Shown: piece after piece, positions 1 to 64,000 of the stretch
Layout: the number at the start of each line of letters is the position of its first letter
How positions within the stretch are numbered: position 1 is the first letter of the stretch
Source of the DNA: an uncultured Bacteroidota bacterium
GTDB lineage: Bacteria > Bacteroidota > Bacteroidia > Chitinophagales > Chitinophagaceae
Reading direction: 5' to 3'
DNA: 64,000 bases
Assembly: GCA_903824665.1 (NCBI GenBank)
Contig: CAIJXT010000004.1
Span: 1 to 64,000, forward strand
Position numbers and translations under genes: made by a program
The notes under the pieces: generated by a model
What the model was told of the DNA's origin: nothing
Database searches by the model: none
Seen by the model: only the letters and a program-made list of their open reading frames with translations

Positions 1-40
1 CATTCCATTCAGAGGAAAAACTGACGAAATTGGGATAGAT

Positions 41-262
41 GTGGAAGATCAAATGCCTTTAGGAAAGTGCAGGGAATTGCTAAAAAGCAAGAGCAAGAAA
101 TACACGGACGAAGAAATACTATTGATAAGGGATTGGTTTTATAAACTTGTTCAAATTACCTACGATGAATACTTTGTTAATCAGCGACCTTGTATTACTA
201 TTCCACTAACAGAAAACCAAAATGATGACAATGAGGAACGCCATTATTTATGTGCGGGTTAG
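41..262 (+). CDS. Small hypothetical protein preceding recombinase
   Basis: Not recognised by name. It is a 73-residue, Lys/Glu-rich, probably helical protein with no signal peptide. The reading frame is open to the left edge, so the gene could start outside the window. Possible starts inside are GTG at 41 and ATG at 53, the latter giving an N-terminus MPLGKCREL. It overlaps the recombinase start by about 30-40 bases, which suggests translational coupling and a role with the recombinase, for example as an accessory factor. That role is inference from position only. Confidence 0.5.
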   Translation: MEDQMPLGKCRELLKSKSKKYTDEEILLIRDWFYKLVQITYDEYFVNQRPCITIPLTENQNDDNEERHYLCAG

Positions 263-1775
263 CACAGAAGAACAATCAGAAAAGGGTTACAGCCTTGCAC
301 ATCAGGAAGAAAGACTGCGGAATTACTGCAAGCAGCACAACATAACCGTAGTTGGCTTTTACAAAGAAGACCATTCGGCTAAGACTTTCGAGCGGCCTGC
401 TTTTAATGAGCTATTATCCTACCTTAAAAAGAATAAAAAAGCCGTTGACCTGCTGCTGTTCTTGAAATGGGATAGGTTTAGCCGTAATGCAGGAGATGCC
501 TATGGTATGATCAATACGCTGCACAAGCTTGGTGTAGAACCACAGGCTATGGAGCAGCCGCTGGACTTATCCGTACCCGAAAACAAAATAATGCTTGCGT
601 TCTATCTTGCAGCACCCGAAGTTGAGAATGATCGCCGTTCGCTAAATGTAATTGCGGGAATGCGCAGGGCTATGAAGGACGGCAGGTATTGCACCACGGC
701 ACCCAAAGGCTATAAAAATGCACGCAATGACATGAACAGACCAATTATTGTGCCGGGTAGTGATGCCCATTTGGTGCGATGGCTTTTCGAAGAAGTAGCA
801 AGCGGCATCAATAACGTAAAAGACCTTTGGAGGGTAGCGGTCAAAAAAGGGCTAAAGGTGGGTAGAAGCAATATTTTCTACCTGCTTCGCAACCCAGTTT
901 ACATGGGCAAGCTTTATGTTCCTGCCTACAAGGATGAGGAAGCAATGATGGTAAAAGGGATACATGAGCCGTTAATTTCCGAAGGACTGTTTTATGAGGC
1001 ACAGGATGTTTTAGATGGCAAGAAAAGAAAACAGGCATCCGTACAAACGGGTAAAGTTGAATTGCCATTGAGAGGCTTTTTAATCTGCCGTAAATGCGGT
1101 AACAGGTTAACAGGCAGTGCATCTACAGGAAGGAACGGTAAATACTTCTATTATCATTGTACGAGTAAATGTGGTGAAAGATATAAGGCAGAGGAAGCCA
1201 ATGATCACTTTTTTTCGGAACTGCAAAAATTCAGCACCTATGAAGAAGAGATTTCACTTTTCGAGGGTATTGCTGCCGATTATTATAAAAAGGCGGGGAA
1301 GCATAAGAGTATTAGCTTAAAGGAAATAGACGACGCCATAGAGAAGAACCAAGCGAGGATAACCAACGCCTTGCGTAAAATGTCAGACGATGAAATAACC
1401 TCTTTGGATTACAGGGAGATTAAAAACCTCTACGAACCCGAAATAGAGAAGCTAACTAAGAAGAAATATGACTTGAGTAAGGTGGATGATAACCTGATGG
1501 CTTACATAACAACAGCTACAAAGGTACTGCGTGACTTGCCGAACTACTATGAGAATGCAACGCTATCTACTAGGCAAAAGCTGATTGGTTCGATGTACCC
1601 TGAAAAATTGGTTTATGAAAATAAATCTTATCGAACCACAAGAATTAACGAGGCTGCTCGTGTAATATGCAACCCTGACGGGCTTTTAGAAGGATTAAAA
1701 AAAGGACAGGCTTCCGAAATTGGAAGCCTGTCCGAACAGGTGATCCCTCAGGGACTCGAACCCTGGACCCGCTGA
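231..1775 (+). CDS. Large serine site-specific recombinase
   Basis: About 514 residues. The N-terminal resolvase domain carries the catalytic serine in YVRVSTEEQ (S11 from ATG 231) and the helix motif KWDRFSRNAGDAYG. A recombinase domain follows (PKGYKN to the region around residue 260), then a zinc ribbon with Cys pairs in ICRKCGNRL and YYHCTSKCG, then a coiled-coil Lys/Glu region typical of large serine recombinases. Other in-frame ATGs lie at 222 and 225. The last 27 or so codons run through the rho-independent terminator and 3' part of the antisense tRNA-Lys, so the tail is encoded by tRNA-derived DNA. Such enzymes integrate and excise elements; the tRNA as its target is inferred. Confidence 0.93.
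   Translation: MRNAIIYVRVSTEEQSEKGYSLAHQEERLRNYCKQHNITVVGFYKEDHSAKTFERPAFNELLSYLKKNKKAVDLLLFLKWDRFSRNAGDAYGMINTLHKLGVEPQAMEQPLDLSVPENKIMLAFYLAAPEVENDRRSLNVIAGMRRAMKDGRYCTTAPKGYKNARNDMNRPIIVPGSDAHLVRWLFEEVASGINNVKDLWRVAVKKGLKVGRSNIFYLLRNPVYMGKLYVPAYKDEEAMMVKGIHEPLISEGLFYEAQDVLDGKKRKQASVQTGKVELPLRGFLICRKCGNRLTGSASTGRNGKYFYYHCTSKCGERYKAEEANDHFFSELQKFSTYEEEISLFEGIAADYYKKAGKHKSISLKEIDDAIEKNQARITNALRKMSDDEITSLDYREIKNLYEPEIEKLTKKKYDLSKVDDNLMAYITTATKVLRDLPNYYENATLSTRQKLIGSMYPEKLVYENKSYRTTRINEAARVICNPDGLLEGLKKGQASEIGSLSEQVIPQGLEPWTR
1697..1733 (-). terminator. tRNA-Lys terminator, inside recombinase CDS
   Basis: A perfect 12-bp stem (1704-1715 with 1722-1733, arm GGACAGGCTTCC) closes a 6-nt loop. On the minus strand it is followed by seven T (1697-1703 as A on plus). 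It sits just downstream of tRNA-Lys and lies wholly within the recombinase coding sequence on the other strand. Confidence 0.85.
1741..1775. other. Candidate attR in tRNA-Lys 3' half
   Basis: This is the part of tRNA-Lys shared with the recombinase ORF. If the element integrated here, the crossover should lie in this T-arm and acceptor region. The matching attL outside the window would be needed to define the core. Confidence 0.3.
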
Positions 1776-1814
1776 TTAAGAGTCAGCTGCTCTAACCAAC
1801 TGAGCTAAAAGACC
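1741..1814 (-). tRNA. tRNA-Lys (CTT)
   Basis: The minus strand folds as a 74-nt tRNA: D-stem GCTC/GAGC, anticodon loop CTCTTAA giving CTT, T-arm with GGTTCGAGTCC, discriminator A and no encoded CCA. The acceptor stem GGTCTTT/AGGGATC pairs completely but only with three G-U wobbles, all with the G or U on the 3' side. That is unusual and fits replacement of the 3' end by element DNA. The recombinase stop codon lies inside the gene. Confidence 0.93.
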
Positions 1815-1993
1815 ATTCTGTTGGGGTGCAAATGTACGGGTTAATTTGAAAAAAAACGCACACCTGCTGCAGCGCTACATGCCCTGTACCGCATAGGGAA
1901 CCAATGCACCCTGATGTTTCTTGCATAATTTTTCTCCAATCCGAAAACCGCATTAACAAACCGTTCGTATACTATACCACACAACCAATTGAT

Positions 1994-2419
1994 ATGAAAA
2001 AATGGACGTTTAAGAAGCTTGTTGTCATTGCTGCATCAGTTACCCTGTTTTTAGGGGTAGTACTGATAGTGCACATATACCTGGTCACCCGGCCTGCAGA
2101 GGTATCAGCACCACAGCGTGTCATGGCACGCATAGACTTCAGACAGGATATAGCGCAGGCAGATGCCGACAAAATCACTGCCTGGCTCTACACACAAAGT
2201 GGGGTAGACCATGTACTGTGCAATGCAGGCGCAGACATAGCAGTGTTTACCTTCTCTCCCGCCCAAACCAGTGCAGACGCCATCGTCAGCGCTTTCAAGG
2301 CAGCAACAGGTTACCGTGCAGAGCGTTTTATGCCTGGCGAAGCTGAAATGCGATCGGGTTGCCCGGTAGCAGTAGGGTCGTGGAGCGATAAACTCTTCAA
2401 CCTGATCAAAAGGATCTGA
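1994..2419 (+). CDS. Membrane-anchored protein with HMA-like fold
   Basis: 141 residues from ATG 1994, where a Lys-rich start and one membrane helix (about residues 9-30) follow. An upstream in-frame ATG at 1904 would add an unlikely 30-residue extension. Residues 40-110 resemble the beta-alpha-beta-beta-alpha-beta layout of heavy-metal-associated domains (MARIDFRQDI, GVDHVLCNAGADIAVFTF), but the CxxC metal site is absent. It lies 39 bases upstream of a truncated-hemoglobin-like lipoprotein, so the two are probably co-transcribed. The fold assignment is tentative and the function unknown. Confidence 0.65.
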   Translation: MKKWTFKKLVVIAASVTLFLGVVLIVHIYLVTRPAEVSAPQRVMARIDFRQDIAQADADKITAWLYTQSGVDHVLCNAGADIAVFTFSPAQTSADAIVSAFKAATGYRAERFMPGEAEMRSGCPVAVGSWSDKLFNLIKRI

Positions 2420-2458
2420 TTTTTACGAACGATTTTTTTAACCACTAAAACAGAATAT

Positions 2459-3019
2459 ATGAAGAAGACAGTGTTGGTGCTGCTATCGGCAGCAGTAGTT
2501 ACAGGCATGTGCGCGATGCCCTCGTGCAAGAAAAAAGAAAATGCAACACCCGTTGCCACCATGACCCTTTACGACTCGCTGGGTGGCACCACCATGGTCG
2601 CCGACCCATCTAACAGCGGCCAGATGATAGAGAAGGGTAGGCTGGGCATCCGCTCGGTGGTAGACAGTACCATATTCGTTATCGCCGCCGATCCGCAGCT
2701 CAATGGCTTCTTCCCTGTGCTGCTGGCCGAGGTTACTGCCGGCAATCTGTCGGGGTTCGGCGCGCTCAGCAAGAGCCTTACCGACTTCTTCTGTGTGGCC
2801 ACAGGAGCTAAAAACTTCACCTATGCCGGCAAGAGCATGGTAGCCGCACACGACCCGGCCCAAAACCCACGCATGAATGGCAAGGCTGCCGCTGCCGACT
2901 TCGACCGCTTTGTTGCCGACCTCGTAGTAGGCGCCAAGAAAGTAGGTCTGTCAGACCAGCTCATAGGTCAGGTAGGTGCCGTAGTTGCTACCACCAAAAC
3001 ACAGGTGGTGCAGAAGTAA
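2459..3019 (+). CDS. Truncated-hemoglobin-like lipoprotein
   Basis: 186 residues with a lipoprotein signal (MCAMPSCKKK). The mature part follows the group 1 truncated hemoglobin pattern: LYDSLGG at the start, ADPQLNGFF after helix B, LTDFFCVATGA, then YAGKSMVAAH, whose His occupies the proximal heme-ligand position. An insertion of about 20 residues separates LYDSLGG from helix B. The protein would be anchored on the outer face of a membrane rather than cytosolic like most truncated globins. Heme binding is inferred from the conserved His. It probably shares a transcript with the gene 39 bases upstream. Confidence 0.75.
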   Translation: MKKTVLVLLSAAVVTGMCAMPSCKKKENATPVATMTLYDSLGGTTMVADPSNSGQMIEKGRLGIRSVVDSTIFVIAADPQLNGFFPVLLAEVTAGNLSGFGALSKSLTDFFCVATGAKNFTYAGKSMVAAHDPAQNPRMNGKAAAADFDRFVADLVVGAKKVGLSDQLIGQVGAVVATTKTQVVQK

Positions 3020-3115
3020 GATTCCGATGTTTCATAACTACAGACCCTATACTTTATTTTTCCATGGCGACAGAGTGTGGCACAGCCCGCTCTTCGCCAT
3101 GTTTTCCGGTTTTGC

Positions 3116-3123
3116 TACATTTG
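3116..3123 (+). promoter_or_regulatory. -7 promoter element TACATTTG
   Basis: Exact match to the Bacteroidota -7 consensus TAnnTTTG, 16 bases upstream of the ATG at 3140. It supports that start over an earlier in-frame ATG at 3077. No clear -33 box. Confidence 0.5.
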
Positions 3124-3139
3124 TATAAACGTGTATCCT

Positions 3140-3493
3140 ATGATCACCACCGCTATCCCCAAACTCCCGTTTATAGATAAGCAAGCCACGCTCGACTTTT
3201 ACATAGGTCAGCTGGGCTGCCACCTGCTTGCCGACTATGGCGACTACTTGCTCATCACCCTCGATCAGGCAGAGGTGCATTTTTTCTCTTACCCGGCACT
3301 GGTACCGGCCAAGTCTGATTTTATGATCTATCTGCGTGTAGAGCATGATATAGATGGGCTATATGAGCGATACAAAAATGCGGTGCCCGCTGCAGCCCTT
3401 CGCGGAGCAATGGAGACCAAACCCTGGCGGCAGCGTGAGTTTGCATTGGTAGACCCCAATGGCACACTGCTCACCTTTGGTCAGGCGGTATAG
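3140..3493 (+). CDS. VOC (glyoxalase/bleomycin resistance) family protein
   Basis: 117 residues from ATG 3140. The sequence has the two-module beta-alpha-beta-beta-beta pattern of the vicinal oxygen chelate fold: IPKLPFIDKQATLDFYIGQL at the start, EVHFFSY in the first module, and FALVDPNGTLLTFGQ at the end. The closing motif resembles that of bleomycin-binding proteins. Substrate cannot be told from sequence. A -7 element directly upstream and no close neighbour suggest a single-gene transcript. Confidence 0.8.
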   Translation: MITTAIPKLPFIDKQATLDFYIGQLGCHLLADYGDYLLITLDQAEVHFFSYPALVPAKSDFMIYLRVEHDIDGLYERYKNAVPAAALRGAMETKPWRQREFALVDPNGTLLTFGQAV

Positions 3494-3628
3494 TTTGGCG
3501 CAGCCCTTAGTTGGTCAGGATAGTTAATTTTGGCCATTTTTATGGTCTAAATGGTATATTCGTAGTACTGGATGCCTTTGGAGCATTTGGCAATACGGTT
3601 AAATGGGCATTATCGAACAACGCATCAA

Positions 3629-4681
3629 ATGAGATTACTGTCTTTCATCATTACACTTTCGGTAGCAACAATACTTTTTGGGTGCGAGCGACAGTCTGCC
3701 GACCGACAAAATTGGGTACAAACCATATTAGACAGTTATAAAGATTCGCTGCAGTCGTATGGAATTGTAGCCTTGGTGGATAGTGGAACAAGGAAGTATA
3801 CAGCCTCTGTTGGGTTTTCTTATAACAAAACTCCCATTAACACTAATAACAGATTTTGTATAGGCAGTTGCACTAAAATGTATACTGCTACCCTGGTACT
3901 GAAACTACAGGAGCAGGGCCGACTACATATAAACGACAGCATTTATCATTATTTGCCCCGACATAGGTATATAGATAGCACTATCACCATAAGGCAACTA
4001 TTAAACCATACCAGTGGACTGACAGATTTTGCTAAAAATGATTTTATTAATACTCCCTTGTTTGAGCCATTTGGCGATTATTCTGACAGCCGTATTCTCT
4101 CTCTCCTTGACACTATAGATTTTGAAAAAGGCAACCGATACAGGTATTGTAACACCAACTATTTTTTGCTGAGAAAAATAATAGAAAGGGCAACCGACAA
4201 ACCTTATGAATCGGTATTGCAGGAAAATATTATTGAGCCATTGGGACTGAAAAATACGTTTCCTTACTACTCAAATAAAATTGAATCTCTGGCACACCCG
4301 ATCATAGATGGACAAGATTTGCAGGACATTCCGAAAGTGGGAATAAATACCATTTCGAAAGGAATAGGAAATATAGTCAGCGATATTTATGATGTCAATA
4401 AATTTATCAGAGCCTTGCTGATAGACAAGACAGTTTTACAACCGGCATCCTTAGCATTGATGAGCGACTTTTATCAGTTCAAGAGTACAAAGGCAGGTCT
4501 GGGACTTTTTGAAGAAAACCATGCAGGAAGCAACCTATGGGGGCACACCGGCAGGCAAACTAGCTACATTTCCTTTGCATTTGTAGATGCCAAAACGGGA
4601 CAAAGTTTTGTAATACTGACTAACAATGCAAATGATGAATATGGTGACAGAATTTTAAATCGATTGTGCAGTAGAAAGTAA
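3629..4681 (+). CDS. Class C beta-lactamase-fold serine hydrolase lipoprotein
   Basis: 350 residues from ATG 3629, chosen because a lipoprotein signal follows at once (MRLLSFIITL to LFGC). Active-site motifs of the class C beta-lactamase/DD-peptidase fold are present: SCTK (SxxK) near residue 80, YCN (YxN) in RYRYCNTNY, and HTG in WGHTGRQ. Such proteins act as esterases, D-stereospecific peptidases or penicillin-binding hydrolases, so antibiotic resistance should not be assumed. The gene is visibly AT-richer than the housekeeping genes of the window, which suggests later acquisition. Confidence 0.85.
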   Translation: MRLLSFIITLSVATILFGCERQSADRQNWVQTILDSYKDSLQSYGIVALVDSGTRKYTASVGFSYNKTPINTNNRFCIGSCTKMYTATLVLKLQEQGRLHINDSIYHYLPRHRYIDSTITIRQLLNHTSGLTDFAKNDFINTPLFEPFGDYSDSRILSLLDTIDFEKGNRYRYCNTNYFLLRKIIERATDKPYESVLQENIIEPLGLKNTFPYYSNKIESLAHPIIDGQDLQDIPKVGINTISKGIGNIVSDIYDVNKFIRALLIDKTVLQPASLALMSDFYQFKSTKAGLGLFEENHAGSNLWGHTGRQTSYISFAFVDAKTGQSFVILTNNANDEYGDRILNRLCSRK

Positions 4682-4820
4682 AGACCTCTGGCAGAACGGC
4701 ATCGCATTGTCCCCTTATCTGCAAGCATCTGGCTTGCGAAAATGTTGCACCTTGTATCTGATTTCCGGTGGATCCCTCAAAAACGAAAGTGGCATGATAA
4801 AAAAGTATCAAAGTGTATAT

Positions 4821-5831
4821 TTACAATTCGCTATCTACTATATATTTACTTGAAACTAGTTTCATTTTTCCGTTTATCAGTCTTTTTTCTGTGTGTAATA
4901 ACTTGCCATCTGGCGTTGAGTTTTCTTCTATTTCTGAAACGAGAAGCAGCTTTCCATTTATATATCGATAGGTGCTGTAACCATGGTCGCAACAACTGCT
5001 GCGCCAAAAACTGGTAATCTCCCTGTTTTCATGATCGAACGCAGCAGATGATATGGCCTCCAGCTCTACTGATTCCTCAAATTTTTTCTTGGCTGGATCG
5101 TATAGCCAGTAGAGCTCCAAAGTATTTGCCGTTGCATTGTTTTGAAGGACTGCAATGTCCTCATAGCCATCAAAATTTAAATCTTCGAATCGGAGAGGAG
5201 AATTAGTATAGGGATAGTTTTCGTTTTCAGAGACAGGAATTGTCTGGATGTGGTTTCCTTTGTTTTTTTCAAACACTTGAATTGAATCCACACCCCCCTC
5301 ATTACTACTGTTTACCCAAATATTCTTGTCTAGCTGCCTCAACCATGTTCTTTCGTATCCGGTAGCGTATGTCTTGAAGGTGAACAGCCCTTCTGTATCT
5401 GAAAAAAAGCCGGTAACAAAGTGCTGCCGAATTGTGGTATCACGGTCAACTTTGCCGTTTGTATTGTGGTAATAGAGTTTACAGTCTGTGGTTGACAGAA
5501 ATGATTGTTTCCAACGATTAAACAGAATGAACGGCGTATGGGGGGAATAGGGTCCTTCATTACTGTTGTAGTAGAGGTAAACCAGAAAACTGTCCTTTGT
5601 CCAATAAGAAGTGTCGGGCGCACCAATTTCATTTTCAACTTCTGACACTGTCATGCCATCCCGAATTAATGTGTCTGTCTGAGCGCTCCAGTTAGTCCCT
5701 TTTATCGCATTTCTTATTTCGGCCTTTTTCTGGTCATCTTTACTTTTTGGTGTGGTACCCTTGCAGCTGCATAACAGATTCAAGGCAAGCGCGGCAAAAA
5801 GATGACATGCAATATACAGTCGCATAGGCAA
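4821..5831 (-). CDS. XAC2610-like lipoprotein
   Basis: 336 residues with a lipoprotein signal (lipobox LLCSC). A middle region (about 60-110) reads like a SmpA/BamE-type segment (DGMTVSEVENEIGAPD). The C-terminal half contains RFEDLNFDGYEDIAVLQN and LYWLYDPAKKKFE, the hallmark of XAC2610-related and FG-GAP-like domains, where the Asp-rich loop may bind calcium. Function is unknown. The start could be the second Met at 5825. Base composition is AT-rich, like its neighbours on both sides. Confidence 0.7.
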   Translation of the reverse strand: MPMRLYIACHLFAALALNLLCSCKGTTPKSKDDQKKAEIRNAIKGTNWSAQTDTLIRDGMTVSEVENEIGAPDTSYWTKDSFLVYLYYNSNEGPYSPHTPFILFNRWKQSFLSTTDCKLYYHNTNGKVDRDTTIRQHFVTGFFSDTEGLFTFKTYATGYERTWLRQLDKNIWVNSSNEGGVDSIQVFEKNKGNHIQTIPVSENENYPYTNSPLRFEDLNFDGYEDIAVLQNNATANTLELYWLYDPAKKKFEESVELEAISSAAFDHENREITSFWRSSCCDHGYSTYRYINGKLLLVSEIEENSTPDGKLLHTEKRLINGKMKLVSSKYIVDSEL

Positions 5832-6212
5832 GCCGGGGAGTTTGGCTTAAATGTAATGAAATATTTTATTTGGGGTGCAGGGGTATTAAGTGCGGGAAAC
5901 AGAGCGGGAGCGGAGGGAAAAAGGAGAGCGGGAGGGCTTCGCTCTAGGCTCGCCGCTCCCGCTCTCTTTTTTGTGCCCCTAACAGACAAAAACTTCGAAC
6001 CAATAAGGGCTTTCTGTTGTGGGTTATATCGAATGATTTCAGCTTTAGTTCACCGGTTGCCGTCGGGACACTGGAAAAGGAGACCCGACTGGGACGCAAG
6101 AACTGGTCGTATTTGCCGTTCAGGATGCACCGTGTTAAAATTCTAAACAACTGGGTTCAGCCTGGTAATATTGCTCCTCTTTTGCCAAACCTATATTGTG
6201 CGTTCGTATTTT
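5832..6212. other. Gene-free stretch with duplicated hairpin element
   Basis: 381 bases without a convincing gene. It holds the first copy of the 96-bp hairpin element (5884-5979). The rest shows no coding pattern or tRNA. Confidence 0.6.
5884..5979. repeat. Duplicated GC-rich hairpin element, copy 1
   Basis: A 96-bp sequence nearly identical to 7611-7704. It contains a long inverted repeat (GAGAGCGGGAG against CTCCCGCTCTC, with an inner GGC/GCC pair) followed by six T. The copy ends in GTGCCCC, which in copy 2 is the 3' end of tRNA-Leu, so this copy looks derived from the tRNA-Leu downstream region. Confidence 0.85.
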
Positions 6213-7265
6213 TTATTTCCAAGGTCCTCTTGTCGTTACGTTTATGATTTCATCTTTTTGATTGATTTTATATAATCCTCCTGCACCCGCCAACCAAATA
6301 ATTCCGTGTCTGTCTTTTAGTATACTTGTAATTGAAATTGGAACTGAATAATTCTTGAAATCTCGCCCATTGTATTTATACACTCCATTTTTCGTGGTGC
6401 TAATCCAGATGTTTTTTGCCCCGTCTTTATATATTGTATATACATCTCCATCATTGAAGCCTTTGATTTCAGGAAATGAAATCATCTTACTATTTACCAA
6501 TTTATTGATACCACCTTTCCCATTTCGTTTTTCCGGGTCTGGGTTGTCCCTTTCAGCTACCCTAGTTCCAAACCAAATATTTCCTTCACCATCAAATTCA
6601 ATTTCTGTTACATTATTCGAATGAAGACCATCTTTTTTTAGAAAATTTACAAACGACTTTCCATCAAATTTACATGCTCCATAGCCTTCACGTGCAAACC
6701 ACATATTTCCTTCAGCATCTTCATTTATTTCAGTTATCCAATATTTTGTATCTTCATTAATAGCTGTTTCCACTGTAGGGTAGGGAATCGGGAATGGGGT
6801 AAATAATTTTCCATCGAATTTATATACACCGCCCCAGGTGCCAATCCAAAATTGACCTTTACTATCGATATATAACTGGTTAACTACATTGCTTCCCCTC
6901 TGGTCTTTTTTTACAATAAAATTTGTAAAAGCTTTACCATCGAATTTTGACAGTCCTTCTCCTGTACTAAACCAATAAATACCATTAGTATCTTCAATCA
7001 CACTTGTTACTCTATTCGAGGGTAGTCCGTCATTTTTTGTAAAATACTTCAGTTGAATTCCATCATATCTCGCTATTCCTTCTTCAAGAGTACCAAACCA
7101 TAAATTTCCTTCAGAATCTTCAAAAGCGCTTATTACATAATTGCCAATTTGGGAAGCATTTTCTTTTGTACCCGAATCATCAACTTTGTTTGTTCTCACA
7201 TCTTTTATTTGTGAGTTACAGGAAGTTGTCCATATTGTTAGCATTAATATTGCAATCAGTTTCAT
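6213..7265 (-). CDS. Seven-bladed Reg_prop beta-propeller lipoprotein
   Basis: 350 residues with a lipoprotein signal (MKLIAILM to TTSC). Seven repeats of the two-component-regulator propeller type are visible, each with a DxxGNxWFGT-like strand and a KFDGK-like turn (for example FEDSEGNLWFGT, VIEDTNGIYWFST, IYKDGAKNIWIST). Seven is the number needed for one closed propeller. Such propellers usually form the sensor of hybrid histidine kinases; here no kinase part follows, so this is a free-standing surface or periplasmic propeller. A sampled line of the gene is about 35% GC, against about 50% in nearby housekeeping genes. Confidence 0.85.
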   Translation of the reverse strand: MKLIAILMLTIWTTSCNSQIKDVRTNKVDDSGTKENASQIGNYVISAFEDSEGNLWFGTLEEGIARYDGIQLKYFTKNDGLPSNRVTSVIEDTNGIYWFSTGEGLSKFDGKAFTNFIVKKDQRGSNVVNQLYIDSKGQFWIGTWGGVYKFDGKLFTPFPIPYPTVETAINEDTKYWITEINEDAEGNMWFAREGYGACKFDGKSFVNFLKKDGLHSNNVTEIEFDGEGNIWFGTRVAERDNPDPEKRNGKGGINKLVNSKMISFPEIKGFNDGDVYTIYKDGAKNIWISTTKNGVYKYNGRDFKNYSVPISITSILKDRHGIIWLAGAGGLYKINQKDEIINVTTRGPWK

Positions 7266-7698
7266 TTTTTTTATTTTTATAAAGCACAGAGGCTTACTGT
7301 TTTTCGTCCGGCTGACGACAGTACCCTCAACTGTCTAAACCAACAAACTGAATTAGTAGCCTAAACGCGGCCTCTTTTAGCTTGTATGAAAATACAACTT
7401 TCTGCGTAGCAGGCAATTTTACAAATGAATGAAAAAATGCGAATCCTGAAATGTGCTACCTTGTTGATGTTGCATTCAGCTACATATCTGGATGTCGTTG
7501 AGGCTCCCGTAGAAAAAACGGGAAGACATTTGTTCGAGATGTTCAGCTGGGCATCTCGAACAGCGAATAGAACTCCGTCTCCGACCGCCTTCAACTTGAC
7601 GAAGCTGAAATATTAAGAGCGGGAAACAGAGCGGGAGCGAGGTAAAAAGAGAGCGGGAGGGCTTCGCTCTACGCTCGCCGCTCCCGCTCTCTTTTTTG
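7266..7698. other. Gene-free stretch with hairpins downstream of tRNA-Leu
   Basis: 433 bases. Short open frames here are not convincing. It holds a perfect 11-bp hairpin (7531-7562), a smaller CCCGT/ACGGG stem (7506-7522), and copy 2 of the hairpin element. Confidence 0.6.
7531..7562. repeat. Perfect 11-bp inverted repeat
   Basis: TGTTCGAGATG (7531-7541) and CATCTCGAACA (7552-7562) flank a 10-nt loop. There is no T-run after either arm, so it is not a standard terminator. Confidence 0.7.
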
Positions 7699-7704
7699 TG
7701 CCCC
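7611..7704. repeat. Duplicated GC-rich hairpin element, copy 2
   Basis: Near-identical to 5884-5979. Here it directly follows tRNA-Leu on the minus strand and includes its last bases. T-runs on both sides of the stem let it serve as a terminator in either direction, most simply for tRNA-Leu. Confidence 0.85.
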
Positions 7705-7784
7705 AGACGGGAATTGAACCCGTACTTGCCTTGCGGCAAACAGGATTTTAAGTCCTGCGCGTCTACCAGTTCCGCCACCAGGGC
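7699..7784 (-). tRNA. tRNA-Leu (TAA)
   Basis: 86-nt minus-strand class II tRNA. Acceptor GCCCTGG pairs with CTGGGGC, the anticodon loop CTTAAAA gives TAA, a long variable arm TTGCC/GGCAA follows, and the T-arm is ACGGG/CCCGT. Discriminator A, CCA not encoded. Confidence 0.96.
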
Positions 7785-7828
7785 ATCAAACTATTTCCGG
7801 TGGTAAACATTCCGGATTAGCTAAAACA

Positions 7829-7866
7829 AAAAATTCCATCCCAATAGCTATCGGGATGGAATTTTT
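7829..7866 (-). terminator. tRNA-Gly terminator
   Basis: 14-bp stem (7829-7842 with 7853-7866, core TTCCATCCC/GGGATGGAA) with a 10-nt loop. It lies 3 bases past tRNA-Gly in its direction and continues into a T-rich run. Confidence 0.8.
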
Positions 7867-7869
7867 ATG

Positions 7870-7942
<73 letters not shown>

Positions 7943-8059
7943 ATATTTTTAAGAACTTTCCCGCTAGCCTTGTTGCTTTTGGGATTGCAAAGATAAGGGC
8001 AGTTTTAGAAAAAACAAACTTGCTGACGTAAAAATTTTATCGCCATACCAAGGGGGTGT

Positions 8060-8210
8060 TGGTAGATAGTAGATAGGCGTTAGTAGATAGTCGAAAGTAT
8101 AAAGCTGAAAGTAAAAAGTAGATAGTGACTAGTAATTAGTCGATAGTCTAAAGTAGTGTGTCGCATTTAGAGTGTAGACAATTTAAAGTCTAAAGTCTGA
8201 TTTTGAGTGT
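8060..8210. repeat. Degenerate TAGATAGT simple-sequence repeats
   Basis: Irregular repeats of TAGTAGATAGT, TCGAAAGT and TCTAAAGT fill this part of the 417-base gap between tRNA-Gly and ccmB. The same words recur, inverted, at 14893-14945. Confidence 0.7.
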
Positions 8211-8261
8211 TGTTGGGTTATTGTTGTGGGACTATTGGGTAGTGTGCACTTTGCCAATTCC

Positions 8262-8337
8262 AAATTGCCAATCCTCTAATCCCTAATCCCGAATTCCTAA
8301 TCCCCAATCTCCCGATTCCTGTCTCCCAATTCCTGCT
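8262..8337. repeat. C-rich degenerate repeat with G-quadruplex potential
   Basis: Repeats built on CTAATCCC and CCAATTCC. The minus strand has five G-runs (8281-8283, 8288-8290, 8302-8305, 8311-8313, 8325-8327) within 47 bases, enough for a quadruplex just upstream of ccmB. Confidence 0.55.
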
Positions 8338-8359
8338 TATGCATATCTTTGGCACCAAC

Positions 8360-9016
8360 ATGGCTTCTGGTGCGTTTGTATCGCTGGTAAAGAAAGATCT
8401 GCTGATGGAGTGGCGGCAGAAGCATGCCCTGTTTGGGGTGTTGCTGTATGTAGGTGCTACTGTGTTTGTGGTGTATATGATGAACGGACAGCCAGATGCA
8501 CGGGTGTGGAATGCGCTGTTCTGGCTCACTCAGTTGTTTGTGGCGGTCAATTCTATGGCCAAGAGTTTTCTGCAGGAGCATCCGCACCGGTTCAGGTATT
8601 ACTTTACCATAGTTCGGCCTGCCACCTTCCTGCTGGCCAAGATGGTATACAGCACCGTACTGATGGTGATAATGTGTGCTATAAGCTTGCTGCTTTACAG
8701 CCTGATGCTGGGCTGGCCACTGATCAATACCGGTCTGTTCATTCTGATAGCTATTACGGGCAGCCTCAGCCTGTCTGTGGTATTCACGTTTCTTTCGGCA
8801 ATAGCGGCCAGGGCACAACAAAATGCATCGTTGATGGCGATACTCGGGTTTCCGCTGGTGACGCCGGTGCTGATGATACTGAGCAAGCTCGCCACTGCGG
8901 CTGTGCAGCCCGTGTACATGCCGGGCTGGTGGGGGCTGGCATTTGTGCTGCTGGGGCTGGACGTGCTCATCGTATTGCTGGGTGTGATCCTGTTTCCGTT
9001 TTTATGGCAGGAATAG
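8360..9016 (+). CDS. ccmB: Heme exporter protein CcmB
   Basis: About 218 residues, the usual length. The start MASGAFVSLVKKDLLMEWRQK matches the family N-terminus; an ATG at 8339 would add seven residues. Six membrane helices can be read, and the family motif around residues 60-75 (FWLTQLFVAVNSMAKSF) is present. CcmB is the membrane subunit of the CcmAB ABC transporter in system I cytochrome c maturation. In many Bacteroidota ccmC follows directly, but here the next gene is an unrelated secreted protein, so this copy stands alone. A quadruplex-prone repeat precedes it. Confidence 0.9.
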   Translation: MASGAFVSLVKKDLLMEWRQKHALFGVLLYVGATVFVVYMMNGQPDARVWNALFWLTQLFVAVNSMAKSFLQEHPHRFRYYFTIVRPATFLLAKMVYSTVLMVIMCAISLLLYSLMLGWPLINTGLFILIAITGSLSLSVVFTFLSAIAARAQQNASLMAILGFPLVTPVLMILSKLATAAVQPVYMPGWWGLAFVLLGLDVLIVLLGVILFPFLWQE

Positions 9017-9125
9017 GGTGACGTTTGATGTCAGGTGTGCTATACAGCTGTTAAAAAAATGTCGCAATTGATCTTTTTTCATCCGATGTTCGGTATATTT
9101 ACATGCTCAAAACAAAATCCGTTTT

Positions 9126-9377
9126 ATGAAAAAGATCATGTTATCCGTCCTTATTGCAGGTGTTGCTGTTTGTGGTGCTCAGGTAGCTGTTGCGCAGAGC
9201 CAGAAGGTTACCAACGCGCAGCCTGTGGTACAAAGTGCAACTACTACACTTGCCCAGGAAGAAGCCAAAAAAGCTAAACTGGAACAGGAAAAGCACTCAA
9301 AACCTGCTTCGCCTAAAGTAGAGGTATCCGGAACAAAGGCTGCAGCGCCAGCCACCAAACAGGCGCCAAAGAAGTAA
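9126..9377 (+). CDS. Small secreted Ala/Lys-rich protein
   Basis: 83 residues. A clear signal peptide (MKKIMLSVLIAGVAV, cleavage after AVAQ) is followed by a low-complexity tail rich in Ala, Lys, Pro and Gln with no recognisable domain. Secreted or periplasmic location is likely; function unknown. A candidate promoter upstream pairs TTG (9068-9070) with TATATTTA (9094-9101). The gene ends at a strong bidirectional terminator shared with parE, so it is a single-gene unit. Confidence 0.75.
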   Translation: MKKIMLSVLIAGVAVCGAQVAVAQSQKVTNAQPVVQSATTTLAQEEAKKAKLEQEKHSKPASPKVEVSGTKAAAPATKQAPKK

Positions 9378-9406
9378 TTCTTTTCGCAATTATTCTGAAA
9401 ATGGTT

Positions 9407-9445
9407 GTCCCCAACCTGCATTCACCGAATGCAGGTTGGGGACAT
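9407..9445. terminator. Bidirectional terminator between convergent genes
   Basis: 18-bp perfect stem (9407-9424 with 9428-9445, core CCCCAACCTGCA) and a 3-nt loop. It sits between the small secreted protein and parE, which converge. Confidence 0.8.
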
Positions 9446-9459
9446 TTAGTTTAATGGCA

Positions 9460-11355
9460 TTAGCCTACCTCTACTCCCAGTTCTTCTATCAGGTCTTTCT
9501 CTACCCGCAGGTTATTAATGATAAATACCTGCCTGTCGGGCGTGTTCTTACCCATATAGTATTCCAGTAGTTTTTGTATTTGTGCGTCCTGACTCAGCAG
9601 CACGGGGTCTTTGCGTATGTCTTCGCCAATAAACTGTGCAAATTCCTCGGGGCTTATCTCCCCAAGGCCTTTAAACCTGGTGATCTCTGCCTTGCTGCCT
9701 ATTTCGGCAATGGCACGTTGCCGCTCCTCATCGCTATAGCAATATAGTGTCTTTTGCTTGTTGCGTACCCTGAACAGTGGCGTCTGTAAGATATAGATAT
9801 GGTTGCCACGCACGAGGTCGGGGAAGAACTGCAGGAAGAAGGTCATAATGAGCAGCCTGATGTGCATCCCGTCAACATCGGCATCGGTGGCAATAACGAT
9901 ATTATTGTACCGGAGCCCCTCCAGTCCTTCTTCAATATTCAGCGCGTGCTGCAGCAGGTTGAACTCTTCATTTTCATACACCACTTTTTTGGTGAGTCCG
10001 TAGCAGTTGAGCGGCTTACCGCGCAGGCTGAACACGGCCTGGCTTTCTACGCTGCGACTTTTAGTGATACTGCCACTGGCGCTATCGCCCTCGGTGATGA
10101 AGATGGTAGATTCCAGTTGTTTCTGGTGATATTCGTCCCGGTTTTTTGCCGGTGGCTCGTCGTTGAGGTGTATGCGGCAGTCGCGCAGCTTTTTGTTGTG
10201 CAGATTGGCCTTTTTGGCGCGTTCATTGGCCAGCTTGCGTATGCCCGACAGCTCTTTGCGTTCGCGCTCGCTCTGTTCTATACGTTTCTTTAGTGCCTCG
10301 GCGGTAGCCGGGTTTTTATGCAGAAAGTTGTCGAGCTCCTTGCCCAGAAAGTCGGCAACAAAAGCCTTCATCGATGGGCCGCCTTCCCATACGTACTGCG
10401 AGCCCAGCTTGGTTTTGGTTTGCGACTCAAACACAGGCTCCTGTACACGCACCGATATTGCGGCACAGATGCTTTGCCTTACGTCAGACGCATCGTAGTC
10501 TTTTTTGTAGAAATCACGTATAGTCTTCACAAAGGCCTCGCGGAATGCGCCCTGGTGAGTACCGCCCTGCGTGGTGTGCTGCCCGTTTACAAACGAATAG
10601 ATATCCTCGCCATAGTCGCCGGTATGTGTTATGGCCACTTCTATGTCATTGGCTTTCAGGTGTATAATAGGGTAGCGCAGTGCGTCAGCATTCGTCTTGC
10701 GGGTCAGCAGATCCAGCAGGCCATTTTTTGATACAAAGTTGCGTCCGTTGAAGTGTATAAGCAGCCCGGCATTGAGAAAGCAATAGTTCCACACCTGGTT
10801 TTCGAGGTACTCGTGCAGGAAGTGGTAGTTCTTAAATACTGTTTCATCGGGCCTGAAAACGACCAGTGTGCCATTGTTTTCTGTAGTATCTGTCTCTTTG
10901 TGTTCCTTTGTAAGAATACCGCGTTCAAATTCTGCCACCTTTGTTCTGCCATCTCTGAAGGCGGCTACCTTGAAGTATTTGCTCAGAGCGTTTACTGCCT
11001 TTGTACCCACACCATTGAGGCCTACCGACTTCTGAAAGGCTTTGCTGTCGTACTTGGCACCTGTGTTGATCTTGCTCACCACATCTACTACTTTGCCCAG
11101 TGGTATTCCGCGGCCATAGTCGCGCACTGTAACACCGCCGTCGCTTACCAGCAGTTCCACGCGCTTGCCCTGCCCCATGGCAAATTCGTCTATACAGTTG
11201 TCCATCACCTCCTTCACAAGTACATATATACCATCGTCTACGCTGCTGCCATCGCCCAGCTTGCCTATATACATACCTGGACGCAGCCTTATGTGCTCCC
11301 GCCAGTCGAGCGACTTGATACTGTCTTCGTTGTATTGATTCTGTAATTCGGACAT
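9460..11355 (-). CDS. parE: DNA topoisomerase IV subunit B
   Basis: 631 residues. The GHKL ATPase has the Asn-containing motif [16 protein letters not shown] and the glycine-rich lid [10 protein letters not shown]. The TOPRIM domain shows [11 protein letters not shown] and [20 protein letters not shown] rather than EGDSAGGS favours ParE over GyrB, as does the length. With ParC it decatenates daughter chromosomes. parC is not adjacent in the window. Confidence 0.93.
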
Positions 11356-11515
11356 TTGCTGTTATTCGTAATTTGGTGTTTGGAATGAAATGTAAGGTCG
11401 GTGGATATTTTGGTTAATGCAGCAAAAATCAAAAAAAAGGGCTTCATTGCCAAGATGGTTGGCCAGAATGTGGATAACTTGCCGGTTGTATATCAATATA
11501 TTATCTTAACTCTTT

Positions 11516-12898
11516 ATGCCCCTTCAGTCGTTTATGCACAGCAGTAAGAATAATTTGCCTGCGGTTTTGCTGGGTGCGCTTTTCCTGTTGATTCCTGCAT
11601 TGTACAATGGCTACCCAATGGTAAACCCGGATACCGCCACCTATCTGGCGTCTGGTTTTTTACTGGAAACACCCTTCGACCGGCCTATTACTTACGGGCT
11701 AATGCTAAGGCTGCTGAGTTTGAATGGGTTTTCACTTTGGCTGGTAGTATTTACGCAGGCGGTTATTGTTTCGGGTTTGGTGGTTGCGGTAGTAAGGCAT
11801 GCCACCGGGGGCAGACCACACCTGCTGCAGGCTGTTGTGGTTTTGCTATTGCTTTCGGTGGGGTCGGGATTGTCGTGGGTGGTGTGCCAGGTAGGGCCCG
11901 ATGTCTTTACCCCTGTTGCTTTTCTCACCATGTTGCTCCTGCTGCTGTACAAAGGCGGCAACGGTGGCAGGGTGGGGTTGCACTTCCTGTTTTTTGTGGC
12001 GGTGGCCGTGCATATGTCGCACCCGGTCCTTATGGCGGGGACCTTGGTATTGCTATATCTGTGCCGTAGTTTTTTTGCTGCTGTAGCACACCCTAAGGTG
12101 AAAACCACTATTGTGGTGCTATTTGTGCTTTCGGTAGCTGGATTGGGCATCATGGGCTCGGCATTGTCCAAATCGCGCCATGTTTTTCTGATGGGGTCGC
12201 TGGTAGAGAAGGGTGTTGCCCGTCAATATCTCGACAATCAGTGTGGCACTCATAACTACCGTTTGTGCGCCTTCCGCGACCAGCTACCCGACAATGCCAG
12301 CGATTTTATTTGGTTGCCCGGCAGCCCGCTGTACAAAGCCGGCGATTGGGCGGGATCCAAAACTGAGTTTAATGCCATAACTCACGACATATTTACTACC
12401 CCTAAATACCTATTGCTTTTCGGGCGTGCGGCGGTAGAGGCAATATTGCGACAGCTGGTGATGTTTCACATAGGCGATGGCAATGAGGCTTTTTCACGGC
12501 AGTCAGTACTCACCGGGCGAATTGGTACTTACCTCCCGGGCAGCGAAGCCAGTTTTTTGGCATCCCGGCAAAATCGTGGTACGCTGTTGTCGGCATTTGT
12601 GGTGCCCAATTTAATGTTCAATATAATAGCCATCGTCAGCTTAATAATGCTTGTTATAATGACCATCGGAAGGAAGATAGCCCTGCCTGTCAGGTTTATA
12701 TTGTTCGTTTTTGGAATAGGTATATTATTCAATGCCGCCGATTGCGCGGTACTGAGCTGCGTGCTTGGCAGGTATGGATGCCGTATGATGTGGTTATTAC
12801 CGTTTTGCACCCTACTGGTATACCTGGCCCGATGCGGGAAACGCGGACTACCACCCACTGGCGAGCACATCGGCGATGTGCATAGTGCGAATAGGTAG
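11516..12898 (+). CDS. Polytopic membrane protein, possible GT-C fold
   Basis: 460 residues with about ten or more hydrophobic helices spread over the whole length. Not recognised by name. The first extracytoplasmic loop has NPDTATYLASG, placed like the acidic motif of GT-C glycosyltransferases, which is the only hint of activity. A soluble insert with Cys residues occupies about 235-280. The last 51 bases overlap the convergent Fe-S protein gene. A second Met seven residues in is an alternative start. Function should be treated as unknown. Confidence 0.7.
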   Translation: MPLQSFMHSSKNNLPAVLLGALFLLIPALYNGYPMVNPDTATYLASGFLLETPFDRPITYGLMLRLLSLNGFSLWLVVFTQAVIVSGLVVAVVRHATGGRPHLLQAVVVLLLLSVGSGLSWVVCQVGPDVFTPVAFLTMLLLLLYKGGNGGRVGLHFLFFVAVAVHMSHPVLMAGTLVLLYLCRSFFAAVAHPKVKTTIVVLFVLSVAGLGIMGSALSKSRHVFLMGSLVEKGVARQYLDNQCGTHNYRLCAFRDQLPDNASDFIWLPGSPLYKAGDWAGSKTEFNAITHDIFTTPKYLLLFGRAAVEAILRQLVMFHIGDGNEAFSRQSVLTGRIGTYLPGSEASFLASRQNRGTLLSAFVVPNLMFNIIAIVSLIMLVIMTIGRKIALPVRFILFVFGIGILFNAADCAVLSCVLGRYGCRMMWLLPFCTLLVYLARCGKRGLPPTGEHIGDVHSANR

Positions 12899-13567
12899 CT
12901 TATGATTGTCTATGTAGCCCTGCATGTGCATCATGCACGATACGTCTGTTGTAATAATATATTTGGCGCCGGTTTCCATGGCACTTTTCACTTTTACCTG
13001 AGCCATCCCTACCGAAATTGCTTCGTATTTTACAGCAAAGGTGCCGCCAAAGCCGCAGCAGGTTTCGCACTCGGCCATTTCTACCAGTTCCAGTCCACCT
13101 ACATTGGACAGCAGTTTGCGGGGGGCAGCCTTTATACCACACTCCCGCAGAGCACCACAGGCATCGTGGTAGGTAGCCTTGCAGCTCATTACTGCGCCTA
13201 CATCTTCTTTCTTAAGAACTCCCGTGATAAACTCTGTGAATTCCATTGCATTGCCCTGTACCTGATTGCAGAGGTTGTGCTCGCTGCTGTTCTCAAATAG
13301 CTTGTCGTAACAGTTACGTATATAGCCCGTACACGATCCGCTGGGGCTTACTATATAGGTTTGTTCGCTGAAGTCGTGCAGGAATTTTGTAGCCACAGAT
13401 TTAGCTTCGTCGCGATAGCCGGCATTGTAAGCAGGTTGGCCGCAGCAGGTTTGTTTGGTGTTGTATTGCACCTCGCAACCCAGTTTTTCCAGCACTTTTA
13501 CCATGTTCATACCCGTTTCGGGGTAAAGCTGGTCTACAAAACATGGTATAAATAATTGCACTTTCAT
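12848..13567 (-). CDS. LutA/YkgE-type (Fe-S)-binding oxidoreductase subunit
   Basis: 239 residues from the ATG at 13567 (MKVQLFIPCFVDQ, the family N-terminus). Two CCG domains are seen: CFVDQLYPETG with QTCCGQPAYN, and YHDACGALRECG with ETCCGFGG. These ligate an Fe-S cluster or substrate in lactate-utilisation protein A and related heterodisulfide-reductase-like subunits. LutB and LutC are not adjacent, so the substrate is open. Its 3' end overlaps the convergent membrane-protein gene by 51 bases. Confidence 0.88.
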   Translation of the reverse strand: MKVQLFIPCFVDQLYPETGMNMVKVLEKLGCEVQYNTKQTCCGQPAYNAGYRDEAKSVATKFLHDFSEQTYIVSPSGSCTGYIRNCYDKLFENSSEHNLCNQVQGNAMEFTEFITGVLKKEDVGAVMSCKATYHDACGALRECGIKAAPRKLLSNVGGLELVEMAECETCCGFGGTFAVKYEAISVGMAQVKVKSAMETGAKYIITTDVSCMMHMQGYIDNHKLPIRTMHIADVLASGW

Positions 13568-13879
13568 TGCGGTTCTATGTTGGTTTAATGCCCTGCCGCA
13601 GGCAGGCAAATGTAAAAAAGTAAACACTTTCACCCCGTTTTTTATTGAGGCAGCGGCAGGCAACAAAAATACAAAATCGTTGCACCGGATTGGTTTTGTT
13701 TTTTTTGAGGTGTTTGGTTCTCGTTGGCGAACGTATGGGCCGATAGATTGCTGTAAATTTGTCTGCTGCTCCTACAATAGCTGCTGCCGCCCGATTACAC
13801 TTCCCAGATTCTGAATATTTGTATTTTGTTGTAGGGTTTTTGGTGCTGTTTACCTACCTTTGCACTCCATTTCAGCATT
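13568..13879. other. Divergent intergenic region between Fe-S protein and prs
   Basis: 312 bases without a gene. It holds the promoter of the Fe-S protein, a small CCTGCC/GGCAGG hairpin (13592-13606) in its leader, and a near-consensus -7 element TACCTTGC just upstream of prs. Confidence 0.55.
13607..13614 (-). promoter_or_regulatory. -7 promoter element TACATTTG (minus)
   Basis: Exact TAnnTTTG on the minus strand, 39 bases before the Fe-S protein start at 13567; supports that start. Confidence 0.5.
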
Positions 13880-14824
13880 ATGGATTCATCAGTTAAGATA
13901 TTTTCCGGTACAGGCTCTACTTACCTTGCAGAACAGATCGCGAAAAGTTTCGGTAAAAGCCTTGGTGCGCTTACCATTCAGAAGTTCAGCGACGGCGAGT
14001 TTCAGCCTGTGTTTCAGGAGTCTATCCGTGGCGATTATGTTTTTCTGGTGCAGTCTACGTTTTCTCCGTCAGACAACCTCATGGAGCTGCTGATGATGAT
14101 CGATGCAGCCCGCAGAGCATCTGCAGGTTACATCACAGCTGTTATACCTTACTTCGGTTTTGCCCGTCAGGATCGTAAGGACAAGCCGCGTGTTGCAATT
14201 GCCTCCAAGCTGGTTGCCAACCTGCTCACCGTGGCCGGAGCCAACAGGGTAATGACCATGGACCTGCACGCACCGCAGATACAGGGCTTCTTTGATATTC
14301 CGGTTGACCATCTGGATTCATCAGCCATATTTATTCCGTTTATCGAAAAGCTAGCTATCGATAACCTCATCTTCGCATCGCCCGATGTAGGCAGTACCAA
14401 CCGCGTACGCGAGGTGGCCAAGTATTTTGAGGTAGATATGGTGATCTGCGACAAGCAGCGCAAGCGTGCCAATGAGATAGCAGCTATGACCGTGATAGGA
14501 GATGTGTCTGGGCGTAATGTAGTGCTGATAGACGATATATGCGATACGGCTGGTACACTTTGCAAGTCGGCGGCAATACTGCGCGAGCGTGGTGCGCTGT
14601 CGGTAAGGGCATTCTGTACCCACCCGGTACTGAGCGGCAATGCCTACGAAAACATAGCCAACTCGCAGCTTGAAGAACTGGTAGTATGTGACACAATACC
14701 GTTGAAAAAACAAACTGATAAGATAAAAGTATTGCCCACCGGCGACCTGTTTGCAGTAGCCATTCGCAATACGTTTGAGAACAAGTCAATAAGCTCGCTG
14801 TTTATACACAGCAATAGGAAGTAA
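13880..14824 (+). CDS. prs: Ribose-phosphate pyrophosphokinase
   Basis: 314 residues, the usual length. Family motifs are all present: FSDGEFQPVFQESIRG, IPYFGFARQDRKDKPR (ATP site), MDLHAPQIQGFF, and the PRPP loop VVLIDDICDTAGTL near residue 215. It makes PRPP from ribose 5-phosphate and ATP for nucleotide, His and Trp synthesis. rplY lies downstream across a 251-base gap. Confidence 0.97.
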   Translation: MDSSVKIFSGTGSTYLAEQIAKSFGKSLGALTIQKFSDGEFQPVFQESIRGDYVFLVQSTFSPSDNLMELLMMIDAARRASAGYITAVIPYFGFARQDRKDKPRVAIASKLVANLLTVAGANRVMTMDLHAPQIQGFFDIPVDHLDSSAIFIPFIEKLAIDNLIFASPDVGSTNRVREVAKYFEVDMVICDKQRKRANEIAAMTVIGDVSGRNVVLIDDICDTAGTLCKSAAILRERGALSVRAFCTHPVLSGNAYENIANSQLEELVVCDTIPLKKQTDKIKVLPTGDLFAVAIRNTFENKSISSLFIHSNRK

Positions 14825-14892
14825 TGAGTTAAATGTGACTAAGGAAAGGAAATAGAAGATAAGGAAAGAAAACGCAAAGCGTAAGTGATGGC

Positions 14893-14945
14893 AACACAGC
14901 TTTCGACTTTCGACTAACGACTATCTACTAAATACTAAAAACTAA
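14893..14945. repeat. Inverted copy of TAGATAGT simple repeats
   Basis: Reads as the reverse complement of words at 8060-8160 (shared TAGTAGATAGTCG and GTCGAAAGT), between prs and rplY. Confidence 0.55.
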
Positions 14946-14949
14946 ATTA

Positions 14950-15075
14950 AAGATCTGTTTATACAAAAAAATCCACCCCCCGAACTGACAGGGGAAACCT
15001 TTATTAAGAATCAGAATTCAACGACCGGATGTTAGGTGGGTATACGACCGGCGCTGAATGACAAAAACACTAAAA
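14950..15075 (+). promoter_or_regulatory. Candidate rplY leader
   Basis: The region ahead of rplY holds a CCCC/GGGG pairing (about 14976-14994) and an 8-base direct repeat ACGACCGG (15021-15028 and 15044-15051). Ribosomal protein genes are often self-regulated through leaders; that use here is inference. Confidence 0.25.
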
Positions 15076-15717
15076 ATGAAGAGTGTAAAAATTGAAGGAA
15101 CAAAAAGAAGCGAACTCGGCAAAAAAGCTACGCGCCGCATTCGTTCTGAGCAGCAGGTACCGGCCGTGATCTATGGCGGTAAAGAAACAATTCACTTCAG
15201 CGCACCGCTGATGTCTTTCCGTACCCTGGTATACACACCAGAGTTTCAGATCGCAGAAATCGTGCTTGATGGTGTTACTTACCGTTCTATCCTGAAGGAC
15301 ATCCAGTTTGATGTGCTTACAGATGAGCTGGCACACATTGACTTCCTGGAGCTGGTAGAAGACAACAAGGTGATCGCAAACCTGCCACTGCACTTTACTG
15401 GTCAGTCGCAGGGTGTAAAAGACGGTGGTCGTCTGGAACTCAAGATCAAGTCACTGAAGGTGCGTACGTACCCCAAGTACCTGAAAGAGCATATCGAAGT
15501 GAAAATAGACAATCTGCAATTGCATGGCAACATCCGCGTACAGGACGTACAGGAAGAGCATATGGAGATCCTCAACTCTCCACGTATACCTATCGCATCG
15601 GTAGTGACTACGCGTGCACTGCGCCAGGCCGATAGCGAAGCAGCAGCAGCTACAGGTGGCAAAGCAGCACCTGCAAAAGCAGCAGCAGCGCCAAAGGCAG
15701 CAGCACCTAAAAAATAA
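15076..15717 (+). CDS. rplY: 50S ribosomal protein L25 (Ctc form)
   Basis: 213 residues from ATG 15076; a start at 15058 would add six residues. The N-terminal L25 domain (MKSVKIEGTKRSELGKKATR, VPAVIYGG) binds 5S rRNA and is followed by the TL5/Ctc beta domain (VHFTGQSQGVKDGGRLE-like segment). The tail is an Ala/Lys-rich stretch common in this phylum. It ends at a strong terminator. Confidence 0.95.
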   Translation: MKSVKIEGTKRSELGKKATRRIRSEQQVPAVIYGGKETIHFSAPLMSFRTLVYTPEFQIAEIVLDGVTYRSILKDIQFDVLTDELAHIDFLELVEDNKVIANLPLHFTGQSQGVKDGGRLELKIKSLKVRTYPKYLKEHIEVKIDNLQLHGNIRVQDVQEEHMEILNSPRIPIASVVTTRALRQADSEAAAATGGKAAPAKAAAAPKAAAPKK

Positions 15718-15739
15718 GTTCAGTTTAAGCTGTTATATA

Positions 15740-15770
15740 AATGCACTCCTTAACCGGGGTGCATTTTTTT
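15740..15770 (+). terminator. rplY terminator
   Basis: 10-bp stem AATGCACTCC/GGGGTGCATT (15740-15749 with 15756-15765) with one G-T pair, then a run of T. Confidence 0.88.
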
Positions 15771-15926
15771 TGTGGGTGGGTGGGGTGGACTTAAATTACC
15801 AACTATAAAGTTTGGGGACATAAAAGTCTGGGAAAATGAAAATGTCAGGCAGCGATTTGGTAACTTATCAGAAAACGATGTGCAGATACCTTAGGTCCAG
15901 AAACAACAGCAACGCCAACACACAAC

Positions 15927-15952
15927 AAAAAAAGGACGCACGTTGTGCATCC
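15927..15952 (-). terminator. rplS terminator
   Basis: On the minus strand GGATGCAC pairs with GTGCGTCC (15945-15952 with 15934-15941) through one U-G wobble, followed by seven T. On the plus strand the same position is a C-A mismatch, so it works for rplS. Confidence 0.8.
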
Positions 15953-15976
15953 TTTTTAATATTGTTGCTAAGTGAA

Positions 15977-16351
15977 TTATGCTTTCTTACGGGCAGAAGC
16001 GTGTATTTGCTTCTTTTCCTTGATACGTGCAGATTTACCTGAGCGCTCGCGCAGATAGAACAGCTTGGCACGACGTACACGGCCAGCTTTATGCAGTACT
16101 ATGGAGTCGATGTTTGGCGAAAACAGCGGGAAAAGACGCTCTACACCTACACCATCCGACATTTTACGTACGGTGAAAGTCTGTGTATGACCGGTTCCCT
16201 GGCGCTTAAGCACATCGCCTTTGAAAGACTGGATACGCTCTTTATTGCCCTCTACGATCTTATAGTTTACAGTGACGTTGTCACCTGCTTTGAATTTCGG
16301 GAATTCTTTCTTCGCGGTTAGTTGTTCGTGTACAAAAGCTACTGCTTCCAT
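15977..16351 (-). CDS. rplS: 50S ribosomal protein L19
   Basis: 124 residues. [50 protein letters not shown] and [21 protein letters not shown] are the standard L19 blocks, at the 30S-50S interface. Usual partners trmD and rimM are not adjacent; it is a single gene with its own promoter and terminator. Confidence 0.97.
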
Positions 16352-16374
16352 TTGTTTATGAATTTTTCGGACTG

Positions 16375-16382
16375 CAAAGGTA
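16375..16382 (-). promoter_or_regulatory. -7 promoter element TACCTTTG (minus)
   Basis: Exact TAnnTTTG on the minus strand, 23 bases before the rplS start codon. Confidence 0.55.
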
Positions 16383-16545
16383 GGGATAATGCAGGAAATA
16401 AAAAATAAAAAATTACTTCATTTTCGAAATTGGCCATACAAAGGCACTACACTGCAAAGATAAATCAATTAAACGGGTATAAAATGCCAATGTCTTTCTA
16501 TTTTTACCGCTCCGGCCCGTCTGATAATGACGGAAAATGACATAT

Positions 16546-17304
16546 ATGATACGCCTCAGCGTAATAGTGATCACCTATAACGAAGAAAAGAACCTCGCCC
16601 GCTGTCTGGAGTCGGTGGCCGGTATAGCCGATGAGCTGGTGGTGGTAGACAGTGCGTCTACCGACAGCACACCTGCTATCGCCCGGTCGTACAATGCCCG
16701 GTTTATTGATCACCCGTTTGAGGGGTATGCCCGGCAGAAGATGTTTGCCACTGCGCAGGCCACCAACGACTGGGTATTGTCGCTGGATGCAGATGAGGAG
16801 CTAACCCCGGCACTTAAAGCAGCCATACTGGCCGTGAAAAACCAGCCCACCTGCGATGTATACCGTATGCCCAGGCTCACCAACTACTGCGGCAAGTGGA
16901 TAAAGCACTGCGGCTGGTATCCCGACTACCAGACCCGGCTCTACAACCGGACCAGGGGCGAATGGCAAGACCTGAAGGTGCACGAATACTGGAAACCGGC
17001 AGCTGATGCAAGGGTGGGTATGCTAGCTGCAGACCTGCTGCACTACAGCTTTGATACCATAGGTAGCCACCTGAACAAGATAAACAAGTACACAGAGCTG
17101 GCCGCACAGGCAGCCGCCGCTCGCGGTAAGACAGCGGGTATCGCCAAAATCATTTTTTCGCCACTGTGGCATTTCATTAGCGAGTATTTCTTCAGGCTTG
17201 GTTTTCTCGATGGGTTTTATGGCTTTGTCATTTGCCGTTTGTCGGCATACAGTGCGTTTTTGAAGTACACACGTATCAGGGAGTATAGCCGTCGACAGCG
17301 CTGA
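16546..17304 (+). CDS. Family 2 glycosyltransferase (WaaE-like)
   Basis: 252 residues from ATG 16546 (an ATG at 16537 is possible). The GT-A domain shows VIVITYNEEKNL, the nucleotide-binding VVDSASTDST and the metal site LSLDADEEL. The conserved C-terminal block WYPDYQTRLYNRTRG and VHEYWK matches the LPS core beta-glucosyl/heptosyl transferase group (WaaE/KdtX type). It probably adds a sugar to lipopolysaccharide or another envelope glycan at the inner face of the membrane. Acceptor unknown. Confidence 0.88.
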   Translation: MIRLSVIVITYNEEKNLARCLESVAGIADELVVVDSASTDSTPAIARSYNARFIDHPFEGYARQKMFATAQATNDWVLSLDADEELTPALKAAILAVKNQPTCDVYRMPRLTNYCGKWIKHCGWYPDYQTRLYNRTRGEWQDLKVHEYWKPAADARVGMLAADLLHYSFDTIGSHLNKINKYTELAAQAAAARGKTAGIAKIIFSPLWHFISEYFFRLGFLDGFYGFVICRLSAYSAFLKYTRIREYSRRQR

Positions 17305-17333
17305 TTGCAGCCCCCGGCAGAAAATTAGCGATC

Positions 17334-18107
17334 ATGGAGCTTTTGGTAGTTTGCCTTGCGGCTTTTCTTACGGCGATTCTCACTTTTTTCTCGGGATTTG
17401 GACTCGGTACCATTATGATGCCTGTGTTTGCTGCATTTTTTCCTGTAGAGCTGGCTGTGGCACTTACCGGTTTTGTTCATTTTTTCAGCAATGTGTTCAA
17501 GCTGGCACTGGTGGCGCGCCATACCAATGTGGCCGTGCTGCTGCGTTTTGGTATACCGGCTGTGCTGGCCGCTTTTGCGGGTGCCTGGGTATTGGTGCGG
17601 GTGGCAGGCATGGCGCCATTGCATACCTACCATCTGGGTGGGCATCTGTGCACCATCACCCCCGCGCGGCTGGTCATAGCTGCATTACTATTCTTCTTTG
17701 CCCTTGCCGATCTGTTGCCTTTCTTTGGCAGTATCACCTTCGGTAGTCGGTGGTTGCCCGTGGGTGGGTTGCTTAGTGGTTTCTTTGGTGGGCTATCGGG
17801 CAATCAGGGGGCGCTCCGCAGTGCATTTCTGGTACGTGCTGGCCTTTCTAAGGAAGCATATATAGGCACATCTGTAGCTATTGCCTGCTGTATTGATATA
17901 ACCAGGCTCTCTGTATATGCCTCCCGTTTTGCCGGGGCTGTTTTGCAACAGCATCCATTGTTGTTGGTGTGTGCTACCACAGCTGCCATAGCAGGCACGC
18001 TGGCAGGCAGGCGCCTGCTGCGCAAGGTTACCATTACCTTTGTGCAGCGGCTCGTAGCGGTCATGCTGTTTGCAATTGCCCTGGCGCTGGGTGCCGGTAT
18101 TTTATAG
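17334..18107 (+). CDS. TauE/SafE family membrane transporter
   Basis: 257 residues with about eight membrane helices in two similar halves: TAILTFFSGFGLGTIMMPVF in the first and GLLSGFFGGLSGNQGALRSAF in the second, the paired signature of the sulfite exporter/sulfoacetate TauE/SafE family. Transport of a small sulfur-containing or organic anion is known for characterised members; the substrate here is open. It follows the glycosyltransferase by 29 bases and may be co-transcribed with it. Confidence 0.85.
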   Translation: MELLVVCLAAFLTAILTFFSGFGLGTIMMPVFAAFFPVELAVALTGFVHFFSNVFKLALVARHTNVAVLLRFGIPAVLAAFAGAWVLVRVAGMAPLHTYHLGGHLCTITPARLVIAALLFFFALADLLPFFGSITFGSRWLPVGGLLSGFFGGLSGNQGALRSAFLVRAGLSKEAYIGTSVAIACCIDITRLSVYASRFAGAVLQQHPLLLVCATTAAIAGTLAGRRLLRKVTITFVQRLVAVMLFAIALALGAGIL

Positions 18108-18174
18108 TTTAGGCCACCTCAAATAATAAAGGCACACCCTTAGGGCATGCCTGTATGCATTTGTGCTGTTTAGT

Positions 18175-18561
18175 TTAGTTGTTAGAGTGCAGTGCCACAG
18201 TATTACCCTCGGTATCTATAAAGAACGCCATGTGGCCGATCTCGGGACTGATCGCCATCTTGGGCATTACTACCTTGCCACCTGCAGCCTCCACACGGTT
18301 GAGTACGTTGTTGAGGTCCGGATTGCCGTTGAAGTAGATCTTGGCCCCATCCATGCTGGGTTTGTGCATGTCGCCCTGTACCAGACTGCCAGATACCTTG
18401 CCGTTCATATTATCCGATCCGGGGAACATAGCCATTTTCATGCCCATCATTTCCATTGATGTCATTTCTACACCAAAGATCGTTTCATAAAATTTCTTTG
18501 CCCGGTCTATATCGCTAACGGATATCTCAAACCAGTTGATTGCGTTTACATTGCCGTCCAT
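18175..18561 (-). CDS. VOC family protein
   Basis: 128 residues. NWFEISVSDIDRAKKFYETIFG opens the first glyoxalase-fold module and MPKMAISPEIGHMAFFIDTEGNTVALHS closes the second, as in YkcA/YdeA-like VOC proteins. A Met-rich stretch (MTSMEMMGMKMAMF) lies at the strand that normally borders the active site. Cytosolic; substrate unknown. It converges on the TauE/SafE gene. Confidence 0.85.
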   Translation of the reverse strand: MDGNVNAINWFEISVSDIDRAKKFYETIFGVEMTSMEMMGMKMAMFPGSDNMNGKVSGSLVQGDMHKPSMDGAKIYFNGNPDLNNVLNRVEAAGGKVVMPKMAISPEIGHMAFFIDTEGNTVALHSNN

Positions 18562-18683
18562 GATTTTTTTGTGTTTGTGGTGAACAATTAATTTATGATC
18601 CTAAAATAGAAAATAATTAGCATGTCAATCTCCGGACTACCGGAATTCACCCCTCAAATCCCCCCGGCATGCGCCGGCAATGG

Positions 18684-19364
18684 TCAGAACAGCAGTCCCG
18701 GTTTGGGTTGCTGGGGTTCGGGAGTATATTTTACGGTTGGTGTACCGGTCAGCAACCCGTCGGGCAGTGGTTTCATCAGTTCGGTGATCTCCTCACGGTT
18801 CAGTGGTTGCAGCCACCTCCATCTGTCTGTATCATTCAGTACCAGGGGCATGCGCTGGCCCTCGTTGTGTATGTGCCGCAGCAGCTCGTTGGGTGGGGTA
18901 GTGATGATGCTGAAGGTTGGTATCACCTCGCCGGTATCGTGGTTCAGCCAGTTGTGGTATACACCACCCAGTGTCAGCAGGCTATCATCAGCAGCACTTA
19001 TATAGTAGGGTACGGTCACTTTGGGTGCCGGGTGGTGCGGTTCATAGAACCCATCTACCCACAGCAGACACCTGTACGTGCCTATATACGACCGGTAGCT
19101 GGCCTTTTCAAATACCTCTTCGCACCGCGCATTCAGTGTATTGGCATATTTTTTGGCATCAGCGGCACTTTTTACCCAGTGTGGTATCAGTTTCCACATA
19201 GCTGTCTGCACCTTTTTAGGGTCTTCTGAAGTGGTCACAGGCAATAGCGGATTTTCAAACCCATTAGCTTCGGCATAGTGGCGGTAGTTGTCTACCGTCA
19301 TGCCTTGCTTTTTCATGAATTCCTGCAGCTTCTTTTCTTCCGGTGTTGCTACTTTATAGCACAT
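18684..19364 (-). CDS. SRAP family DNA-protein crosslink protein (YedK/HMCES)
   Basis: 226 residues with the obligatory Cys at position 2 (MCYKVAT), which forms a thiazolidine link to abasic sites in single-stranded DNA. Other family blocks follow: WKLIPHWVKSA, NARCEEVFEKASYR, RCLLWVDGFYEPHH and the catalytic His in HNEGQRMPL. The protein shields abasic sites from strand breakage. The gene stands alone, 47 bases upstream of the subtilase stop on the same strand order. Confidence 0.93.
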   Translation of the reverse strand: MCYKVATPEEKKLQEFMKKQGMTVDNYRHYAEANGFENPLLPVTTSEDPKKVQTAMWKLIPHWVKSAADAKKYANTLNARCEEVFEKASYRSYIGTYRCLLWVDGFYEPHHPAPKVTVPYYISAADDSLLTLGGVYHNWLNHDTGEVIPTFSIITTPPNELLRHIHNEGQRMPLVLNDTDRWRWLQPLNREEITELMKPLPDGLLTGTPTVKYTPEPQQPKPGLLF

Positions 19365-19410
19365 AGCGGTTGCTTTTTTGGTGTTCCGATTTGTTGTGCC
19401 GGTGTCAGGG

Positions 19411-21657
19411 TCAGTTCACAAGCATTTTGATCACACAGCTTTTGCCGCCGCTGGAAATGCGGGTCAGGTATAGTCCATTGGGCAGGTTACCGGGTGCAAA
19501 CTGCCTGCTGTTGGCGCCCTTGCTTACCGGCCACATTTGCTTCATTACCACTTTGCCGGTGATATCGCAGGTCTCTACCGACAGTAGTGCGTTTTCGGCA
19601 CTGCGGTAGCTGATCGTGAAGTTGCCGGTAGTAGGGTTGGGAAACAGCACGCAATTGAGGGCTTCATCCGTGAGCGTGTTACCTACTGTAACGGTTTGAG
19701 TCATGCGGCGCAGGGCTGCGTAGGCGTTTATTTTGCCATGTCCCCAGGTGGTGCTGCCGGCAGCAGGTATTGTACCGGTAAATCCATCTTTAATAGCCGT
19801 CTGCTTCATGAGGCTTTTTACAGAGTCGGGTGTAAGCAGGCTATTCATCTGCAGCATCAATGCTATGATACCCGATACTGCTGGGGATGACATAGAAGTC
19901 CCGCCGGCGATTGCATAGGGGTATACGGTGCCCGCTATTGTTGTGGCACTGATAACACTGCTGTAGTTGTCGCCGCCCGGGCTGTAGCTGGTGTCGAAAG
20001 AGCTGACTCCCGATACCAGCCCAAAACCGGGTCCGGTGATGTCGGGCTTTGTACGGTTGTCTTCAGTAGGGCCCATGCTGGAGAATGGCGCTATGCGGCC
20101 ATTCAGGGCACCGGAAAAGCCGAGTGTGGCACCGCTGATGTTGGTGAACGACCCCTTGCTGGTATACGCACCTACCGAGATGGCAGAGTAACTGCTGCTG
20201 ATGTCAGATGTGGTCATTCGGGTATCGCCCGATACTGCCCAGCTGTACCCCAGCTTTTTCAGTGCACCATAGTATCCTGTAGGTGGAAACACATATCCTT
20301 CCCACATGTTGATAGTGCCGCTGGTAGCAGTAGTAGTAAGGCAGATGTTGTCGGGGGTATAACTGTGAAAACTCAGGAAGGCATGGGGCTTGCCATTATA
20401 TTCTGATGCCACCATGCTTACAGATAAATAACAGGGGTCTCCGTCTGATCCGGTAAGTATATAGTTGTGGGTAGTATCGGTGATGCAAATAGGTCCTGTG
20501 GAGTCTATAGCTACTGCGCCATCGTAAAGTTTTACGTTCACACAAAACGATTTGCCTGTATCGCCCCACATATCCACCCAGGTTTTCTTGTTGTTGGTGT
20601 CAAGGTATTCAGAGAAGGTAACAAAAGTGCTTACAGAATTGTTGGTAGCGGTAAAGGTCTTCTGCAGGTGTATGGTGTCTTCTCCATTGTTGCCGGCAGA
20701 GCAGGCAAATATCCTGCCGGGGCCTGTAAGTGCATCGCATGCCTGGCTGAATAATGAGTGTCCGTCGTGTGGGCCTATACTGCTGCCCCAGCTGAGGTTT
20801 ACGATACATGGTTTTGCCACAGACGCTGCATAGGTATACAGGTAGTTCATGCCATCCAGTATGTCTGTAGTGCCGGCTACCGCCCACTGTCCGGGTGGCG
20901 GCATGATGCATACAAATGCCATATCGCTTTCGTATGCCATACCACGGTACCGTGCATTGGCCACGCTGCCATAACCCGATCCCGCTGCTATGCCGGCCAC
21001 ATGTGTGCCGTGTGAGGTAATGGCGGTATCGTATCCTGCGGCTCTGATGCCCCATGGGTCAGCCAGTTCTCTTCCATATGCAAATCCTGTGGGTGGCGTT
21101 CCGGAAAGGTGCTGTGCCCATACCCGCTTTACACGGTATGCGGCATGCAGTGTATCGTATAGGGTGGGGTGGCCAAAGTCGAAGCCTGCATCAATAATAC
21201 CTACAAGTACATTTTTGCCGGTGAATGGCATGGGCAAATTAATGCCTCTTTGTGCAGAATCGGCTTTTGTAGCTTTTCTCGCTGCATCCAGTGTAGGGAA
21301 CACCGGTGCATCAAGGTCCAGATGGGTGATGCCTGCTACTTGCGCCACATCTGGCACTTTGCCCAGAGGTATCTGAATTGTCCAAACCGAACCTGCCTTA
21401 GTACCTGTGAACACACCCAGACCCTGCAGTGCTGCCTCATCCACAGTTGTGCCAACCTTGATGAGTGCGCTGATGTAGGGTGCGCCATTAATTTGTTTAT
21501 ACACATATCCCTGCAAGGGTTTTGCTTGGCCCGGTGCACTTTGAATTGCAGAAAGATACTGCCTTGTAAATGCCGAAAGTTGCGCCGGTGCTTTTTGGCC
21601 ATATGCGCTCATACACACAGAAAACAGATAGGCGAGGCTGATAAATGTTCGTTTCAT
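19411..21657 (-). CDS. T9SS-secreted S8 subtilisin-like protease
   Basis: 748 residues from ATG 21657, where a signal peptide starts (MKRTFISLAYLF to AYGQ). Catalytic residues: Asp in VGIIDAGFDFGHP (about D156), His in SHGTHVAGIAAG (about H216), Ser in GGTSMSSPAVSG (near residue 590). A large beta-rich insert lies between His and Ser. The last 80 residues are a type A T9SS sorting domain (LFPNPTTGNFTISY to GLYLTRISSGGKS). It is therefore exported through the outer membrane by the type IX system, as surface or released protease. Confidence 0.93.
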   Translation of the reverse strand: MKRTFISLAYLFSVCMSAYGQKAPAQLSAFTRQYLSAIQSAPGQAKPLQGYVYKQINGAPYISALIKVGTTVDEAALQGLGVFTGTKAGSVWTIQIPLGKVPDVAQVAGITHLDLDAPVFPTLDAARKATKADSAQRGINLPMPFTGKNVLVGIIDAGFDFGHPTLYDTLHAAYRVKRVWAQHLSGTPPTGFAYGRELADPWGIRAAGYDTAITSHGTHVAGIAAGSGYGSVANARYRGMAYESDMAFVCIMPPPGQWAVAGTTDILDGMNYLYTYAASVAKPCIVNLSWGSSIGPHDGHSLFSQACDALTGPGRIFACSAGNNGEDTIHLQKTFTATNNSVSTFVTFSEYLDTNNKKTWVDMWGDTGKSFCVNVKLYDGAVAIDSTGPICITDTTHNYILTGSDGDPCYLSVSMVASEYNGKPHAFLSFHSYTPDNICLTTTATSGTINMWEGYVFPPTGYYGALKKLGYSWAVSGDTRMTTSDISSSYSAISVGAYTSKGSFTNISGATLGFSGALNGRIAPFSSMGPTEDNRTKPDITGPGFGLVSGVSSFDTSYSPGGDNYSSVISATTIAGTVYPYAIAGGTSMSSPAVSGIIALMLQMNSLLTPDSVKSLMKQTAIKDGFTGTIPAAGSTTWGHGKINAYAALRRMTQTVTVGNTLTDEALNCVLFPNPTTGNFTISYRSAENALLSVETCDITGKVVMKQMWPVSKGANSRQFAPGNLPNGLYLTRISSGGKSCVIKMLVN

Positions 21658-21865
21658 TTCTGGTAAATTTATTATTAGTACCACCGTTACAGGTTGATGG
21701 TTATGCAAAGTATAAATAATTATTGTGTGCTGCTACTGGCCAGGGCGTGAATTTTGGCGCAATTGCAACTGAAAAGCAGCTATGTATATGAATGTTTTCT
21801 GTCAAAAAAGATGGCATGAATTTTGCAAGTGTTAGTCAGTATTCAAAAATGAAAAACCCTTCATC

Positions 21866-22264
21866 ATGAAAAAATCATTCATTATCCTGCTGGTATTGGT
21901 GCTGCTCACGAGCACGATTCAGGTTGCCCACGCAGGTTTTGTTCGACACAAACCTTCCGTTTCGTTCGTGGAAGGTAGCGGTAGTGCCTCGTCTATAACA
22001 GCAAATGCCGCACCTGATGCAAACCAGCACGAAGATGATGGGAACCGAAAAGTGAAGCGTAAGCGGACCGATGATAGTGGCTGGGCAGGTATTACTGCAT
22101 TTGTATGCGGCCTTGCCGGACTGGGTATACTTGCCATTATTTTTGGTGCCATAGGCATGGGTGAGGGCCGTAAGCACCGCGGGCTTGCCAGGGCTGGCTT
22201 CATTTTGGGTATTGTCAATGTCGCTATTTTTCTTTTGATATTTTCCCTGTTGTTTTTTGGTTAG
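21866..22264 (+). CDS. DUF4190-like membrane protein
   Basis: 132 residues. A signal peptide (MKKSFIILLVLV to AHAG) is followed by a Ser/Asp/Lys-rich linker with a basic KVKRKR stretch. Two C-terminal membrane helices carry the DUF4190-like pattern WAGITAFVCGLAGLGILAIIFGAIGMG, RGLARAGFILGIVNV. Function of this domain is unknown. Confidence 0.75.
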   Translation: MKKSFIILLVLVLLTSTIQVAHAGFVRHKPSVSFVEGSGSASSITANAAPDANQHEDDGNRKVKRKRTDDSGWAGITAFVCGLAGLGILAIIFGAIGMGEGRKHRGLARAGFILGIVNVAIFLLIFSLLFFG

Positions 22265-22300
22265 CCACCAAAGTCGCTATCACATTAGCGCTTATTTAGG

Positions 22301-22308
22301 TATATTTG
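22301..22308 (+). promoter_or_regulatory. -7 promoter element TATATTTG
   Basis: Exact TAnnTTTG, 40 bases upstream of the ATG at 22349. Confidence 0.45.
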
Positions 22309-22348
22309 CCATCGTGGCAGTTGTGATATCCGACTGCAATTGATTACT

Positions 22349-23140
22349 ATGCAAAACAGATACAAGGTGAAGAAGGGAATGTACAGTCTGCTTTTGGCAA
22401 TGGCAGCAGCGGGCTCAATACATGCACAGACAACGGCAACTGATTTTACTGCCAATGACTGTTCGGGTGTGTCGCATCATTTGTTTGCCGAGCTCGAATC
22501 GGGTAAGGTGATCGTGACTGCGTTTGTAATGCCATGCGTGGGATGTATTTATCCGGCACAGGCCACACAGGCGGTGGTGGAGAGTTATTCGGCAAGCCAT
22601 CCGGGCAGGGTAGTGATGTACCTCGCCGATGATGATGCTACTACTTCGTGCGCTATTCTGAATACCTGGCGCAATGCAAATGACATTCACCTGATGCCTA
22701 CGTTTTCAGACTCGGGTTTCATTCAGGATTATTACGGTCCACCCGGTATGCCAAAGATCGTTGTGCTGGCAGGTGCCGACCACAGAATATACGATATGCA
22801 GAATGATATGGTTAATACCGACCAGCTCAAAGCACGTATCGACGCCGCATTGGGTATCAGCACCGGACTTTCGGCACCGGCTGCTGTTAAGTCAGGCTTT
22901 ACGTTGTTTCCCAACCCGGCTACGGGCGATGTAACACTCAGCTATACTGCATCTCGGCAGGGCGTAGCGGCAATGCACATAACCGATGCGCGTGGTCGCA
23001 GGGTAAGAACAACAGACTACAAGGTGAAATCAGGATCAAATAATTTGATGATCAAAACTTCCGGTATGGTTCCGGGTGTATATTCTGTAACACTTTCTGT
23101 TGAAGAGGTAACTATGGAGCAGCAGCTCATTGTGAAGTAG
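22349..23140 (+). CDS. T9SS-secreted thioredoxin-like protein
   Basis: 263 residues; an earlier TTG at 22340 is less likely. Signal peptide ends near SIHAQ. Residues about 30-170 have a thioredoxin-like layout with a redox pair in MPCVGCIYPAQ and a distal Pro region (GPPGMPKIVVL). The C-terminus is a T9SS sorting domain (LFPNPATGDVTLSY to GVYSVTLSVEE). An extracellular thiol or redox role is inferred. A bidirectional terminator separates it from the convergent giant gene. Confidence 0.82.
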   Translation: MQNRYKVKKGMYSLLLAMAAAGSIHAQTTATDFTANDCSGVSHHLFAELESGKVIVTAFVMPCVGCIYPAQATQAVVESYSASHPGRVVMYLADDDATTSCAILNTWRNANDIHLMPTFSDSGFIQDYYGPPGMPKIVVLAGADHRIYDMQNDMVNTDQLKARIDAALGISTGLSAPAAVKSGFTLFPNPATGDVTLSYTASRQGVAAMHITDARGRRVRTTDYKVKSGSNNLMIKTSGMVPGVYSVTLSVEEVTMEQQLIVK

Positions 23141-23163
23141 CATCTTTTGATTGATATTGTTGC

Positions 23164-23208
23164 AAAAAAATCAGCCTCCGGAATCTAGATCCGGAGGCTG
23201 ATTTTTTT
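23164..23208. terminator. Bidirectional terminator
   Basis: 19-bp perfect stem (23164-23182 with 23190-23208, core TCAGCCTCCGGA) with A-run and T-run built into the arms, between two convergent genes. Confidence 0.92.
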
Positions 23209-23223
23209 ATGTCATTGTGCCTT

Positions 23224-26200
23224 TTAAGGCTGATACACCAATCTGATGTTTGTAGTGGTGCCGTCGTTACCCGTGAAGCGACACATGTATATGCCGGCTG
23301 CAAGGTGACCGGGTAGGCGCAGTCTGCTGGTACCGGGAATCACTGTATGTGAAACGATTTCCTTGCCCTCGAGTGTAAATACGGTGAGTGTACCTGGGCC
23401 GGTCGTTTCTACTGTGATGGCGCCATTTGTAGGATTGGGGAACAAATGGATGCCTGCTGACGAACCAGTCAATGTCGTAACACGCGTGGCGCAAGCAGCA
23501 GCCGATTTCACAGTCAGCAGCAGGGTAGCGGTATCTGCACTGCAGATATTGGTTACACGGTACCTGATGGTTGCAGTGCCCGGTGCCAGGCCGGTTACCA
23601 CTCCCGAAGCGCTTACGGTAGCAATAGCATTGTTGCTGCTGCTCCAGGTGCCGCCTGGTGTCGCATTATCTATATGTATTGTATCGCTCTGGCATACGGT
23701 GTCAGCACCTGTTATCAGACCAGCATCTGCAATAGGGTTTACTATTACATTGGTGGTTGTGGTTGCCGAGCCGCAAACATTAGTGACCGTATAAGATATC
23801 CTTGCCGTACCAAGCGACAATCCAAGAACGATACCTGTACCCGATACCGTTGCGATTGTGGGGTGTCCTGACGACCATGATCCGCCCGATACTGTGCCCG
23901 AAAGCACTGTAGTATAGCCCAGACAAAGATTGTTATTGCCGGAGATGGACCCTGCAACTGGCAGTGGATTAACGGTGACTGGGTAAGATACAGTAGCAGT
24001 ACCACATACAGTTGTAACGCTGTATCTGATGGTGTCAGCACCGGCGGACATGCCGGTCATCAAACCCGCCACTGAAATCGCAGCCTTGCCGGTAGTGATG
24101 CTCCAGAAGCCACCACTTACTGTAGAAGCAAGTGCAGTAGCACTGCCCACACAAACAGTATTGCTGCCGGATATTGTACCGGCTGCCGGCAATGGATTCA
24201 CAGTGATCGTAGTTGTTCTGTTACACCCTGTCGGTAGTGTATAGGTCATTGTTGCTGCTCCGGTGGCAACACCATTTACCACACCAGACGAAGAGCCAAC
24301 AGAAGCCGTTGCCGGTGTGCTGCTGCTCCATGTGCCGCCGGTAGTAATACTTGTGAGTGTTATGGATGAACCAAGGCATACACTGCCCGGTCCGGAGATT
24401 GCAGCGGGCAATGGATTGATGGTCACAATGGCCGATGTATTGCAGCCGGTGCCAAGAGTATACAGTATTGCTGCCGTACCCGCTGCCACACCTGATACTA
24501 TTCCGGTTGCTCCTGCAGCGGCAACAGATGGTGCTCCGCTCGACCAAGTACCACCCGGTGTCGGGCTCGACAATGTAGTGGTACCGCCTGCACATGTGCT
24601 CATAGTTCCTGTTATGTCCGCCGGTAGCGCATTAACTGTTACCGTTTGTGTACGGAAACATCCGGTGCCCAACGTATAGGTGATCGTAGTAGTGCCGGCC
24701 AGCAGACCAGTTACAACACCGGAACTGCTGCCTACTGTAGCTGTTGTGGCGTTGCTGCTGCTCCACGTGCCTCCGGTAGGTGTGCTGCTTAGTGTTCTGT
24801 TGCTACCCACACATACTGTAGGTGTGCCTCCTATCACAGCCGGCAGGGCATTGACAGTCACATTGGCTGATACACCACAGTTTGTTGGCAGTGTATAGGA
24901 GATGACTGCGTTTCCGGCCGTTGAACCTGTCACGATACCTGATGTTAATCCGACTGGTGCAACAGCTGTTGTGCCACTTGTCCAAACACCACCCGGGGTA
25001 GCATTGGTCAGGGTAGTGGTTGTTCCGGCGCATAGATCCAGAGTACCAACAATAGCCAGTGGCAGCGGATTTACAATGACAACTATTGTGCGGCTACAGC
25101 TCGCTGCAGATGTATAGGTTAGGAGACTTGAACCGGCTGATATGCCCGCCACCACGCCTGAGGAACTACCCACAGTAGCCACAGTAAGGTCGCTACTGCT
25201 CCAGGTGCCACCTGCCGGTGTACTGCTTAGTGTAGTCGTTGCAGACACACATACAGCTGCATCGCCTGATATTGCTGTCGGCAATGCGTTTACTGTCACA
25301 TTAGTAAACTTACGGCATCCGGTAGGCAAAATATAGCTGATAACGGCTACGCCTGCTGTACCACCGGTATAGAGGCCTGTCGTTGACCCCACAGCGGCAA
25401 CAGAAGTGTTGTTGCTGAGCCATGTGCCGCCTGGGGTGACATTGGTTAGTGTTGCCGCACCACCTACACATACATTTGTAGTGCCGGTTATATTTGCAGG
25501 TATTGGATTAATGGTGAGTATTGCTGTTCTGATACAGCCTGTTGACGTTAGTGTAAAGCTGATAACCGGGTTGCCCGCGGTAATCGTGTTTACAAATCCG
25601 GAACTGGATCCGATTATAGCCATTCCCAGATTGCTGCTCGCCCATGTGCCCGCGCCCGATGAATTGGTGAGGGTTGTCGTATTGCCTGCACAAAGTAGCT
25701 GCGTGCCACCTATCGCTGCCGGAAGTGCTGTAACGGTTACAGTACGGGTAGTGATACATCCGGTGTTCTGTGTAAAAGTGATTACGGCTGTACCTGCGCT
25801 TAAACCGGATACAATTCCGGTTGCCGATCCAACTGTTGCAACAGCGGTGTTGCCCGAACTCCAGGTACCCGCTCCGGTGTTGGCAAGGATAGTTGACGAG
25901 TTTTCGCATAACGTTGCCGACCCGGTTATGGCTGATGGCAGCGGATTCACAGTGATCACGTTTGTTGTTGTGGCAATGCCACAGCTACTTGATATAGTAT
26001 AGGTGATGCTGGCGGTCCCGGTCGATAGACCCGTTACCGCACCTGAGGTGAGTCCTACCGAAACATTGCCGCTGGCACTCTGCCAGGTGCCGCCGAGTAC
26101 AGAGCTGGTCAGCGTTACCGTATTGCCGATACAAACTCCTGTGGGGCCACTGATTGTTCCGGATACCGCTGAATTGGTTACAGTAACGGTGTGTGTCGCA

Positions 26201-29200
26201 GTAACCGTACCACATAGTCCTGAAACAGCATAGGTCATAACAGCAGTGCCAAAGGTTATACCCGTAACCATTCCTGATGAAGCATTTACAGATGCTACCG
26301 CTGCGGCACTACTGCTCCATGTTCCACCGCTAACCGTGCTGGACAAACCTATTGTCAACCCCGTACATACACTCGTTGAGCCACTCACGGTGCCTGCTGT
26401 TGGTGCCGGGTTTACTGTTACAATCGCCGATACGCCACAATTGGTTGCCAGACGATAAGAGATAGTTGCAGTGCCTGTTCCTGTACCTGTTACTACACCC
26501 GATGCAGAGCCAACGGTAGCCACACCGGTAGCACTGCTTGTCCATGTGCCGCCACTTGTTGTGCTTGTTAGTGTTGTTGTTATTCCCACACAGGTACTTG
26601 CCGTACCCGCAATTGCTTCAGGCAGCGGGTTGACTGTAACTGTAACCGATCTCAAGCAACCTGTCGTGAGGATATAAGATATATTGGATGTGCCTGCCAG
26701 CACACCACCAACGATACCTGTTGAAGAACCTACAGTCGCGTTAGCTGTAGTGCTGCTGGTCCATGTACCGCCGGTTGTGGAATTGAAAAGCGTGGTGGTA
26801 CCCCCGGCGCATACGCTCAGCGTTCCGCCAATCGCAGCTGGCAGAGGATTTACAGTAATAGATGTGGTGCTCTGGCAGCCGGTAGGCAGGCTGTACGTGA
26901 TAGTCGCCGTACCAGTTGTTACTCCCGTTACAGTGCCGGTAGCAGATCCCACTGCAACATTGCTGCTGCCGCTCCATGTGCCACCAGGGGTACTGTTTGT
27001 AAAGGTTACCTGCGATCCCACACATACGCTCGTGCTACCCCCCGCAATACCTGCAGGCAAAGGATTTACAGTCAATGTTGCAGTTCTGAAACACCCTGTA
27101 CTCACCATATAGGTTATAGTGGTCGTTCCAATTGCTAGACCTGTTGCGACACCCGAAGTGAGGCCTATAGTAGCTGTAGCTGTATTACTGCTCTGCCAGG
27201 TTCCGCCAGTCGGTAACCCAATCAGCGCAGTGGTACCACCCTCGCATATTGCCAGTGTTCCAATAATCGATCCGGGCAAGGGATTGACTGTGATGATCTT
27301 TGTTGCAAGGCAACCGGTTGCTGTCACTGTATAGGAAATTGTACTCGTTCCTATTGTTATACCCGTGAGGTTACCGGCTGCATTTATTGTTGCAACAGCG
27401 GTATTGCTACTCACCCATGTGCCGCCGCTCGTGGTGTTAGTAAGTAGTGTGGTTGAGCCTGCACAAATCGCGCCTGCACCTGCTATCGCTGCAGGATTAG
27501 GATTAACCGTAACAGCTACACTGCCCTGATTTCCCCAGCAACCAAGGGCTGTCTGCGATCTGAAGAAATACGTGCCTGTTGATGTTATGGTTTGCGATGA
27601 TGAGGCAGTACTTGTGGAAACGCCATTAGATGTTGTGCCCTGGTAGAAAATGGTGCCACCCGAGCCACCCGTAGCATTGATCACCGTGCTACCGCAGAAC
27701 GATCCGCTGCCACTGGCCGTCACAGCGCCCGGTAGTGGGTTAACCGTCACTACTCTTGTTGTGGTACATCCGATAGCCGTATAGGTGATGTTTGATGTGC
27801 CCGCAGCTATTCCCAATACTTCGCCGGTAGTAGATCCGATCGTTGCTTTTGATGGGTCGCTACTCTGCCATGTACCACCAGTGGTTGTACTGTTGAGTGT
27901 TGTGGTCGCATTCACACATATCGCCGCAGTTCCTGTAATTGCCGCTGGTGCGGGGTTGATCGTAACACTGATCGCTGCTTCAGGACCCCAGCATCCACCC
28001 GAGGATTGCACTCTGAAGTAGTAGGTGCCTGTTGAGGTTACTACCTGACTTATAGATGGGGTAGCGGTCGATGTGCCGCCGGGGGTTGTATTCTGAAAAT
28101 AAATCGTGCCACCAGAGCCACCCGTTGCGCCAATAGTGGTACTGCCGCAGAATACGCCGCTGCCCGACCCGGTAACTGCGCCGGGCGCCGCATTGACGGT
28201 GACTACAGTGGTGGATATGCAACCCGCAGGAGTGGTATAGTTGATCGTAGAGGTTCCTGTGCTCAACGCGCTGAACAAGCCCGATGTGCTGTTGATAGTA
28301 CCCACCGAAGTAGAGCCGCTGCTCCATGTGCCACCGGGAATAGTGTTAGCCAAACTCAATGTGGCACCGGTACAAACACCGCCGCCACCCGTTATGGGCG
28401 ATACGGGGTTAACAGTTAGAATGTCTGATGATTTGCAGCCTGCGCCTGATGTATAAGAAACTATTGTTGTTCCGCCGGATACACCCAGTACAATGCCTGA
28501 GGTAGATCCTATTGTGGCCACCGATGTATTTACGCTGGTCCACGTGCCCGATGCTGGTGCAGAGGATAATGTTGTATTGCTGCCGGTGCACACGGTAAGA
28601 ATTCCGGTTACCGGTGATATCGGATTCACGGTTACTGTTGTAGTCCGTTGGCAGCCGGTAGGCAATGTGTAAGTAAGTGTCGAGTTGCCGCCGGCAGTAC
28701 CTATGCCTGCTACAATTCCGGTAGTAGCACCTACAGTCGCAACAGAAGTAATGGAGCTTGCCCACGTACCGCCGGTTGTTGTGCTGTTCAGCGTAGTAGT
28801 GGCATTTGCACATAGTGAGCCCGTACCGGTGATGGCAGCAGGCAAGGGATTGATAGTAACAATAGCTGTTCTGAAACACCCACCGGGCAATGTATAGGTC
28901 AGATTGGCCGTACCTGAGGCCGATATGCCGCTGACAATACCGGACGTTGCCCCTACAGTAACAATTCCGGATCCTGCACTGGCACTCCAGGTGCCACCGG
29001 TTATGCTGTTAGTAGCTGTTACGGTTCCGCTGCTGCATACGGCAAGGGTGCCGCCTATCGCTGCCGGTGTCTGGTTTACGGTTATTGTAGTGGTGGCATT
29101 GCAACCTGTCGGAAGTGAGTAAACGATATTGGAAGTGCCGGCAACCAGACCGGCTATTGTGCCTGTAGAGCCACTCAGATTCACAGTAGCCACGGGCAGG

Positions 29201-30294
29201 TTACTGCTGCTCCATGTGCCGCCGGCATTGGCGTTGGTAAGTGTTGTTGTTGATCCTGTACATGCCGTCGTGGTACCGGTATTGGCAGCAAGCGGATTGA
29301 CAGTAACTGTTGCTGTGGCAGAGCAGCTGCCTACAGTGTACGTTACCAGTGCGGTGCCTGCACCAACACCGGTTACTACACCTGTTGCAGGTACTATAGT
29401 AGCTATCGATGTTGTTGGGCAGCTCCATGTTCCACCGGGTGTGCTGTTAGTTACAGTTGTAGTATTAGTCATACATACTACCGGAGTGCCACCAAAGGTG
29501 CCCGGACCGGCTGTAACGGTTACCACACGGGTCACGAAGTTACCACCTGCTGTATAGGTTATTGTTGCAGTACCAGCAACAAGGCCGGTAACCGTGGCTG
29601 TAGTACCACTGGCAGTTGCTACAGAGGCTATACCGCCTGCGCTCACTGTCCATACACCACCCGAAAATATGTTTGAAAGTGTTGTCGTGCCAGTAACACA
29701 GGTAGTTGCTGTGCCCGTTATCTGTCCCAGCTCTTTAAAGTTGATACTTGTGCCGAAGTTCCATTTGTCACCTCCATCTGCCCCAAACATATTGTTTACG
29801 GCATTCAGCGCCGCATTCAGGCGCACGTCGCCGAATCCTGTTGCGGGTGCAACCCAGTTGATATTTACACGGTATAGAGTGCCGGCACCGCCAGTACCCG
29901 AAAATGGATCCAGGCGTTCGGTATGCTGGCAAACATCAGCACCACCAGGATTAAACACAACGGTAGAACCTGGTGCCGTCATCGTTCCGGCAGTTGTCGT
30001 CCCCGACGATGCTGCAGATGCCTTTAACTGAAAGCCGAATTTGGGCAATGATGACAATCCATCGGTTTGTGTGCCCGTAAGCCTGATGGTGTAGCTTTGC
30101 CCCGCCACCCATGTAGTGACAGGAGTTCCACCATTTAGTAGCTCAAATCCGAGTGTTGTAGATGCTGATGATGAGCCATGGCAGGAACATCCACCGCTAG
30201 TCGTTAGATCACCGCCTGGTCCTGAAGACATACCGGTAGTGATCGCGTAAATCAGGATACCAAGCAAAGGCAATAGTATAAGTTTCTTCTTCAT
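23224..30294 (-). CDS. Giant T9SS-secreted protein with 28 Ig-like units
   Basis: 2356 residues. Signal peptide MKKKLILLPLLG. Residues about 25-190 resemble the choice-of-anchor V/Reeler-like domain, with CSCH where relatives have CxxCH. Then come 28 units of 70-80 residues. Twenty-six are BIG2-like (pattern ITGxxxVCxGxxTTL, GGTWSSS, VATVGSxxGxVxG, TITYxxPTGC, TVTVNPLP). Units 8 and 10 are of another Ig/PKD-like type (FCGSTxI, GGSGGTI, TGTYYFR, GCWG). Most units have one early and one late Cys, fit for a disulfide. The last 80 residues are a T9SS sorting domain (HLFPNPTNGAITVET). A surface adhesin or structural role is inferred from architecture. Confidence 0.92.
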   Translation of the reverse strand: MKKKLILLPLLGILIYAITTGMSSGPGGDLTTSGGCSCHGSSSASTTLGFELLNGGTPVTTWVAGQSYTIRLTGTQTDGLSSLPKFGFQLKASAASSGTTTAGTMTAPGSTVVFNPGGADVCQHTERLDPFSGTGGAGTLYRVNINWVAPATGFGDVRLNAALNAVNNMFGADGGDKWNFGTSINFKELGQITGTATTCVTGTTTLSNIFSGGVWTVSAGGIASVATASGTTATVTGLVAGTATITYTAGGNFVTRVVTVTAGPGTFGGTPVVCMTNTTTVTNSTPGGTWSCPTTSIATIVPATGVVTGVGAGTALVTYTVGSCSATATVTVNPLAANTGTTTACTGSTTTLTNANAGGTWSSSNLPVATVNLSGSTGTIAGLVAGTSNIVYSLPTGCNATTTITVNQTPAAIGGTLAVCSSGTVTATNSITGGTWSASAGSGIVTVGATSGIVSGISASGTANLTYTLPGGCFRTAIVTINPLPAAITGTGSLCANATTTLNSTTTGGTWASSITSVATVGATTGIVAGIGTAGGNSTLTYTLPTGCQRTTTVTVNPISPVTGILTVCTGSNTTLSSAPASGTWTSVNTSVATIGSTSGIVLGVSGGTTIVSYTSGAGCKSSDILTVNPVSPITGGGGVCTGATLSLANTIPGGTWSSGSTSVGTINSTSGLFSALSTGTSTINYTTPAGCISTTVVTVNAAPGAVTGSGSGVFCGSTTIGATGGSGGTIYFQNTTPGGTSTATPSISQVVTSTGTYYFRVQSSGGCWGPEAAISVTINPAPAAITGTAAICVNATTTLNSTTTGGTWQSSDPSKATIGSTTGEVLGIAAGTSNITYTAIGCTTTRVVTVNPLPGAVTASGSGSFCGSTVINATGGSGGTIFYQGTTSNGVSTSTASSSQTITSTGTYFFRSQTALGCWGNQGSVAVTVNPNPAAIAGAGAICAGSTTLLTNTTSGGTWVSSNTAVATINAAGNLTGITIGTSTISYTVTATGCLATKIITVNPLPGSIIGTLAICEGGTTALIGLPTGGTWQSSNTATATIGLTSGVATGLAIGTTTITYMVSTGCFRTATLTVNPLPAGIAGGSTSVCVGSQVTFTNSTPGGTWSGSSNVAVGSATGTVTGVTTGTATITYSLPTGCQSTTSITVNPLPAAIGGTLSVCAGGTTTLFNSTTGGTWTSSTTANATVGSSTGIVGGVLAGTSNISYILTTGCLRSVTVTVNPLPEAIAGTASTCVGITTTLTSTTSGGTWTSSATGVATVGSASGVVTGTGTGTATISYRLATNCGVSAIVTVNPAPTAGTVSGSTSVCTGLTIGLSSTVSGGTWSSSAAAVASVNASSGMVTGITFGTAVMTYAVSGLCGTVTATHTVTVTNSAVSGTISGPTGVCIGNTVTLTSSVLGGTWQSASGNVSVGLTSGAVTGLSTGTASITYTISSSCGIATTTNVITVNPLPSAITGSATLCENSSTILANTGAGTWSSGNTAVATVGSATGIVSGLSAGTAVITFTQNTGCITTRTVTVTALPAAIGGTQLLCAGNTTTLTNSSGAGTWASSNLGMAIIGSSSGFVNTITAGNPVISFTLTSTGCIRTAILTINPIPANITGTTNVCVGGAATLTNVTPGGTWLSNNTSVAAVGSTTGLYTGGTAGVAVISYILPTGCRKFTNVTVNALPTAISGDAAVCVSATTTLSSTPAGGTWSSSDLTVATVGSSSGVVAGISAGSSLLTYTSAASCSRTIVVIVNPLPLAIVGTLDLCAGTTTTLTNATPGGVWTSGTTAVAPVGLTSGIVTGSTAGNAVISYTLPTNCGVSANVTVNALPAVIGGTPTVCVGSNRTLSSTPTGGTWSSSNATTATVGSSSGVVTGLLAGTTTITYTLGTGCFRTQTVTVNALPADITGTMSTCAGGTTTLSSPTPGGTWSSGAPSVAAAGATGIVSGVAAGTAAILYTLGTGCNTSAIVTINPLPAAISGPGSVCLGSSITLTSITTGGTWSSSTPATASVGSSSGVVNGVATGAATMTYTLPTGCNRTTTITVNPLPAAGTISGSNTVCVGSATALASTVSGGFWSITTGKAAISVAGLMTGMSAGADTIRYSVTTVCGTATVSYPVTVNPLPVAGSISGNNNLCLGYTTVLSGTVSGGSWSSGHPTIATVSGTGIVLGLSLGTARISYTVTNVCGSATTTTNVIVNPIADAGLITGADTVCQSDTIHIDNATPGGTWSSSNNAIATVSASGVVTGLAPGTATIRYRVTNICSADTATLLLTVKSAAACATRVTTLTGSSAGIHLFPNPTNGAITVETTGPGTLTVFTLEGKEIVSHTVIPGTSRLRLPGHLAAGIYMCRFTGNDGTTTNIRLVYQP
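23490..29730 (-). repeat. Tandem Ig-like coding repeats, 28 units
   Basis: About 216-230 bases per unit, diverged in DNA but regular in protein. Edges are approximate. The third-position bias makes long antisense open frames on the plus strand, which are artefacts. Confidence 0.88.
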
Positions 30295-30797
30295 ACTCCT
30301 CGTTTTTGAATTAGTTGTTGAATATTTGTACTTTCAGGTAATAAATGTATGTACTCCTATCTTGTAAATGTATGTTAAATAATCTGAAATTCTAGGCGTT
30401 GCTACGCACAAAAAAATACGCGTTCTGATGTCTTGTCTTTTGTTGAGCTGGAGACCTAATGCCGTTCTAATTTGATTTCCTACAGGTTTTTGTTTGCCTA
30501 TATTCTGTTTTTTATTTACAAAACACTTATAATCAACATTTTGTAAAACAAAAGACAGCAAAGGAACTTTTGGTTCCTTTGCTTGTACTTTGGTAGGGGA
30601 TATCAGCTATTTATAATGGCGTGCCTCTATATAAAAATGTTAGTCCTCCCTAAATATTTAATTGATACAATTTGAATTATTATTTACTATTGGTTACAGT
30701 CGATTCCCTGGTCTGCGTCATTGACTGTTTATATTACTATTGTATCCTACTCTTGGTGTATTTTTACCGCCTTAGTCGCTGACTTTGCACCAATTCA
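30295..30797. other. AT-rich intergenic region
   Basis: 503 bases between the divergent giant gene and the gluQ-like gene. No convincing gene; a 75-codon minus-strand frame has no start signal or domain. It contains one hairpin (30557-30583). Confidence 0.55.
30557..30583. repeat. 11-bp inverted repeat
   Basis: AGCAAAGGAAC and GTTCCTTTGCT around a TTTTG loop; role unclear, possibly a terminator remnant. Confidence 0.6.
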
Positions 30798-31685
30798 ATG
30801 GAACACCAGTGCTCACCAAGGTTGACCAGATTTGCCCCAACACCCAGTGGTTACCTGCATCTGGGTAACATTATGTCTTTTGCCATCACCAGTGCTTTGG
30901 CTTCTGAATACAACGCCAGGATTTTACTTCGCATCGATGATTTCGATAGAGACAGAACAAATCCGCAATTCATCAAAGATATTTTCGAAACCTTCGCTTT
31001 TTTGGGCATAGAGTGGCATGCAGGACCACTGGATGTAGCCGGTTACGAATCAACTTTCTCGCAAATACACCGCACGCAACTATACAATAGTGCGCTGCAG
31101 CAATTGCGCGAGGCAGGTAAAATATATGCATGCACATGCTCCAGGGTACAGGTCATAAAGGCTGATGCGGAAGGAACTTACAAGGGCACTTGCAGGCACA
31201 AAAACATACCGCTGGATGCCCCTGGCGTTTGCTGGCGAATCAACACTGAGGAAGCCGGACCTTTGTCGGTAAACACTCAGAAAGGGATTGTTCTGGCTGA
31301 CTTCCCTCACAATATGCGTGACTTCATAGTGAAAAGAAAAGATGGATTTCCGGCTTATCAGCTCATATCAGTTGTCGATGATACTTTTTTCGGGGTAGAC
31401 CTGATTGTCAGAGGCGATGACCTTTTTCCTTCAACTTTGGCTCAGCTATATTTGGCTGCTCAACTGGGAAACACCACACTGGCAAAAGCGATGTTTTACC
31501 ATCATCACTTATTGGTCGATGAAGAAGGAAAGAAAATGTCTAAGTCAGCGGGATCCACCTCTGTACACTATCTGAGACAGCAGGGCTGCACACCTCAGGA
31601 TATTTTTTTCAGGATCGCACAAATGGCTGGAGAGAATGTGCGCCCGGCTGGCTGGCAGCAACTCTGTGCAATATTGCAAACCTGA
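30798..31685 (+). CDS. gluQ: GluQ-like glutamyl-tRNA synthetase paralog
   Basis: 295 residues, the length of synthetases lacking the anticodon-binding half. The class I site is present: RFAPTPSGYLHLGN (HIGH position) and KKMSKSAGS. The zinc site CTCSRVQ with a later YKGTCR matches glutamyl-queuosine tRNA(Asp) synthetase, which puts glutamate on queuosine-34 of tRNA-Asp rather than charging tRNA-Glu. The assignment rests on these motifs. It converges on doxX. Confidence 0.82.
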   Translation: MEHQCSPRLTRFAPTPSGYLHLGNIMSFAITSALASEYNARILLRIDDFDRDRTNPQFIKDIFETFAFLGIEWHAGPLDVAGYESTFSQIHRTQLYNSALQQLREAGKIYACTCSRVQVIKADAEGTYKGTCRHKNIPLDAPGVCWRINTEEAGPLSVNTQKGIVLADFPHNMRDFIVKRKDGFPAYQLISVVDDTFFGVDLIVRGDDLFPSTLAQLYLAAQLGNTTLAKAMFYHHHLLVDEEGKKMSKSAGSTSVHYLRQQGCTPQDIFFRIAQMAGENVRPAGWQQLCAILQT

Positions 31686-31692
31686 CGATGTT

Positions 31693-31727
31693 TACCTGCA
31701 CCACTTCCTGTAGAGGCGGTGCAGGTA
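31693..31727. terminator. Hairpin between gluQ and doxX
   Basis: 10-bp stem TACCTGCACC/GGTGCAGGTA (31693-31702 with 31718-31727), 15-nt loop, between convergent genes. The T-run after it is interrupted, so terminator function is only probable. Confidence 0.5.
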
Positions 31728-31736
31728 CAGTAGTCT

Positions 31737-32108
31737 TTAGTTTTTTATGGCCTTCATAGTTTGCAATCGCATGTTGTAAAACCAGGATGCAGCCAGCACA
31801 ATTAGAAACACTAGCGGCCCGGCAAATGGAGTTGCAGTCGCTGCATGCGACCAAATGGCACCAATGAAGGTAATTGCCAGCCCGGCATACGCCCATTCGC
31901 GAAGTTTTGGCGAAAAGGTTTGCAAAAGCCCTGCAGACCCCAACAGCTTCGCTATACCAAGAATATATAGCATATAGGCTGGATAACCCAGTGTCTTAAG
32001 CCCGTCGGTAATCTGCGGATTGTGTGTCAGGTACATTACCCCACTCATCGCCATCATAGCGGCCACCAGGCCCGTCGTTGTCCAGAAAATGATCTTGTTT
32101 GTTTTCAT
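31737..32108 (-). CDS. DoxX family membrane protein
   Basis: 123 residues from ATG 32108; an earlier Met at 32150 lies inside the regulatory region. Four membrane helices are visible (IIFWTTTGLVAAMMAMSGVMYL, YMLYILGIAKLLGSAGLL, WAYAGLAITFIGAIWSHA, GPLVFLIVLAASWFY), the DoxX-like pattern. Members are linked to redox or small-molecule stress. The divergent HxlR regulator and the palindrome between them suggest that it is controlled by that regulator. Confidence 0.85.
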   Translation of the reverse strand: MKTNKIIFWTTTGLVAAMMAMSGVMYLTHNPQITDGLKTLGYPAYMLYILGIAKLLGSAGLLQTFSPKLREWAYAGLAITFIGAIWSHAATATPFAGPLVFLIVLAASWFYNMRLQTMKAIKN

Positions 32109-32155
32109 ACTTTTTTTGTTTTGACAAAAGTCCGTACATTTGGTATACAATAGAT

Positions 32156-32179
32156 ACCGATATACTTTAGTATATCGGT
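32156..32179. promoter_or_regulatory. Palindromic operator for HxlR-type regulator
   Basis: Perfect 11-bp inverted repeat ACCGATATACT-TT-AGTATATCGGT, in the divergent region between doxX and the HxlR gene. A weaker GGTAT/ATACC repeat (32142-32158) adjoins it. Size and symmetry fit a winged-helix dimer site. Confidence 0.7.
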
Positions 32180-32263
32180 TTCCTAAGAGATACCAGATAG
32201 CGTTCGTTTAGCCATAAAACACCTCATGCGGGGGGCGTAGATTTTTTTGTTACTTATAAATTG

Positions 32264-32662
32264 ATGCAGATTATGTGCCCAAAGGAAACTGATGAACAAA
32301 AATGCCCCGACCAACACAACAGCACAGAATGTGCCAAACACCTGATGCCGGTGCGGGATGCACTGGATATGCTCAGTGGCAAATGGAAAATTCCTATCAT
32401 CATCGCACTTACTTATGGCAACTACCGGTTCAAGGAGTTGCACCGGCAGATAGGCATCACGCCCAAGATGCTCTCTAAAGAGCTCAAAGAGCTGGAAATG
32501 CATCAGCTGGTAAAGCGAACTGTATATGATTCTACCCCGGTTACAGTGTCTTACGAGCTTACGCCATATGCTGCCTCGCTGCGGCATGTTATAGACGCAC
32601 TTCGCGATTGGGGATTGCAACACCGCAAAAGGCTGATGCCCAAAAGTAAACCGGCGGCATGA
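32264..32662 (+). CDS. HxlR family transcriptional regulator
   Basis: 132 residues from ATG 32264 (ATG 32273 is possible). The winged-helix domain is typical: DALDMLSGKWKIPIIIALTYG, RFKELHRQIGITPKMLSKELKELE and a wing around TVSYELTPYAASL. The N-terminus has three Cys (MCPKE, QKCPDQ, TECAKH), as in thiol-sensing HxlR proteins such as YodB and HypR. It is divergent from doxX and overlaps the next gene by an ATGA, so the two are translationally coupled. Thiol or electrophile sensing is inferred. Confidence 0.92.
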   Translation: MQIMCPKETDEQKCPDQHNSTECAKHLMPVRDALDMLSGKWKIPIIIALTYGNYRFKELHRQIGITPKMLSKELKELEMHQLVKRTVYDSTPVTVSYELTPYAASLRHVIDALRDWGLQHRKRLMPKSKPAA

Positions 32663-33153
32663 CCCGTATAGGACTGATATCTGATACGCACGACTACCTC
32701 GACGAGGCCGTATTCACACACTTTGATAAGTGTGATGAGATTTGGCATGCTGGCGATTTCGGTACTTCGGCGATTTCAGACAAGCTCAGTGCTTTCAGGC
32801 CGCTACGCGGGGTATATGGCAATATTGACGGGTACGATATACGATCTCAGTACACCGAGGTGCTGCGTTTCAGATGCGAGGAAGTAGATGTGCTCATGAT
32901 ACACATTGGTGGCTACCCCGGAAGATACACACAATTGGCAAAATCGAAGATGGCTGTTAGTGCACCCAAGCTGTTTATCAGCGGGCACTCACACATCCTC
33001 AAGGTGATCTATGATGACAAACTGAGCTGCCTGCACATGAACCCCGGTGCCGCCGGAAAACATGGCTGGCACAAGGTCCGAACACTCATCCGGTTTGTAA
33101 TAGATGGCGCAACTATGAAGCAGTGCGAAGTAGTAGAGTTGGGGCCACGCTAG
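32659..33153 (+). CDS. YfcE/MJ0936-type metallophosphoesterase
   Basis: 164 residues. The two-metal site is complete: ISDTHDYLD, WHAGDFG, GNIDGYD, IHIGGYPG and SGHSHILK. Proteins of this size hydrolyse phosphodiesters such as cyclic nucleotides or model substrates; the physiological substrate is unknown. The start codon overlaps the HxlR stop (ATGA at 32659), so it is made together with that regulator. Confidence 0.9.
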   Translation: MTRIGLISDTHDYLDEAVFTHFDKCDEIWHAGDFGTSAISDKLSAFRPLRGVYGNIDGYDIRSQYTEVLRFRCEEVDVLMIHIGGYPGRYTQLAKSKMAVSAPKLFISGHSHILKVIYDDKLSCLHMNPGAAGKHGWHKVRTLIRFVIDGATMKQCEVVELGPR

Positions 33154-33173
33154 TCGCATTGCTGCACCAGCGG

Positions 33174-34595
33174 CTATAGCACTTTTGTGATCTTCAGCAT
33201 ATTCGTTGGCAGGTGCTCCAGAACAGGGGTGCTGCCGGTATTTACTACCACATCACCGCTTTTCAGCAGGCCTTTTTCCCGCAGTATATTCAGCTGATCG
33301 GCTATGATCTCATCCATACTTTCTTCACGGTCGTAGTAGAATGCCTGTACACCCCAGCTCAGACTCAGCTGATTGATCAGCGAGTGTGTTTTGGTAAATA
33401 CAAACAGCGGTGAGCGTGGCCGGTAGCTGGATAGCATGAATCCGGTATACCCCGACTGTGTCATCCCTATAAGCGCATCGGCTTCTATCTCACGTGCTAT
33501 TTCGCATGCATTGTAACACAGCGCATCGCTGAGGAATGACGGCGAATGCCGCTGTGGGGTCAGGTTGCGGTTGTATACGATCGCTTCTTTTTCCACTTCC
33601 CTTATAATGCTTACCATGGTACGCACTACCAGTTCGGGGTATTGTCCCATTGCGGTTTCGCCGCTCAGCATTACGGCATCAGCTCCTTCCAGTACGGCGT
33701 TGGCCACATCTGTTATTTCACTTCTGTTCGGGCGCGGCCGGTCCATCATGCTCTCCATCATCTGTGTAGCAATGATCACTGGTTTTGCACGGTGTATACA
33801 TTTGCGCACAATGTTTTTCTGTATCATGGGCACCTGCTCCAGCGGCAGCTCCACACCCAGGTCGCCACGCGCCACCATCACGGCATCCGATGCCAGTATG
33901 ATCTCGCGCAGATGTTCCAGCGCTTCTGGTTTTTCTATCTTAGATATGATTTTTGCCAGGCTCTGCTTGCTCTGCAGTATGGCCCGCAGCTGTGTCACAT
34001 CTTCAGGGGTACGTACGAAGGAAAGCGCCACCCAGTCTATACCCTGACTTACAATGAAGTCAAGATCGGCGAGGTCTTTTTCAGACAACGATGGTAGTGA
34101 TATTTTAGTGTCAGGCAGATTGATGCCTTTATTTGATGACAGAATTCCGGGAGAACTTACTTCTACCAGCACACGGTTGTCGTCATGAATTTCCTTTACT
34201 ATCACTTCTATCTTGCCGTCATCAAGCAGTATTTTTTCGCCCACCCGCACATCGCTGTGGAAGTCGGGGTAGGAGAGGTATACCTGCTCTTTATTACCTA
34301 CACATTTTTCGTTGGTAAAGAAAAACTGGTCACCTTTTTTCAGATCCAGTTCGTTGTTTTCTATCTGGCCTACCCGCAGTTTGGGGCCCTGCAGGTCGGC
34401 AAGTATGGCTATGTTGAACGGGTAACAGTTATTGATATCTCTGATGCGCTCTATCACCGCTTTATGTTGGTCATGTGTTCCGTGCGAAAAATTAAGGCGA
34501 AACACATTAACACCTTCTTCCACCAGTGCCAGTAATTTGTCGTAAGAGTTGCAGGCAGGTCCTACGGTAGCGATGATTTTTGTTTTATGGAGCAT
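33174..34595 (-). CDS. pyk: Pyruvate kinase
   Basis: 473 residues from ATG 34595 (MLHKTKIIATVGPACNS, the family start); an upstream Met at 34625 is unlikely. Key blocks: NVFRLNFSHGTHDQH, ILADLQGPKLRVG, the catalytic KIEKPEAL, VARGDLGVELP and ATQMMESMMDRPRPNRSE. It converts phosphoenolpyruvate and ADP to pyruvate and ATP. A C-terminal domain is present but no extra phosphotransferase domain. Confidence 0.97.
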   Translation of the reverse strand: MLHKTKIIATVGPACNSYDKLLALVEEGVNVFRLNFSHGTHDQHKAVIERIRDINNCYPFNIAILADLQGPKLRVGQIENNELDLKKGDQFFFTNEKCVGNKEQVYLSYPDFHSDVRVGEKILLDDGKIEVIVKEIHDDNRVLVEVSSPGILSSNKGINLPDTKISLPSLSEKDLADLDFIVSQGIDWVALSFVRTPEDVTQLRAILQSKQSLAKIISKIEKPEALEHLREIILASDAVMVARGDLGVELPLEQVPMIQKNIVRKCIHRAKPVIIATQMMESMMDRPRPNRSEITDVANAVLEGADAVMLSGETAMGQYPELVVRTMVSIIREVEKEAIVYNRNLTPQRHSPSFLSDALCYNACEIAREIEADALIGMTQSGYTGFMLSSYRPRSPLFVFTKTHSLINQLSLSWGVQAFYYDREESMDEIIADQLNILREKGLLKSGDVVVNTGSTPVLEHLPTNMLKITKVL

Positions 34596-34691
34596 TTTGA
34601 GCAGTTCTTTGTAGCAAATCTGCAAACAATCTCACGGAATACAGAATTGCACCGTTTAAGTTTATGCTAAGAATTGATTTGCAGTGTGTTG

Positions 34692-34699
34692 CAAATGTA
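34692..34699 (-). promoter_or_regulatory. -7 promoter element TACATTTG (minus)
   Basis: Exact TAnnTTTG for pyk, with a TTTG (34724-34727) 24 bases further upstream. The mRNA leader would be about 90 nt. Confidence 0.5.
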
Positions 34700-34724
34700 G
34701 TGATTATGCCCCATAGTAAAATAC

Positions 34725-34759
34725 AAAGAGCGCATACCGGTGCACGGTATACGCTCTTT
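34725..34759 (-). terminator. leuS terminator
   Basis: 15-bp stem (34725-34739 with 34745-34759) fully paired on the minus strand through one U-G pair, 5-nt loop, then a T-rich run. It lies 20 bases past the leuS stop. Confidence 0.78.
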
Positions 34760-34779
34760 TTCAGGCAGGTAAATAGTGG

Positions 34780-37695
34780 TTATACCACTATGTTGATCAT
34801 TTTTCCTTTCACGAATATGAATTTCTTCATTGGCTTATTTTCCATCCATTTCTGTACAGTGGCGTCAGCCAGTACTCCGGGTTCAATATCAGCTTGTTCT
34901 GCATCCGCTGCAAACGCCATTTCCACACGTTTTTTGCCGTTTATTGATACGCCATAGGTGATAGTGCTTTCAGCTATAAAACGGTCTTCATACTCCGGAA
35001 ACGCAGCATCTAGCACGGTTCCGGTATTGCCCATACCGCTCCACAATTCTTCTGCTATGTGTGGTGCAAACGGTGTTATAGCTACTACCAGAGGTTGCAG
35101 TACTGCGCGTTTGTGGCATCCCAGCGCAGCCAGTTCGTTCACACATATCATAAACTGGCTTACAGAGGTATTGAACGAAAACCGCTCCATGTCTTCGCTT
35201 ATCTTTTTCAGTGTTTTATGCAGTGTGCGCAGCTCGGCTTCGTTAGGCGCGTCGTCGGTCACTATCCATCCCTGATCCCCGGCAAACAGGCGCCAGAATT
35301 TTTTCAGGAAACGGTGCACACCTTCTATGCCCTTGGTATCCCATGGCTTGCTCACATCTATTGGGCCCAGAAACATTTCATACATTCTGAAGGTGTCTGC
35401 TCCATATTGCGCTACAATGTCGTCTGGGTTCACAACATTGTATTTTGATTTGGACATTTTTTCAACTTCAGACTGGCAAATAAAGGTGCCATCTGGTTCA
35501 CAGATATAAACAGAATCACTAAAATTAGGGTTCCATTTTTTTAGTTCATCAATTTTCAGCAGAACGCCGTCTACATATTCAATCGGAATTCTGATTGGCG
35601 CATCTTTAGATAAAATCAGTTCTGAAAGTGTACCACCGTTACCATATTGAGCATCCACATAGCTTATCGCATCTTTGTCGCCTTTCAATATCAACTCTCT
35701 GATATTTTTCGATATGTACCAATTGGTAACACCGTCTGAATCAGGTTTTATTGAAGGAACTGAATAGTTTGATCTATACAGAAACCGCGAACTCCCCTGA
35801 ATCATGCCCTGATTCAGCAGTTTTTTGAATGGCTCATCAAAACCTATATGTCCAAGGTCAAATAGTACCTTTGTCCACATGCGGCTGTAGAGCAGGTGGC
35901 CAACAGCATGTTCCGTTCCGCCCACGTATAGGTCTACCTGCTGCCAGTAGTCAGTCGCTTTTCTGTCCGCAAACGTAGCACCATTGTGCGGGTCCATATA
36001 CCTCAGAAAATACCAGCTGCTGCCTGCATATCCCGGCATGGTATTTGTCTCCCGGTTGCCTGCTGGTGTATTCACCCATTCTGGCAGGTTGGCCAGTGGT
36101 CCCTGTCCTTCAGGTCCGGGCTTGTAGCTATCTACATGGGGCAGCTCCACAGGCAGGTCGTTCACACCGTTCGCTCCTTTTGTGCCGGTCGTGTAGCGTT
36201 CCTCATCCACACCATAGGGTACATCATTCATATAAACAATCGGGAAGGGTTCACCCCAGTACCGTTGCCTGCTGAAGCCCGCGTCGCGCAGTCTGAAGTT
36301 GGTTCTTCTTTTCCCTGCACCTATGGCCACTAGTGCATTCAGTGCGGCTTCCGTAGCTTCTGCTATACGCATGCCGGTCAGGAAACCACTGTTCATGATC
36401 GTACCCGACTTGTCGCTGTATGCGTTATCACCGTTGTACAGATCGCCAAATATGTTCGTGATCGGGATGTTGAAGTGTTGCGCAAACGCATGGTCTCTAT
36501 CGTCACCGGCAGGTACAGCCATAATGGCGCCGGTGCCATATCCTGCCAGCACATATTCTGCTATCCATACCGGTATCAGATTGTTGCTCAGCGGATGGAT
36601 CGCATATGCGCCCGTGAAGCAACCTGTGATCTGTTTTACGTCCGCCATCCGTTCACGTTCAGAGCGGCTTTTTACATAGGTGCGGTACTCATCTATTACC
36701 GTCTTTTGTTGAGCCGTGGTGATCGTGTCAACAAGGGCATGCTCCGGTGCCAGCACTAGAAAATCTACCCCGAAGATCGTATCAGGCCGGGTAGTGAAAA
36801 CATGAACGGAAAGGGTTGGGGAGACATCAAACCTGACCTCTGCCCCTGTACTTTTGCCTACCCAGTTGCGCTGCATTTCTTTCATGGCATCTGTCCAATC
36901 CAGCGTGTCCAGCCCGGTCAGCAGTCTGTCTGCATATTCTGTAATCCGCAGAAACCACTGGCGCATCTGCTTGCGTTCCACAGGGTGCCCGCCTCGTTCA
37001 GATACCCCATTCACTACCTCGTCATTTGCCAGTACCGTGCCAAGCGCTTCGCACCACCATACAGCTGCATTGCCCTGATAGGCAAGGCGGTAGTGCATCA
37101 GCAACTTACGTTGTTCTTCTTCGCTGTAGCTGGTCCATTGTTCGTCGGTTACCACAAGTCCGTCCACATCGGGGCAGGGATTATTTATATTGCCCTCTTT
37201 TTCCAGTAGGGCTATCAGTTCCGTTATTGGCCTTGCCCGTTGCGCAGCACAGTCATACCAGCTATGAAACAGTTGCAGAAATATCCATTGTGTCCATTTA
37301 TAGTACCCGGGATCACTTGTCGTTACGGCCCGGTCCCAATCATAGCAGAACCCTATTTTGTTCAGTTGGTCCTTGTAGCGCTCTATGTTTTTTCGGGTGG
37401 TATCCGCCGGGTGTTGTCCTGTTTCCAGGGCATATTGCTCAGCTGGCAGCCCAAAGGCGTCGAAGCCCATAGGGTGCAGCACATTGTATCCTTTTAGCCG
37501 CTTGTAGCGGGCGTATATGTCAGACGCAATATAGCCAAGCGGGTGACCCACATGCAGCCCTGCCCCACTCGGGTAGGGAAACATATCCAATACATAGTAT
37601 TTGGGTTTGCTGCTTTCATTCGATACCTTATATACTTGTTTTTCGTTCCAGTATTGTTTCCAGCGTTGCTCTATTTCAGGGAAATTGTATTCCAT
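34780..37695 (-). CDS. leuS: Leucyl-tRNA synthetase
   Basis: 971 residues. HIGH-type motif PYPSGAGLHVGHPLGY near residue 45, editing domain (VFTTRPDTIFGVDF), SSWYFLRYMDPHN, and KMSKS in VEKMSKSKYNVVNPDD. Just before KMSKS there is a segment of about 108 residues (about 35466-35790) that is AT-rich: 37% GC over 300 counted bases against about 50% on both sides. It occupies the place of the variable leucine-specific domain. Own promoter and terminator; single-gene unit. Confidence 0.97.
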   Translation of the reverse strand: MEYNFPEIEQRWKQYWNEKQVYKVSNESSKPKYYVLDMFPYPSGAGLHVGHPLGYIASDIYARYKRLKGYNVLHPMGFDAFGLPAEQYALETGQHPADTTRKNIERYKDQLNKIGFCYDWDRAVTTSDPGYYKWTQWIFLQLFHSWYDCAAQRARPITELIALLEKEGNINNPCPDVDGLVVTDEQWTSYSEEEQRKLLMHYRLAYQGNAAVWWCEALGTVLANDEVVNGVSERGGHPVERKQMRQWFLRITEYADRLLTGLDTLDWTDAMKEMQRNWVGKSTGAEVRFDVSPTLSVHVFTTRPDTIFGVDFLVLAPEHALVDTITTAQQKTVIDEYRTYVKSRSERERMADVKQITGCFTGAYAIHPLSNNLIPVWIAEYVLAGYGTGAIMAVPAGDDRDHAFAQHFNIPITNIFGDLYNGDNAYSDKSGTIMNSGFLTGMRIAEATEAALNALVAIGAGKRRTNFRLRDAGFSRQRYWGEPFPIVYMNDVPYGVDEERYTTGTKGANGVNDLPVELPHVDSYKPGPEGQGPLANLPEWVNTPAGNRETNTMPGYAGSSWYFLRYMDPHNGATFADRKATDYWQQVDLYVGGTEHAVGHLLYSRMWTKVLFDLGHIGFDEPFKKLLNQGMIQGSSRFLYRSNYSVPSIKPDSDGVTNWYISKNIRELILKGDKDAISYVDAQYGNGGTLSELILSKDAPIRIPIEYVDGVLLKIDELKKWNPNFSDSVYICEPDGTFICQSEVEKMSKSKYNVVNPDDIVAQYGADTFRMYEMFLGPIDVSKPWDTKGIEGVHRFLKKFWRLFAGDQGWIVTDDAPNEAELRTLHKTLKKISEDMERFSFNTSVSQFMICVNELAALGCHKRAVLQPLVVAITPFAPHIAEELWSGMGNTGTVLDAAFPEYEDRFIAESTITYGVSINGKKRVEMAFAADAEQADIEPGVLADATVQKWMENKPMKKFIFVKGKMINIVV

Positions 37696-37751
37696 ATCCA
37701 GTAGACGGTAAGTTGGGTCAGCAAATACAGACCCGAAAAAATTAAAGACCG

Positions 37752-37759
37752 CAAAAATA
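37752..37759 (-). promoter_or_regulatory. -7 promoter element TATTTTTG (minus)
   Basis: Exact TAnnTTTG for leuS, with a TTG (37778-37780) 18 bases upstream of it, close to the usual -33 spacing. Confidence 0.5.
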
Positions 37760-37804
37760 CAAAACTAATACCTGTAACAACCACCAAAATTATCCATCTG
37801 TTGC

Positions 37805-37924
37805 ATGGCCGACCTGGTAGTCAGAAAATTGCAGAAGCATCCGGTGTACCAATTAGCCCGCAGGCAGGTAAGTGCCATGTATGAGTTTGTTGCACTAGGG
37901 TTGGTTCTCCTGTATCACTGGTAG
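37805..37924 (+). CDS. Possible 39-residue small protein
   Basis: ATG to TAG, basic N-terminal half (MADLVVRKLQKHPVYQL) and hydrophobic C-terminal half (EFVALGLVLLYHW) that could insert in a membrane. Not recognised. No clear promoter or ribosome binding site. It may be a real small protein or a remnant of a longer gene. Confidence 0.25.
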   Translation: MADLVVRKLQKHPVYQLARRQVSAMYEFVALGLVLLYHW

Positions 37925-38084
37925 CTAATTATCATCCCATTTTTGTGAATATCTTTCTGACCCTTTGTACGTGATTGGTCCGATTTTTGCAGCTAGACTA
38001 TGGGGTAATTCTTGCTATTATAATAATGATGATTGTAAAAATAATTTAAAACAAAAACTACATGAAATAGTAGCAGTGAGCAAA

Positions 38085-38106
38085 AGTGCGCAAAAAGTGC
38101 GCAAAA
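38085..38106. repeat. Tandem AGTGCGCAAAA, two copies
   Basis: Two exact adjacent 11-bp copies, with a related TGCGCAATTTT about 65 bases later, upstream of the MbnP/MbnH operon. Spacing of one helical turn fits a regulator site. Confidence 0.5.
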
Positions 38107-38447
38107 ATAAAATCTTATTTGCTTGTAAATCAATTAGTTAATGTTTTTCGTTTTATTTTCCGGCAATGCGCAATTTTGATACGTAGTGTAATGTTTTATA
38201 AATCAATTTGTGGCGAGGTCAGTACTTTTTATACGTATGGCTAGCGTTCAGCAGTGTTCTTTTTTTTACCTTTTGTTGCTGGTTTACCCTTTTCAGGTGG
38301 TGTCGAGACCGCTGATATTGGTCAGTAAATCGCTTTTTTTAACAATTTCAATGCAGCGCATTCCGCATTTGTTGCTAATTTTATTACAGGTTAATAACCA
38401 TAAGTGATGGTAGGTGCCATCAGGCATATTAATGTTAATTGTTTTGT

Positions 38448-38849
38448 ATGAGAAAATTGATGATGCTGTTCGCAGCTGTTTTGTTCTTGAGTATCGGGGT
38501 ATTGGCACAAGGGAAGTTCGATAAATGGCCCGAAATGAAAACATACCACGGAACGTTGTCGCAGACTTTTCATCCGGCAGAGGAAGGTGACCTCAAGCCT
38601 ATTCGAACCCGTTCGCACGAATTGTACGCCAATGCCAAGTTGGTGGCTGCGTCTCCAATACCGGGAGAGTACGACAACGACGACATCCGGAAACTGATCA
38701 AGCGAATGGTCAAAGAAGCCGACAAATTGAACGCACTCGTGGTTTTGCAGGAGCAAAATACCACGATCATGAAACAATTTAATATAGTGCATAGCACCTT
38801 TCACGAGATAGCAGGCATGTGCAAAAAGGAAGAAAAACAAGCTAAATAA
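38448..38849 (+). CDS. Secreted His-rich helical protein in MbnP/MbnH operon
   Basis: 133 residues from ATG 38448. Signal peptide MRKLMMLFAAVLFL to VLAQ. The mature part looks all-helical and has paired His motifs that could bind metal: TYHGTLSQTFHPAEEG near the start and VHSTFHEIAGMCKK at the end. Not recognised by name; the layout recalls a four-helix bundle such as cytochrome c-prime but without CxxCH. It is 11 bases upstream of the MbnP-like gene, so it is the first gene of that operon. A metal or copper role is inferred. Confidence 0.7.
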   Translation: MRKLMMLFAAVLFLSIGVLAQGKFDKWPEMKTYHGTLSQTFHPAEEGDLKPIRTRSHELYANAKLVAASPIPGEYDNDDIRKLIKRMVKEADKLNALVVLQEQNTTIMKQFNIVHSTFHEIAGMCKKEEKQAK

Positions 38850-38860
38850 CCCGAATCATC

Positions 38861-39625
38861 ATGATACAATATGTGAGATTGTCAGTTACCGCGTTGATGC
38901 TTTCCCTTTTGGTAAGCGCCTGCGAAAAGAAAGATCCGCCCGCTCCTGAAACAGGTGTAAGTACCGTGAAGGTTGAAGTAGCGAATAAGGTGGGTACCGC
39001 TAACCTTTCACTCAATAATCAGTGGTACCTGAATGAGCATAGCGACTCGTTTACGGTGTCTAAGTTGATGTACTACCTCAGCAATGTGCAACTTGTTGGG
39101 GCGGCTGGCACATATACAGAGGTGGAAAGTTATCACCTTGTCAGTCAGGCCGATGCGGCGTCGCTGGTGTTGGATCTGAAGGATGTGCCTGTAGGCGACT
39201 ATACCAAAATCACCTTTATGATAGGTGTTGATAGTCTTCGCAACGTATCTGGCGCACAAACCGGTGCACTCGATCCGGTTAATGGCATGTTCTGGTCGTG
39301 GAACACAGGCTACATTATGCTCAAACTGGAAGGGAATTCACCCAAATCCCCGCTCACAGATGGTGGTCTGGTTTTTCATGCCGGTGGCTACAAAGGGCAG
39401 TATGCTGTGCAACGCACAGTCAGCATTACATTGCCGGCTGCTATAACCGTCAAAAAGGGCGTGGTAAATCACATTCATCTTGATGCCGATGTACTGAAAA
39501 TGTTCAAATCGCCAACTTTGTTCGATTTTGCTACATTGCATACTATCCATTCTGAAGGAAAAGATGCAAAGAATTTTGCCGACAATTATTCCGGTATGTT
39601 CACCGTGTCCTACTCCGGACTGTAA
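38861..39625 (+). CDS. MbnP-like metal-binding lipoprotein
   Basis: 254 residues, lipobox LLVSAC. The mature protein follows the MbnP family: VKVEVANKVG, VSKLMYYLSNVQL, ITFMIGVDSLRNVSG, the signature MFWSWNTGYIMLKLEG (W145, W147), LVFHAGGY and NHIHLDADVLKMF. In methanotrophs MbnP binds copper after the partner MbnH turns one Trp into kynurenine. The MbnH-like gene follows after about 100 bases, so the same pairing is likely. Which Trp is modified cannot be told here. Confidence 0.85.
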   Translation: MIQYVRLSVTALMLSLLVSACEKKDPPAPETGVSTVKVEVANKVGTANLSLNNQWYLNEHSDSFTVSKLMYYLSNVQLVGAAGTYTEVESYHLVSQADAASLVLDLKDVPVGDYTKITFMIGVDSLRNVSGAQTGALDPVNGMFWSWNTGYIMLKLEGNSPKSPLTDGGLVFHAGGYKGQYAVQRTVSITLPAAITVKKGVVNHIHLDADVLKMFKSPTLFDFATLHTIHSEGKDAKNFADNYSGMFTVSYSGL

Positions 39626-39725
39626 GCATAGGTTGCTTCAGGTTTGGGGTTTTGAGCCCTGTCATGATACCTGTGCGGTTTTTTGGGACTGTTGAAGAAG
39701 TGTCGGTTTTTCGTAAATTGCAGTG

Positions 39726-40775
39726 ATGAAAAAAGCGTGGATAATTGGTGTTTTGGTATTGGCTGGCACGCTGTTTACCATCGGCGGATGTAAGAAAGAC
39801 ACGATAGACCCCGGTACATGGCAGCCCGTTTCATTTGCAGTACCCGCCGGTTGGCCGCAACCTGCGTATGCTTTCGTCAACAATCCCCTTACTTCCGAAG
39901 GTTTTATACTGGGTCGTAAGTTGTTTTACGATGTCCGCCTCTCGCGCGACAATACCATTTCCTGCGGTACCTGTCATCAGCAGTTCGCATCTTTTGCACA
40001 TCTCGATCACGATGTGAGTCATGGCATCTATGGTTTGTTTGGCACCCGCAACTCTCCGGGGCTTGCCAATATGGCCTGGCACACCTCTTTCTTTTGGGAT
40101 GGAGGGGTGAATCATCTCGAAAGCCAGCCAATAAATCCGATACAGAACCACGTTGAAATGGATATGACCATGCCCGAGGTGATCACTCGTGTTGGTGCTG
40201 ATGCCGATTACAAAGGGCGCTTCAAAAAAGTGTTTGGTGATGAAACCGTCAACTCACAGCGAATTTTTCGTGCAATGGCGCAGTTTATGGGTGCAATGGT
40301 TTCCGCCGATTCAAAGTATGACAAGGTGATCCGAAACGAACCCGGCTTCCTTTTTTCACCGGCCGAACAACGCGGCCTTACACTTTTCAGGCAGAAGTGT
40401 GCTACCTGCCACAAAGAGCCACTGTTCTCCGATTTTTCTTTTCGCAACAATGGTCTTGTGCCTAAGGCCTCTGTCAATGATAGCGGCAGGGCACATATCA
40501 CCCGCGAGGTGTCAGATCTGTATAAGTTCAAAGTGCCATCTCTCCGCAATATCTTGCTATCCCGGCCCTATATGCACGATGGCCGTTTTACAACGCTCGA
40601 TGCTGTATTGGAACATTACCGTACAGGCGTAGTGGCAACCGCTACCACAGACCCATTGCTTTCTTCCGGCATAACACTGACCACTGAAGAAAAAAATGAT
40701 ATCATTATTTTCCTCGGAACGCTCACAGATAGTACCTTTATTAAAAACAAGCTATTTGCCGAGCCGGCCAAATAG
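39726..40775 (+). CDS. MbnH-like diheme cytochrome c peroxidase (MauG family)
   Basis: 349 residues from ATG 39726; a GTG lies one codon earlier. Lipobox TIGGC. Two heme c sites: CGTCH (C80, C83, H84) and CATCH (C225, C228, H229). The family's conserved DVRLSRDNTISC, FWDGGVNHLESQ, IQNHVEM and PSLRNILLSRPYMHDGRF are present. MauG-type enzymes use a bis-Fe(IV) state to oxidise residues of a partner protein. Given the MbnP-like gene directly upstream, its substrate is probably that protein's Trp. Confidence 0.9.
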   Translation: MKKAWIIGVLVLAGTLFTIGGCKKDTIDPGTWQPVSFAVPAGWPQPAYAFVNNPLTSEGFILGRKLFYDVRLSRDNTISCGTCHQQFASFAHLDHDVSHGIYGLFGTRNSPGLANMAWHTSFFWDGGVNHLESQPINPIQNHVEMDMTMPEVITRVGADADYKGRFKKVFGDETVNSQRIFRAMAQFMGAMVSADSKYDKVIRNEPGFLFSPAEQRGLTLFRQKCATCHKEPLFSDFSFRNNGLVPKASVNDSGRAHITREVSDLYKFKVPSLRNILLSRPYMHDGRFTTLDAVLEHYRTGVVATATTDPLLSSGITLTTEEKNDIIIFLGTLTDSTFIKNKLFAEPAK

Positions 40776-40792
40776 GTGAAAAATACGACGAT

Positions 40793-41191
40793 ATGAGACC
40801 TCTTTTGCTTTTATTATCAGTAGCCTTGGTGCTCACGGGTTGTGAGCATGAACCCTTCAGAGCTATAGGGGGAAAAGGTGGCAATGCCACACTGAATGTG
40901 TATCCTAGTCATCACGGAGTTACCGCGCCGCTCGATAGTATGGTCGTATACATTAAGTATGATGCCGAAGACGTGCCGGCCAATGGCGTTTATGATGACT
41001 CAGCTACATGTACCTATATTAACTCGCTGCCCTCATGTACATTTTCAGGACTCACAAATGGTAATTACTACCTGTACAGCAAAGGATATGATTACAACAT
41101 TTCCGCCAGGGTGAAAGGCGGCATTCCTTATACAGTGAAATTGCAGTCTGCACAAAATGTGAACTTGCCCGTAGGCGAAGAATCATTGTAA
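40793..41191 (+). CDS. Small lipoprotein in MbnP/MbnH operon
   Basis: 132 residues, lipobox LVLTGC. The mature part is beta-rich (GNATLNVYPSHHGV, DSMVVYIKYDAEDVP, TFSGLTNGNYYLYSKGYD) and resembles a small Ig-like or prealbumin-like domain. It contains a HH pair and two Cys. Not recognised by name. It starts 17 bases after the MbnH-like gene and precedes a terminator, so it is the last gene of the operon. Confidence 0.72.
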   Translation: MRPLLLLLSVALVLTGCEHEPFRAIGGKGGNATLNVYPSHHGVTAPLDSMVVYIKYDAEDVPANGVYDDSATCTYINSLPSCTFSGLTNGNYYLYSKGYDYNISARVKGGIPYTVKLQSAQNVNLPVGEESL

Positions 41192-41219
41192 TATCATCGG
41201 TCTTTGCACGGTTGTCACG

Positions 41220-41242
41220 CTACCTGGTTCAGGTGGTTTTTT
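41220..41242 (+). terminator. MbnP/MbnH operon terminator
   Basis: 7-bp stem CTACCTG/CAGGTGG with a GTT loop (41220-41236), then six T. Confidence 0.7.
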
Positions 41243-41348
41243 GATGTTCACACCGTAACATAGATTGTGTCGGGGTCTTCAGACAATGCACAGCAAAAAT
41301 ATATCGCAGGTTGCGATAGCCTTTTGACGGATGCAGGCGTGATTTGTG

Positions 41349-41483
41349 TTATTTCAGCAGGGTAGGAGGGGTAAACATGTGTCCCGGACAGCCATATTTT
41401 TTGGTGCCACAAGATGACATTGTGAGGAATGCTACAACGGCTATTATGGGCATTAAGCGCTTGATTTTAGAAATTACCTGCAT
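41349..41483 (-). CDS. Very small lipoprotein (44 residues)
   Basis: Starts at ATG 41483 (MQVISKIKRLMPIIAVVAF) with lipobox TMSSC and a mature part of about 20 residues beginning CGTKKYGCPGH. This short Cys/Gly/Lys form is common in Bacteroidota. It is divergent from the Mpl-type gene. Function unknown; an upstream in-frame start at 41552 would overlap that gene's promoter and is unlikely. Confidence 0.6.
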   Translation of the reverse strand: MQVISKIKRLMPIIAVVAFLTMSSCGTKKYGCPGHMFTPPTLLK

Positions 41484-41488
41484 ACTTA

Positions 41489-41524
41489 TTTGGTTATGAA
41501 TAGTAAAAAGCTGGATTAACTTTG
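41489..41524 (+). promoter_or_regulatory. Promoter TTTG-N24-TAACTTTG
   Basis: -33-like TTTG (41489-41492) and exact -7 TAACTTTG (41517-41524), 30 bases before the Mur ligase start at 41555. Confidence 0.55.
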
Positions 41525-41554
41525 TACGAAGATACGAAAAAGATAAAAACAAAC

Positions 41555-42919
41555 ATGCAAAACATTCATTTTATAGCCGTTGGGGGAGCCATTATGCACC
41601 AGCTTGCTTTGGCGCTTCACCGGAAAGGATATGTAGTGACCGGAAGCGACGATGAGATCACTGATCCTGCAAAGGCCAACCTCGCCGCGGCGGGTCTGCT
41701 ACCGCAGCAATTCGGTTGGTTTCCGGAGAAGATCACCCCGACTCTCGATGCGGTGGTGCTGGGCATGCATGCAAAAGGTGACAATCCCGAATTGCTGGCC
41801 GCTAAAGCTGCCGGGATCCCTGTCTATTCGTTTCCACAGTATGTTTACGAGGTCAGTAAGAACAAAAAGAGAGTTGTGGTGGCAGGCAGTCATGGTAAAA
41901 CTACGATCACTTCCATGATCATGCACATCCTCAGGCATCAGCATGTAGATTTCGATTATCTGGTGGGCGCCAAGGTTGCAGGTTTCGATCAGTCGGTGAG
42001 GCTTACTGATGCGCCACTGATTGTCCTGGAAGGCGACGAATATCCGGCATCGGCAGAAGAAAAACGCCCCAAAATCTTATTTTATCACCCGCATATCAGC
42101 GTACTCAGCGGCATTGCCTGGGATCATATTAACGTATTTCCGACTTACGATATTTATTTCAACCAGTTTGAGCAATACTTGCTGGGAATGGAAGAGGGTA
42201 CCAAGGTCTTTTACAATAGTGAAGACACCGAGGTTATCCGGGTCATTGGTGGCTCTGGCGGCCGTGTTGTCGCACACCCGTATTGTACGCCTCCGTTTCA
42301 TTACGACAACGGACATCCGGTAATCGAAACCGAAAATGGCCCCGTGACCGTATCTGTTTTCGGCAGACACAATCTGCTCAACATGCGCGCGGCAATCGAT
42401 GTATGTATGGAGTTGGGAATTGCAGAGAAAGATTGTTATGTGGCTATAGCCTCGTTCACAGGCGCAGCCCGCCGGCTGGAGAAGGTTAAGGAAGAGCCCG
42501 GATTGCTGGTATACCGCGACTTCGCCCATGCTCCCAGCAAACTGAAAGCTACGCTCGACGCTGTGCGCGAAGCCTACCCCGATCATCAACTTATAGCTTG
42601 CTTCGAGCTGCATACATTCAGTAGCCTTAATGAGCAATTTCTGTCACAGTATGCCGGTAGCATGAACGGCGCCGACGAAGCAATAGTGTACTTCAGTCAT
42701 CATGCGCTTAAGCTCAAAGGGCTCCCTAATCTTGAGCCCGGTGTGGTAAAGCAGTATTTTGCCAGGGAAGATGTTTTGGTGATAGACAACAAACAACAAC
42801 TCGAGGCAGCCGTAACTGAAAAAATCTCAGGCAATACAAGACCGGTTTTTTTATTGTTGATGAGCTCCGGCACTTTCGATGGAATTGACTGGAATGCCGT
42901 AAGTTCGCACCAGAAATAG
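41555..42919 (+). CDS. mpl: Mpl-type UDP-N-acetylmuramate-tripeptide ligase
   Basis: 454 residues from ATG 41555 (MQNIHFIAVGGAIMHQLA, Rossmann start). The Mur ligase ATP loop is VVVAGSHGKTTITSM; VLEGDEYPAS, LSGIAWDHINVFPTYD and FGRHNLLNMRAAI follow. This pattern, and the length, fits Mpl, which joins the recycled tripeptide Ala-Glu-DAP to UDP-MurNAc, rather than MurC. The next gene starts 5 bases after its stop. Confidence 0.88.
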   Translation: MQNIHFIAVGGAIMHQLALALHRKGYVVTGSDDEITDPAKANLAAAGLLPQQFGWFPEKITPTLDAVVLGMHAKGDNPELLAAKAAGIPVYSFPQYVYEVSKNKKRVVVAGSHGKTTITSMIMHILRHQHVDFDYLVGAKVAGFDQSVRLTDAPLIVLEGDEYPASAEEKRPKILFYHPHISVLSGIAWDHINVFPTYDIYFNQFEQYLLGMEEGTKVFYNSEDTEVIRVIGGSGGRVVAHPYCTPPFHYDNGHPVIETENGPVTVSVFGRHNLLNMRAAIDVCMELGIAEKDCYVAIASFTGAARRLEKVKEEPGLLVYRDFAHAPSKLKATLDAVREAYPDHQLIACFELHTFSSLNEQFLSQYAGSMNGADEAIVYFSHHALKLKGLPNLEPGVVKQYFAREDVLVIDNKQQLEAAVTEKISGNTRPVFLLLMSSGTFDGIDWNAVSSHQK

Positions 42920-42924
42920 TACAT

Positions 42925-43710
42925 ATGCCCAAACTTACACTTAAAAGGCCGATCGTTTTCTTTGATCTGGAGACTACCGGTACAGACCATGCCAAAGACC
43001 GCATAGTGGAATATGCGTTTATAAAGCTGTCGCCCGATGGTAAAAAGGAAAAGAACGTAAAACGAATCAATCCCGGGATGCCAATACCCCCGGAAGTGAC
43101 GGCTATACATGGTATTTCTGATGAGGATGTGAAAAACTGCCCTGTCTTTAAGCAAGTAGCACACAACCTGTATGAATGGATGCGTGGGTGCGATCTTGGC
43201 GGATACAATTCCAGTAAGTTTGACCTCCCGTTGCTGGCAGAAGAGTTCTTGAGAGCCGGTATCAATGTCGATTTTACAGAGCGGCACATGGTAGATGTTC
43301 AGCAGATATTCTTCAAAATGGAAGCCCGTACATTGAGTGCCGCATACCAGTTCTATTGCCAGAAGCAGCTCGAAAACGCGCACAGTGCCGAGGCCGATAT
43401 CGAAGCCACTATGGACGTATTGGAGGCACAGCTCGAACGCTATGAAAATATTGGCACTGATGTGCCTGCACTGCACCAGTTTACCCATACCGATGAATAT
43501 GTTGACTACGCCCGCCGTATCGTAATGAAAGATGGTCACCCGGTGTTCAACTTCGGCAAACACAAAGGCCGTAAAGTGGAGGATATTTTTAACGCAGAGC
43601 CACAATATTATGACTGGATGATGCAGGCTGATTTTGCACTGCACACCAAACAGAAAATTTCTGAAATTCTCAATCGTATGAAATTGCGGAAATCAGGTTT
43701 GAAAGTTTAG
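42925..43710 (+). CDS. DnaQ-like 3'-5' exonuclease
   Basis: 261 residues. DEDDh exonuclease motifs: FFDLETTGTDHAKDR (ExoI), GYNSSKFDLPLL (ExoII), and HSAEADIEATMDVL (ExoIII). The C-terminal 65 residues (NFGKHKGRKVEDIFNAEP, YYDWMM) form a DUF3820-like domain often joined to such exonucleases. It could serve in DNA repair or RNA turnover; a role as replicative proofreader is not implied. Probably in an operon with mpl. Confidence 0.9.
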   Translation: MPKLTLKRPIVFFDLETTGTDHAKDRIVEYAFIKLSPDGKKEKNVKRINPGMPIPPEVTAIHGISDEDVKNCPVFKQVAHNLYEWMRGCDLGGYNSSKFDLPLLAEEFLRAGINVDFTERHMVDVQQIFFKMEARTLSAAYQFYCQKQLENAHSAEADIEATMDVLEAQLERYENIGTDVPALHQFTHTDEYVDYARRIVMKDGHPVFNFGKHKGRKVEDIFNAEPQYYDWMMQADFALHTKQKISEILNRMKLRKSGLKV

Positions 43711-43771
43711 CATTTTTTTAGTTTTATTTAGTGAGTTAATCCTTATTTTGCCGCTTAATTGAAGACCCTGA

Positions 43772-44473
43772 TTGAAGAAGCTTGTTATCATACCGACCTA
43801 TAACGAAAAGGAGAATATTGAAAAAATCATCCGAAAGGTATTTTCATTGCCTGGCGGCTATGCTTTACTGATCGTTGACGACGGATCGCCCGATGGCACT
43901 GCTGCGATCGTAAAAAATCTGCAGACCGAATTTGGTGATCGCCTCCATATCCTGGAGCGCAAAGGCAAGCTGGGGCTGGGTACAGCATATATAGCAGGTT
44001 TCAAGTGGGCTCTGCAACGCGATTTTGAATACATTTTCGAAATGGATGCAGACTTCTCACACGATCCTGAAGATCTCAACCGTCTTTACGAGGCGTGCAG
44101 CACCTCGGCCGATGTAGTCGTTGGTTCAAGGTACACAAGGGGCGGTAAGGTGGTCAACTGGCCGTGGGATCGCATATTTATCTCCAAGGGCGGTGCACTC
44201 TATACCAAGCTCATTACATGGATGCCGGTGAATGACCCTACCGCTGGTTTCGTGTGCTACAAGCGCAAGGTACTTACCACTATTCCTCTCGACGAGGTCC
44301 ACTTTGTCGGGTATGCCTTCCAGATAGAAATGAAGTATCGTGCCTGGAAGCTGGGATTCAAGATTGGCGAAGTGCCCATCACATTCCGCGATCGCAAGGA
44401 AGGAGTTTCCAAAATGTCTGGTAATATCATCAAGGAAGCCATGTATGGCGTGTGGAAAATGCGCAGTTTCTAG
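43772..44473 (+). CDS. Polyprenol-phosphate mannosyltransferase-like GT2
   Basis: 233 residues. Blocks: VIIPTYNEKENIEKII, IVDDGSPDGTAAIV, EMDADFSHDPEDL, VVGSRYTRGG, and FRDRKEGVSKMS, as in dolichol/polyprenol-phosphate mannose synthase. No C-terminal membrane helices. The start must be TTG at 43772, because an in-frame stop (TGA, 43769-43771) directly precedes it and no ATG occurs before the essential motifs. It supplies lipid-linked sugar for envelope glycans or protein glycosylation; donor sugar not certain. Confidence 0.9.
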   Translation: MKKLVIIPTYNEKENIEKIIRKVFSLPGGYALLIVDDGSPDGTAAIVKNLQTEFGDRLHILERKGKLGLGTAYIAGFKWALQRDFEYIFEMDADFSHDPEDLNRLYEACSTSADVVVGSRYTRGGKVVNWPWDRIFISKGGALYTKLITWMPVNDPTAGFVCYKRKVLTTIPLDEVHFVGYAFQIEMKYRAWKLGFKIGEVPITFRDRKEGVSKMSGNIIKEAMYGVWKMRSF

Positions 44474-44625
44474 TTCCCCCTGGTGCCCTTACTTTGCTTC
44501 GCCGGTTCCATCGTTCACGCTGTTTGGCAACATTGGTATGTCATATTGTAGATTGGTGTTTGCCATACGGGCCTTTTTTAACACTAGTGTGCCCATGACT
44601 ATACTATGAAATTCAATATTTAGGT

Positions 44626-44633
44626 TAATTTTG
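44626..44633 (+). promoter_or_regulatory. -7 promoter element TAATTTTG
   Basis: Exact TAnnTTTG, 23 bases upstream of the cysteine desulfurase ATG. Confidence 0.5.
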
Positions 44634-44656
44634 CTCCCCAAACATTTTAACCGGTA

Positions 44657-45790
44657 ATGAGCCGTATTTATTTCGACAATGCAGCGACCACATCGCTCGA
44701 TCCAGAAGTGCTTGAAGTGATGATGCCTTTCCTCTCCGAAAAGTTCGGAAATCCATCATCTGTATATTCGTACGGCCGCGAAACTAAAATGGCAATTGAG
44801 CAGGCGCGCAAGAGCGTGGCACGTATTCTAAATGCTAATCCCGGTGAGATATTTTTCACATCGGGTGGTACGGAAAGTACCAATACAGCGATCAATGCTG
44901 CTATTCGCGATCTCGGATGCAGACACATCATCACCTCTCCGCTCGAACATCATGCTACATTGCATACGGTTGAGTACCTCGCACACACCGGTCAGGCTAA
45001 GTTGAGTTTCGTAAAACTTACTGATCATGGGCACGTAGATCTGGGCGATCTCGAAGCGTTGCTGGCTGGTAGCAGTGAGCGCAGCGTAGTGACGCTGATG
45101 CATGCCAACAATGAAATTGGTAATTTGCTGAAAATCAAAGAGGTAGGCGAACTGTGTAAGAAATATGACGCTATTTTTCACAGCGATACCGTACAGACTG
45201 TTGGGCATTATCCAATCGATACAAAACAAATTCATGTTCACTTCCTCAATGGTGCGGCTCATAAGTTTCACGGCCCCAAAGGCGTGGGTATCCTCTATGT
45301 AAATGAAAATATTCAGATCAAGCCCTACATCAATGGAGGTGCACAGGAACGAAATATGCGTGCCGGCACGGAGAATATCTACGGAATTATAGGTTTTGCC
45401 AAGGCACTGGAGTTGGCAACAACACGCTATGCTGCAGACAGTGCCCACATCAACGGTCTGAAAATGTACATGGCCGACAAACTGAAGGAGCGTTTTCCTG
45501 CTGTAATATTTAATGGCGATACCTTCGGAAGCAGCCTGTATACAGTGCTTAACGTTTCTTTCCCCATGACTGACAGGTCCGACATGCTGCTCTTCAATCT
45601 GGATATGGCCGGTATCTGCGTTAGCGGAGGCAGCGCCTGTACAAGCGGTGCCAATTCAGTTAGCCATGTCATCAGATCCATTTATGGCGACGAAGCTGTG
45701 AAAATGGTTCCTATTCGTTTTTCATTCTGCCGTCACAACACAAAGGAAGAGGTGGATACCGTAATCGAAAAATTGGTAGAGTTGGCATAA
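44657..45790 (+). CDS. Cysteine desulfurase (NifS/IscS class)
   Basis: 377 residues. PLP-binding Lys in GAAHKFHGPKGVG (SxHK type), EHHATLHT and HSDTVQTVGH in the cofactor site, and the active-site Cys in SGGSACTSGAN near residue 325. It takes sulfur from cysteine for Fe-S cluster or thio-nucleoside synthesis. iscU or other isc genes do not follow; a bidirectional terminator closes the gene. Confidence 0.93.
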   Translation: MSRIYFDNAATTSLDPEVLEVMMPFLSEKFGNPSSVYSYGRETKMAIEQARKSVARILNANPGEIFFTSGGTESTNTAINAAIRDLGCRHIITSPLEHHATLHTVEYLAHTGQAKLSFVKLTDHGHVDLGDLEALLAGSSERSVVTLMHANNEIGNLLKIKEVGELCKKYDAIFHSDTVQTVGHYPIDTKQIHVHFLNGAAHKFHGPKGVGILYVNENIQIKPYINGGAQERNMRAGTENIYGIIGFAKALELATTRYAADSAHINGLKMYMADKLKERFPAVIFNGDTFGSSLYTVLNVSFPMTDRSDMLLFNLDMAGICVSGGSACTSGANSVSHVIRSIYGDEAVKMVPIRFSFCRHNTKEEVDTVIEKLVELA

Positions 45791-45829
45791 TAATTTGTTA
45801 CGCTTGTTTACCGGAATATTAATAAATAA

Positions 45830-45861
45830 AAAACCATTTGTGTTGGTACACAAATGGTTTT
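45830..45861. terminator. Bidirectional terminator
   Basis: 13-bp perfect stem AAAACCATTTGTG/CACAAATGGTTTT (45830-45842 with 45849-45861), 6-nt loop, between convergent cysteine desulfurase and pdhB. Confidence 0.88.
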
Positions 45862-45895
45862 ATTAATTAAGGTTGAGATCAGTAATGATGCAATA

Positions 45896-46879
45896 CTACT
45901 TCACCATGTACATAACCTCCTTCACCAGCTGTACTGTTTTGGGGACATTGGGAAGGTAAGCAGCAACAAGATTCGGTGCATAGTGCATATTGGCATCTGC
46001 CGAGCAGATACGGCGGATAGGCGCATCGAGATAATCGAACGCTTCCTTCTGTACCCGGTAAGATATCTCTGAAGATACACTTCCGAACGGCCACTGTTCC
46101 TCAACAATTACCAGACGGTTGGTCTTCTTTACTGATGCTACTATTGTCTGCCAGTCGAGTGGGCGGATGGTACGCAGGTCTATAACTTCGGCGCTGATGT
46201 TCTCTTTTGCAAGCTCCTCAGCTGCTGCCATAGCCACTTTCATCATTTTGTTATACGACACAATGGTCACATCTGTGCCTTCTCTTTTTACAGCCGCTTT
46301 GCCTATCTCTATAATGTACTCACCTTCAGGAACTTCGCCCGTATCGCCGTAGAAGCTTTCGCTTTCCATAAATACAACAGGGTCTTCGTCGCGGATGGCT
46401 GATTTCAGCAATCCCTTTGCATCGTAAGGATCTATAGTTGAGATCACCTTCAGACCGGGTACGTTTGCATACCAGTTTTCAAATGCCTGTGAGTGTTGCG
46501 CACCCAGCTGGCCTGCAGATCCGTTTGGTCCGCGGAAGACTATTGGGCAGGTAAACTGGCCACCACTCATAGAGAGCGTTTTTGCAGCATGATTCACAAT
46601 CTGGTCTATAGCCAGCTCGGCAAAATTCCATGTCATGAATTCTATGATCGGACGGGTGTTGTTCATTGCAGCACCAACTCCTATTGCCGCGAATCCGAGT
46701 TCCGCAATCGGTGTATCTATCACCCTGCGTGCTCCGAATTCGTCCAGCATTCCTTGGCTCACTTTATAGGCGCCATTGTACTGGGCTACTTCCTCACCCA
46801 TGAGAAAAACACGTTTGTCGAGTCTCATTTCTTCTTCCATAGCCTCTCTCAAAGCCTGTCTTAGTGGAATTGTGCGCAT
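45896..46879 (-). CDS. pdhB: Pyruvate dehydrogenase E1 component subunit beta
   Basis: 327 residues. Typical blocks: [55 protein letters not shown] and [10 protein letters not shown]. With the alpha subunit it forms the thiamine-diphosphate E1 that feeds acetyl-CoA synthesis. The alpha subunit gene is not in the window, so the two are unlinked here, as in several Bacteroidota. Confidence 0.95.
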
Positions 46880-46964
46880 ATGAATGTTTATTTCTTTATA
46901 GATTATTTACTGTCTATTTAGCCCGCCCAAACGGATATCACGATAGGGAAGACGCTGTTTCGTG

Positions 46965-46972
46965 CAAATATA
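46965..46972 (-). promoter_or_regulatory. -7 promoter element TATATTTG (minus)
   Basis: Exact TAnnTTTG on the minus strand, 85 bases before the pdhB start; suggests pdhB can be transcribed apart from the upstream lipoprotein. Confidence 0.4.
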
Positions 46973-46984
46973 ATGAATGCGTGG

Positions 46985-47530
46985 TTATTTTTCCTGTCTT
47001 ACAAACGTCACAACTGAGGTGTCTGAAAGGCCATCTTCCAGATCGCGTACAAAGGTCAGTATCATATTTGATGGTCCCAGCTGTGTGATGTCTATTTTCA
47101 GTTGTTCCGTTTGACCAAATTCATTTGTTTCGTCCAGAACAAGCTTGCCATTTTTGTCAATCCGCCATTTGCCAGTTTCGTTCTTACCCGGAAAGCTGAG
47201 TATCACGGTACTGTCCTTGTGAAAAGTGAAAATGCTTTGGGTGTCTATGGTCATCTGAGCAGCATAAGCACTGTCGAACTGAATCTGAAGCTCGTGGCGC
47301 AGGCTATCCATATTTGTCACACCGTATATCTCCATATTGGTGCTATCCGAATTACCCTTGCCCATTGTATCTATGAATTCGCGGCTACTTTTGAAGAAGT
47401 TGTCTTTGTCTTTATTCTCTATTTTCACCGATCGCCATTTGCCGATGATCAACTCGTAGTTGTTACGTTTGCAGGAGCAAACGCACAACAGGCAAGCAAT
47501 AGGCAGAAGGTAGAAAATGTGTTTTCTCAT
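46985..47530 (-). CDS. Lipocalin-like lipoprotein
   Basis: 181 residues, lipobox CVCSC. The mature part begins YELIIGKWRSVKIE and has FTFHKDSTVILSF and GKWRIDKNGKLVL, the strand pattern of small lipocalin-like stress lipoproteins in Bacteroidota. Ligand unknown. It lies between pdhB and the biotin carrier gene on the same strand, with gaps of about 105 and 83 bases. Confidence 0.75.
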   Translation of the reverse strand: MRKHIFYLLPIACLLCVCSCKRNNYELIIGKWRSVKIENKDKDNFFKSSREFIDTMGKGNSDSTNMEIYGVTNMDSLRHELQIQFDSAYAAQMTIDTQSIFTFHKDSTVILSFPGKNETGKWRIDKNGKLVLDETNEFGQTEQLKIDITQLGPSNMILTFVRDLEDGLSDTSVVTFVRQEK

Positions 47531-47613
47531 GCAAGGGAAATTCGTTGCTTTATGGTGTCTATCGCTTAGTTGTTTATAATTTTTTCTGATGCAGTGGATG
47601 ACCGGGTGTGTCG

Positions 47614-48111
47614 CTATTCAATTTCTATCAATATAGCTCCTTTTTCCACTGCGGTGCGTTCCGCTGCTCTTACGGTTTTAACAACGCAATCAGCAGCTGC
47701 TTTCAGTATATTTTCCATTTTCATTGCTTCAAGGATCATCATAGGCTCTCCTTTTTTTACTACCTGACCGTCGGTTACCAGTATCTTCAGTACCATTCCG
47801 GGCATTGGTGCGCGAACCGGTTCTGATTTTTTTGATCTGGTGTCCATTCCCAGATTACTCAGCAATATGTCAATAGGCTCAGTGATGCCCATCTTATATA
47901 TCTGTCCGCCTATGTTCAGGGTTACTTCTTTGTTTTCAGCATTTGTACTTTCAACAATTGCCGAGTAACTTTTGCCATTGTGAATGATGCTGATGATACC
48001 ATTGGGTAATTGCCTGATATCCGGAGTTGTCTCAATGCCATTGACCAATGTTTGTTCTTCCCCGGGTAGAATCTGGTACGTCTTTTTTTCGTTAACGGTG
48101 ATATGCAGCAT
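47614..48111 (-). CDS. Biotin carboxyl carrier protein
   Basis: 165 residues. The C-terminal 75 residues are a biotinyl domain with APMPGMVLKI and the biotinylated Lys in EAMKMEN. The N-terminal half resembles the linker region of propionyl-/acetyl-CoA carboxylase alpha chains. It would carry CO2 between biotin carboxylase and carboxyltransferase subunits, neither of which is adjacent. Which acyl-CoA carboxylase it serves is open. Confidence 0.88.
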   Translation of the reverse strand: MLHITVNEKKTYQILPGEEQTLVNGIETTPDIRQLPNGIISIIHNGKSYSAIVESTNAENKEVTLNIGGQIYKMGITEPIDILLSNLGMDTRSKKSEPVRAPMPGMVLKILVTDGQVVKKGEPMMILEAMKMENILKAAADCVVKTVRAAERTAVEKGAILIEIE

Positions 48112-48127
48112 CTTATAAAAATGGAAA

Positions 48128-48135
48128 CAAAATTA
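48128..48135 (-). promoter_or_regulatory. -7 promoter element TAATTTTG (minus)
   Basis: Exact TAnnTTTG, 16 bases before the biotin carrier start; leader would be very short. Confidence 0.5.
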
Positions 48136-48249
48136 GTGAATTACAGGTAGCATTGAGCAAAAAAACATCAACAAAACGTTAATGCGTAAAAATCAATGAA
48201 CGGGACGAAAACACGACCCGTTCATTGGAAATATACTTTGCGATTTGTT

Positions 48250-48741
48250 TTACTTGGCTGAAAGTTCTTTCACTTTAGCAAAAACCTCGTTTTCACCGCC
48301 TTCTTCATAACCAATATGCTTCCATGCAGCCTTCCCTTCTTTGTCTACAATCATCGTAAACGGCACAGACTGGAAATTGAGTGATCTTTTCAGGTCAGAA
48401 TTCGGATCGATGTAGTACGGGAAACTCCATCCCTGCGATATGGCATAGGTGCGCACAAGGCCTTCGGCGCGTGCTTCGTCAATTGACATGGTTATGTAGT
48501 TGAAGTCAACTTCCTTTTTCCAGTCCGCCAATTTAAGCGATATATTTTTGATCTCTTTTTTGCATGGCACACACCAGGTTGCCCAAAAGCTGATTACAGT
48601 TACCTTTCCTTTTTCTATGGTTTGGTTAAAAGGCATTTTTTTTCCGGTGTTGACATCCTTCACCTGAGTGTTGGGCAAGTCCTGAGCATTTACTGATGCT
48701 ACCGATACCATGCAGGCAATAGCCGCGAGGATTTTTTTCAT
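48250..48741 (-). CDS. TlpA-like secreted thiol-disulfide oxidoreductase
   Basis: 163 residues from ATG 48741, at which a signal peptide begins (MKKILAAIACMVS to VNAQ). Thioredoxin fold with the redox pair in WATWCVPCKKE and the cis-Pro region QSVPFTMIVD. It acts outside the cytoplasm, likely reducing Cys in exported proteins or apocytochromes. It is divergent from the DUF6029 gene 94 bases away, with which it may be co-regulated. Confidence 0.88.
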   Translation of the reverse strand: MKKILAAIACMVSVASVNAQDLPNTQVKDVNTGKKMPFNQTIEKGKVTVISFWATWCVPCKKEIKNISLKLADWKKEVDFNYITMSIDEARAEGLVRTYAISQGWSFPYYIDPNSDLKRSLNFQSVPFTMIVDKEGKAAWKHIGYEEGGENEVFAKVKELSAK

Positions 48742-48835
48742 AAATGTTTTGTTTTTAAAAATAATAAGCGAAAACTTTGCCACTTTTAAATTTCGGGACT
48801 AATTTCGGAAAAACTTTAACAATTCACACCAATAG

Positions 48836-50470
48836 ATGAAAAAACAATCTTTCTTCGTTTTCCTTTTATTTCTCAGTTGCAGTATCTACGGTCAGGGCAC
48901 TTTCTCGGGCGACCTGATGATGAACCTCAATTTCTTCCATAAAGATACAAATATCAGGGCATCCGGCAATCCGCTTTACGATAATGCACTCAGCGGGAGT
49001 GATGGATGGTTGTCGATGCGGTATGCTATCAATGGTTTTACTTTTTTTGCCCGTGCAGACGCATTTAACAATTCTAACCTCAAAGTTCCGCAAAATGCCA
49101 ATACCGATTTTGGCATTGGTGCCTGGAATATTACCAAGGAGATGAATGATCTGACTATTTCTGTTGGTTCTATTTATGACCAGATTGGTAGTGGTATCCT
49201 TTTTAGAGCATATGAAGACAGAGGACTGCTGATAGACAACGCCCTTATGGGCATAGAGCTTAAGTACAAATTCTCTGACCATTTTGGCCTGAAAGGGTTT
49301 ACCGGGCAGCTCAAAAACAACAACAGCGACAATAACCTGGTTAATAATATCCGGTATGCTCCTGTAATTAAGGGATTGAATGCCGAAGGTGATTATGGTA
49401 TCGGCAAGGCGCATATGACCTCCGGTTTCGGTGTGCTGAACCGTACTTTGGATGCGGCATCTATGGATGTGGTTGCAACGGCGATAAATGGCCAGGAACT
49501 CAGTAGCCGTTTTGTACCCAAGTACAACATGTACGCATTCTCCGTATACAATACATTGATCTACAAAAATTTATCGTGGTATGCTGAAGGTGTTTATAAG
49601 ACCAATGAGGCAATTGAAATAGTGAATCTCTACGATCAGGCTAATGGCAAACTCGCCGACCGCGATGGGAATGTGCTGTACACCTCTATTAACTACGGCC
49701 GCAAAGGATTGGCGTTGAGCCTTACCGGTAAGCGTACCGAAGATTTTACAATGCGTACGTCACCCAACGAAAAAATATTGCGTGGTCTGCTGAACTGGCA
49801 GCCGGTAGTGGCGGTACTCCGTCCGTTACGCCTTATGTCCAGGTATTCTCCGCCATCACAAGACCAGTCTGAAATGGCAGGAACAGCAAACCTCAATATC
49901 TCTCCGAATGATGTTACCTCCTTCACTTTCACTTACACCCATATCAATACCCTGACCGACCAGAAATTGTTCAGAGAGGCTTATGCAGAGGGTATTTATC
50001 AGGGAATGGATAAATGGATACTAGAAGCAGGCGTGCAATACCTGGAATATAATCTGGACGCTTACCAGAACAGAGGTATGCCGGTCACACTTTTTGCAAT
50101 TACTCCTTTTGCGGAGGTGACTTACAAAGTTAATGATGCGAAGTCTATCAGGTTTGAAACCCAATACATGAATGCACAAAGGGACAACGGATCATGGATC
50201 TTCGCACTGCTGGAATACAACATAGCACCCAAGTGGTCGTTTACCATTTCTGATATGTACAACTCTATGCAGAACGAAGAGAAAGACAACGTCAATAAGA
50301 GTGCTAAACCGAGCCACTATTATAGTTTCTTTACTGCGTACACAAAGGGCAGCAACCGGTTCACGCTTGCTTATGTAAAGCAGGTAGATGGTATCAATTG
50401 TTCGGGAGGTGTGTGCCGTTACGAACCTGCATTCAGCGGGATCAAAGCAACAATAACTTCGAGTTTCTGA
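48836..50470 (+). CDS. DUF6029 family outer-membrane beta-barrel protein
   Basis: 544 residues with signal peptide (MKKQSFFVFLLFL to IYGQ). Alternating strands across the whole length and an aromatic C-terminus (GIKATITSSF) indicate an outer-membrane barrel. The sequence matches the DUF6029 group of Bacteroidota (GTFSGDLMMNLNFF, MRYAINGFTFFARADAFNNSNL). Function unknown. The DUF5916 gene begins 20 bases after its stop, so an operon is likely. Confidence 0.8.
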   Translation: MKKQSFFVFLLFLSCSIYGQGTFSGDLMMNLNFFHKDTNIRASGNPLYDNALSGSDGWLSMRYAINGFTFFARADAFNNSNLKVPQNANTDFGIGAWNITKEMNDLTISVGSIYDQIGSGILFRAYEDRGLLIDNALMGIELKYKFSDHFGLKGFTGQLKNNNSDNNLVNNIRYAPVIKGLNAEGDYGIGKAHMTSGFGVLNRTLDAASMDVVATAINGQELSSRFVPKYNMYAFSVYNTLIYKNLSWYAEGVYKTNEAIEIVNLYDQANGKLADRDGNVLYTSINYGRKGLALSLTGKRTEDFTMRTSPNEKILRGLLNWQPVVAVLRPLRLMSRYSPPSQDQSEMAGTANLNISPNDVTSFTFTYTHINTLTDQKLFREAYAEGIYQGMDKWILEAGVQYLEYNLDAYQNRGMPVTLFAITPFAEVTYKVNDAKSIRFETQYMNAQRDNGSWIFALLEYNIAPKWSFTISDMYNSMQNEEKDNVNKSAKPSHYYSFFTAYTKGSNRFTLAYVKQVDGINCSGGVCRYEPAFSGIKATITSSF

Positions 50471-50489
50471 TCGTAATAAATTCTGAAAT

Positions 50490-52928
50490 GTGTGGCTGAC
50501 CTGTAAATACCTTCTATCCTCTTTTTTGCTCACCGTTTTGTGCCCGGGTTTGCTTTGTGCCCAGGCGGTACAGCGCGAACTAAGTGTGCAGAAGCGCAGC
50601 GAAACATTTTCTATTGATGGCGTACTTAATGAGCCTGACTGGCAGCGATCGCAACAAGCAAAACAATTTACACAGAGTGGTCCCCGCCCCGGAGAGGCCT
50701 CTTTGCAGAAAACCTCTGTAAGTATTCTGTACGACGATGAAGCGGTGTATGTTGGTGCCATGTTGTACGAGCAGTATCCGGATAGTATTGTAAAACAACT
50801 CTCACCGCGCGATGATTTTGAAAACAGCAATACCGATGCCTTTGCTGTAACTTTCGATACCTACTTCGACCGCCAGAACGCAACCCAGTTTGCGGTCACC
50901 GCAGCGGGCGTTCAGGCCGACGCTATTGTGAAATTTGATGCCGTTGACCGTTCCTGGAATGCTGCTTGGTATTCACGCGTTCATCACAGCGACAGTGGCT
51001 GGAGTGTGGAGATGAAAATTCCCTATTCGGCATTGCGCTTTCCCAAAAAAGAAATTCAGCAGTGGGGTGTGAATTTTCTGCGCATCATCAGGCGCCACCG
51101 CGAACGCTCCTTTTGGAATCCGGTAAATCCTACTGTTACGAATGTTATAGCGCAATCGGGCAAACTAACAGGTATCAACGACATCAAGGCTCCGTTGCGT
51201 CTGGCTTTACTGCCCTATTTTTCAGCATATGCCGAAGATTATGACGGCGCTACCGCACAGACGCTTAATGGTGGTATGGATGTAAAGTATGGGGTCAGTG
51301 AAAGCTTTACACTGGACATGACGCTGGTACCTGACTTCGGACAGACGCTGTTCGACAATCGGGTGCTCAATCTGTCGCCCATAGAAGTCCGGTACGACGA
51401 GCGCCGGTATTTTTTTACAGAGGGTGTAGATCTATTCAACAAGAACGACCTTTTTTATTCGCGCAGGGTAGGGGGGACTCCCGTCAACCTCAAATTCCTG
51501 AACAGCAGCCTGGACACTAACGAAGTGGTAACACGCAATCCGGCTACGACAAGATTGTACAATGCTGCCAAGTTCTCCGGGCGTACTGGCAAAAAGACGG
51601 GAATAGGTATTTTTAATGCCGTATCGGCCCAGTCGCTCGCCACTATTACAGATACGGTAAGCGATACACAACGAAAGATTCAGACAGCACCATTTACAAA
51701 TTACAATGTCCTTGTCGTAGATCAGGCGTTAAAGAATAACTCTTACATCAGCCTCGTTAATACCAATGTATCCCGAAAGGAGAATAGCTATGATGCTAAT
51801 GTAAGTGCATTGCTGTTCAAGTTTGCTGACAAAGCAAACCGGTACGGGGTAAGTGGGTCGGCAGATGTCAGCCAGTTGATCTACCCGGGCAATACAGATG
51901 TAGGTTATAGAGGTATGCTCAATTTTGGCAAACAGAGCGGCAATTACACGTGGTCTGTGCAGACCAAAGCGATTAGTGACCGCTTCAACCCCAATGATCT
52001 TGGGTATCTGGATAGGAATAATATCATTTCGGCTGTCTGCTACAACATTTACAATACCTATAAGCCGTTTTGGAAAATCAACACGACTTACAATAAAGTG
52101 GGGCTGGAATATTATCGTGCTTTTAATCCTGAAGCCTTTGCCAAATCTGCGATGCATGGAAACCATGTGGTCACATTCTCTAATTTCCTTACCATGGGTA
52201 GCTACTGGGATGCGCAGCCCGGCGATGCATACGATTTTTTCGAGCCACGTACGCCCGGGCGGTTTTTTGTGATTGGTCCAAACAATATGTTTGGCGGCTT
52301 TGTCTCTTCCGACTATCGCAAGCGCTTTGCGCTGGATCTCGAATCAAGCAAACGATGGTATGCCGGCAGCAGTCGTGAGGCTTTCTCGTGGGAGGTGTCG
52401 CCACGGGTCAGGTTCAGCAACAAGTTGTCTGCTATCTACAGTTTTTCCAATCTGCACCACAACGGGGACATTGGTTTCGTCAACAGGGTCAATGATTCAG
52501 TTTACCTCGGTACCCGTAACCTCCGCACCAGTGTCAATACGCTGACCACCGCCTATATCTTTACCCGAACTATGTCGCTCAGGCTCGATGCCCGCCATTA
52601 CTGGTCACAGGCAGCATATTCGAAGTATGGAATGTTGGGTACAGACGGCAAACTGAATAGCACTGCCTACAACACCAACCACAATATAAACTACAATTCC
52701 TTCAATATGTTTATGAACTTCGTCTGGCAGTTCAAGCCCGGTAGTGAAATGAGCGTGGTGTATCAGAATAGTATTTATTCATCGGGCCAGAATCTGATAC
52801 AGCAATACTACAACGACCTGCAACACACTTTTCAGGCACCCCAGAGTAATAGTCTGTCGGTAAAGATCATTTACTTCCTCGATTACCTGACAATTGAAAA
52901 GGCAATACACCGCAAGCACGACTCGTGA
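50490..52928 (+). CDS. DUF5916 protein with N-terminal CBM9-like domain
   Basis: 812 residues. The start is GTG at 50490; ATG two bases earlier is out of frame and stops at once. Signal peptide YLLSSFLLTVLCPGLLCAQ. Residues about 35-220 are a carbohydrate-binding family 9-like domain (FSIDGVLNEPDWQRS, VSILYDDEAVYVGAMLYE, VEMKIPYSALRFP). The rest is the DUF5916 barrel-like region (LVPDFGQTLFDNRVLNLSPIEVRYDERRYFFTEG motif area). Probably an outer-membrane protein acting with its DUF6029 neighbour; substrate unknown. Confidence 0.88.
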   Translation: MWLTCKYLLSSFLLTVLCPGLLCAQAVQRELSVQKRSETFSIDGVLNEPDWQRSQQAKQFTQSGPRPGEASLQKTSVSILYDDEAVYVGAMLYEQYPDSIVKQLSPRDDFENSNTDAFAVTFDTYFDRQNATQFAVTAAGVQADAIVKFDAVDRSWNAAWYSRVHHSDSGWSVEMKIPYSALRFPKKEIQQWGVNFLRIIRRHRERSFWNPVNPTVTNVIAQSGKLTGINDIKAPLRLALLPYFSAYAEDYDGATAQTLNGGMDVKYGVSESFTLDMTLVPDFGQTLFDNRVLNLSPIEVRYDERRYFFTEGVDLFNKNDLFYSRRVGGTPVNLKFLNSSLDTNEVVTRNPATTRLYNAAKFSGRTGKKTGIGIFNAVSAQSLATITDTVSDTQRKIQTAPFTNYNVLVVDQALKNNSYISLVNTNVSRKENSYDANVSALLFKFADKANRYGVSGSADVSQLIYPGNTDVGYRGMLNFGKQSGNYTWSVQTKAISDRFNPNDLGYLDRNNIISAVCYNIYNTYKPFWKINTTYNKVGLEYYRAFNPEAFAKSAMHGNHVVTFSNFLTMGSYWDAQPGDAYDFFEPRTPGRFFVIGPNNMFGGFVSSDYRKRFALDLESSKRWYAGSSREAFSWEVSPRVRFSNKLSAIYSFSNLHHNGDIGFVNRVNDSVYLGTRNLRTSVNTLTTAYIFTRTMSLRLDARHYWSQAAYSKYGMLGTDGKLNSTAYNTNHNINYNSFNMFMNFVWQFKPGSEMSVVYQNSIYSSGQNLIQQYYNDLQHTFQAPQSNSLSVKIIYFLDYLTIEKAIHRKHDS

Positions 52929-52953
52929 TTCCTATTCTCTTTCCTCTGCGTCG

Positions 52954-54342
52954 TCATTGTTTGATGATGATCTGTTTGGTGGTTACTTGCGCTCCCTGCG
53001 CAATAGTCACGAGATACATACCGTCAGCGAAACCGGATGTGTTGATCTGATTTGAAATGGCATTCGTCTCGGTTTTATAAACAACTTTTCCGGTCATGTC
53101 AGCGCAAGTGATTATCGCCTTGTCTGAAAGGTCGCCAATCGTCACCTGTACCGATCCGCACGCCGGATTAGGGTGCACAGATATCTTCGACGACTGGGAG
53201 AGGTCAGTGATAGCTGTGGTCAGTTTGTTAATGAGTACATTCATCAGCATTCTCGCTTCATAGGTCGCTATGCAATCCTGATTGATAAGCACTGCCACGC
53301 AGATGCTGTCAACAGGGTAGTACAGCATACTCGCCGCATAGCCGTAATAGTTGCCGCCATGCCCGTAGTAGGTCTTGCCGCTGTTGGTAAATCGCATTGA
53401 TCCCAGCCCATAACCGTTGAAGTAGCCGCCGCTTACCGGAATATAATTGAGCATCTGAGCAAGTGAGGTCGCCGAAAGCACATTGCCTGAATACAGATTA
53501 TAACCCCATTTAGCCATATCTGCCGCATCTGAGAAATAGCCACCTGCAGCTTCTACCGAACTCCACAGGGCCTCATGTGGTGTTGCCGATGCGTCGGTAG
53601 CCAATGCCGGATCCATAGTTGGGGTTGCCCAGTTGTGTGGAATAGAATTGGCGTACGGTTCGAAAATCTCCATGTGGGTATTAGCAAGGCCCAATGGTTG
53701 AAGGAAGTTGGTACGCAGCACCTTGTGCAGCGAATCGCTGGTTTTAGATTCAATAATCATTCCCAGCAGATTGTAATTTGAGTTACAGTATTGCCAGGGG
53801 CTCCCCGGAGGACCAGCGGGTACTGGCAGAAAAGCCGGCAGCGTAGAGGGAAAATACCAGATGGCTGAGAGGTCAGCATTCATTGCTGCCTGCCAGCTAC
53901 TGTTCAGAAACTCGCCCATACCCGACCTATGCCCCAGTAGCTGTGCTACCGTGATTGAAGGGTTCACATTGGTTATCGCTGGCAGCAATGCGCCTACAGT
54001 GTCGCTGAGCGACAATAACCCCCCTTCGATAAGTTTAAAGATCTCAGCAGCAACGAGTGTTTTAGTTACACTACCAATGCTGAATAACATGGTGGTGTCT
54101 ATCGGTACAGCCCCGTACGATACGCCGGTTACGCCTTTCCACATACCTTTGCCGGGTATATAGGCCGCAGCCGAGATGCCCTTTACATTGTAGAGGGATC
54201 TGGTATATTCTATAGAGTTTTGCAGCGCATTGGCCAGGCCAGTGTCTATTCCTGTCTGACCAGCCGCACTGCCTGAAAGACCCAGAACAAGTAGGAGCAT
54301 TTTGGCAGATCTGGCTATAGGGTTAAATAGTTTTTGTAGCAT
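52954..54342 (-). CDS. T9SS-secreted class C beta-lactamase-fold hydrolase
   Basis: 462 residues. Signal peptide in LLLVLGLSGSAAGQ. Motifs: SVTK (SxxK) in FSIGSVTKTLVAA, YCNSN (YxN), and GHGG in YYGHGGNYYG replacing HTG/KTG. A T9SS sorting domain follows from about residue 385 (KISVHPNPACGSVQV to GMYLVTIAQGAQ). It is thus a surface or released D-Ala-D-Ala peptidase-like or esterase enzyme. An AraC regulator is divergent from it. The earlier hydrolase at 3.6 kb is a lipoprotein paralog of the same fold. Confidence 0.9.
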   Translation of the reverse strand: MLQKLFNPIARSAKMLLLVLGLSGSAAGQTGIDTGLANALQNSIEYTRSLYNVKGISAAAYIPGKGMWKGVTGVSYGAVPIDTTMLFSIGSVTKTLVAAEIFKLIEGGLLSLSDTVGALLPAITNVNPSITVAQLLGHRSGMGEFLNSSWQAAMNADLSAIWYFPSTLPAFLPVPAGPPGSPWQYCNSNYNLLGMIIESKTSDSLHKVLRTNFLQPLGLANTHMEIFEPYANSIPHNWATPTMDPALATDASATPHEALWSSVEAAGGYFSDAADMAKWGYNLYSGNVLSATSLAQMLNYIPVSGGYFNGYGLGSMRFTNSGKTYYGHGGNYYGYAASMLYYPVDSICVAVLINQDCIATYEARMLMNVLINKLTTAITDLSQSSKISVHPNPACGSVQVTIGDLSDKAIITCADMTGKVVYKTETNAISNQINTSGFADGMYLVTIAQGAQVTTKQIIIKQ

Positions 54343-54362
54343 ATCATTTAGTTTTTACAATC

Positions 54363-54370
54363 CAAAGGTA
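54363..54370 (-). promoter_or_regulatory. -7 promoter element TACCTTTG (minus)
   Basis: Exact TAnnTTTG, 20 bases before the hydrolase start at 54342; faces the divergent AraC gene. Confidence 0.5.
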
Positions 54371-54514
54371 TACGCTCGCTCCTGACATCGTTTGTCATTT
54401 CCTGCGATTTTTGATAATTTTTCACCTGATTCAGGGGATGTTTTTTCGGAATTATTGGGTGATATTTACAGATTAGCCAATGCGATAAGAAGCCGTTAAA
54501 CCGCTTTGTGGACC

Positions 54515-55414
54515 ATGAACCGATTTCAGATTTTAAATAATAGCCCCCAATATCGAATGCAATACGTCGGAGAGCAGAACATCGTCGACGTATCGTCCAT
54601 AAAACAGCTTAATTCCCGATTCAGATCCGGTAGTTTTTCGGTGAAGTATGTTATGACTGGCACGGAGCATTATACGGTATCTGGCAAGCACTATCCGGTG
54701 GGCGCAGGCAGATATTTGCTCACAAATGCCTGCTCTGCTGGTGAAATTGTGATTGATAGTCAGCAGCCGGTACAGGGTCTCTGTATCGAAGTTGCGCCGG
54801 GTTTGGTCAGCGAAGTGTTGGCGGTTAATCAGGATTATTCTAACCCTTATCCGGATACTGATTTTCACAATTTCCTGACAGGAGCTGGTTTTTTTGAATC
54901 AGATTATGCAGTCGGTACCACAAATCTGGGCAGATTCATTCAAAGCGCAATTCCCCTTTTTCACTGTGCCGGACCGGCCGATGATTTGTTGCTATCGCAG
55001 TTCTTTTATGGTGTCGCCGAAAACATGCTGTGTGACCAAAAAGAGGTCTTTAAATATCTTGGTGCATTCGACAATGTGAAGTATAGCACCAGGAAGGATC
55101 TGCTGGGCCGGCTGCTGAAGGGTAAGGAATATATGGACGACAATTACTGCGAACAGCTAACGATAACAGCTATTGCCCAGCAGGCTACCATGTCTGAGTA
55201 TTATTTTCTCCGTTTATTTAAGCAGGTGTTTAGGTGCCCTCCCCATAAGTATCTTGTTCACCGCAGACTTTCCAGAGCATCCGTGCTATTGCAACAGGAT
55301 CAATTTAGCGTTGCCGAGGTTGCGTACAAGTGTGGTTTTTCCGACATTCACAGCTTTAGCAAAGCATTCAAGAAACACATGGGACACAATCCGTCAGAAG
55401 AAAAAGGTAAATAG
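54515..55414 (+). CDS. AraC family transcriptional regulator
   Basis: 299 residues from ATG 54515. The C-terminal 100 residues hold two helix-turn-helix units (LTITAIAQQATMSEYYFLRLFKQ and FSVAEVAYKCGFSDIHSFSKAFKKHMG). The N-terminal part (about 1-170) is a cupin-like sensor region with no recognisable ligand motif. It is divergent from the T9SS hydrolase, about 170 bases apart, and may regulate it. Confidence 0.9.
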   Translation: MNRFQILNNSPQYRMQYVGEQNIVDVSSIKQLNSRFRSGSFSVKYVMTGTEHYTVSGKHYPVGAGRYLLTNACSAGEIVIDSQQPVQGLCIEVAPGLVSEVLAVNQDYSNPYPDTDFHNFLTGAGFFESDYAVGTTNLGRFIQSAIPLFHCAGPADDLLLSQFFYGVAENMLCDQKEVFKYLGAFDNVKYSTRKDLLGRLLKGKEYMDDNYCEQLTITAIAQQATMSEYYFLRLFKQVFRCPPHKYLVHRRLSRASVLLQQDQFSVAEVAYKCGFSDIHSFSKAFKKHMGHNPSEEKGK

Positions 55415-55436
55415 TGCTGAATGAGCTTTTAGTCCT

Positions 55437-56693
55437 TTACTTTAGCCAACCGGCAGCCAGCATCTGTGTCATTATCCGCTCTGTAGCGCCTGTCTTCTTT
55501 TTCATAAATTTTTGCAGTTGGTCGCTTATTGTCTTGCGTTGGCTGTCATCGTTTGCCAGTTGTGAAACAACCGCTGCAGCCTCATCCGCATTTTGCACTG
55601 GGAATGCCACTTTAGCGCTGGTAAGGCTCACAGCTTCTACAAATTTCCGGTATACCGGGCCCATCACTACGGGAATACCAAATACAGCCGGTTCAAGTAC
55701 GTTATGAATTCCGCCTTTCTGAAATCCACCGCCCACGTAAGCGATGTCGCCATAGGCATACAGGCTCGATAACATACCGATATTGTCGATAATCAATACG
55801 CGTTTCGCACATAACGATTCGTTTCTGGTTAGCTCAGAATACAGCACCGCTTCGTTCCCAAATAACTGTTGCACTTGCCCTATATGCTTCGTGTCTGTTT
55901 CGTGTGGTGCTACAATCAGTTTCCAGCCATCAGATAGATGTTTCATGCATTGTTCCATAGCAGCCTCATCGTCCGGCCATGTACTGCCTGCAATCAATAT
56001 TTTGTGAGAGCCTTTGAATAATGCCGCCAGTGGTATTGGTTGCAGTGCCGCTCTTATCGCGGTAACCCTGTCGTAACGGGTATCACCGCTGATACTAACA
56101 TTGTTCTTAAAGCCGATAGCTTCGAGCAGTTTTGCTGAGACGCCGTCTTGCACATGCAGGTGTGAGAAACAACCCAGCATGGTCCGGAAAAAACCTCCGT
56201 ACCATTTGAAGAAGGATTGCCCCGGCCTGAAGGCACCTGAAACCAGTAACAAAGGAATTTTATTTTGCTTCAGTGTGTAGAGATAATGATACCAGAATTC
56301 GTACTTAACAAACAACACCAGTTTCGGATCTACCGCAGCCACAAAGTCCCGCGCAGCTTTACGTCCGTCCATTGGCAGGTAGAAGATATAGTCGGCATTT
56401 CGGTAGTTTTTGCACACCTCATAGCCCGATGGAGAGAAGAAAGTGAGTACGATTTTGTTGCCGGGGTACCGTTGCCTTATCGCTTCTATCAGGGGTTTGC
56501 CCTGTTCAAATTCACCTAGCGACGAGCAATGTATCCAGATTCTTTGCTCGCCGGGCTGAAGGATTGAAGCCAATTGCTGCCGCCAGTTGCTTCTTCCGGC
56601 TATCCATTGTTTCGCCTTTTCGGTACGAAGGGAAACTACCCACACGCCGAGACGATACAAAGCAATGAAAATGTTATAAAACAGTACAGCCAA
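55437..56693 (-). CDS. waaA: 3-deoxy-D-manno-octulosonic acid transferase
   Basis: 418 residues. N-terminal membrane anchor, then WIHCSSLGEFEQGKPLIEAI, TFFSPSGYE, FVKYEFWYHYL, a second GT-B domain with IAGSTWPDDEAAM, and the donor site AYVGGGFQKGGIHNVLEPAVFGIPVVMGP. It transfers Kdo from CMP-Kdo to lipid A precursor at the inner membrane, so the organism makes Kdo-containing LPS. Also called kdtA. Confidence 0.95.
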   Translation of the reverse strand: MAVLFYNIFIALYRLGVWVVSLRTEKAKQWIAGRSNWRQQLASILQPGEQRIWIHCSSLGEFEQGKPLIEAIRQRYPGNKIVLTFFSPSGYEVCKNYRNADYIFYLPMDGRKAARDFVAAVDPKLVLFVKYEFWYHYLYTLKQNKIPLLLVSGAFRPGQSFFKWYGGFFRTMLGCFSHLHVQDGVSAKLLEAIGFKNNVSISGDTRYDRVTAIRAALQPIPLAALFKGSHKILIAGSTWPDDEAAMEQCMKHLSDGWKLIVAPHETDTKHIGQVQQLFGNEAVLYSELTRNESLCAKRVLIIDNIGMLSSLYAYGDIAYVGGGFQKGGIHNVLEPAVFGIPVVMGPVYRKFVEAVSLTSAKVAFPVQNADEAAAVVSQLANDDSQRKTISDQLQKFMKKKTGATERIMTQMLAAGWLK

Positions 56694-56715
56694 TTGTCTG
56701 AAGTCAGTATAACGG

Positions 56716-56723
56716 CAAATGTA
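56716..56723 (-). promoter_or_regulatory. -7 promoter element TACATTTG (minus)
   Basis: Exact TAnnTTTG, 22 bases before the waaA start codon. Confidence 0.5.
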
Positions 56724-56771
56724 ATAGAAATAGGGATGAGCAGCACATTATTCAGAACTCGCAGGCGATGT

Positions 56772-57188
56772 TCATTTTTGCCTGTGTTCCAGATACTCCT
56801 GCAGCATCATTACTGCGCTTACCGCGTCAATGAGTTCTTTCTGTTCGCGATCCTTTTTCTTCAGTCCCATTCCTGCTATTTCCGTCGATGCTAACTTTGA
56901 GGTCATTCGTTCGTCTGTTTTAACGACCGGCATGTCTGGAAAAACGTTCCCGAATTTCAGTATGAATTTCTCCACAATTGGTGTAGCATGTGTGGGCGAG
57001 TCGTCCAGATTCAGTGGGTAGCCTACTATCACCTTTTCCACAGGTTCACTGGCCATGTATTTCTTCAGGTAACCAATCAGTTCTCCTGTGTCTACGGTAT
57101 CCAGTGCCGTGGCAATGATCTGCAGCGGGTCGGTAACGGCCACACCTGTTCGTTTTTTTCCTATATCCAGTGCTATTATTCTTGCCAA
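56772..57188 (-). CDS. ruvX: RuvX/YqgF family Holliday junction resolvase
   Basis: 138 residues from TTG 57188. An upstream ATG at 57287 would add 33 residues of unlikely composition, while TTG gives the standard MARIIALDIGKKRTG. Family blocks: ALDIGKKRTGVAVTDP, VIVGYPLNLDDSP, VVKTDERMTSKLA and DAVSAVMMLQEYLE, with the RNase H-like acidic residues. It acts in 16S rRNA 5'-end processing or junction resolution. Confidence 0.9.
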   Translation of the reverse strand: MARIIALDIGKKRTGVAVTDPLQIIATALDTVDTGELIGYLKKYMASEPVEKVIVGYPLNLDDSPTHATPIVEKFILKFGNVFPDMPVVKTDERMTSKLASTEIAGMGLKKKDREQKELIDAVSAVMMLQEYLEHRQK

Positions 57189-57397
57189 TGTTTTTGTTTG
57201 TTTTGTGTTGGAGGTGCTGTTCTTGTGTTTGCCGAGTCTTGCAACTGCTGCACAATCGCTCTCATAAAGGTACTGATACCGGTGCACAAAGCGCCATGTT
57301 TATCCTTCTCAGCACCCAATGAACATTTATTTGTGCAGATACCTTATTTTTAGACAACAATTGTTTGGCAGGTCATTCTGTTGTTTAAAACTCCATT

Positions 57398-58453
57398 ATG
57401 TTTCTACATTTTGATATGAATAGCTCGAATAGTGAGGCGATGCACAAAAAGCTGTCTCTGATTGATGAGCAGGGGTCGCCGCTCCAACGCATTATGTGGG
57501 TCTACAATATTGAAGATGCACACCGGCGCACTTTCGAAAACAACATTTGCACATTCCATATCGGCAATGGGTATTTTCTCAGTGTGGCGCACAATTTGCG
57601 GCTGCAGTCTGGTTTTTTCAGGTCTATTGATACCGAATTATACCGCACCGAGATTTTCCCGAAGCTCGATGGCTCACAGAACAGGCTCATGGAGCAGTAC
57701 TACCATACCGATGAGTATACACAGAAAAAACACCTGGCCACTACCGACCCGGGAATACTACACAATATCTCCGGTATCCTGAAGCAGAAGCGATTTGATA
57801 CACGGTGGGTTACACTGGCAGAAAAGAATATCTGCAAGCCATACCTCGTTTTTCAGTTCCGGAATGGCAATTTTTACAACGATCCCGATGTGACGGCTAT
57901 GTTTGATGATGTGCACAAACTGTATGATGGCGATGCACGCAAGCACACGTTTCTGGTGCCTGTAAAGCTCGTAGAGGCTTTTTACGGCGAGGATATTGCT
58001 CTTTACAGGATCGTAGATACACCCAAGGAGGTCATTGATAAGATACCGGCAGTGCAGTTAAATTTTGATTTGCTCGAGGAGGACGATAAGAAGCTGTATT
58101 GCCTGCAGAGTTCACCCAGCGGTCCTACGGGCAGGTTGGTCAATGAGGCACACATAGAGGGTATGCTCGATCATTTCGGTATTTTCCAGGACGAGATTGG
58201 CGGCAATTATTTGTTTGAGGGATACCGGTATCTGATAAAGGGCTATTTCCGGTTCGGGTCGTCGGGTGCACCTTACCTGCTTTACGATAATGATGCCGCC
58301 AGGTATGTGGTCAATGCCATTCAAAGTGAGGCAAGCGGTATACAGTTGTCAATAAAGAACGACAGGGAGGGCAATTTTCAGTACATAAATGCAATCGCGT
58401 CACCATTGTATATTATAAAAGACCGGTTGCAGCAACTCATTTCTGGCGGGTAA
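57398..58453 (+). CDS. Divergent trypsin-fold protein without signal peptide
   Basis: 351 residues, no signal peptide or membrane helix. Three motifs occur in trypsin order: His in YFLSVAHNL (H65), Asp in GEDIALYRI (D199), and Ser in FGSSGAPYLL (S289, GxSGxP type). Spacing fits a chymotrypsin-like double barrel with a long insert between His and Asp. No name is recognised. It may be an intracellular protease or a pseudo-protease. It is a lone gene between ruvX (divergent) and a lipoprotein gene (convergent). An alternative start is ATG at 57416. The family call is inference from the triad. Confidence 0.65.
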   Translation: MFLHFDMNSSNSEAMHKKLSLIDEQGSPLQRIMWVYNIEDAHRRTFENNICTFHIGNGYFLSVAHNLRLQSGFFRSIDTELYRTEIFPKLDGSQNRLMEQYYHTDEYTQKKHLATTDPGILHNISGILKQKRFDTRWVTLAEKNICKPYLVFQFRNGNFYNDPDVTAMFDDVHKLYDGDARKHTFLVPVKLVEAFYGEDIALYRIVDTPKEVIDKIPAVQLNFDLLEEDDKKLYCLQSSPSGPTGRLVNEAHIEGMLDHFGIFQDEIGGNYLFEGYRYLIKGYFRFGSSGAPYLLYDNDAARYVVNAIQSEASGIQLSIKNDREGNFQYINAIASPLYIIKDRLQQLISGG

Positions 58454-58488
58454 ATGCCTTCGCACATTCACTGCTGCGCCAGGGTGGG

Positions 58489-58953
58489 CTAGATCGTCAT
58501 AATCACATTCCCGGTTACGAAATGGTTGCTTTCATTGCCCGCTTTGTCCCTGATATATACCTCAAAGTGGGTAGTGTCGCTCAGCATATGCGCAGTATCA
58601 GGCCTGGGGTATAATATCGACGTTGTAAATTCAAAACTACATTTGCCCTTCAGCCCCTTTGTAGCATCTTTCAGGTTTTCGTCAAATTCGGGAAAATAAT
58701 ATCCTGTATAGCCTGTGTCAAATCTGAAGTCCTTAATGTAAATGTCAAAATAGCTGCTGTTCTTCGATACCCCCAGGTCAGCATCACCATCTTCCACTGA
58801 AAACTGCATCCTTACCGTGTCCGTATTTACACGCATAATTTCAGGACCGAAGTAGGTCAATCCTATTCGTGGTATCTTTGACAGATCATTCTTCTGACAG
58901 GCCGCCAGCAGCAGTGTAGCCAGCAGCAGGAAAAGTACATTGCGAACCATCAT
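58489..58953 (-). CDS. Hypothetical lipoprotein, near-leaderless
   Basis: 154 residues from ATG 58953 (or the adjacent ATG 58950), lipobox LLLAAC. The mature part is beta-rich, with VRMQFSVEDGDADLG and FEVYIRDKAGNESNHFV, which look like an Ig-like or cadherin-type strand pair with acidic calcium-like loops. Function unknown. Its start codon lies 14 bases from the divergent acyltransferase start, and its -7 element ends 6 bases before its ATG. Confidence 0.75.
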   Translation of the reverse strand: MMVRNVLFLLLATLLLAACQKNDLSKIPRIGLTYFGPEIMRVNTDTVRMQFSVEDGDADLGVSKNSSYFDIYIKDFRFDTGYTGYYFPEFDENLKDATKGLKGKCSFEFTTSILYPRPDTAHMLSDTTHFEVYIRDKAGNESNHFVTGNVIMTI

Positions 58954-58958
58954 ATTAC

Positions 58959-58966
58959 CAAAGTTA
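58959..58966 (-). promoter_or_regulatory. -7 promoter element TAACTTTG (minus)
   Basis: Exact TAnnTTTG in the 13-base gap between two divergent start codons. Transcription would begin at or beside the lipoprotein ATG. Confidence 0.5.
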
Positions 58967-59974
58967 ATGAAAGCGCCCAACAATAAAGCGTTAATAAACC
59001 GGGACCACTTACTTAACGCAGACCGTGCCGGTTTTGGTATGGCAGCATTGGAATTATTCAGGTACCAGTATCGGTACAACAATATTTACAGGCAGTTTTG
59101 CGACGCATTGCACGTGCGTGAGGACGATGTTGATGATATTACACGGATACCCTTTTTACCCATTTCGTTTTTTAAGACGCACACTGTACTTACATCGCCT
59201 GCTGCTATGGCTGCCGACCTACTTACGTTTGAGAGCAGCGGCACTACAGACGAGGCTACATCCCGGCACTATGTCTGGGATAATGGTGTGTATGAAACGT
59301 CGCTGCTAAGTGGCTTCCAACAGTTTTACGGTGATCCCGCCAACTATGCCATACTCGCCTTGCTGCCATCCTATCTCGAACGTAAGAATGCGTCGCTGGT
59401 CTACATGGCCAAAACACTGATGGCTGCTGGCAGGCATCCCGCCAACGGATTCTATATAGACGAATGGCAGGCGCTGGCAGATACGCTTCAGCAGCTGGAG
59501 TTAAGCGGGCAGAAAACCCTTTTGTTGGGTGTGACCTTTGCATTGCTCGACTTTGCACACGCCTATCCTATGGCATTGCGCAATACCATAGTAATGGAGA
59601 CCGGAGGTATGAAGGGTCGTAAAAAAGAACTCACCAGAGCAGAAGTGCATAACAAGTTGCACGAAAAGTTGGGTGTGCAGGCAGTGCATTCCGAATATGG
59701 TATGACCGAATTGCTCTCGCAAGCCTATGCTGCAGAGCACGGGATTTTCATGCCTACAGCCACTATGCAGGTATTGGTACGCGATGTTAATGACCCTCTT
59801 GATGTGTCCACGCACGGTAGTGGCGTACTCAATATTGTGGATCTTGCCAACATGTACTCTTGCGCGTTTATCGCCACCGATGATATAGGTATTATCGCAG
59901 CAGATGGTTCGTTTGAGGTGCTTGGTCGTCTCGATCATAGCGCCCTCAGAGGGTGCAGCCTTATGGCCGTATAA
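58967..59974 (+). CDS. LuxE-like acyltransferase / acyl-protein synthetase
   Basis: 335 residues from ATG 58967; ATG 59039 is an alternative. The blocks ALELFRYQYRYNNIYRQFC, ITRIPFLPISFFKTH, the phosphate loop FESSGTTDEATSR, HSEYGMTELLSQ and FEVLGRLDHSALRGC match the LuxE/acyl-adenylate superfamily found alone in many Bacteroidota. It probably activates a fatty acid as adenylate and passes it on; no lux genes are present. The end carries the conserved GRLDHS. Confidence 0.85.
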   Translation: MKAPNNKALINRDHLLNADRAGFGMAALELFRYQYRYNNIYRQFCDALHVREDDVDDITRIPFLPISFFKTHTVLTSPAAMAADLLTFESSGTTDEATSRHYVWDNGVYETSLLSGFQQFYGDPANYAILALLPSYLERKNASLVYMAKTLMAAGRHPANGFYIDEWQALADTLQQLELSGQKTLLLGVTFALLDFAHAYPMALRNTIVMETGGMKGRKKELTRAEVHNKLHEKLGVQAVHSEYGMTELLSQAYAAEHGIFMPTATMQVLVRDVNDPLDVSTHGSGVLNIVDLANMYSCAFIATDDIGIIAADGSFEVLGRLDHSALRGCSLMAV

Positions 59975-60026
59975 CGGCTCATTTGTTGTTTAATGCTTTT
60001 TCTGGCATACAGACCTTGCAGTTCCT

Positions 60027-61961
60027 CTATCCTACATAGTACATCTTCATCATCCCCTTGCCCTTCACATCTATTTCGCCCCTGTAGGTGCACTTAAAGG
60101 TGTCTTTTACCAGGTCATAGGTTGTTTGCGATAGGTTTATTTTGCTCGATTCGCTGTTTTGTTCCATCCTTGCTGCTGTATTCACTGTGTCACCCCATAT
60201 GTCATACGCAAACTTCTTTACACCTACTATGCCGGCCACAACCGTGCCGCTGTGTATACCTACACGCAATGCGAAGGTTCGGTTGCTGCCCAGTTTCGCC
60301 AGCCGGTCTGCCATAAAAGCGCTGATTTCAAGCGCAGCTTTTACCACATTTTCGGCATGTTGGGCGTCGGGCAATGGGAGGCCACACACGGCCAGATAGG
60401 CATCGCCTATGGTCTTTATTTTTTCGATTTGGTATTTTGTTGTTATTTCGTCAAACGCCCTGAAACACGCATGCAGCTCATCTATCAGTCCTTGTGGCGA
60501 CATATGCTCACCTACCTGTGTAAAGTTGACAAAATCAGTGAAGAGCACGGTAACATTGTCGTAATGGCGGGCCGTTGTAGCTCCTTTGGCTTTCAGTTCT
60601 TTAGCCACTTCCTCCGGTAATATATTCAGCAGCAGTCCGTCCGATTTTTTGCGCTCTTTTTCCGATTTTTTGCGCTCTTTCACAATAAAGAACGAAAATC
60701 CGGTCAGCACTGCTATACCCACCAGGCCCATATAGGTATAGCTTTTCTGTTTCTTAAGATTGATCGTTGCAATTTTTTCTCTTTCGGCTGTCTTTAGCGA
60801 ATCGGCCAACCTAAGGCGGTCATACTCATACCCCACACTCAGTTTTACAATCTGTTCTTCATTGTCCATAGAATATACAGAATCAAATAGCTTGTGGTAT
60901 TCATCTGAAGCCTGTAATGCGTGCTGGTAGTCGCCGCTGAGTTTGTAAGCCAACCTTAGCTCGCGCTGGCAATCTATCATACCCTCCAGAAAGCCGATTT
61001 CCTCCGAAATAGCTAGTCCCCGTTTTAGATATTCAAATGCACCTGCCAGCAAACCTGCCTTATCTGCAGGCACTCCTTTGTCTGGTTTGTATGGGGCAAA
61101 TGGCAGCTCGTTCGTGCTGTTTTGCGCCACACTTTTCCTGTTCTTGTTGTTGATGGTTGTTTCCAGTATTCGGAGATAGATACCCCCGATGTTACACAGG
61201 CTGTTGGCTGCCTGTATTCTGTTATCTATCTGTTCCGATATTTCCAGCGTGCGTCTGAAGCAGGCAATCGCACCAGTGAAGTTGTTCATGCGCGCATGCA
61301 CATTGCCCATATTGAGCGATGTACGCGCTATGCCTGACTTTTCTCCGGCTTCTTCAAAGTATTTAAGCGAACGGCCCATATACTCCAGCGCCTTGGGGTA
61401 ATTATGCAGCTCGTCGCAGTACAGATTACCGATATTGCCAGTATATATGGCAACGCCCTTTTTTTCACCCGATTCCTCTAATATGTGTACTGCCTTCTGA
61501 AAACAATCGAGTGCCCTTACCGAATCTCCAAGGGCGCGGTACACCGTGCCCATATTGCCAGTTGTCCTGCCTTCACCGCTTTTATCTCCCAGCTGATGGT
61601 ACAGTTTTGCTGCGGTTATGTAGTATTCAAGCGCTTTATTGTTTCTTGCTATCGTTTTATTATTGGTCCCCAGTACGGTATATATTCTTGCTTCACCCCG
61701 TTGCCATTTCAGTTGCTTTGCCAGTGCAAGGGCCTTCAAACCATATTCAATACCTTTTTCCGGATTAGTCTCCTCATATGCACCAGATAGGTACATTAGT
61801 ATTTTCGCCTTGTTCGTATCTTCCTGTTGCTTGGAGAGGTCGCTGAGTAGGGAGTCTATTTTTGCCTGCCCTTCCTTTGCAAATACCGGAAATGACATGA
61901 GCAACGTGCTGGTGCACAGTACCAGGAGTAATACAATTTTTGCGGTATTCTTCCTCCTCAT
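60027..61961 (-). CDS. TPR-containing class III adenylate/guanylate cyclase
   Basis: 644 residues. Signal peptide (MRRKNTAKIVLLLVL to VFAK), seven or so TPR repeats (about 40-370), a membrane helix (YTYMGLVGIAVLTGFSFFIV), a short signalling helix, then a class III cyclase domain: VTVLFTDFVNFTQVGE and KTIGDAYLAVCGLPLP (metal Asp), RVGIHSGTVVAGIVG, WGDTVNTAARME. The signalling helix has an exact tandem 7-residue duplication KERKKSE/KERKKSD. A periplasmic TPR sensor driving cytosolic cyclic nucleotide synthesis is inferred. Confidence 0.93.
   Translation of the reverse strand: MRRKNTAKIVLLLVLCTSTLLMSFPVFAKEGQAKIDSLLSDLSKQQEDTNKAKILMYLSGAYEETNPEKGIEYGLKALALAKQLKWQRGEARIYTVLGTNNKTIARNNKALEYYITAAKLYHQLGDKSGEGRTTGNMGTVYRALGDSVRALDCFQKAVHILEESGEKKGVAIYTGNIGNLYCDELHNYPKALEYMGRSLKYFEEAGEKSGIARTSLNMGNVHARMNNFTGAIACFRRTLEISEQIDNRIQAANSLCNIGGIYLRILETTINNKNRKSVAQNSTNELPFAPYKPDKGVPADKAGLLAGAFEYLKRGLAISEEIGFLEGMIDCQRELRLAYKLSGDYQHALQASDEYHKLFDSVYSMDNEEQIVKLSVGYEYDRLRLADSLKTAEREKIATINLKKQKSYTYMGLVGIAVLTGFSFFIVKERKKSEKERKKSDGLLLNILPEEVAKELKAKGATTARHYDNVTVLFTDFVNFTQVGEHMSPQGLIDELHACFRAFDEITTKYQIEKIKTIGDAYLAVCGLPLPDAQHAENVVKAALEISAFMADRLAKLGSNRTFALRVGIHSGTVVAGIVGVKKFAYDIWGDTVNTAARMEQNSESSKINLSQTTYDLVKDTFKCTYRGEIDVKGKGMMKMYYVG
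60640..60680 (-). repeat. 21-bp tandem duplication in cyclase signalling helix
   Basis: Two adjacent 21-base copies, 20 identical positions, encoding seven residues each. Confidence 0.9.
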
Positions 61962-62291
61962 CTATCTTTATTTTACTGCCAAAATACAATTATTTGTTAT
62001 TAGTCAATGCCCGTAGTGATTGATGTTGTGAATCTTAAACAGAAATTAACCAGGAAACGGACTGGGGTATTTCAATATTGTTCCGCGTAGGTTGCCGAAA
62101 ACTTTGGGCATCACGGTCTGTTTGTCGAGAGGCATACTTTGTGTAAATGCTGAAGAATTTACGTTAGATTGACCCAACTAATTGACTTTTGCTAGAATTG
62201 TTTCCTTTGTTTAAAGTAAAGCACCTCGGATTTTAACATTTTTTGTCACATGACAGGTTCAGAAAAAGTATAAGTTTGCATTAACATCCTT
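61962..62291. other. Intergenic region with efflux-operon promoter
   Basis: 330 bases without a gene between the divergent cyclase and the efflux operon. Near its right end it carries a consensus -7 element. Confidence 0.55.
62271..62278 (+). promoter_or_regulatory. -7 promoter element TAAGTTTG
   Basis: Exact TAnnTTTG; a TTTG at 62242-62245 lies 25 bases upstream. The start codon TTG at 62292 would be reached after a leader of roughly eight bases. Confidence 0.5.
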
Positions 62292-62678
62292 TTGAAATTG
62301 AATTTCAGGCTTTTCATATTATTTCTCCTTTACATTGCGCTTGAAGCAAGTATTGGAACTATACCTGATTTTTCTTTTACATCTACATACAGTAATCCGG
62401 CAAACAAAACAGTTTCGGTCAAACTGCATGAAAATGTAGATGAGCTTAAGTTCACAACAGCTTTTCCTACTCGTTCAGACAAGCCTTTGTTCGACGAAGA
62501 CGATGAACAGGATGATTCAGTCGAAACACAGAAAAATTGTGTCACTCAGAAGATCTCCTTACGCCATTTTGCTTCTGTTTTCAGAATAGAGAACAAGTAT
62601 TATTTAGCTCATTTTGCCCGGTCCATTAAAGGGCTCCTTCCAGGGATCAATATTCTTTTCCAGTCTTTCCTGATTTAG
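62292..62678 (+). CDS. Small exported protein ahead of RND efflux genes
   Basis: 128 residues from TTG 62292; there is no in-frame ATG. Signal-like N-terminus (KLNFRLFILFLLYIALEAS), an acidic stretch FDEDDEQDDSVE, and a hydrophobic C-terminus. Not recognised. It lies about 265 bases before the membrane-fusion protein gene and after a consensus promoter, so it may lead that operon. Confidence 0.5.
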   Translation: MKLNFRLFILFLLYIALEASIGTIPDFSFTSTYSNPANKTVSVKLHENVDELKFTTAFPTRSDKPLFDEDDEQDDSVETQKNCVTQKISLRHFASVFRIENKYYLAHFARSIKGLLPGINILFQSFLI

Positions 62679-62942
62679 AATTGTCTTTTTGGGGCATTAA
62701 TTCAAATAGAGTCGGACTCCGGCTGCTTCCCCATTTCTGCAAACCTGCAATTTCGCTGATATCAGCCGCTCTGGTTGATGCATTGAAAGATCAACTGCAT
62801 TTCAGCTGATATGATCTGAATACCGGTACGTATTCAGGCACGTTACGTGCAGGCTATTAATGTACTCCCGAAAACTAATACCAGGCACTCCGTTCTGGAT
62901 CAGGCAATTTTTTCACAAAGCATATTTACTAAACAAGATATT

Positions 62943-64000
62943 ATGAGCAGAATACTAATCCTTATTAGTCTGTTGGCGCTGCTGTTTTGCGGCAGCTGTA
63001 ATTCTCACAAAAAGGAACCGGAGGTTCAAGCAAGGCTTCTCGTTACCAGTCCGCTGAAAATGGATACTTCCGTTGTTACACAATACGTTTGTCAGATACG
63101 CTCTATGCGCCATATCGAATTAAGGGCATTGGAAAGAGGCTACCTCGAGCGGATTTTCGTTGATGAGGGACAATTGGTAAAGGAAGGGCAATTGCTATTT
63201 CAGATCATGCCCAAACTGTATGAAGCAGAAGTCAGTAAAGCACAGGCGGAAGTTAAGTTTGCCGACATCGAATACCAGAACACAAAGTCGCTTGCAGACA
63301 GAAATGTTGTTGCGCCCAATGAACTTGCAATGGCAAAGGCGAAACTAGACAAGGCAAACGCAGAGTTGATGCTGGCACGTATTCACTTGCAGTTTACTCA
63401 GATCAGAGCACCTTTCGATGGCATTATTGACCGTTTTCGGGTGCGACCGGGAAGTATGATCGGAGAAGGCGACCTACTGACCACGCTCTCAGACAATTCC
63501 AAAATGTGGGTCTATTTTAATGTGCCTGAAGCGGAGTACCTCGACTACAAAGCACATGCCCAAAACGATACGCTGTTGAAGGTGAACCTGACCATGGCTA
63601 ATCATCAGTTATTCAGGCATTCTGGGGTAGTAGAGACTATAGAGGCAGACTTTGACAACGAAACCGGAAATATCTCTTTCAGGGCTATTTTCCCTAATCC
63701 TGAGGGTCTGTTGAGACATGGCGAAACCGGTGATATCCTTGTAAATACGCCACTCAGGAATGCACTGATTATACCTCAGAAGGCCACTTTTGAAGTACTC
63801 GATAAACGCTATGTGTATGTGGTAGGTGCAGATTACAGAGTTAGGGCAAAAGAAATTACGATCAGTGCCGATATGGAGGATCTCTATGCAGTTACCGCCG
63901 GGCTTACTGAGCACGATAAAATTTTGCTCGAAGGCCTCAGAAAAGTGAAAGAAAACGATAAGATCACGTTCGACTATGTGGCACCTAGATCAGTGATCTA
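62943..64000 (+). CDS. RND efflux periplasmic adaptor (membrane fusion) subunit, partial
   Basis: Open from ATG 62943 to the right edge (352 codons plus two bases), so the end is missing. Lipobox LLFCGSC. HlyD/AcrA family layout: ALERGYLERIFVDEGQLVKEGQLLFQI (lipoyl half), a helical hairpin, LQFTQIRAPFDGIIDRFRVRPGS (second lipoyl half), then beta-barrel with NPEGLLRHGETGDILV and IPQKATFEV. It links an inner-membrane RND pump to an outer-membrane channel. The pump and channel genes are expected just beyond the window. Confidence 0.92.
   Translation, partial: MSRILILISLLALLFCGSCNSHKKEPEVQARLLVTSPLKMDTSVVTQYVCQIRSMRHIELRALERGYLERIFVDEGQLVKEGQLLFQIMPKLYEAEVSKAQAEVKFADIEYQNTKSLADRNVVAPNELAMAKAKLDKANAELMLARIHLQFTQIRAPFDGIIDRFRVRPGSMIGEGDLLTTLSDNSKMWVYFNVPEAEYLDYKAHAQNDTLLKVNLTMANHQLFRHSGVVETIEADFDNETGNISFRAIFPNPEGLLRHGETGDILVNTPLRNALIIPQKATFEVLDKRYVYVVGADYRVRAKEITISADMEDLYAVTAGLTEHDKILLEGLRKVKENDKITFDYVAPRSVI

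Follow-up and report, generated by a model that had tools for sequence, protein, structure and literature searches.

The window, a 64,000-nt stretch from an uncultured bacterium of the Chitinophagaceae (Bacteroidota), contains four genes on the + strand at 38448–41191, in the order G1–MbnP–MbnH–LP by open-frame reading (Table 1). This agrees with a preliminary description of the same DNA, which had proposed a four-gene operon combining an MbnP/MbnH-like pair with two unstudied partners. The intergenic gaps measure 11 nt (G1/MbnP), 100 nt (MbnP/MbnH) and 17 nt (MbnH/LP), with a GTG at 39723 as a possible alternative start for MbnH. The 100-nt gap leaves room for an internal promoter, and a single transcript of all four genes is putative. 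By eye, all four products look exported, G1 through a Sec-type signal and MbnP, MbnH and LP through a lipobox Cys. A consensus scan found 7 terminator-like sites where shuffled sequence averaged 3.7, a sigma-70-type promoter scan gave 6 matches against a shuffle mean of 7.9 and hence no excess, and Rfam elements gave 0 matches at gathering scores at positions 37000–42000. A 971-aa gene, leuS by eye, lies 5′ of the operon in the opposite direction. The full order recurs in five more genomes of the genus (G002, G009, G018, G021 and G034), which with G000 make six of the nine genus genomes that have G1 beside the operon.

Table 1. Features of the G1–MbnP–MbnH–LP locus, in positions of the window
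Feature	Position	Strand	Description and basis
G1	38448..38849	+	133 aa; exported, predicted four-helix protein of an unnamed family; open reading frame
MbnP-family lipoprotein	38861..39625	+	254 aa; open reading frame, PF20243
M-x-W-x-W motif, Met143-Phe-Trp145-Ser-Trp147	39287..39301	+	Weak profile alignment to GMAWNW of MbnP 7L6G
His173 codon, predicted copper ligand	39377..39379	+	Weak profile alignment to a His of 7L6G
MbnH-type diheme c lipoprotein, bCcP/MauG superfamily	39726..40775	+	349 aa from ATG; PF03150
First haem motif of MbnH, CGTCH (Cys80–His84)	39963..39977	+	C80, C83 and H84 invariant in alignment of 20 MbnHs
Second haem motif of MbnH, CATCH (Cys225–His229)	40398..40412	+	C225, C228 and H229 invariant in alignment of 20 MbnHs
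LP, lipoprotein of an unnamed family	40793..41191	+	132 aa; GGKGG...P-x-HHG...VYIKY...YDDS; open reading frame
Terminator-like hairpin 3′ of LP	41219..41237	+	8-pair stem and T-rich tail; consensus match only

The second protein had been called MbnP-like on account of an FWSWNTGY motif. It matches PF20243 at 183.8 bits (E = 4.2 × 10−54; gathering cut-off 27), and the motif is there, with W145 at 39293–39295 and W147 at 39299–39301. Its AlphaFold model (35 sequences, pLDDT 90.6) had six matches at E < 0.001, each of them a chain of MbnP 7L6G (best E = 3.9 × 10−8; TM 0.45–0.58), and a profile of the 35 MbnP sequences found 7L6G as its sole, weak match in the PDB (E = 0.13), an alignment that pairs Met143-x-Trp145-x-Trp147 with GMAWNW, and His173 with a His. 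A test for the WxW, Met and His, which addresses residues only, found M143, W145, W147 and H173 all present. PF20243 proteins occur in 122 of the 149 genomes searched (the window's own and relatives), with four copies in the window genome. The fetched loci contain 106 distinct MbnPs, of which 82 have the signature MWWH and 6 have NWWH. One paralogue, on contig C8 of the window genome (L004/L150), sits beside an MbnH-like gene and has the signature MWMH, the second Trp of its WxW being replaced. A 2021 PNAS study reportedly showed that the first Trp of the MbnP WxW is converted to kynurenine and that the Cu(I) site includes a Met and a His. For the window MbnP we infer kynurenine formation, predicted at Trp145, and Cu(I) binding.

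Next in order comes the diheme enzyme that the preliminary description had likened to MbnH. It matches PF03150 (CCP_MauG; E = 4.6 × 10−51), has two CxxCH motifs, adjoins MbnP, and has MbnH 6E1C as its nearest solved relative (E = 1.4 × 10−43; 9.3 × 10−76 by profile). Trp118 and Met283 are common to the window protein and 6E1C, whereas the two classic peroxidases aligned have Met or Phe at the Trp118 position and Phe at that of Met283. Judged by its sequence, the third protein is an MbnH-type diheme enzyme, with a bis-Fe(IV) state and Trp oxidation predicted. Its best NCBIfam model is TIGR04039 (MbnH), at 214.9 bits below the cut-off of 362.85, and MbnP scores 44.2 bits against the cut-off of 140 for TIGR04052 (the MbnP_like_WxW equivalog), whose four-Cys motif it lacks, its sole Cys being Cys21. 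Because both fall below the NCBIfam cut-offs and MbnP lacks the four Cys, we class the pair as MbnP- and MbnH-type members, not as equivalogs. In another locus (L069, around 5980–7737), MbnP and MbnH frames are seemingly in broken pieces.

The stated lack of a methanobactin gene is borne out to the extent that MbnB can test for it: PF05114 (MbnB_TglH_ChrH) and TIGR04159 (MbnB) gave 0 matches in the 99.4%-complete window genome; among 14 named control genomes, PF05114 was positive in 2 and TIGR04159 exceeded its cut-off in none. On this absence of MbnB, a methanobactin operon was rejected.

The first protein had been described as exported and helical with His pairs, and the last as a small lipoprotein; both descriptions fit. 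The AlphaFold model of G1 (pLDDT 86.9) has four helices (28–45, 50–68, 78–99 and 104–132), and the His pairs are His34/His42 and His115/His119. Scans of Pfam and NCBIfam gave no family for G1 and no match of note for LP, in keeping with the view of them as unstudied. Conserved in G1 are Trp27, the four His and Cys125. All four His are present in 18 of 22 aligned homologues; of 52 distinct homologues from the fetched loci, a few of them partial frames, 43 have the full set. The copy in G029 has lost all four, though it stands in the same type of operon. With the model, Foldseek found no PDB match below E = 0.001, its weak matches including cytochromes b562 and c′ (E = 0.06–0.15). With neither a family nor a significant fold match, no function could be assigned to G1 with confidence.

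The preliminary description also made conservation of the partners beside the pair a test of its proposal, and on this G1 gives a divided answer: within the genus 9 of 10 copies adjoin MbnP or MbnH, but outside it G1 lies beside MbnP–MbnH in only 2 of the 34 loci viewed (of 48). Overall, G1 is present in 25 of the 149 genomes (10 of 35 in the genus), adjoining MbnP/MbnH in 10 of these 25, the window's own included. In a sample of 395 genomes from the phylum, 36 have G1, three of them already counted above. The two outside cases, G055 and G268, belong to two other genera of the family: in G055, G1 is 3′ of MbnH, and in G268 a DJ-1/PfpI protein with a G1-like C-terminal part (L277:5788–6933, −) lies just 5′ of MbnP–MbnH. 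Three further outside copies (G053, G201 and G273) stand beside only c2 or c3, families described below. A G1-like domain also forms the C terminus of Fe/Mn superoxide dismutases (L093:805–1833, +; L271:5553–6542, −; by eye also L095, L269 and L279). Other neighbours of G1 include SCO1 (near L269), a CusB-type adaptor (near L271) and a YHS protein, and further copies sit by genes that look like housekeeping genes by eye. The '2 TGA' reported in the G1 of G018 seem to be an artefact of gapped search, a 130-aa frame being open there.

For LP, the expectation of conservation stood. It is present in 56 of the 149 genomes, 33 of the 35 in the genus among them, and has 50 distinct members in the fetched loci, with His40 in 90%. 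Of the 39 genomes viewed (of 56), 31 have LP no more than 6 kb away from a gene for MbnP, MbnH, c2, c3 or c9. One genus supplies most of the 39, such that chance figures, which assume independent genomes, are a guide only. MbnP or MbnH itself is near in 26 of the 39. The eight genomes with no cluster gene nearby (G006, G022, G025, G027, G033, G039, G045 and G060) include several with short contigs. LP and the cluster share a strand in 13 of the 31 genomes with a cluster gene nearby; in the other 18, LP is encoded on the opposite strand, and many of the MbnPs there lack WxW. LP is thus not tied to MbnH, and, as it is often beside MbnPs without WxW, it is not tied to kynurenine either.

Other families recur around MbnP copies. 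The c2 family (L034, L035, L053, L145 and others), of about 125 aa with the motif LCENKxKPxxxCxGKCxLxK, often leads MbnP clusters: of 52 distinct copies, 49 are followed by a cluster gene at a distance of 3 kb or less, and 35 lack any same-strand frame of ≥150 aa close upstream. The c3 family (L034, L053, L057 and L145), of about 305 aa, barrel-like by eye and with an N-terminal ACDxCGC, often lies near c2 and MbnP; a Pfam scan of one copy gave no match. The motifs of c2 (CxGKC), c3 and c9 (HGY and HxH) suggest a putative part in envelope metal traffic.

The presence of WxW in MbnP goes together with that of MbnH. In the fetched loci, MbnH is next to MbnP for 67 of 86 MbnPs with WxW and for 2 of 16 without, a tally of the 106 distinct MbnPs that omits 4 cut off downstream. 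The Fisher p value of 1 × 10−6 overstates this link because the loci, fetched by likeness to the window genes including LP, are related and not a random sample. The other 19 of 86 WxW MbnPs have no MbnH next to them. The 11 MbnPs classed as followed by c24 are all without WxW, and none of them has His in the aligned column. The c24 family itself (L161, L162, L248, L252, L253, L255 and L265) comprises lipoproteins with a CxnCH haem-like motif encoded 3′ of WxW-less MbnPs, a position that looks as if MbnH had been swapped out.

The converse arrangement, G1–MbnH–LP without MbnP, is found in three genomes of the genus (G007, G013 and G029), whose MbnHs form a group (support 0.85) nested inside the others in the MbnH tree. 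These three genomes and that of the window have a second, unlinked MbnP of NFWSW type (on contig C13 in the window genome; at a contig end in G013). No MbnH was found next to this orphan, nor did searches of the four genomes find a further close MbnH for it. In G009 and G018, MbnH adjoins the second MbnP. The operon MbnP is lost from one clade that has retained an orphan MbnP with WxW. The simplest reading of this single clade is that an unlinked MbnP is served by one MbnH, so that the enzyme may work in trans. The orphan type has Asn at the Met143 position, and its site may therefore differ.

From the families, fold, motif, synteny, WxW–MbnH link and loss pattern that the computations establish, we think it probable, with some reserve, that the operon is a kynurenine-dependent module for copper handling in the envelope, made up of an MbnH-matured MbnP, a metal-binding G1 and an accessory LP. 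In this module MbnH, as a diheme lipoprotein, would oxidize Trp145 in MbnP, itself a lipoprotein, and the resulting kynurenine would complete the Cu(I) site together with Met143 and His173. G1, as a periplasmic four-helix protein, would bind metal, most likely copper, at its four-His cluster and would either buffer it or hand it to MbnP, LP would serve as an accessory lipoprotein of MbnP clusters, and MbnH may also mature the second WxW MbnP of the window genome in trans. Kynurenine, copper, the metal on G1, the roles of G1 and LP and the direction of copper flow are parts of this picture that we infer. A broader version, entertained only tentatively, would make this a modular kynurenine–copper system of Bacteroidota in which MbnH matures several unlinked MbnPs, the exchange for c24 brings loss of WxW and G1 is a new helical four-His metallochaperone, fused elsewhere to superoxide dismutases, that handles the metal.

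The evidence from gene neighbourhoods bears on whether G1 and LP belong to the module at all. MbnP and MbnH might work as proposed with G1 and LP as mere neighbours of unrelated function, for example in envelope stress, kept in place by vertical inheritance. The scarcity of G1 beside MbnP outside the genus would fit this, as would Chitinophaga loci that have the pair without G1 or LP, the placement of LP divergent from MbnP or beside WxW-less MbnPs, and the recurrence of c10 (by eye leuS) next to the operon in 9 of 9 genus genomes with G1 next to MbnH. Against these stand the varied arrangements in which LP keeps near MbnP-cluster genes and the adjacency of G1 to MbnP–MbnH in two other genera, once as the DJ-1 fusion; we regard coincidental neighbours as rather unlikely.

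A haem-binding G1 is more doubtful still. The four-helix model, the weak b562/c′ matches and conserved His on helices 1 and 4 could point to a b562/c′-like protein, or to a redox partner giving electrons to MbnH, in place of a copper chaperone, but G1 has no significant PDB match and no CxxCH, conserves four ligands and not one or two, and occurs in many copies, free or fused to superoxide dismutase, with no MbnH in the viewed stretch. Least probable, in our estimation only a slim chance, is that MbnP goes unmodified, with the diheme enzyme acting as an ordinary peroxidase or on a different target, perhaps Trp27 of G1. The three G1–MbnH–LP operons without MbnP, and the retention of Trp27 in 47 of 52 G1 homologues, speak for such a target; G1 copies that lack a nearby MbnH retain Trp27 as well, however, WxW accompanies an adjacent MbnH in the fetched loci, and Trp118 and Met283, which the two aligned bCcPs lack, are common to the enzyme and MbnH 6E1C. 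The copper-handling module remains our preferred reading. It places a likely protein-derived kynurenine copper site in Bacteroidota without methanobactin and makes two unnamed partner families, G1 and LP, testable. The genomes also offer a natural experiment, with some MbnPs lacking both WxW and an adjacent MbnH, and some MbnHs having no MbnP as neighbour. From such cases one would learn if MbnH works in trans and what purpose the site has outside methanobactin.

A literature search found no paper joining MbnP with Bacteroidetes, and none under 'metallo-mystery pair'. Because a 2021 PNAS paper reportedly contains a neighbourhood analysis that may already show Bacteroidota clusters, we do not claim that such clusters are absent from print.

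Among known proteins, cytochromes b562 and c′ resemble G1 in its four-helix model and differ from it in the points given above. In the part of the literature available, MopE carries kynurenine, and in MopE/SACCP and CorA/CorB of other methanotrophs a diheme enzyme adjoins a copper protein, as here. A relation of the window MbnP to MopE or CorA was nevertheless rejected, as profile and fold (E < 0.001) searches of the PDB, in which both are present according to their abstracts, gave only 7L6G. MbnPH-like genes are also described, in the available part of PMC9426467, in operons with CruR (DUF2946) homologues. These begin with a small protein, a first position that c2 often takes in relatives of the window genome; unlike them, the window operon has no c2, and the one c2 protein scanned had no DUF2946 match.

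That MbnP/MbnH pairs exist without methanobactin is already known: conservation of the pair far beyond methanobactin producers was stated in 2013 (PMC3621798, as far as available), and pairs outside methanobactin operons (GenProp0940) resemble the one described here in this respect. The partners G1 and LP are unnamed, and they and the c2–c3–c9 surroundings go unmentioned in the available part of PMC3621798. The closest comparison is with MbnP and MbnH of Methylosinus trichosporium OB3b (7L6G and 6E1C), with which the window pair shares the MbnP–MbnH order, the MbnP fold, the M-x-W-x-W motif and His, the two CxxCH motifs and Trp118/Met283. Unlike that system, the window genome has no MbnB and its MbnP no four-Cys motif, and the pair has G1 and LP as neighbours and is read as two lipoproteins.
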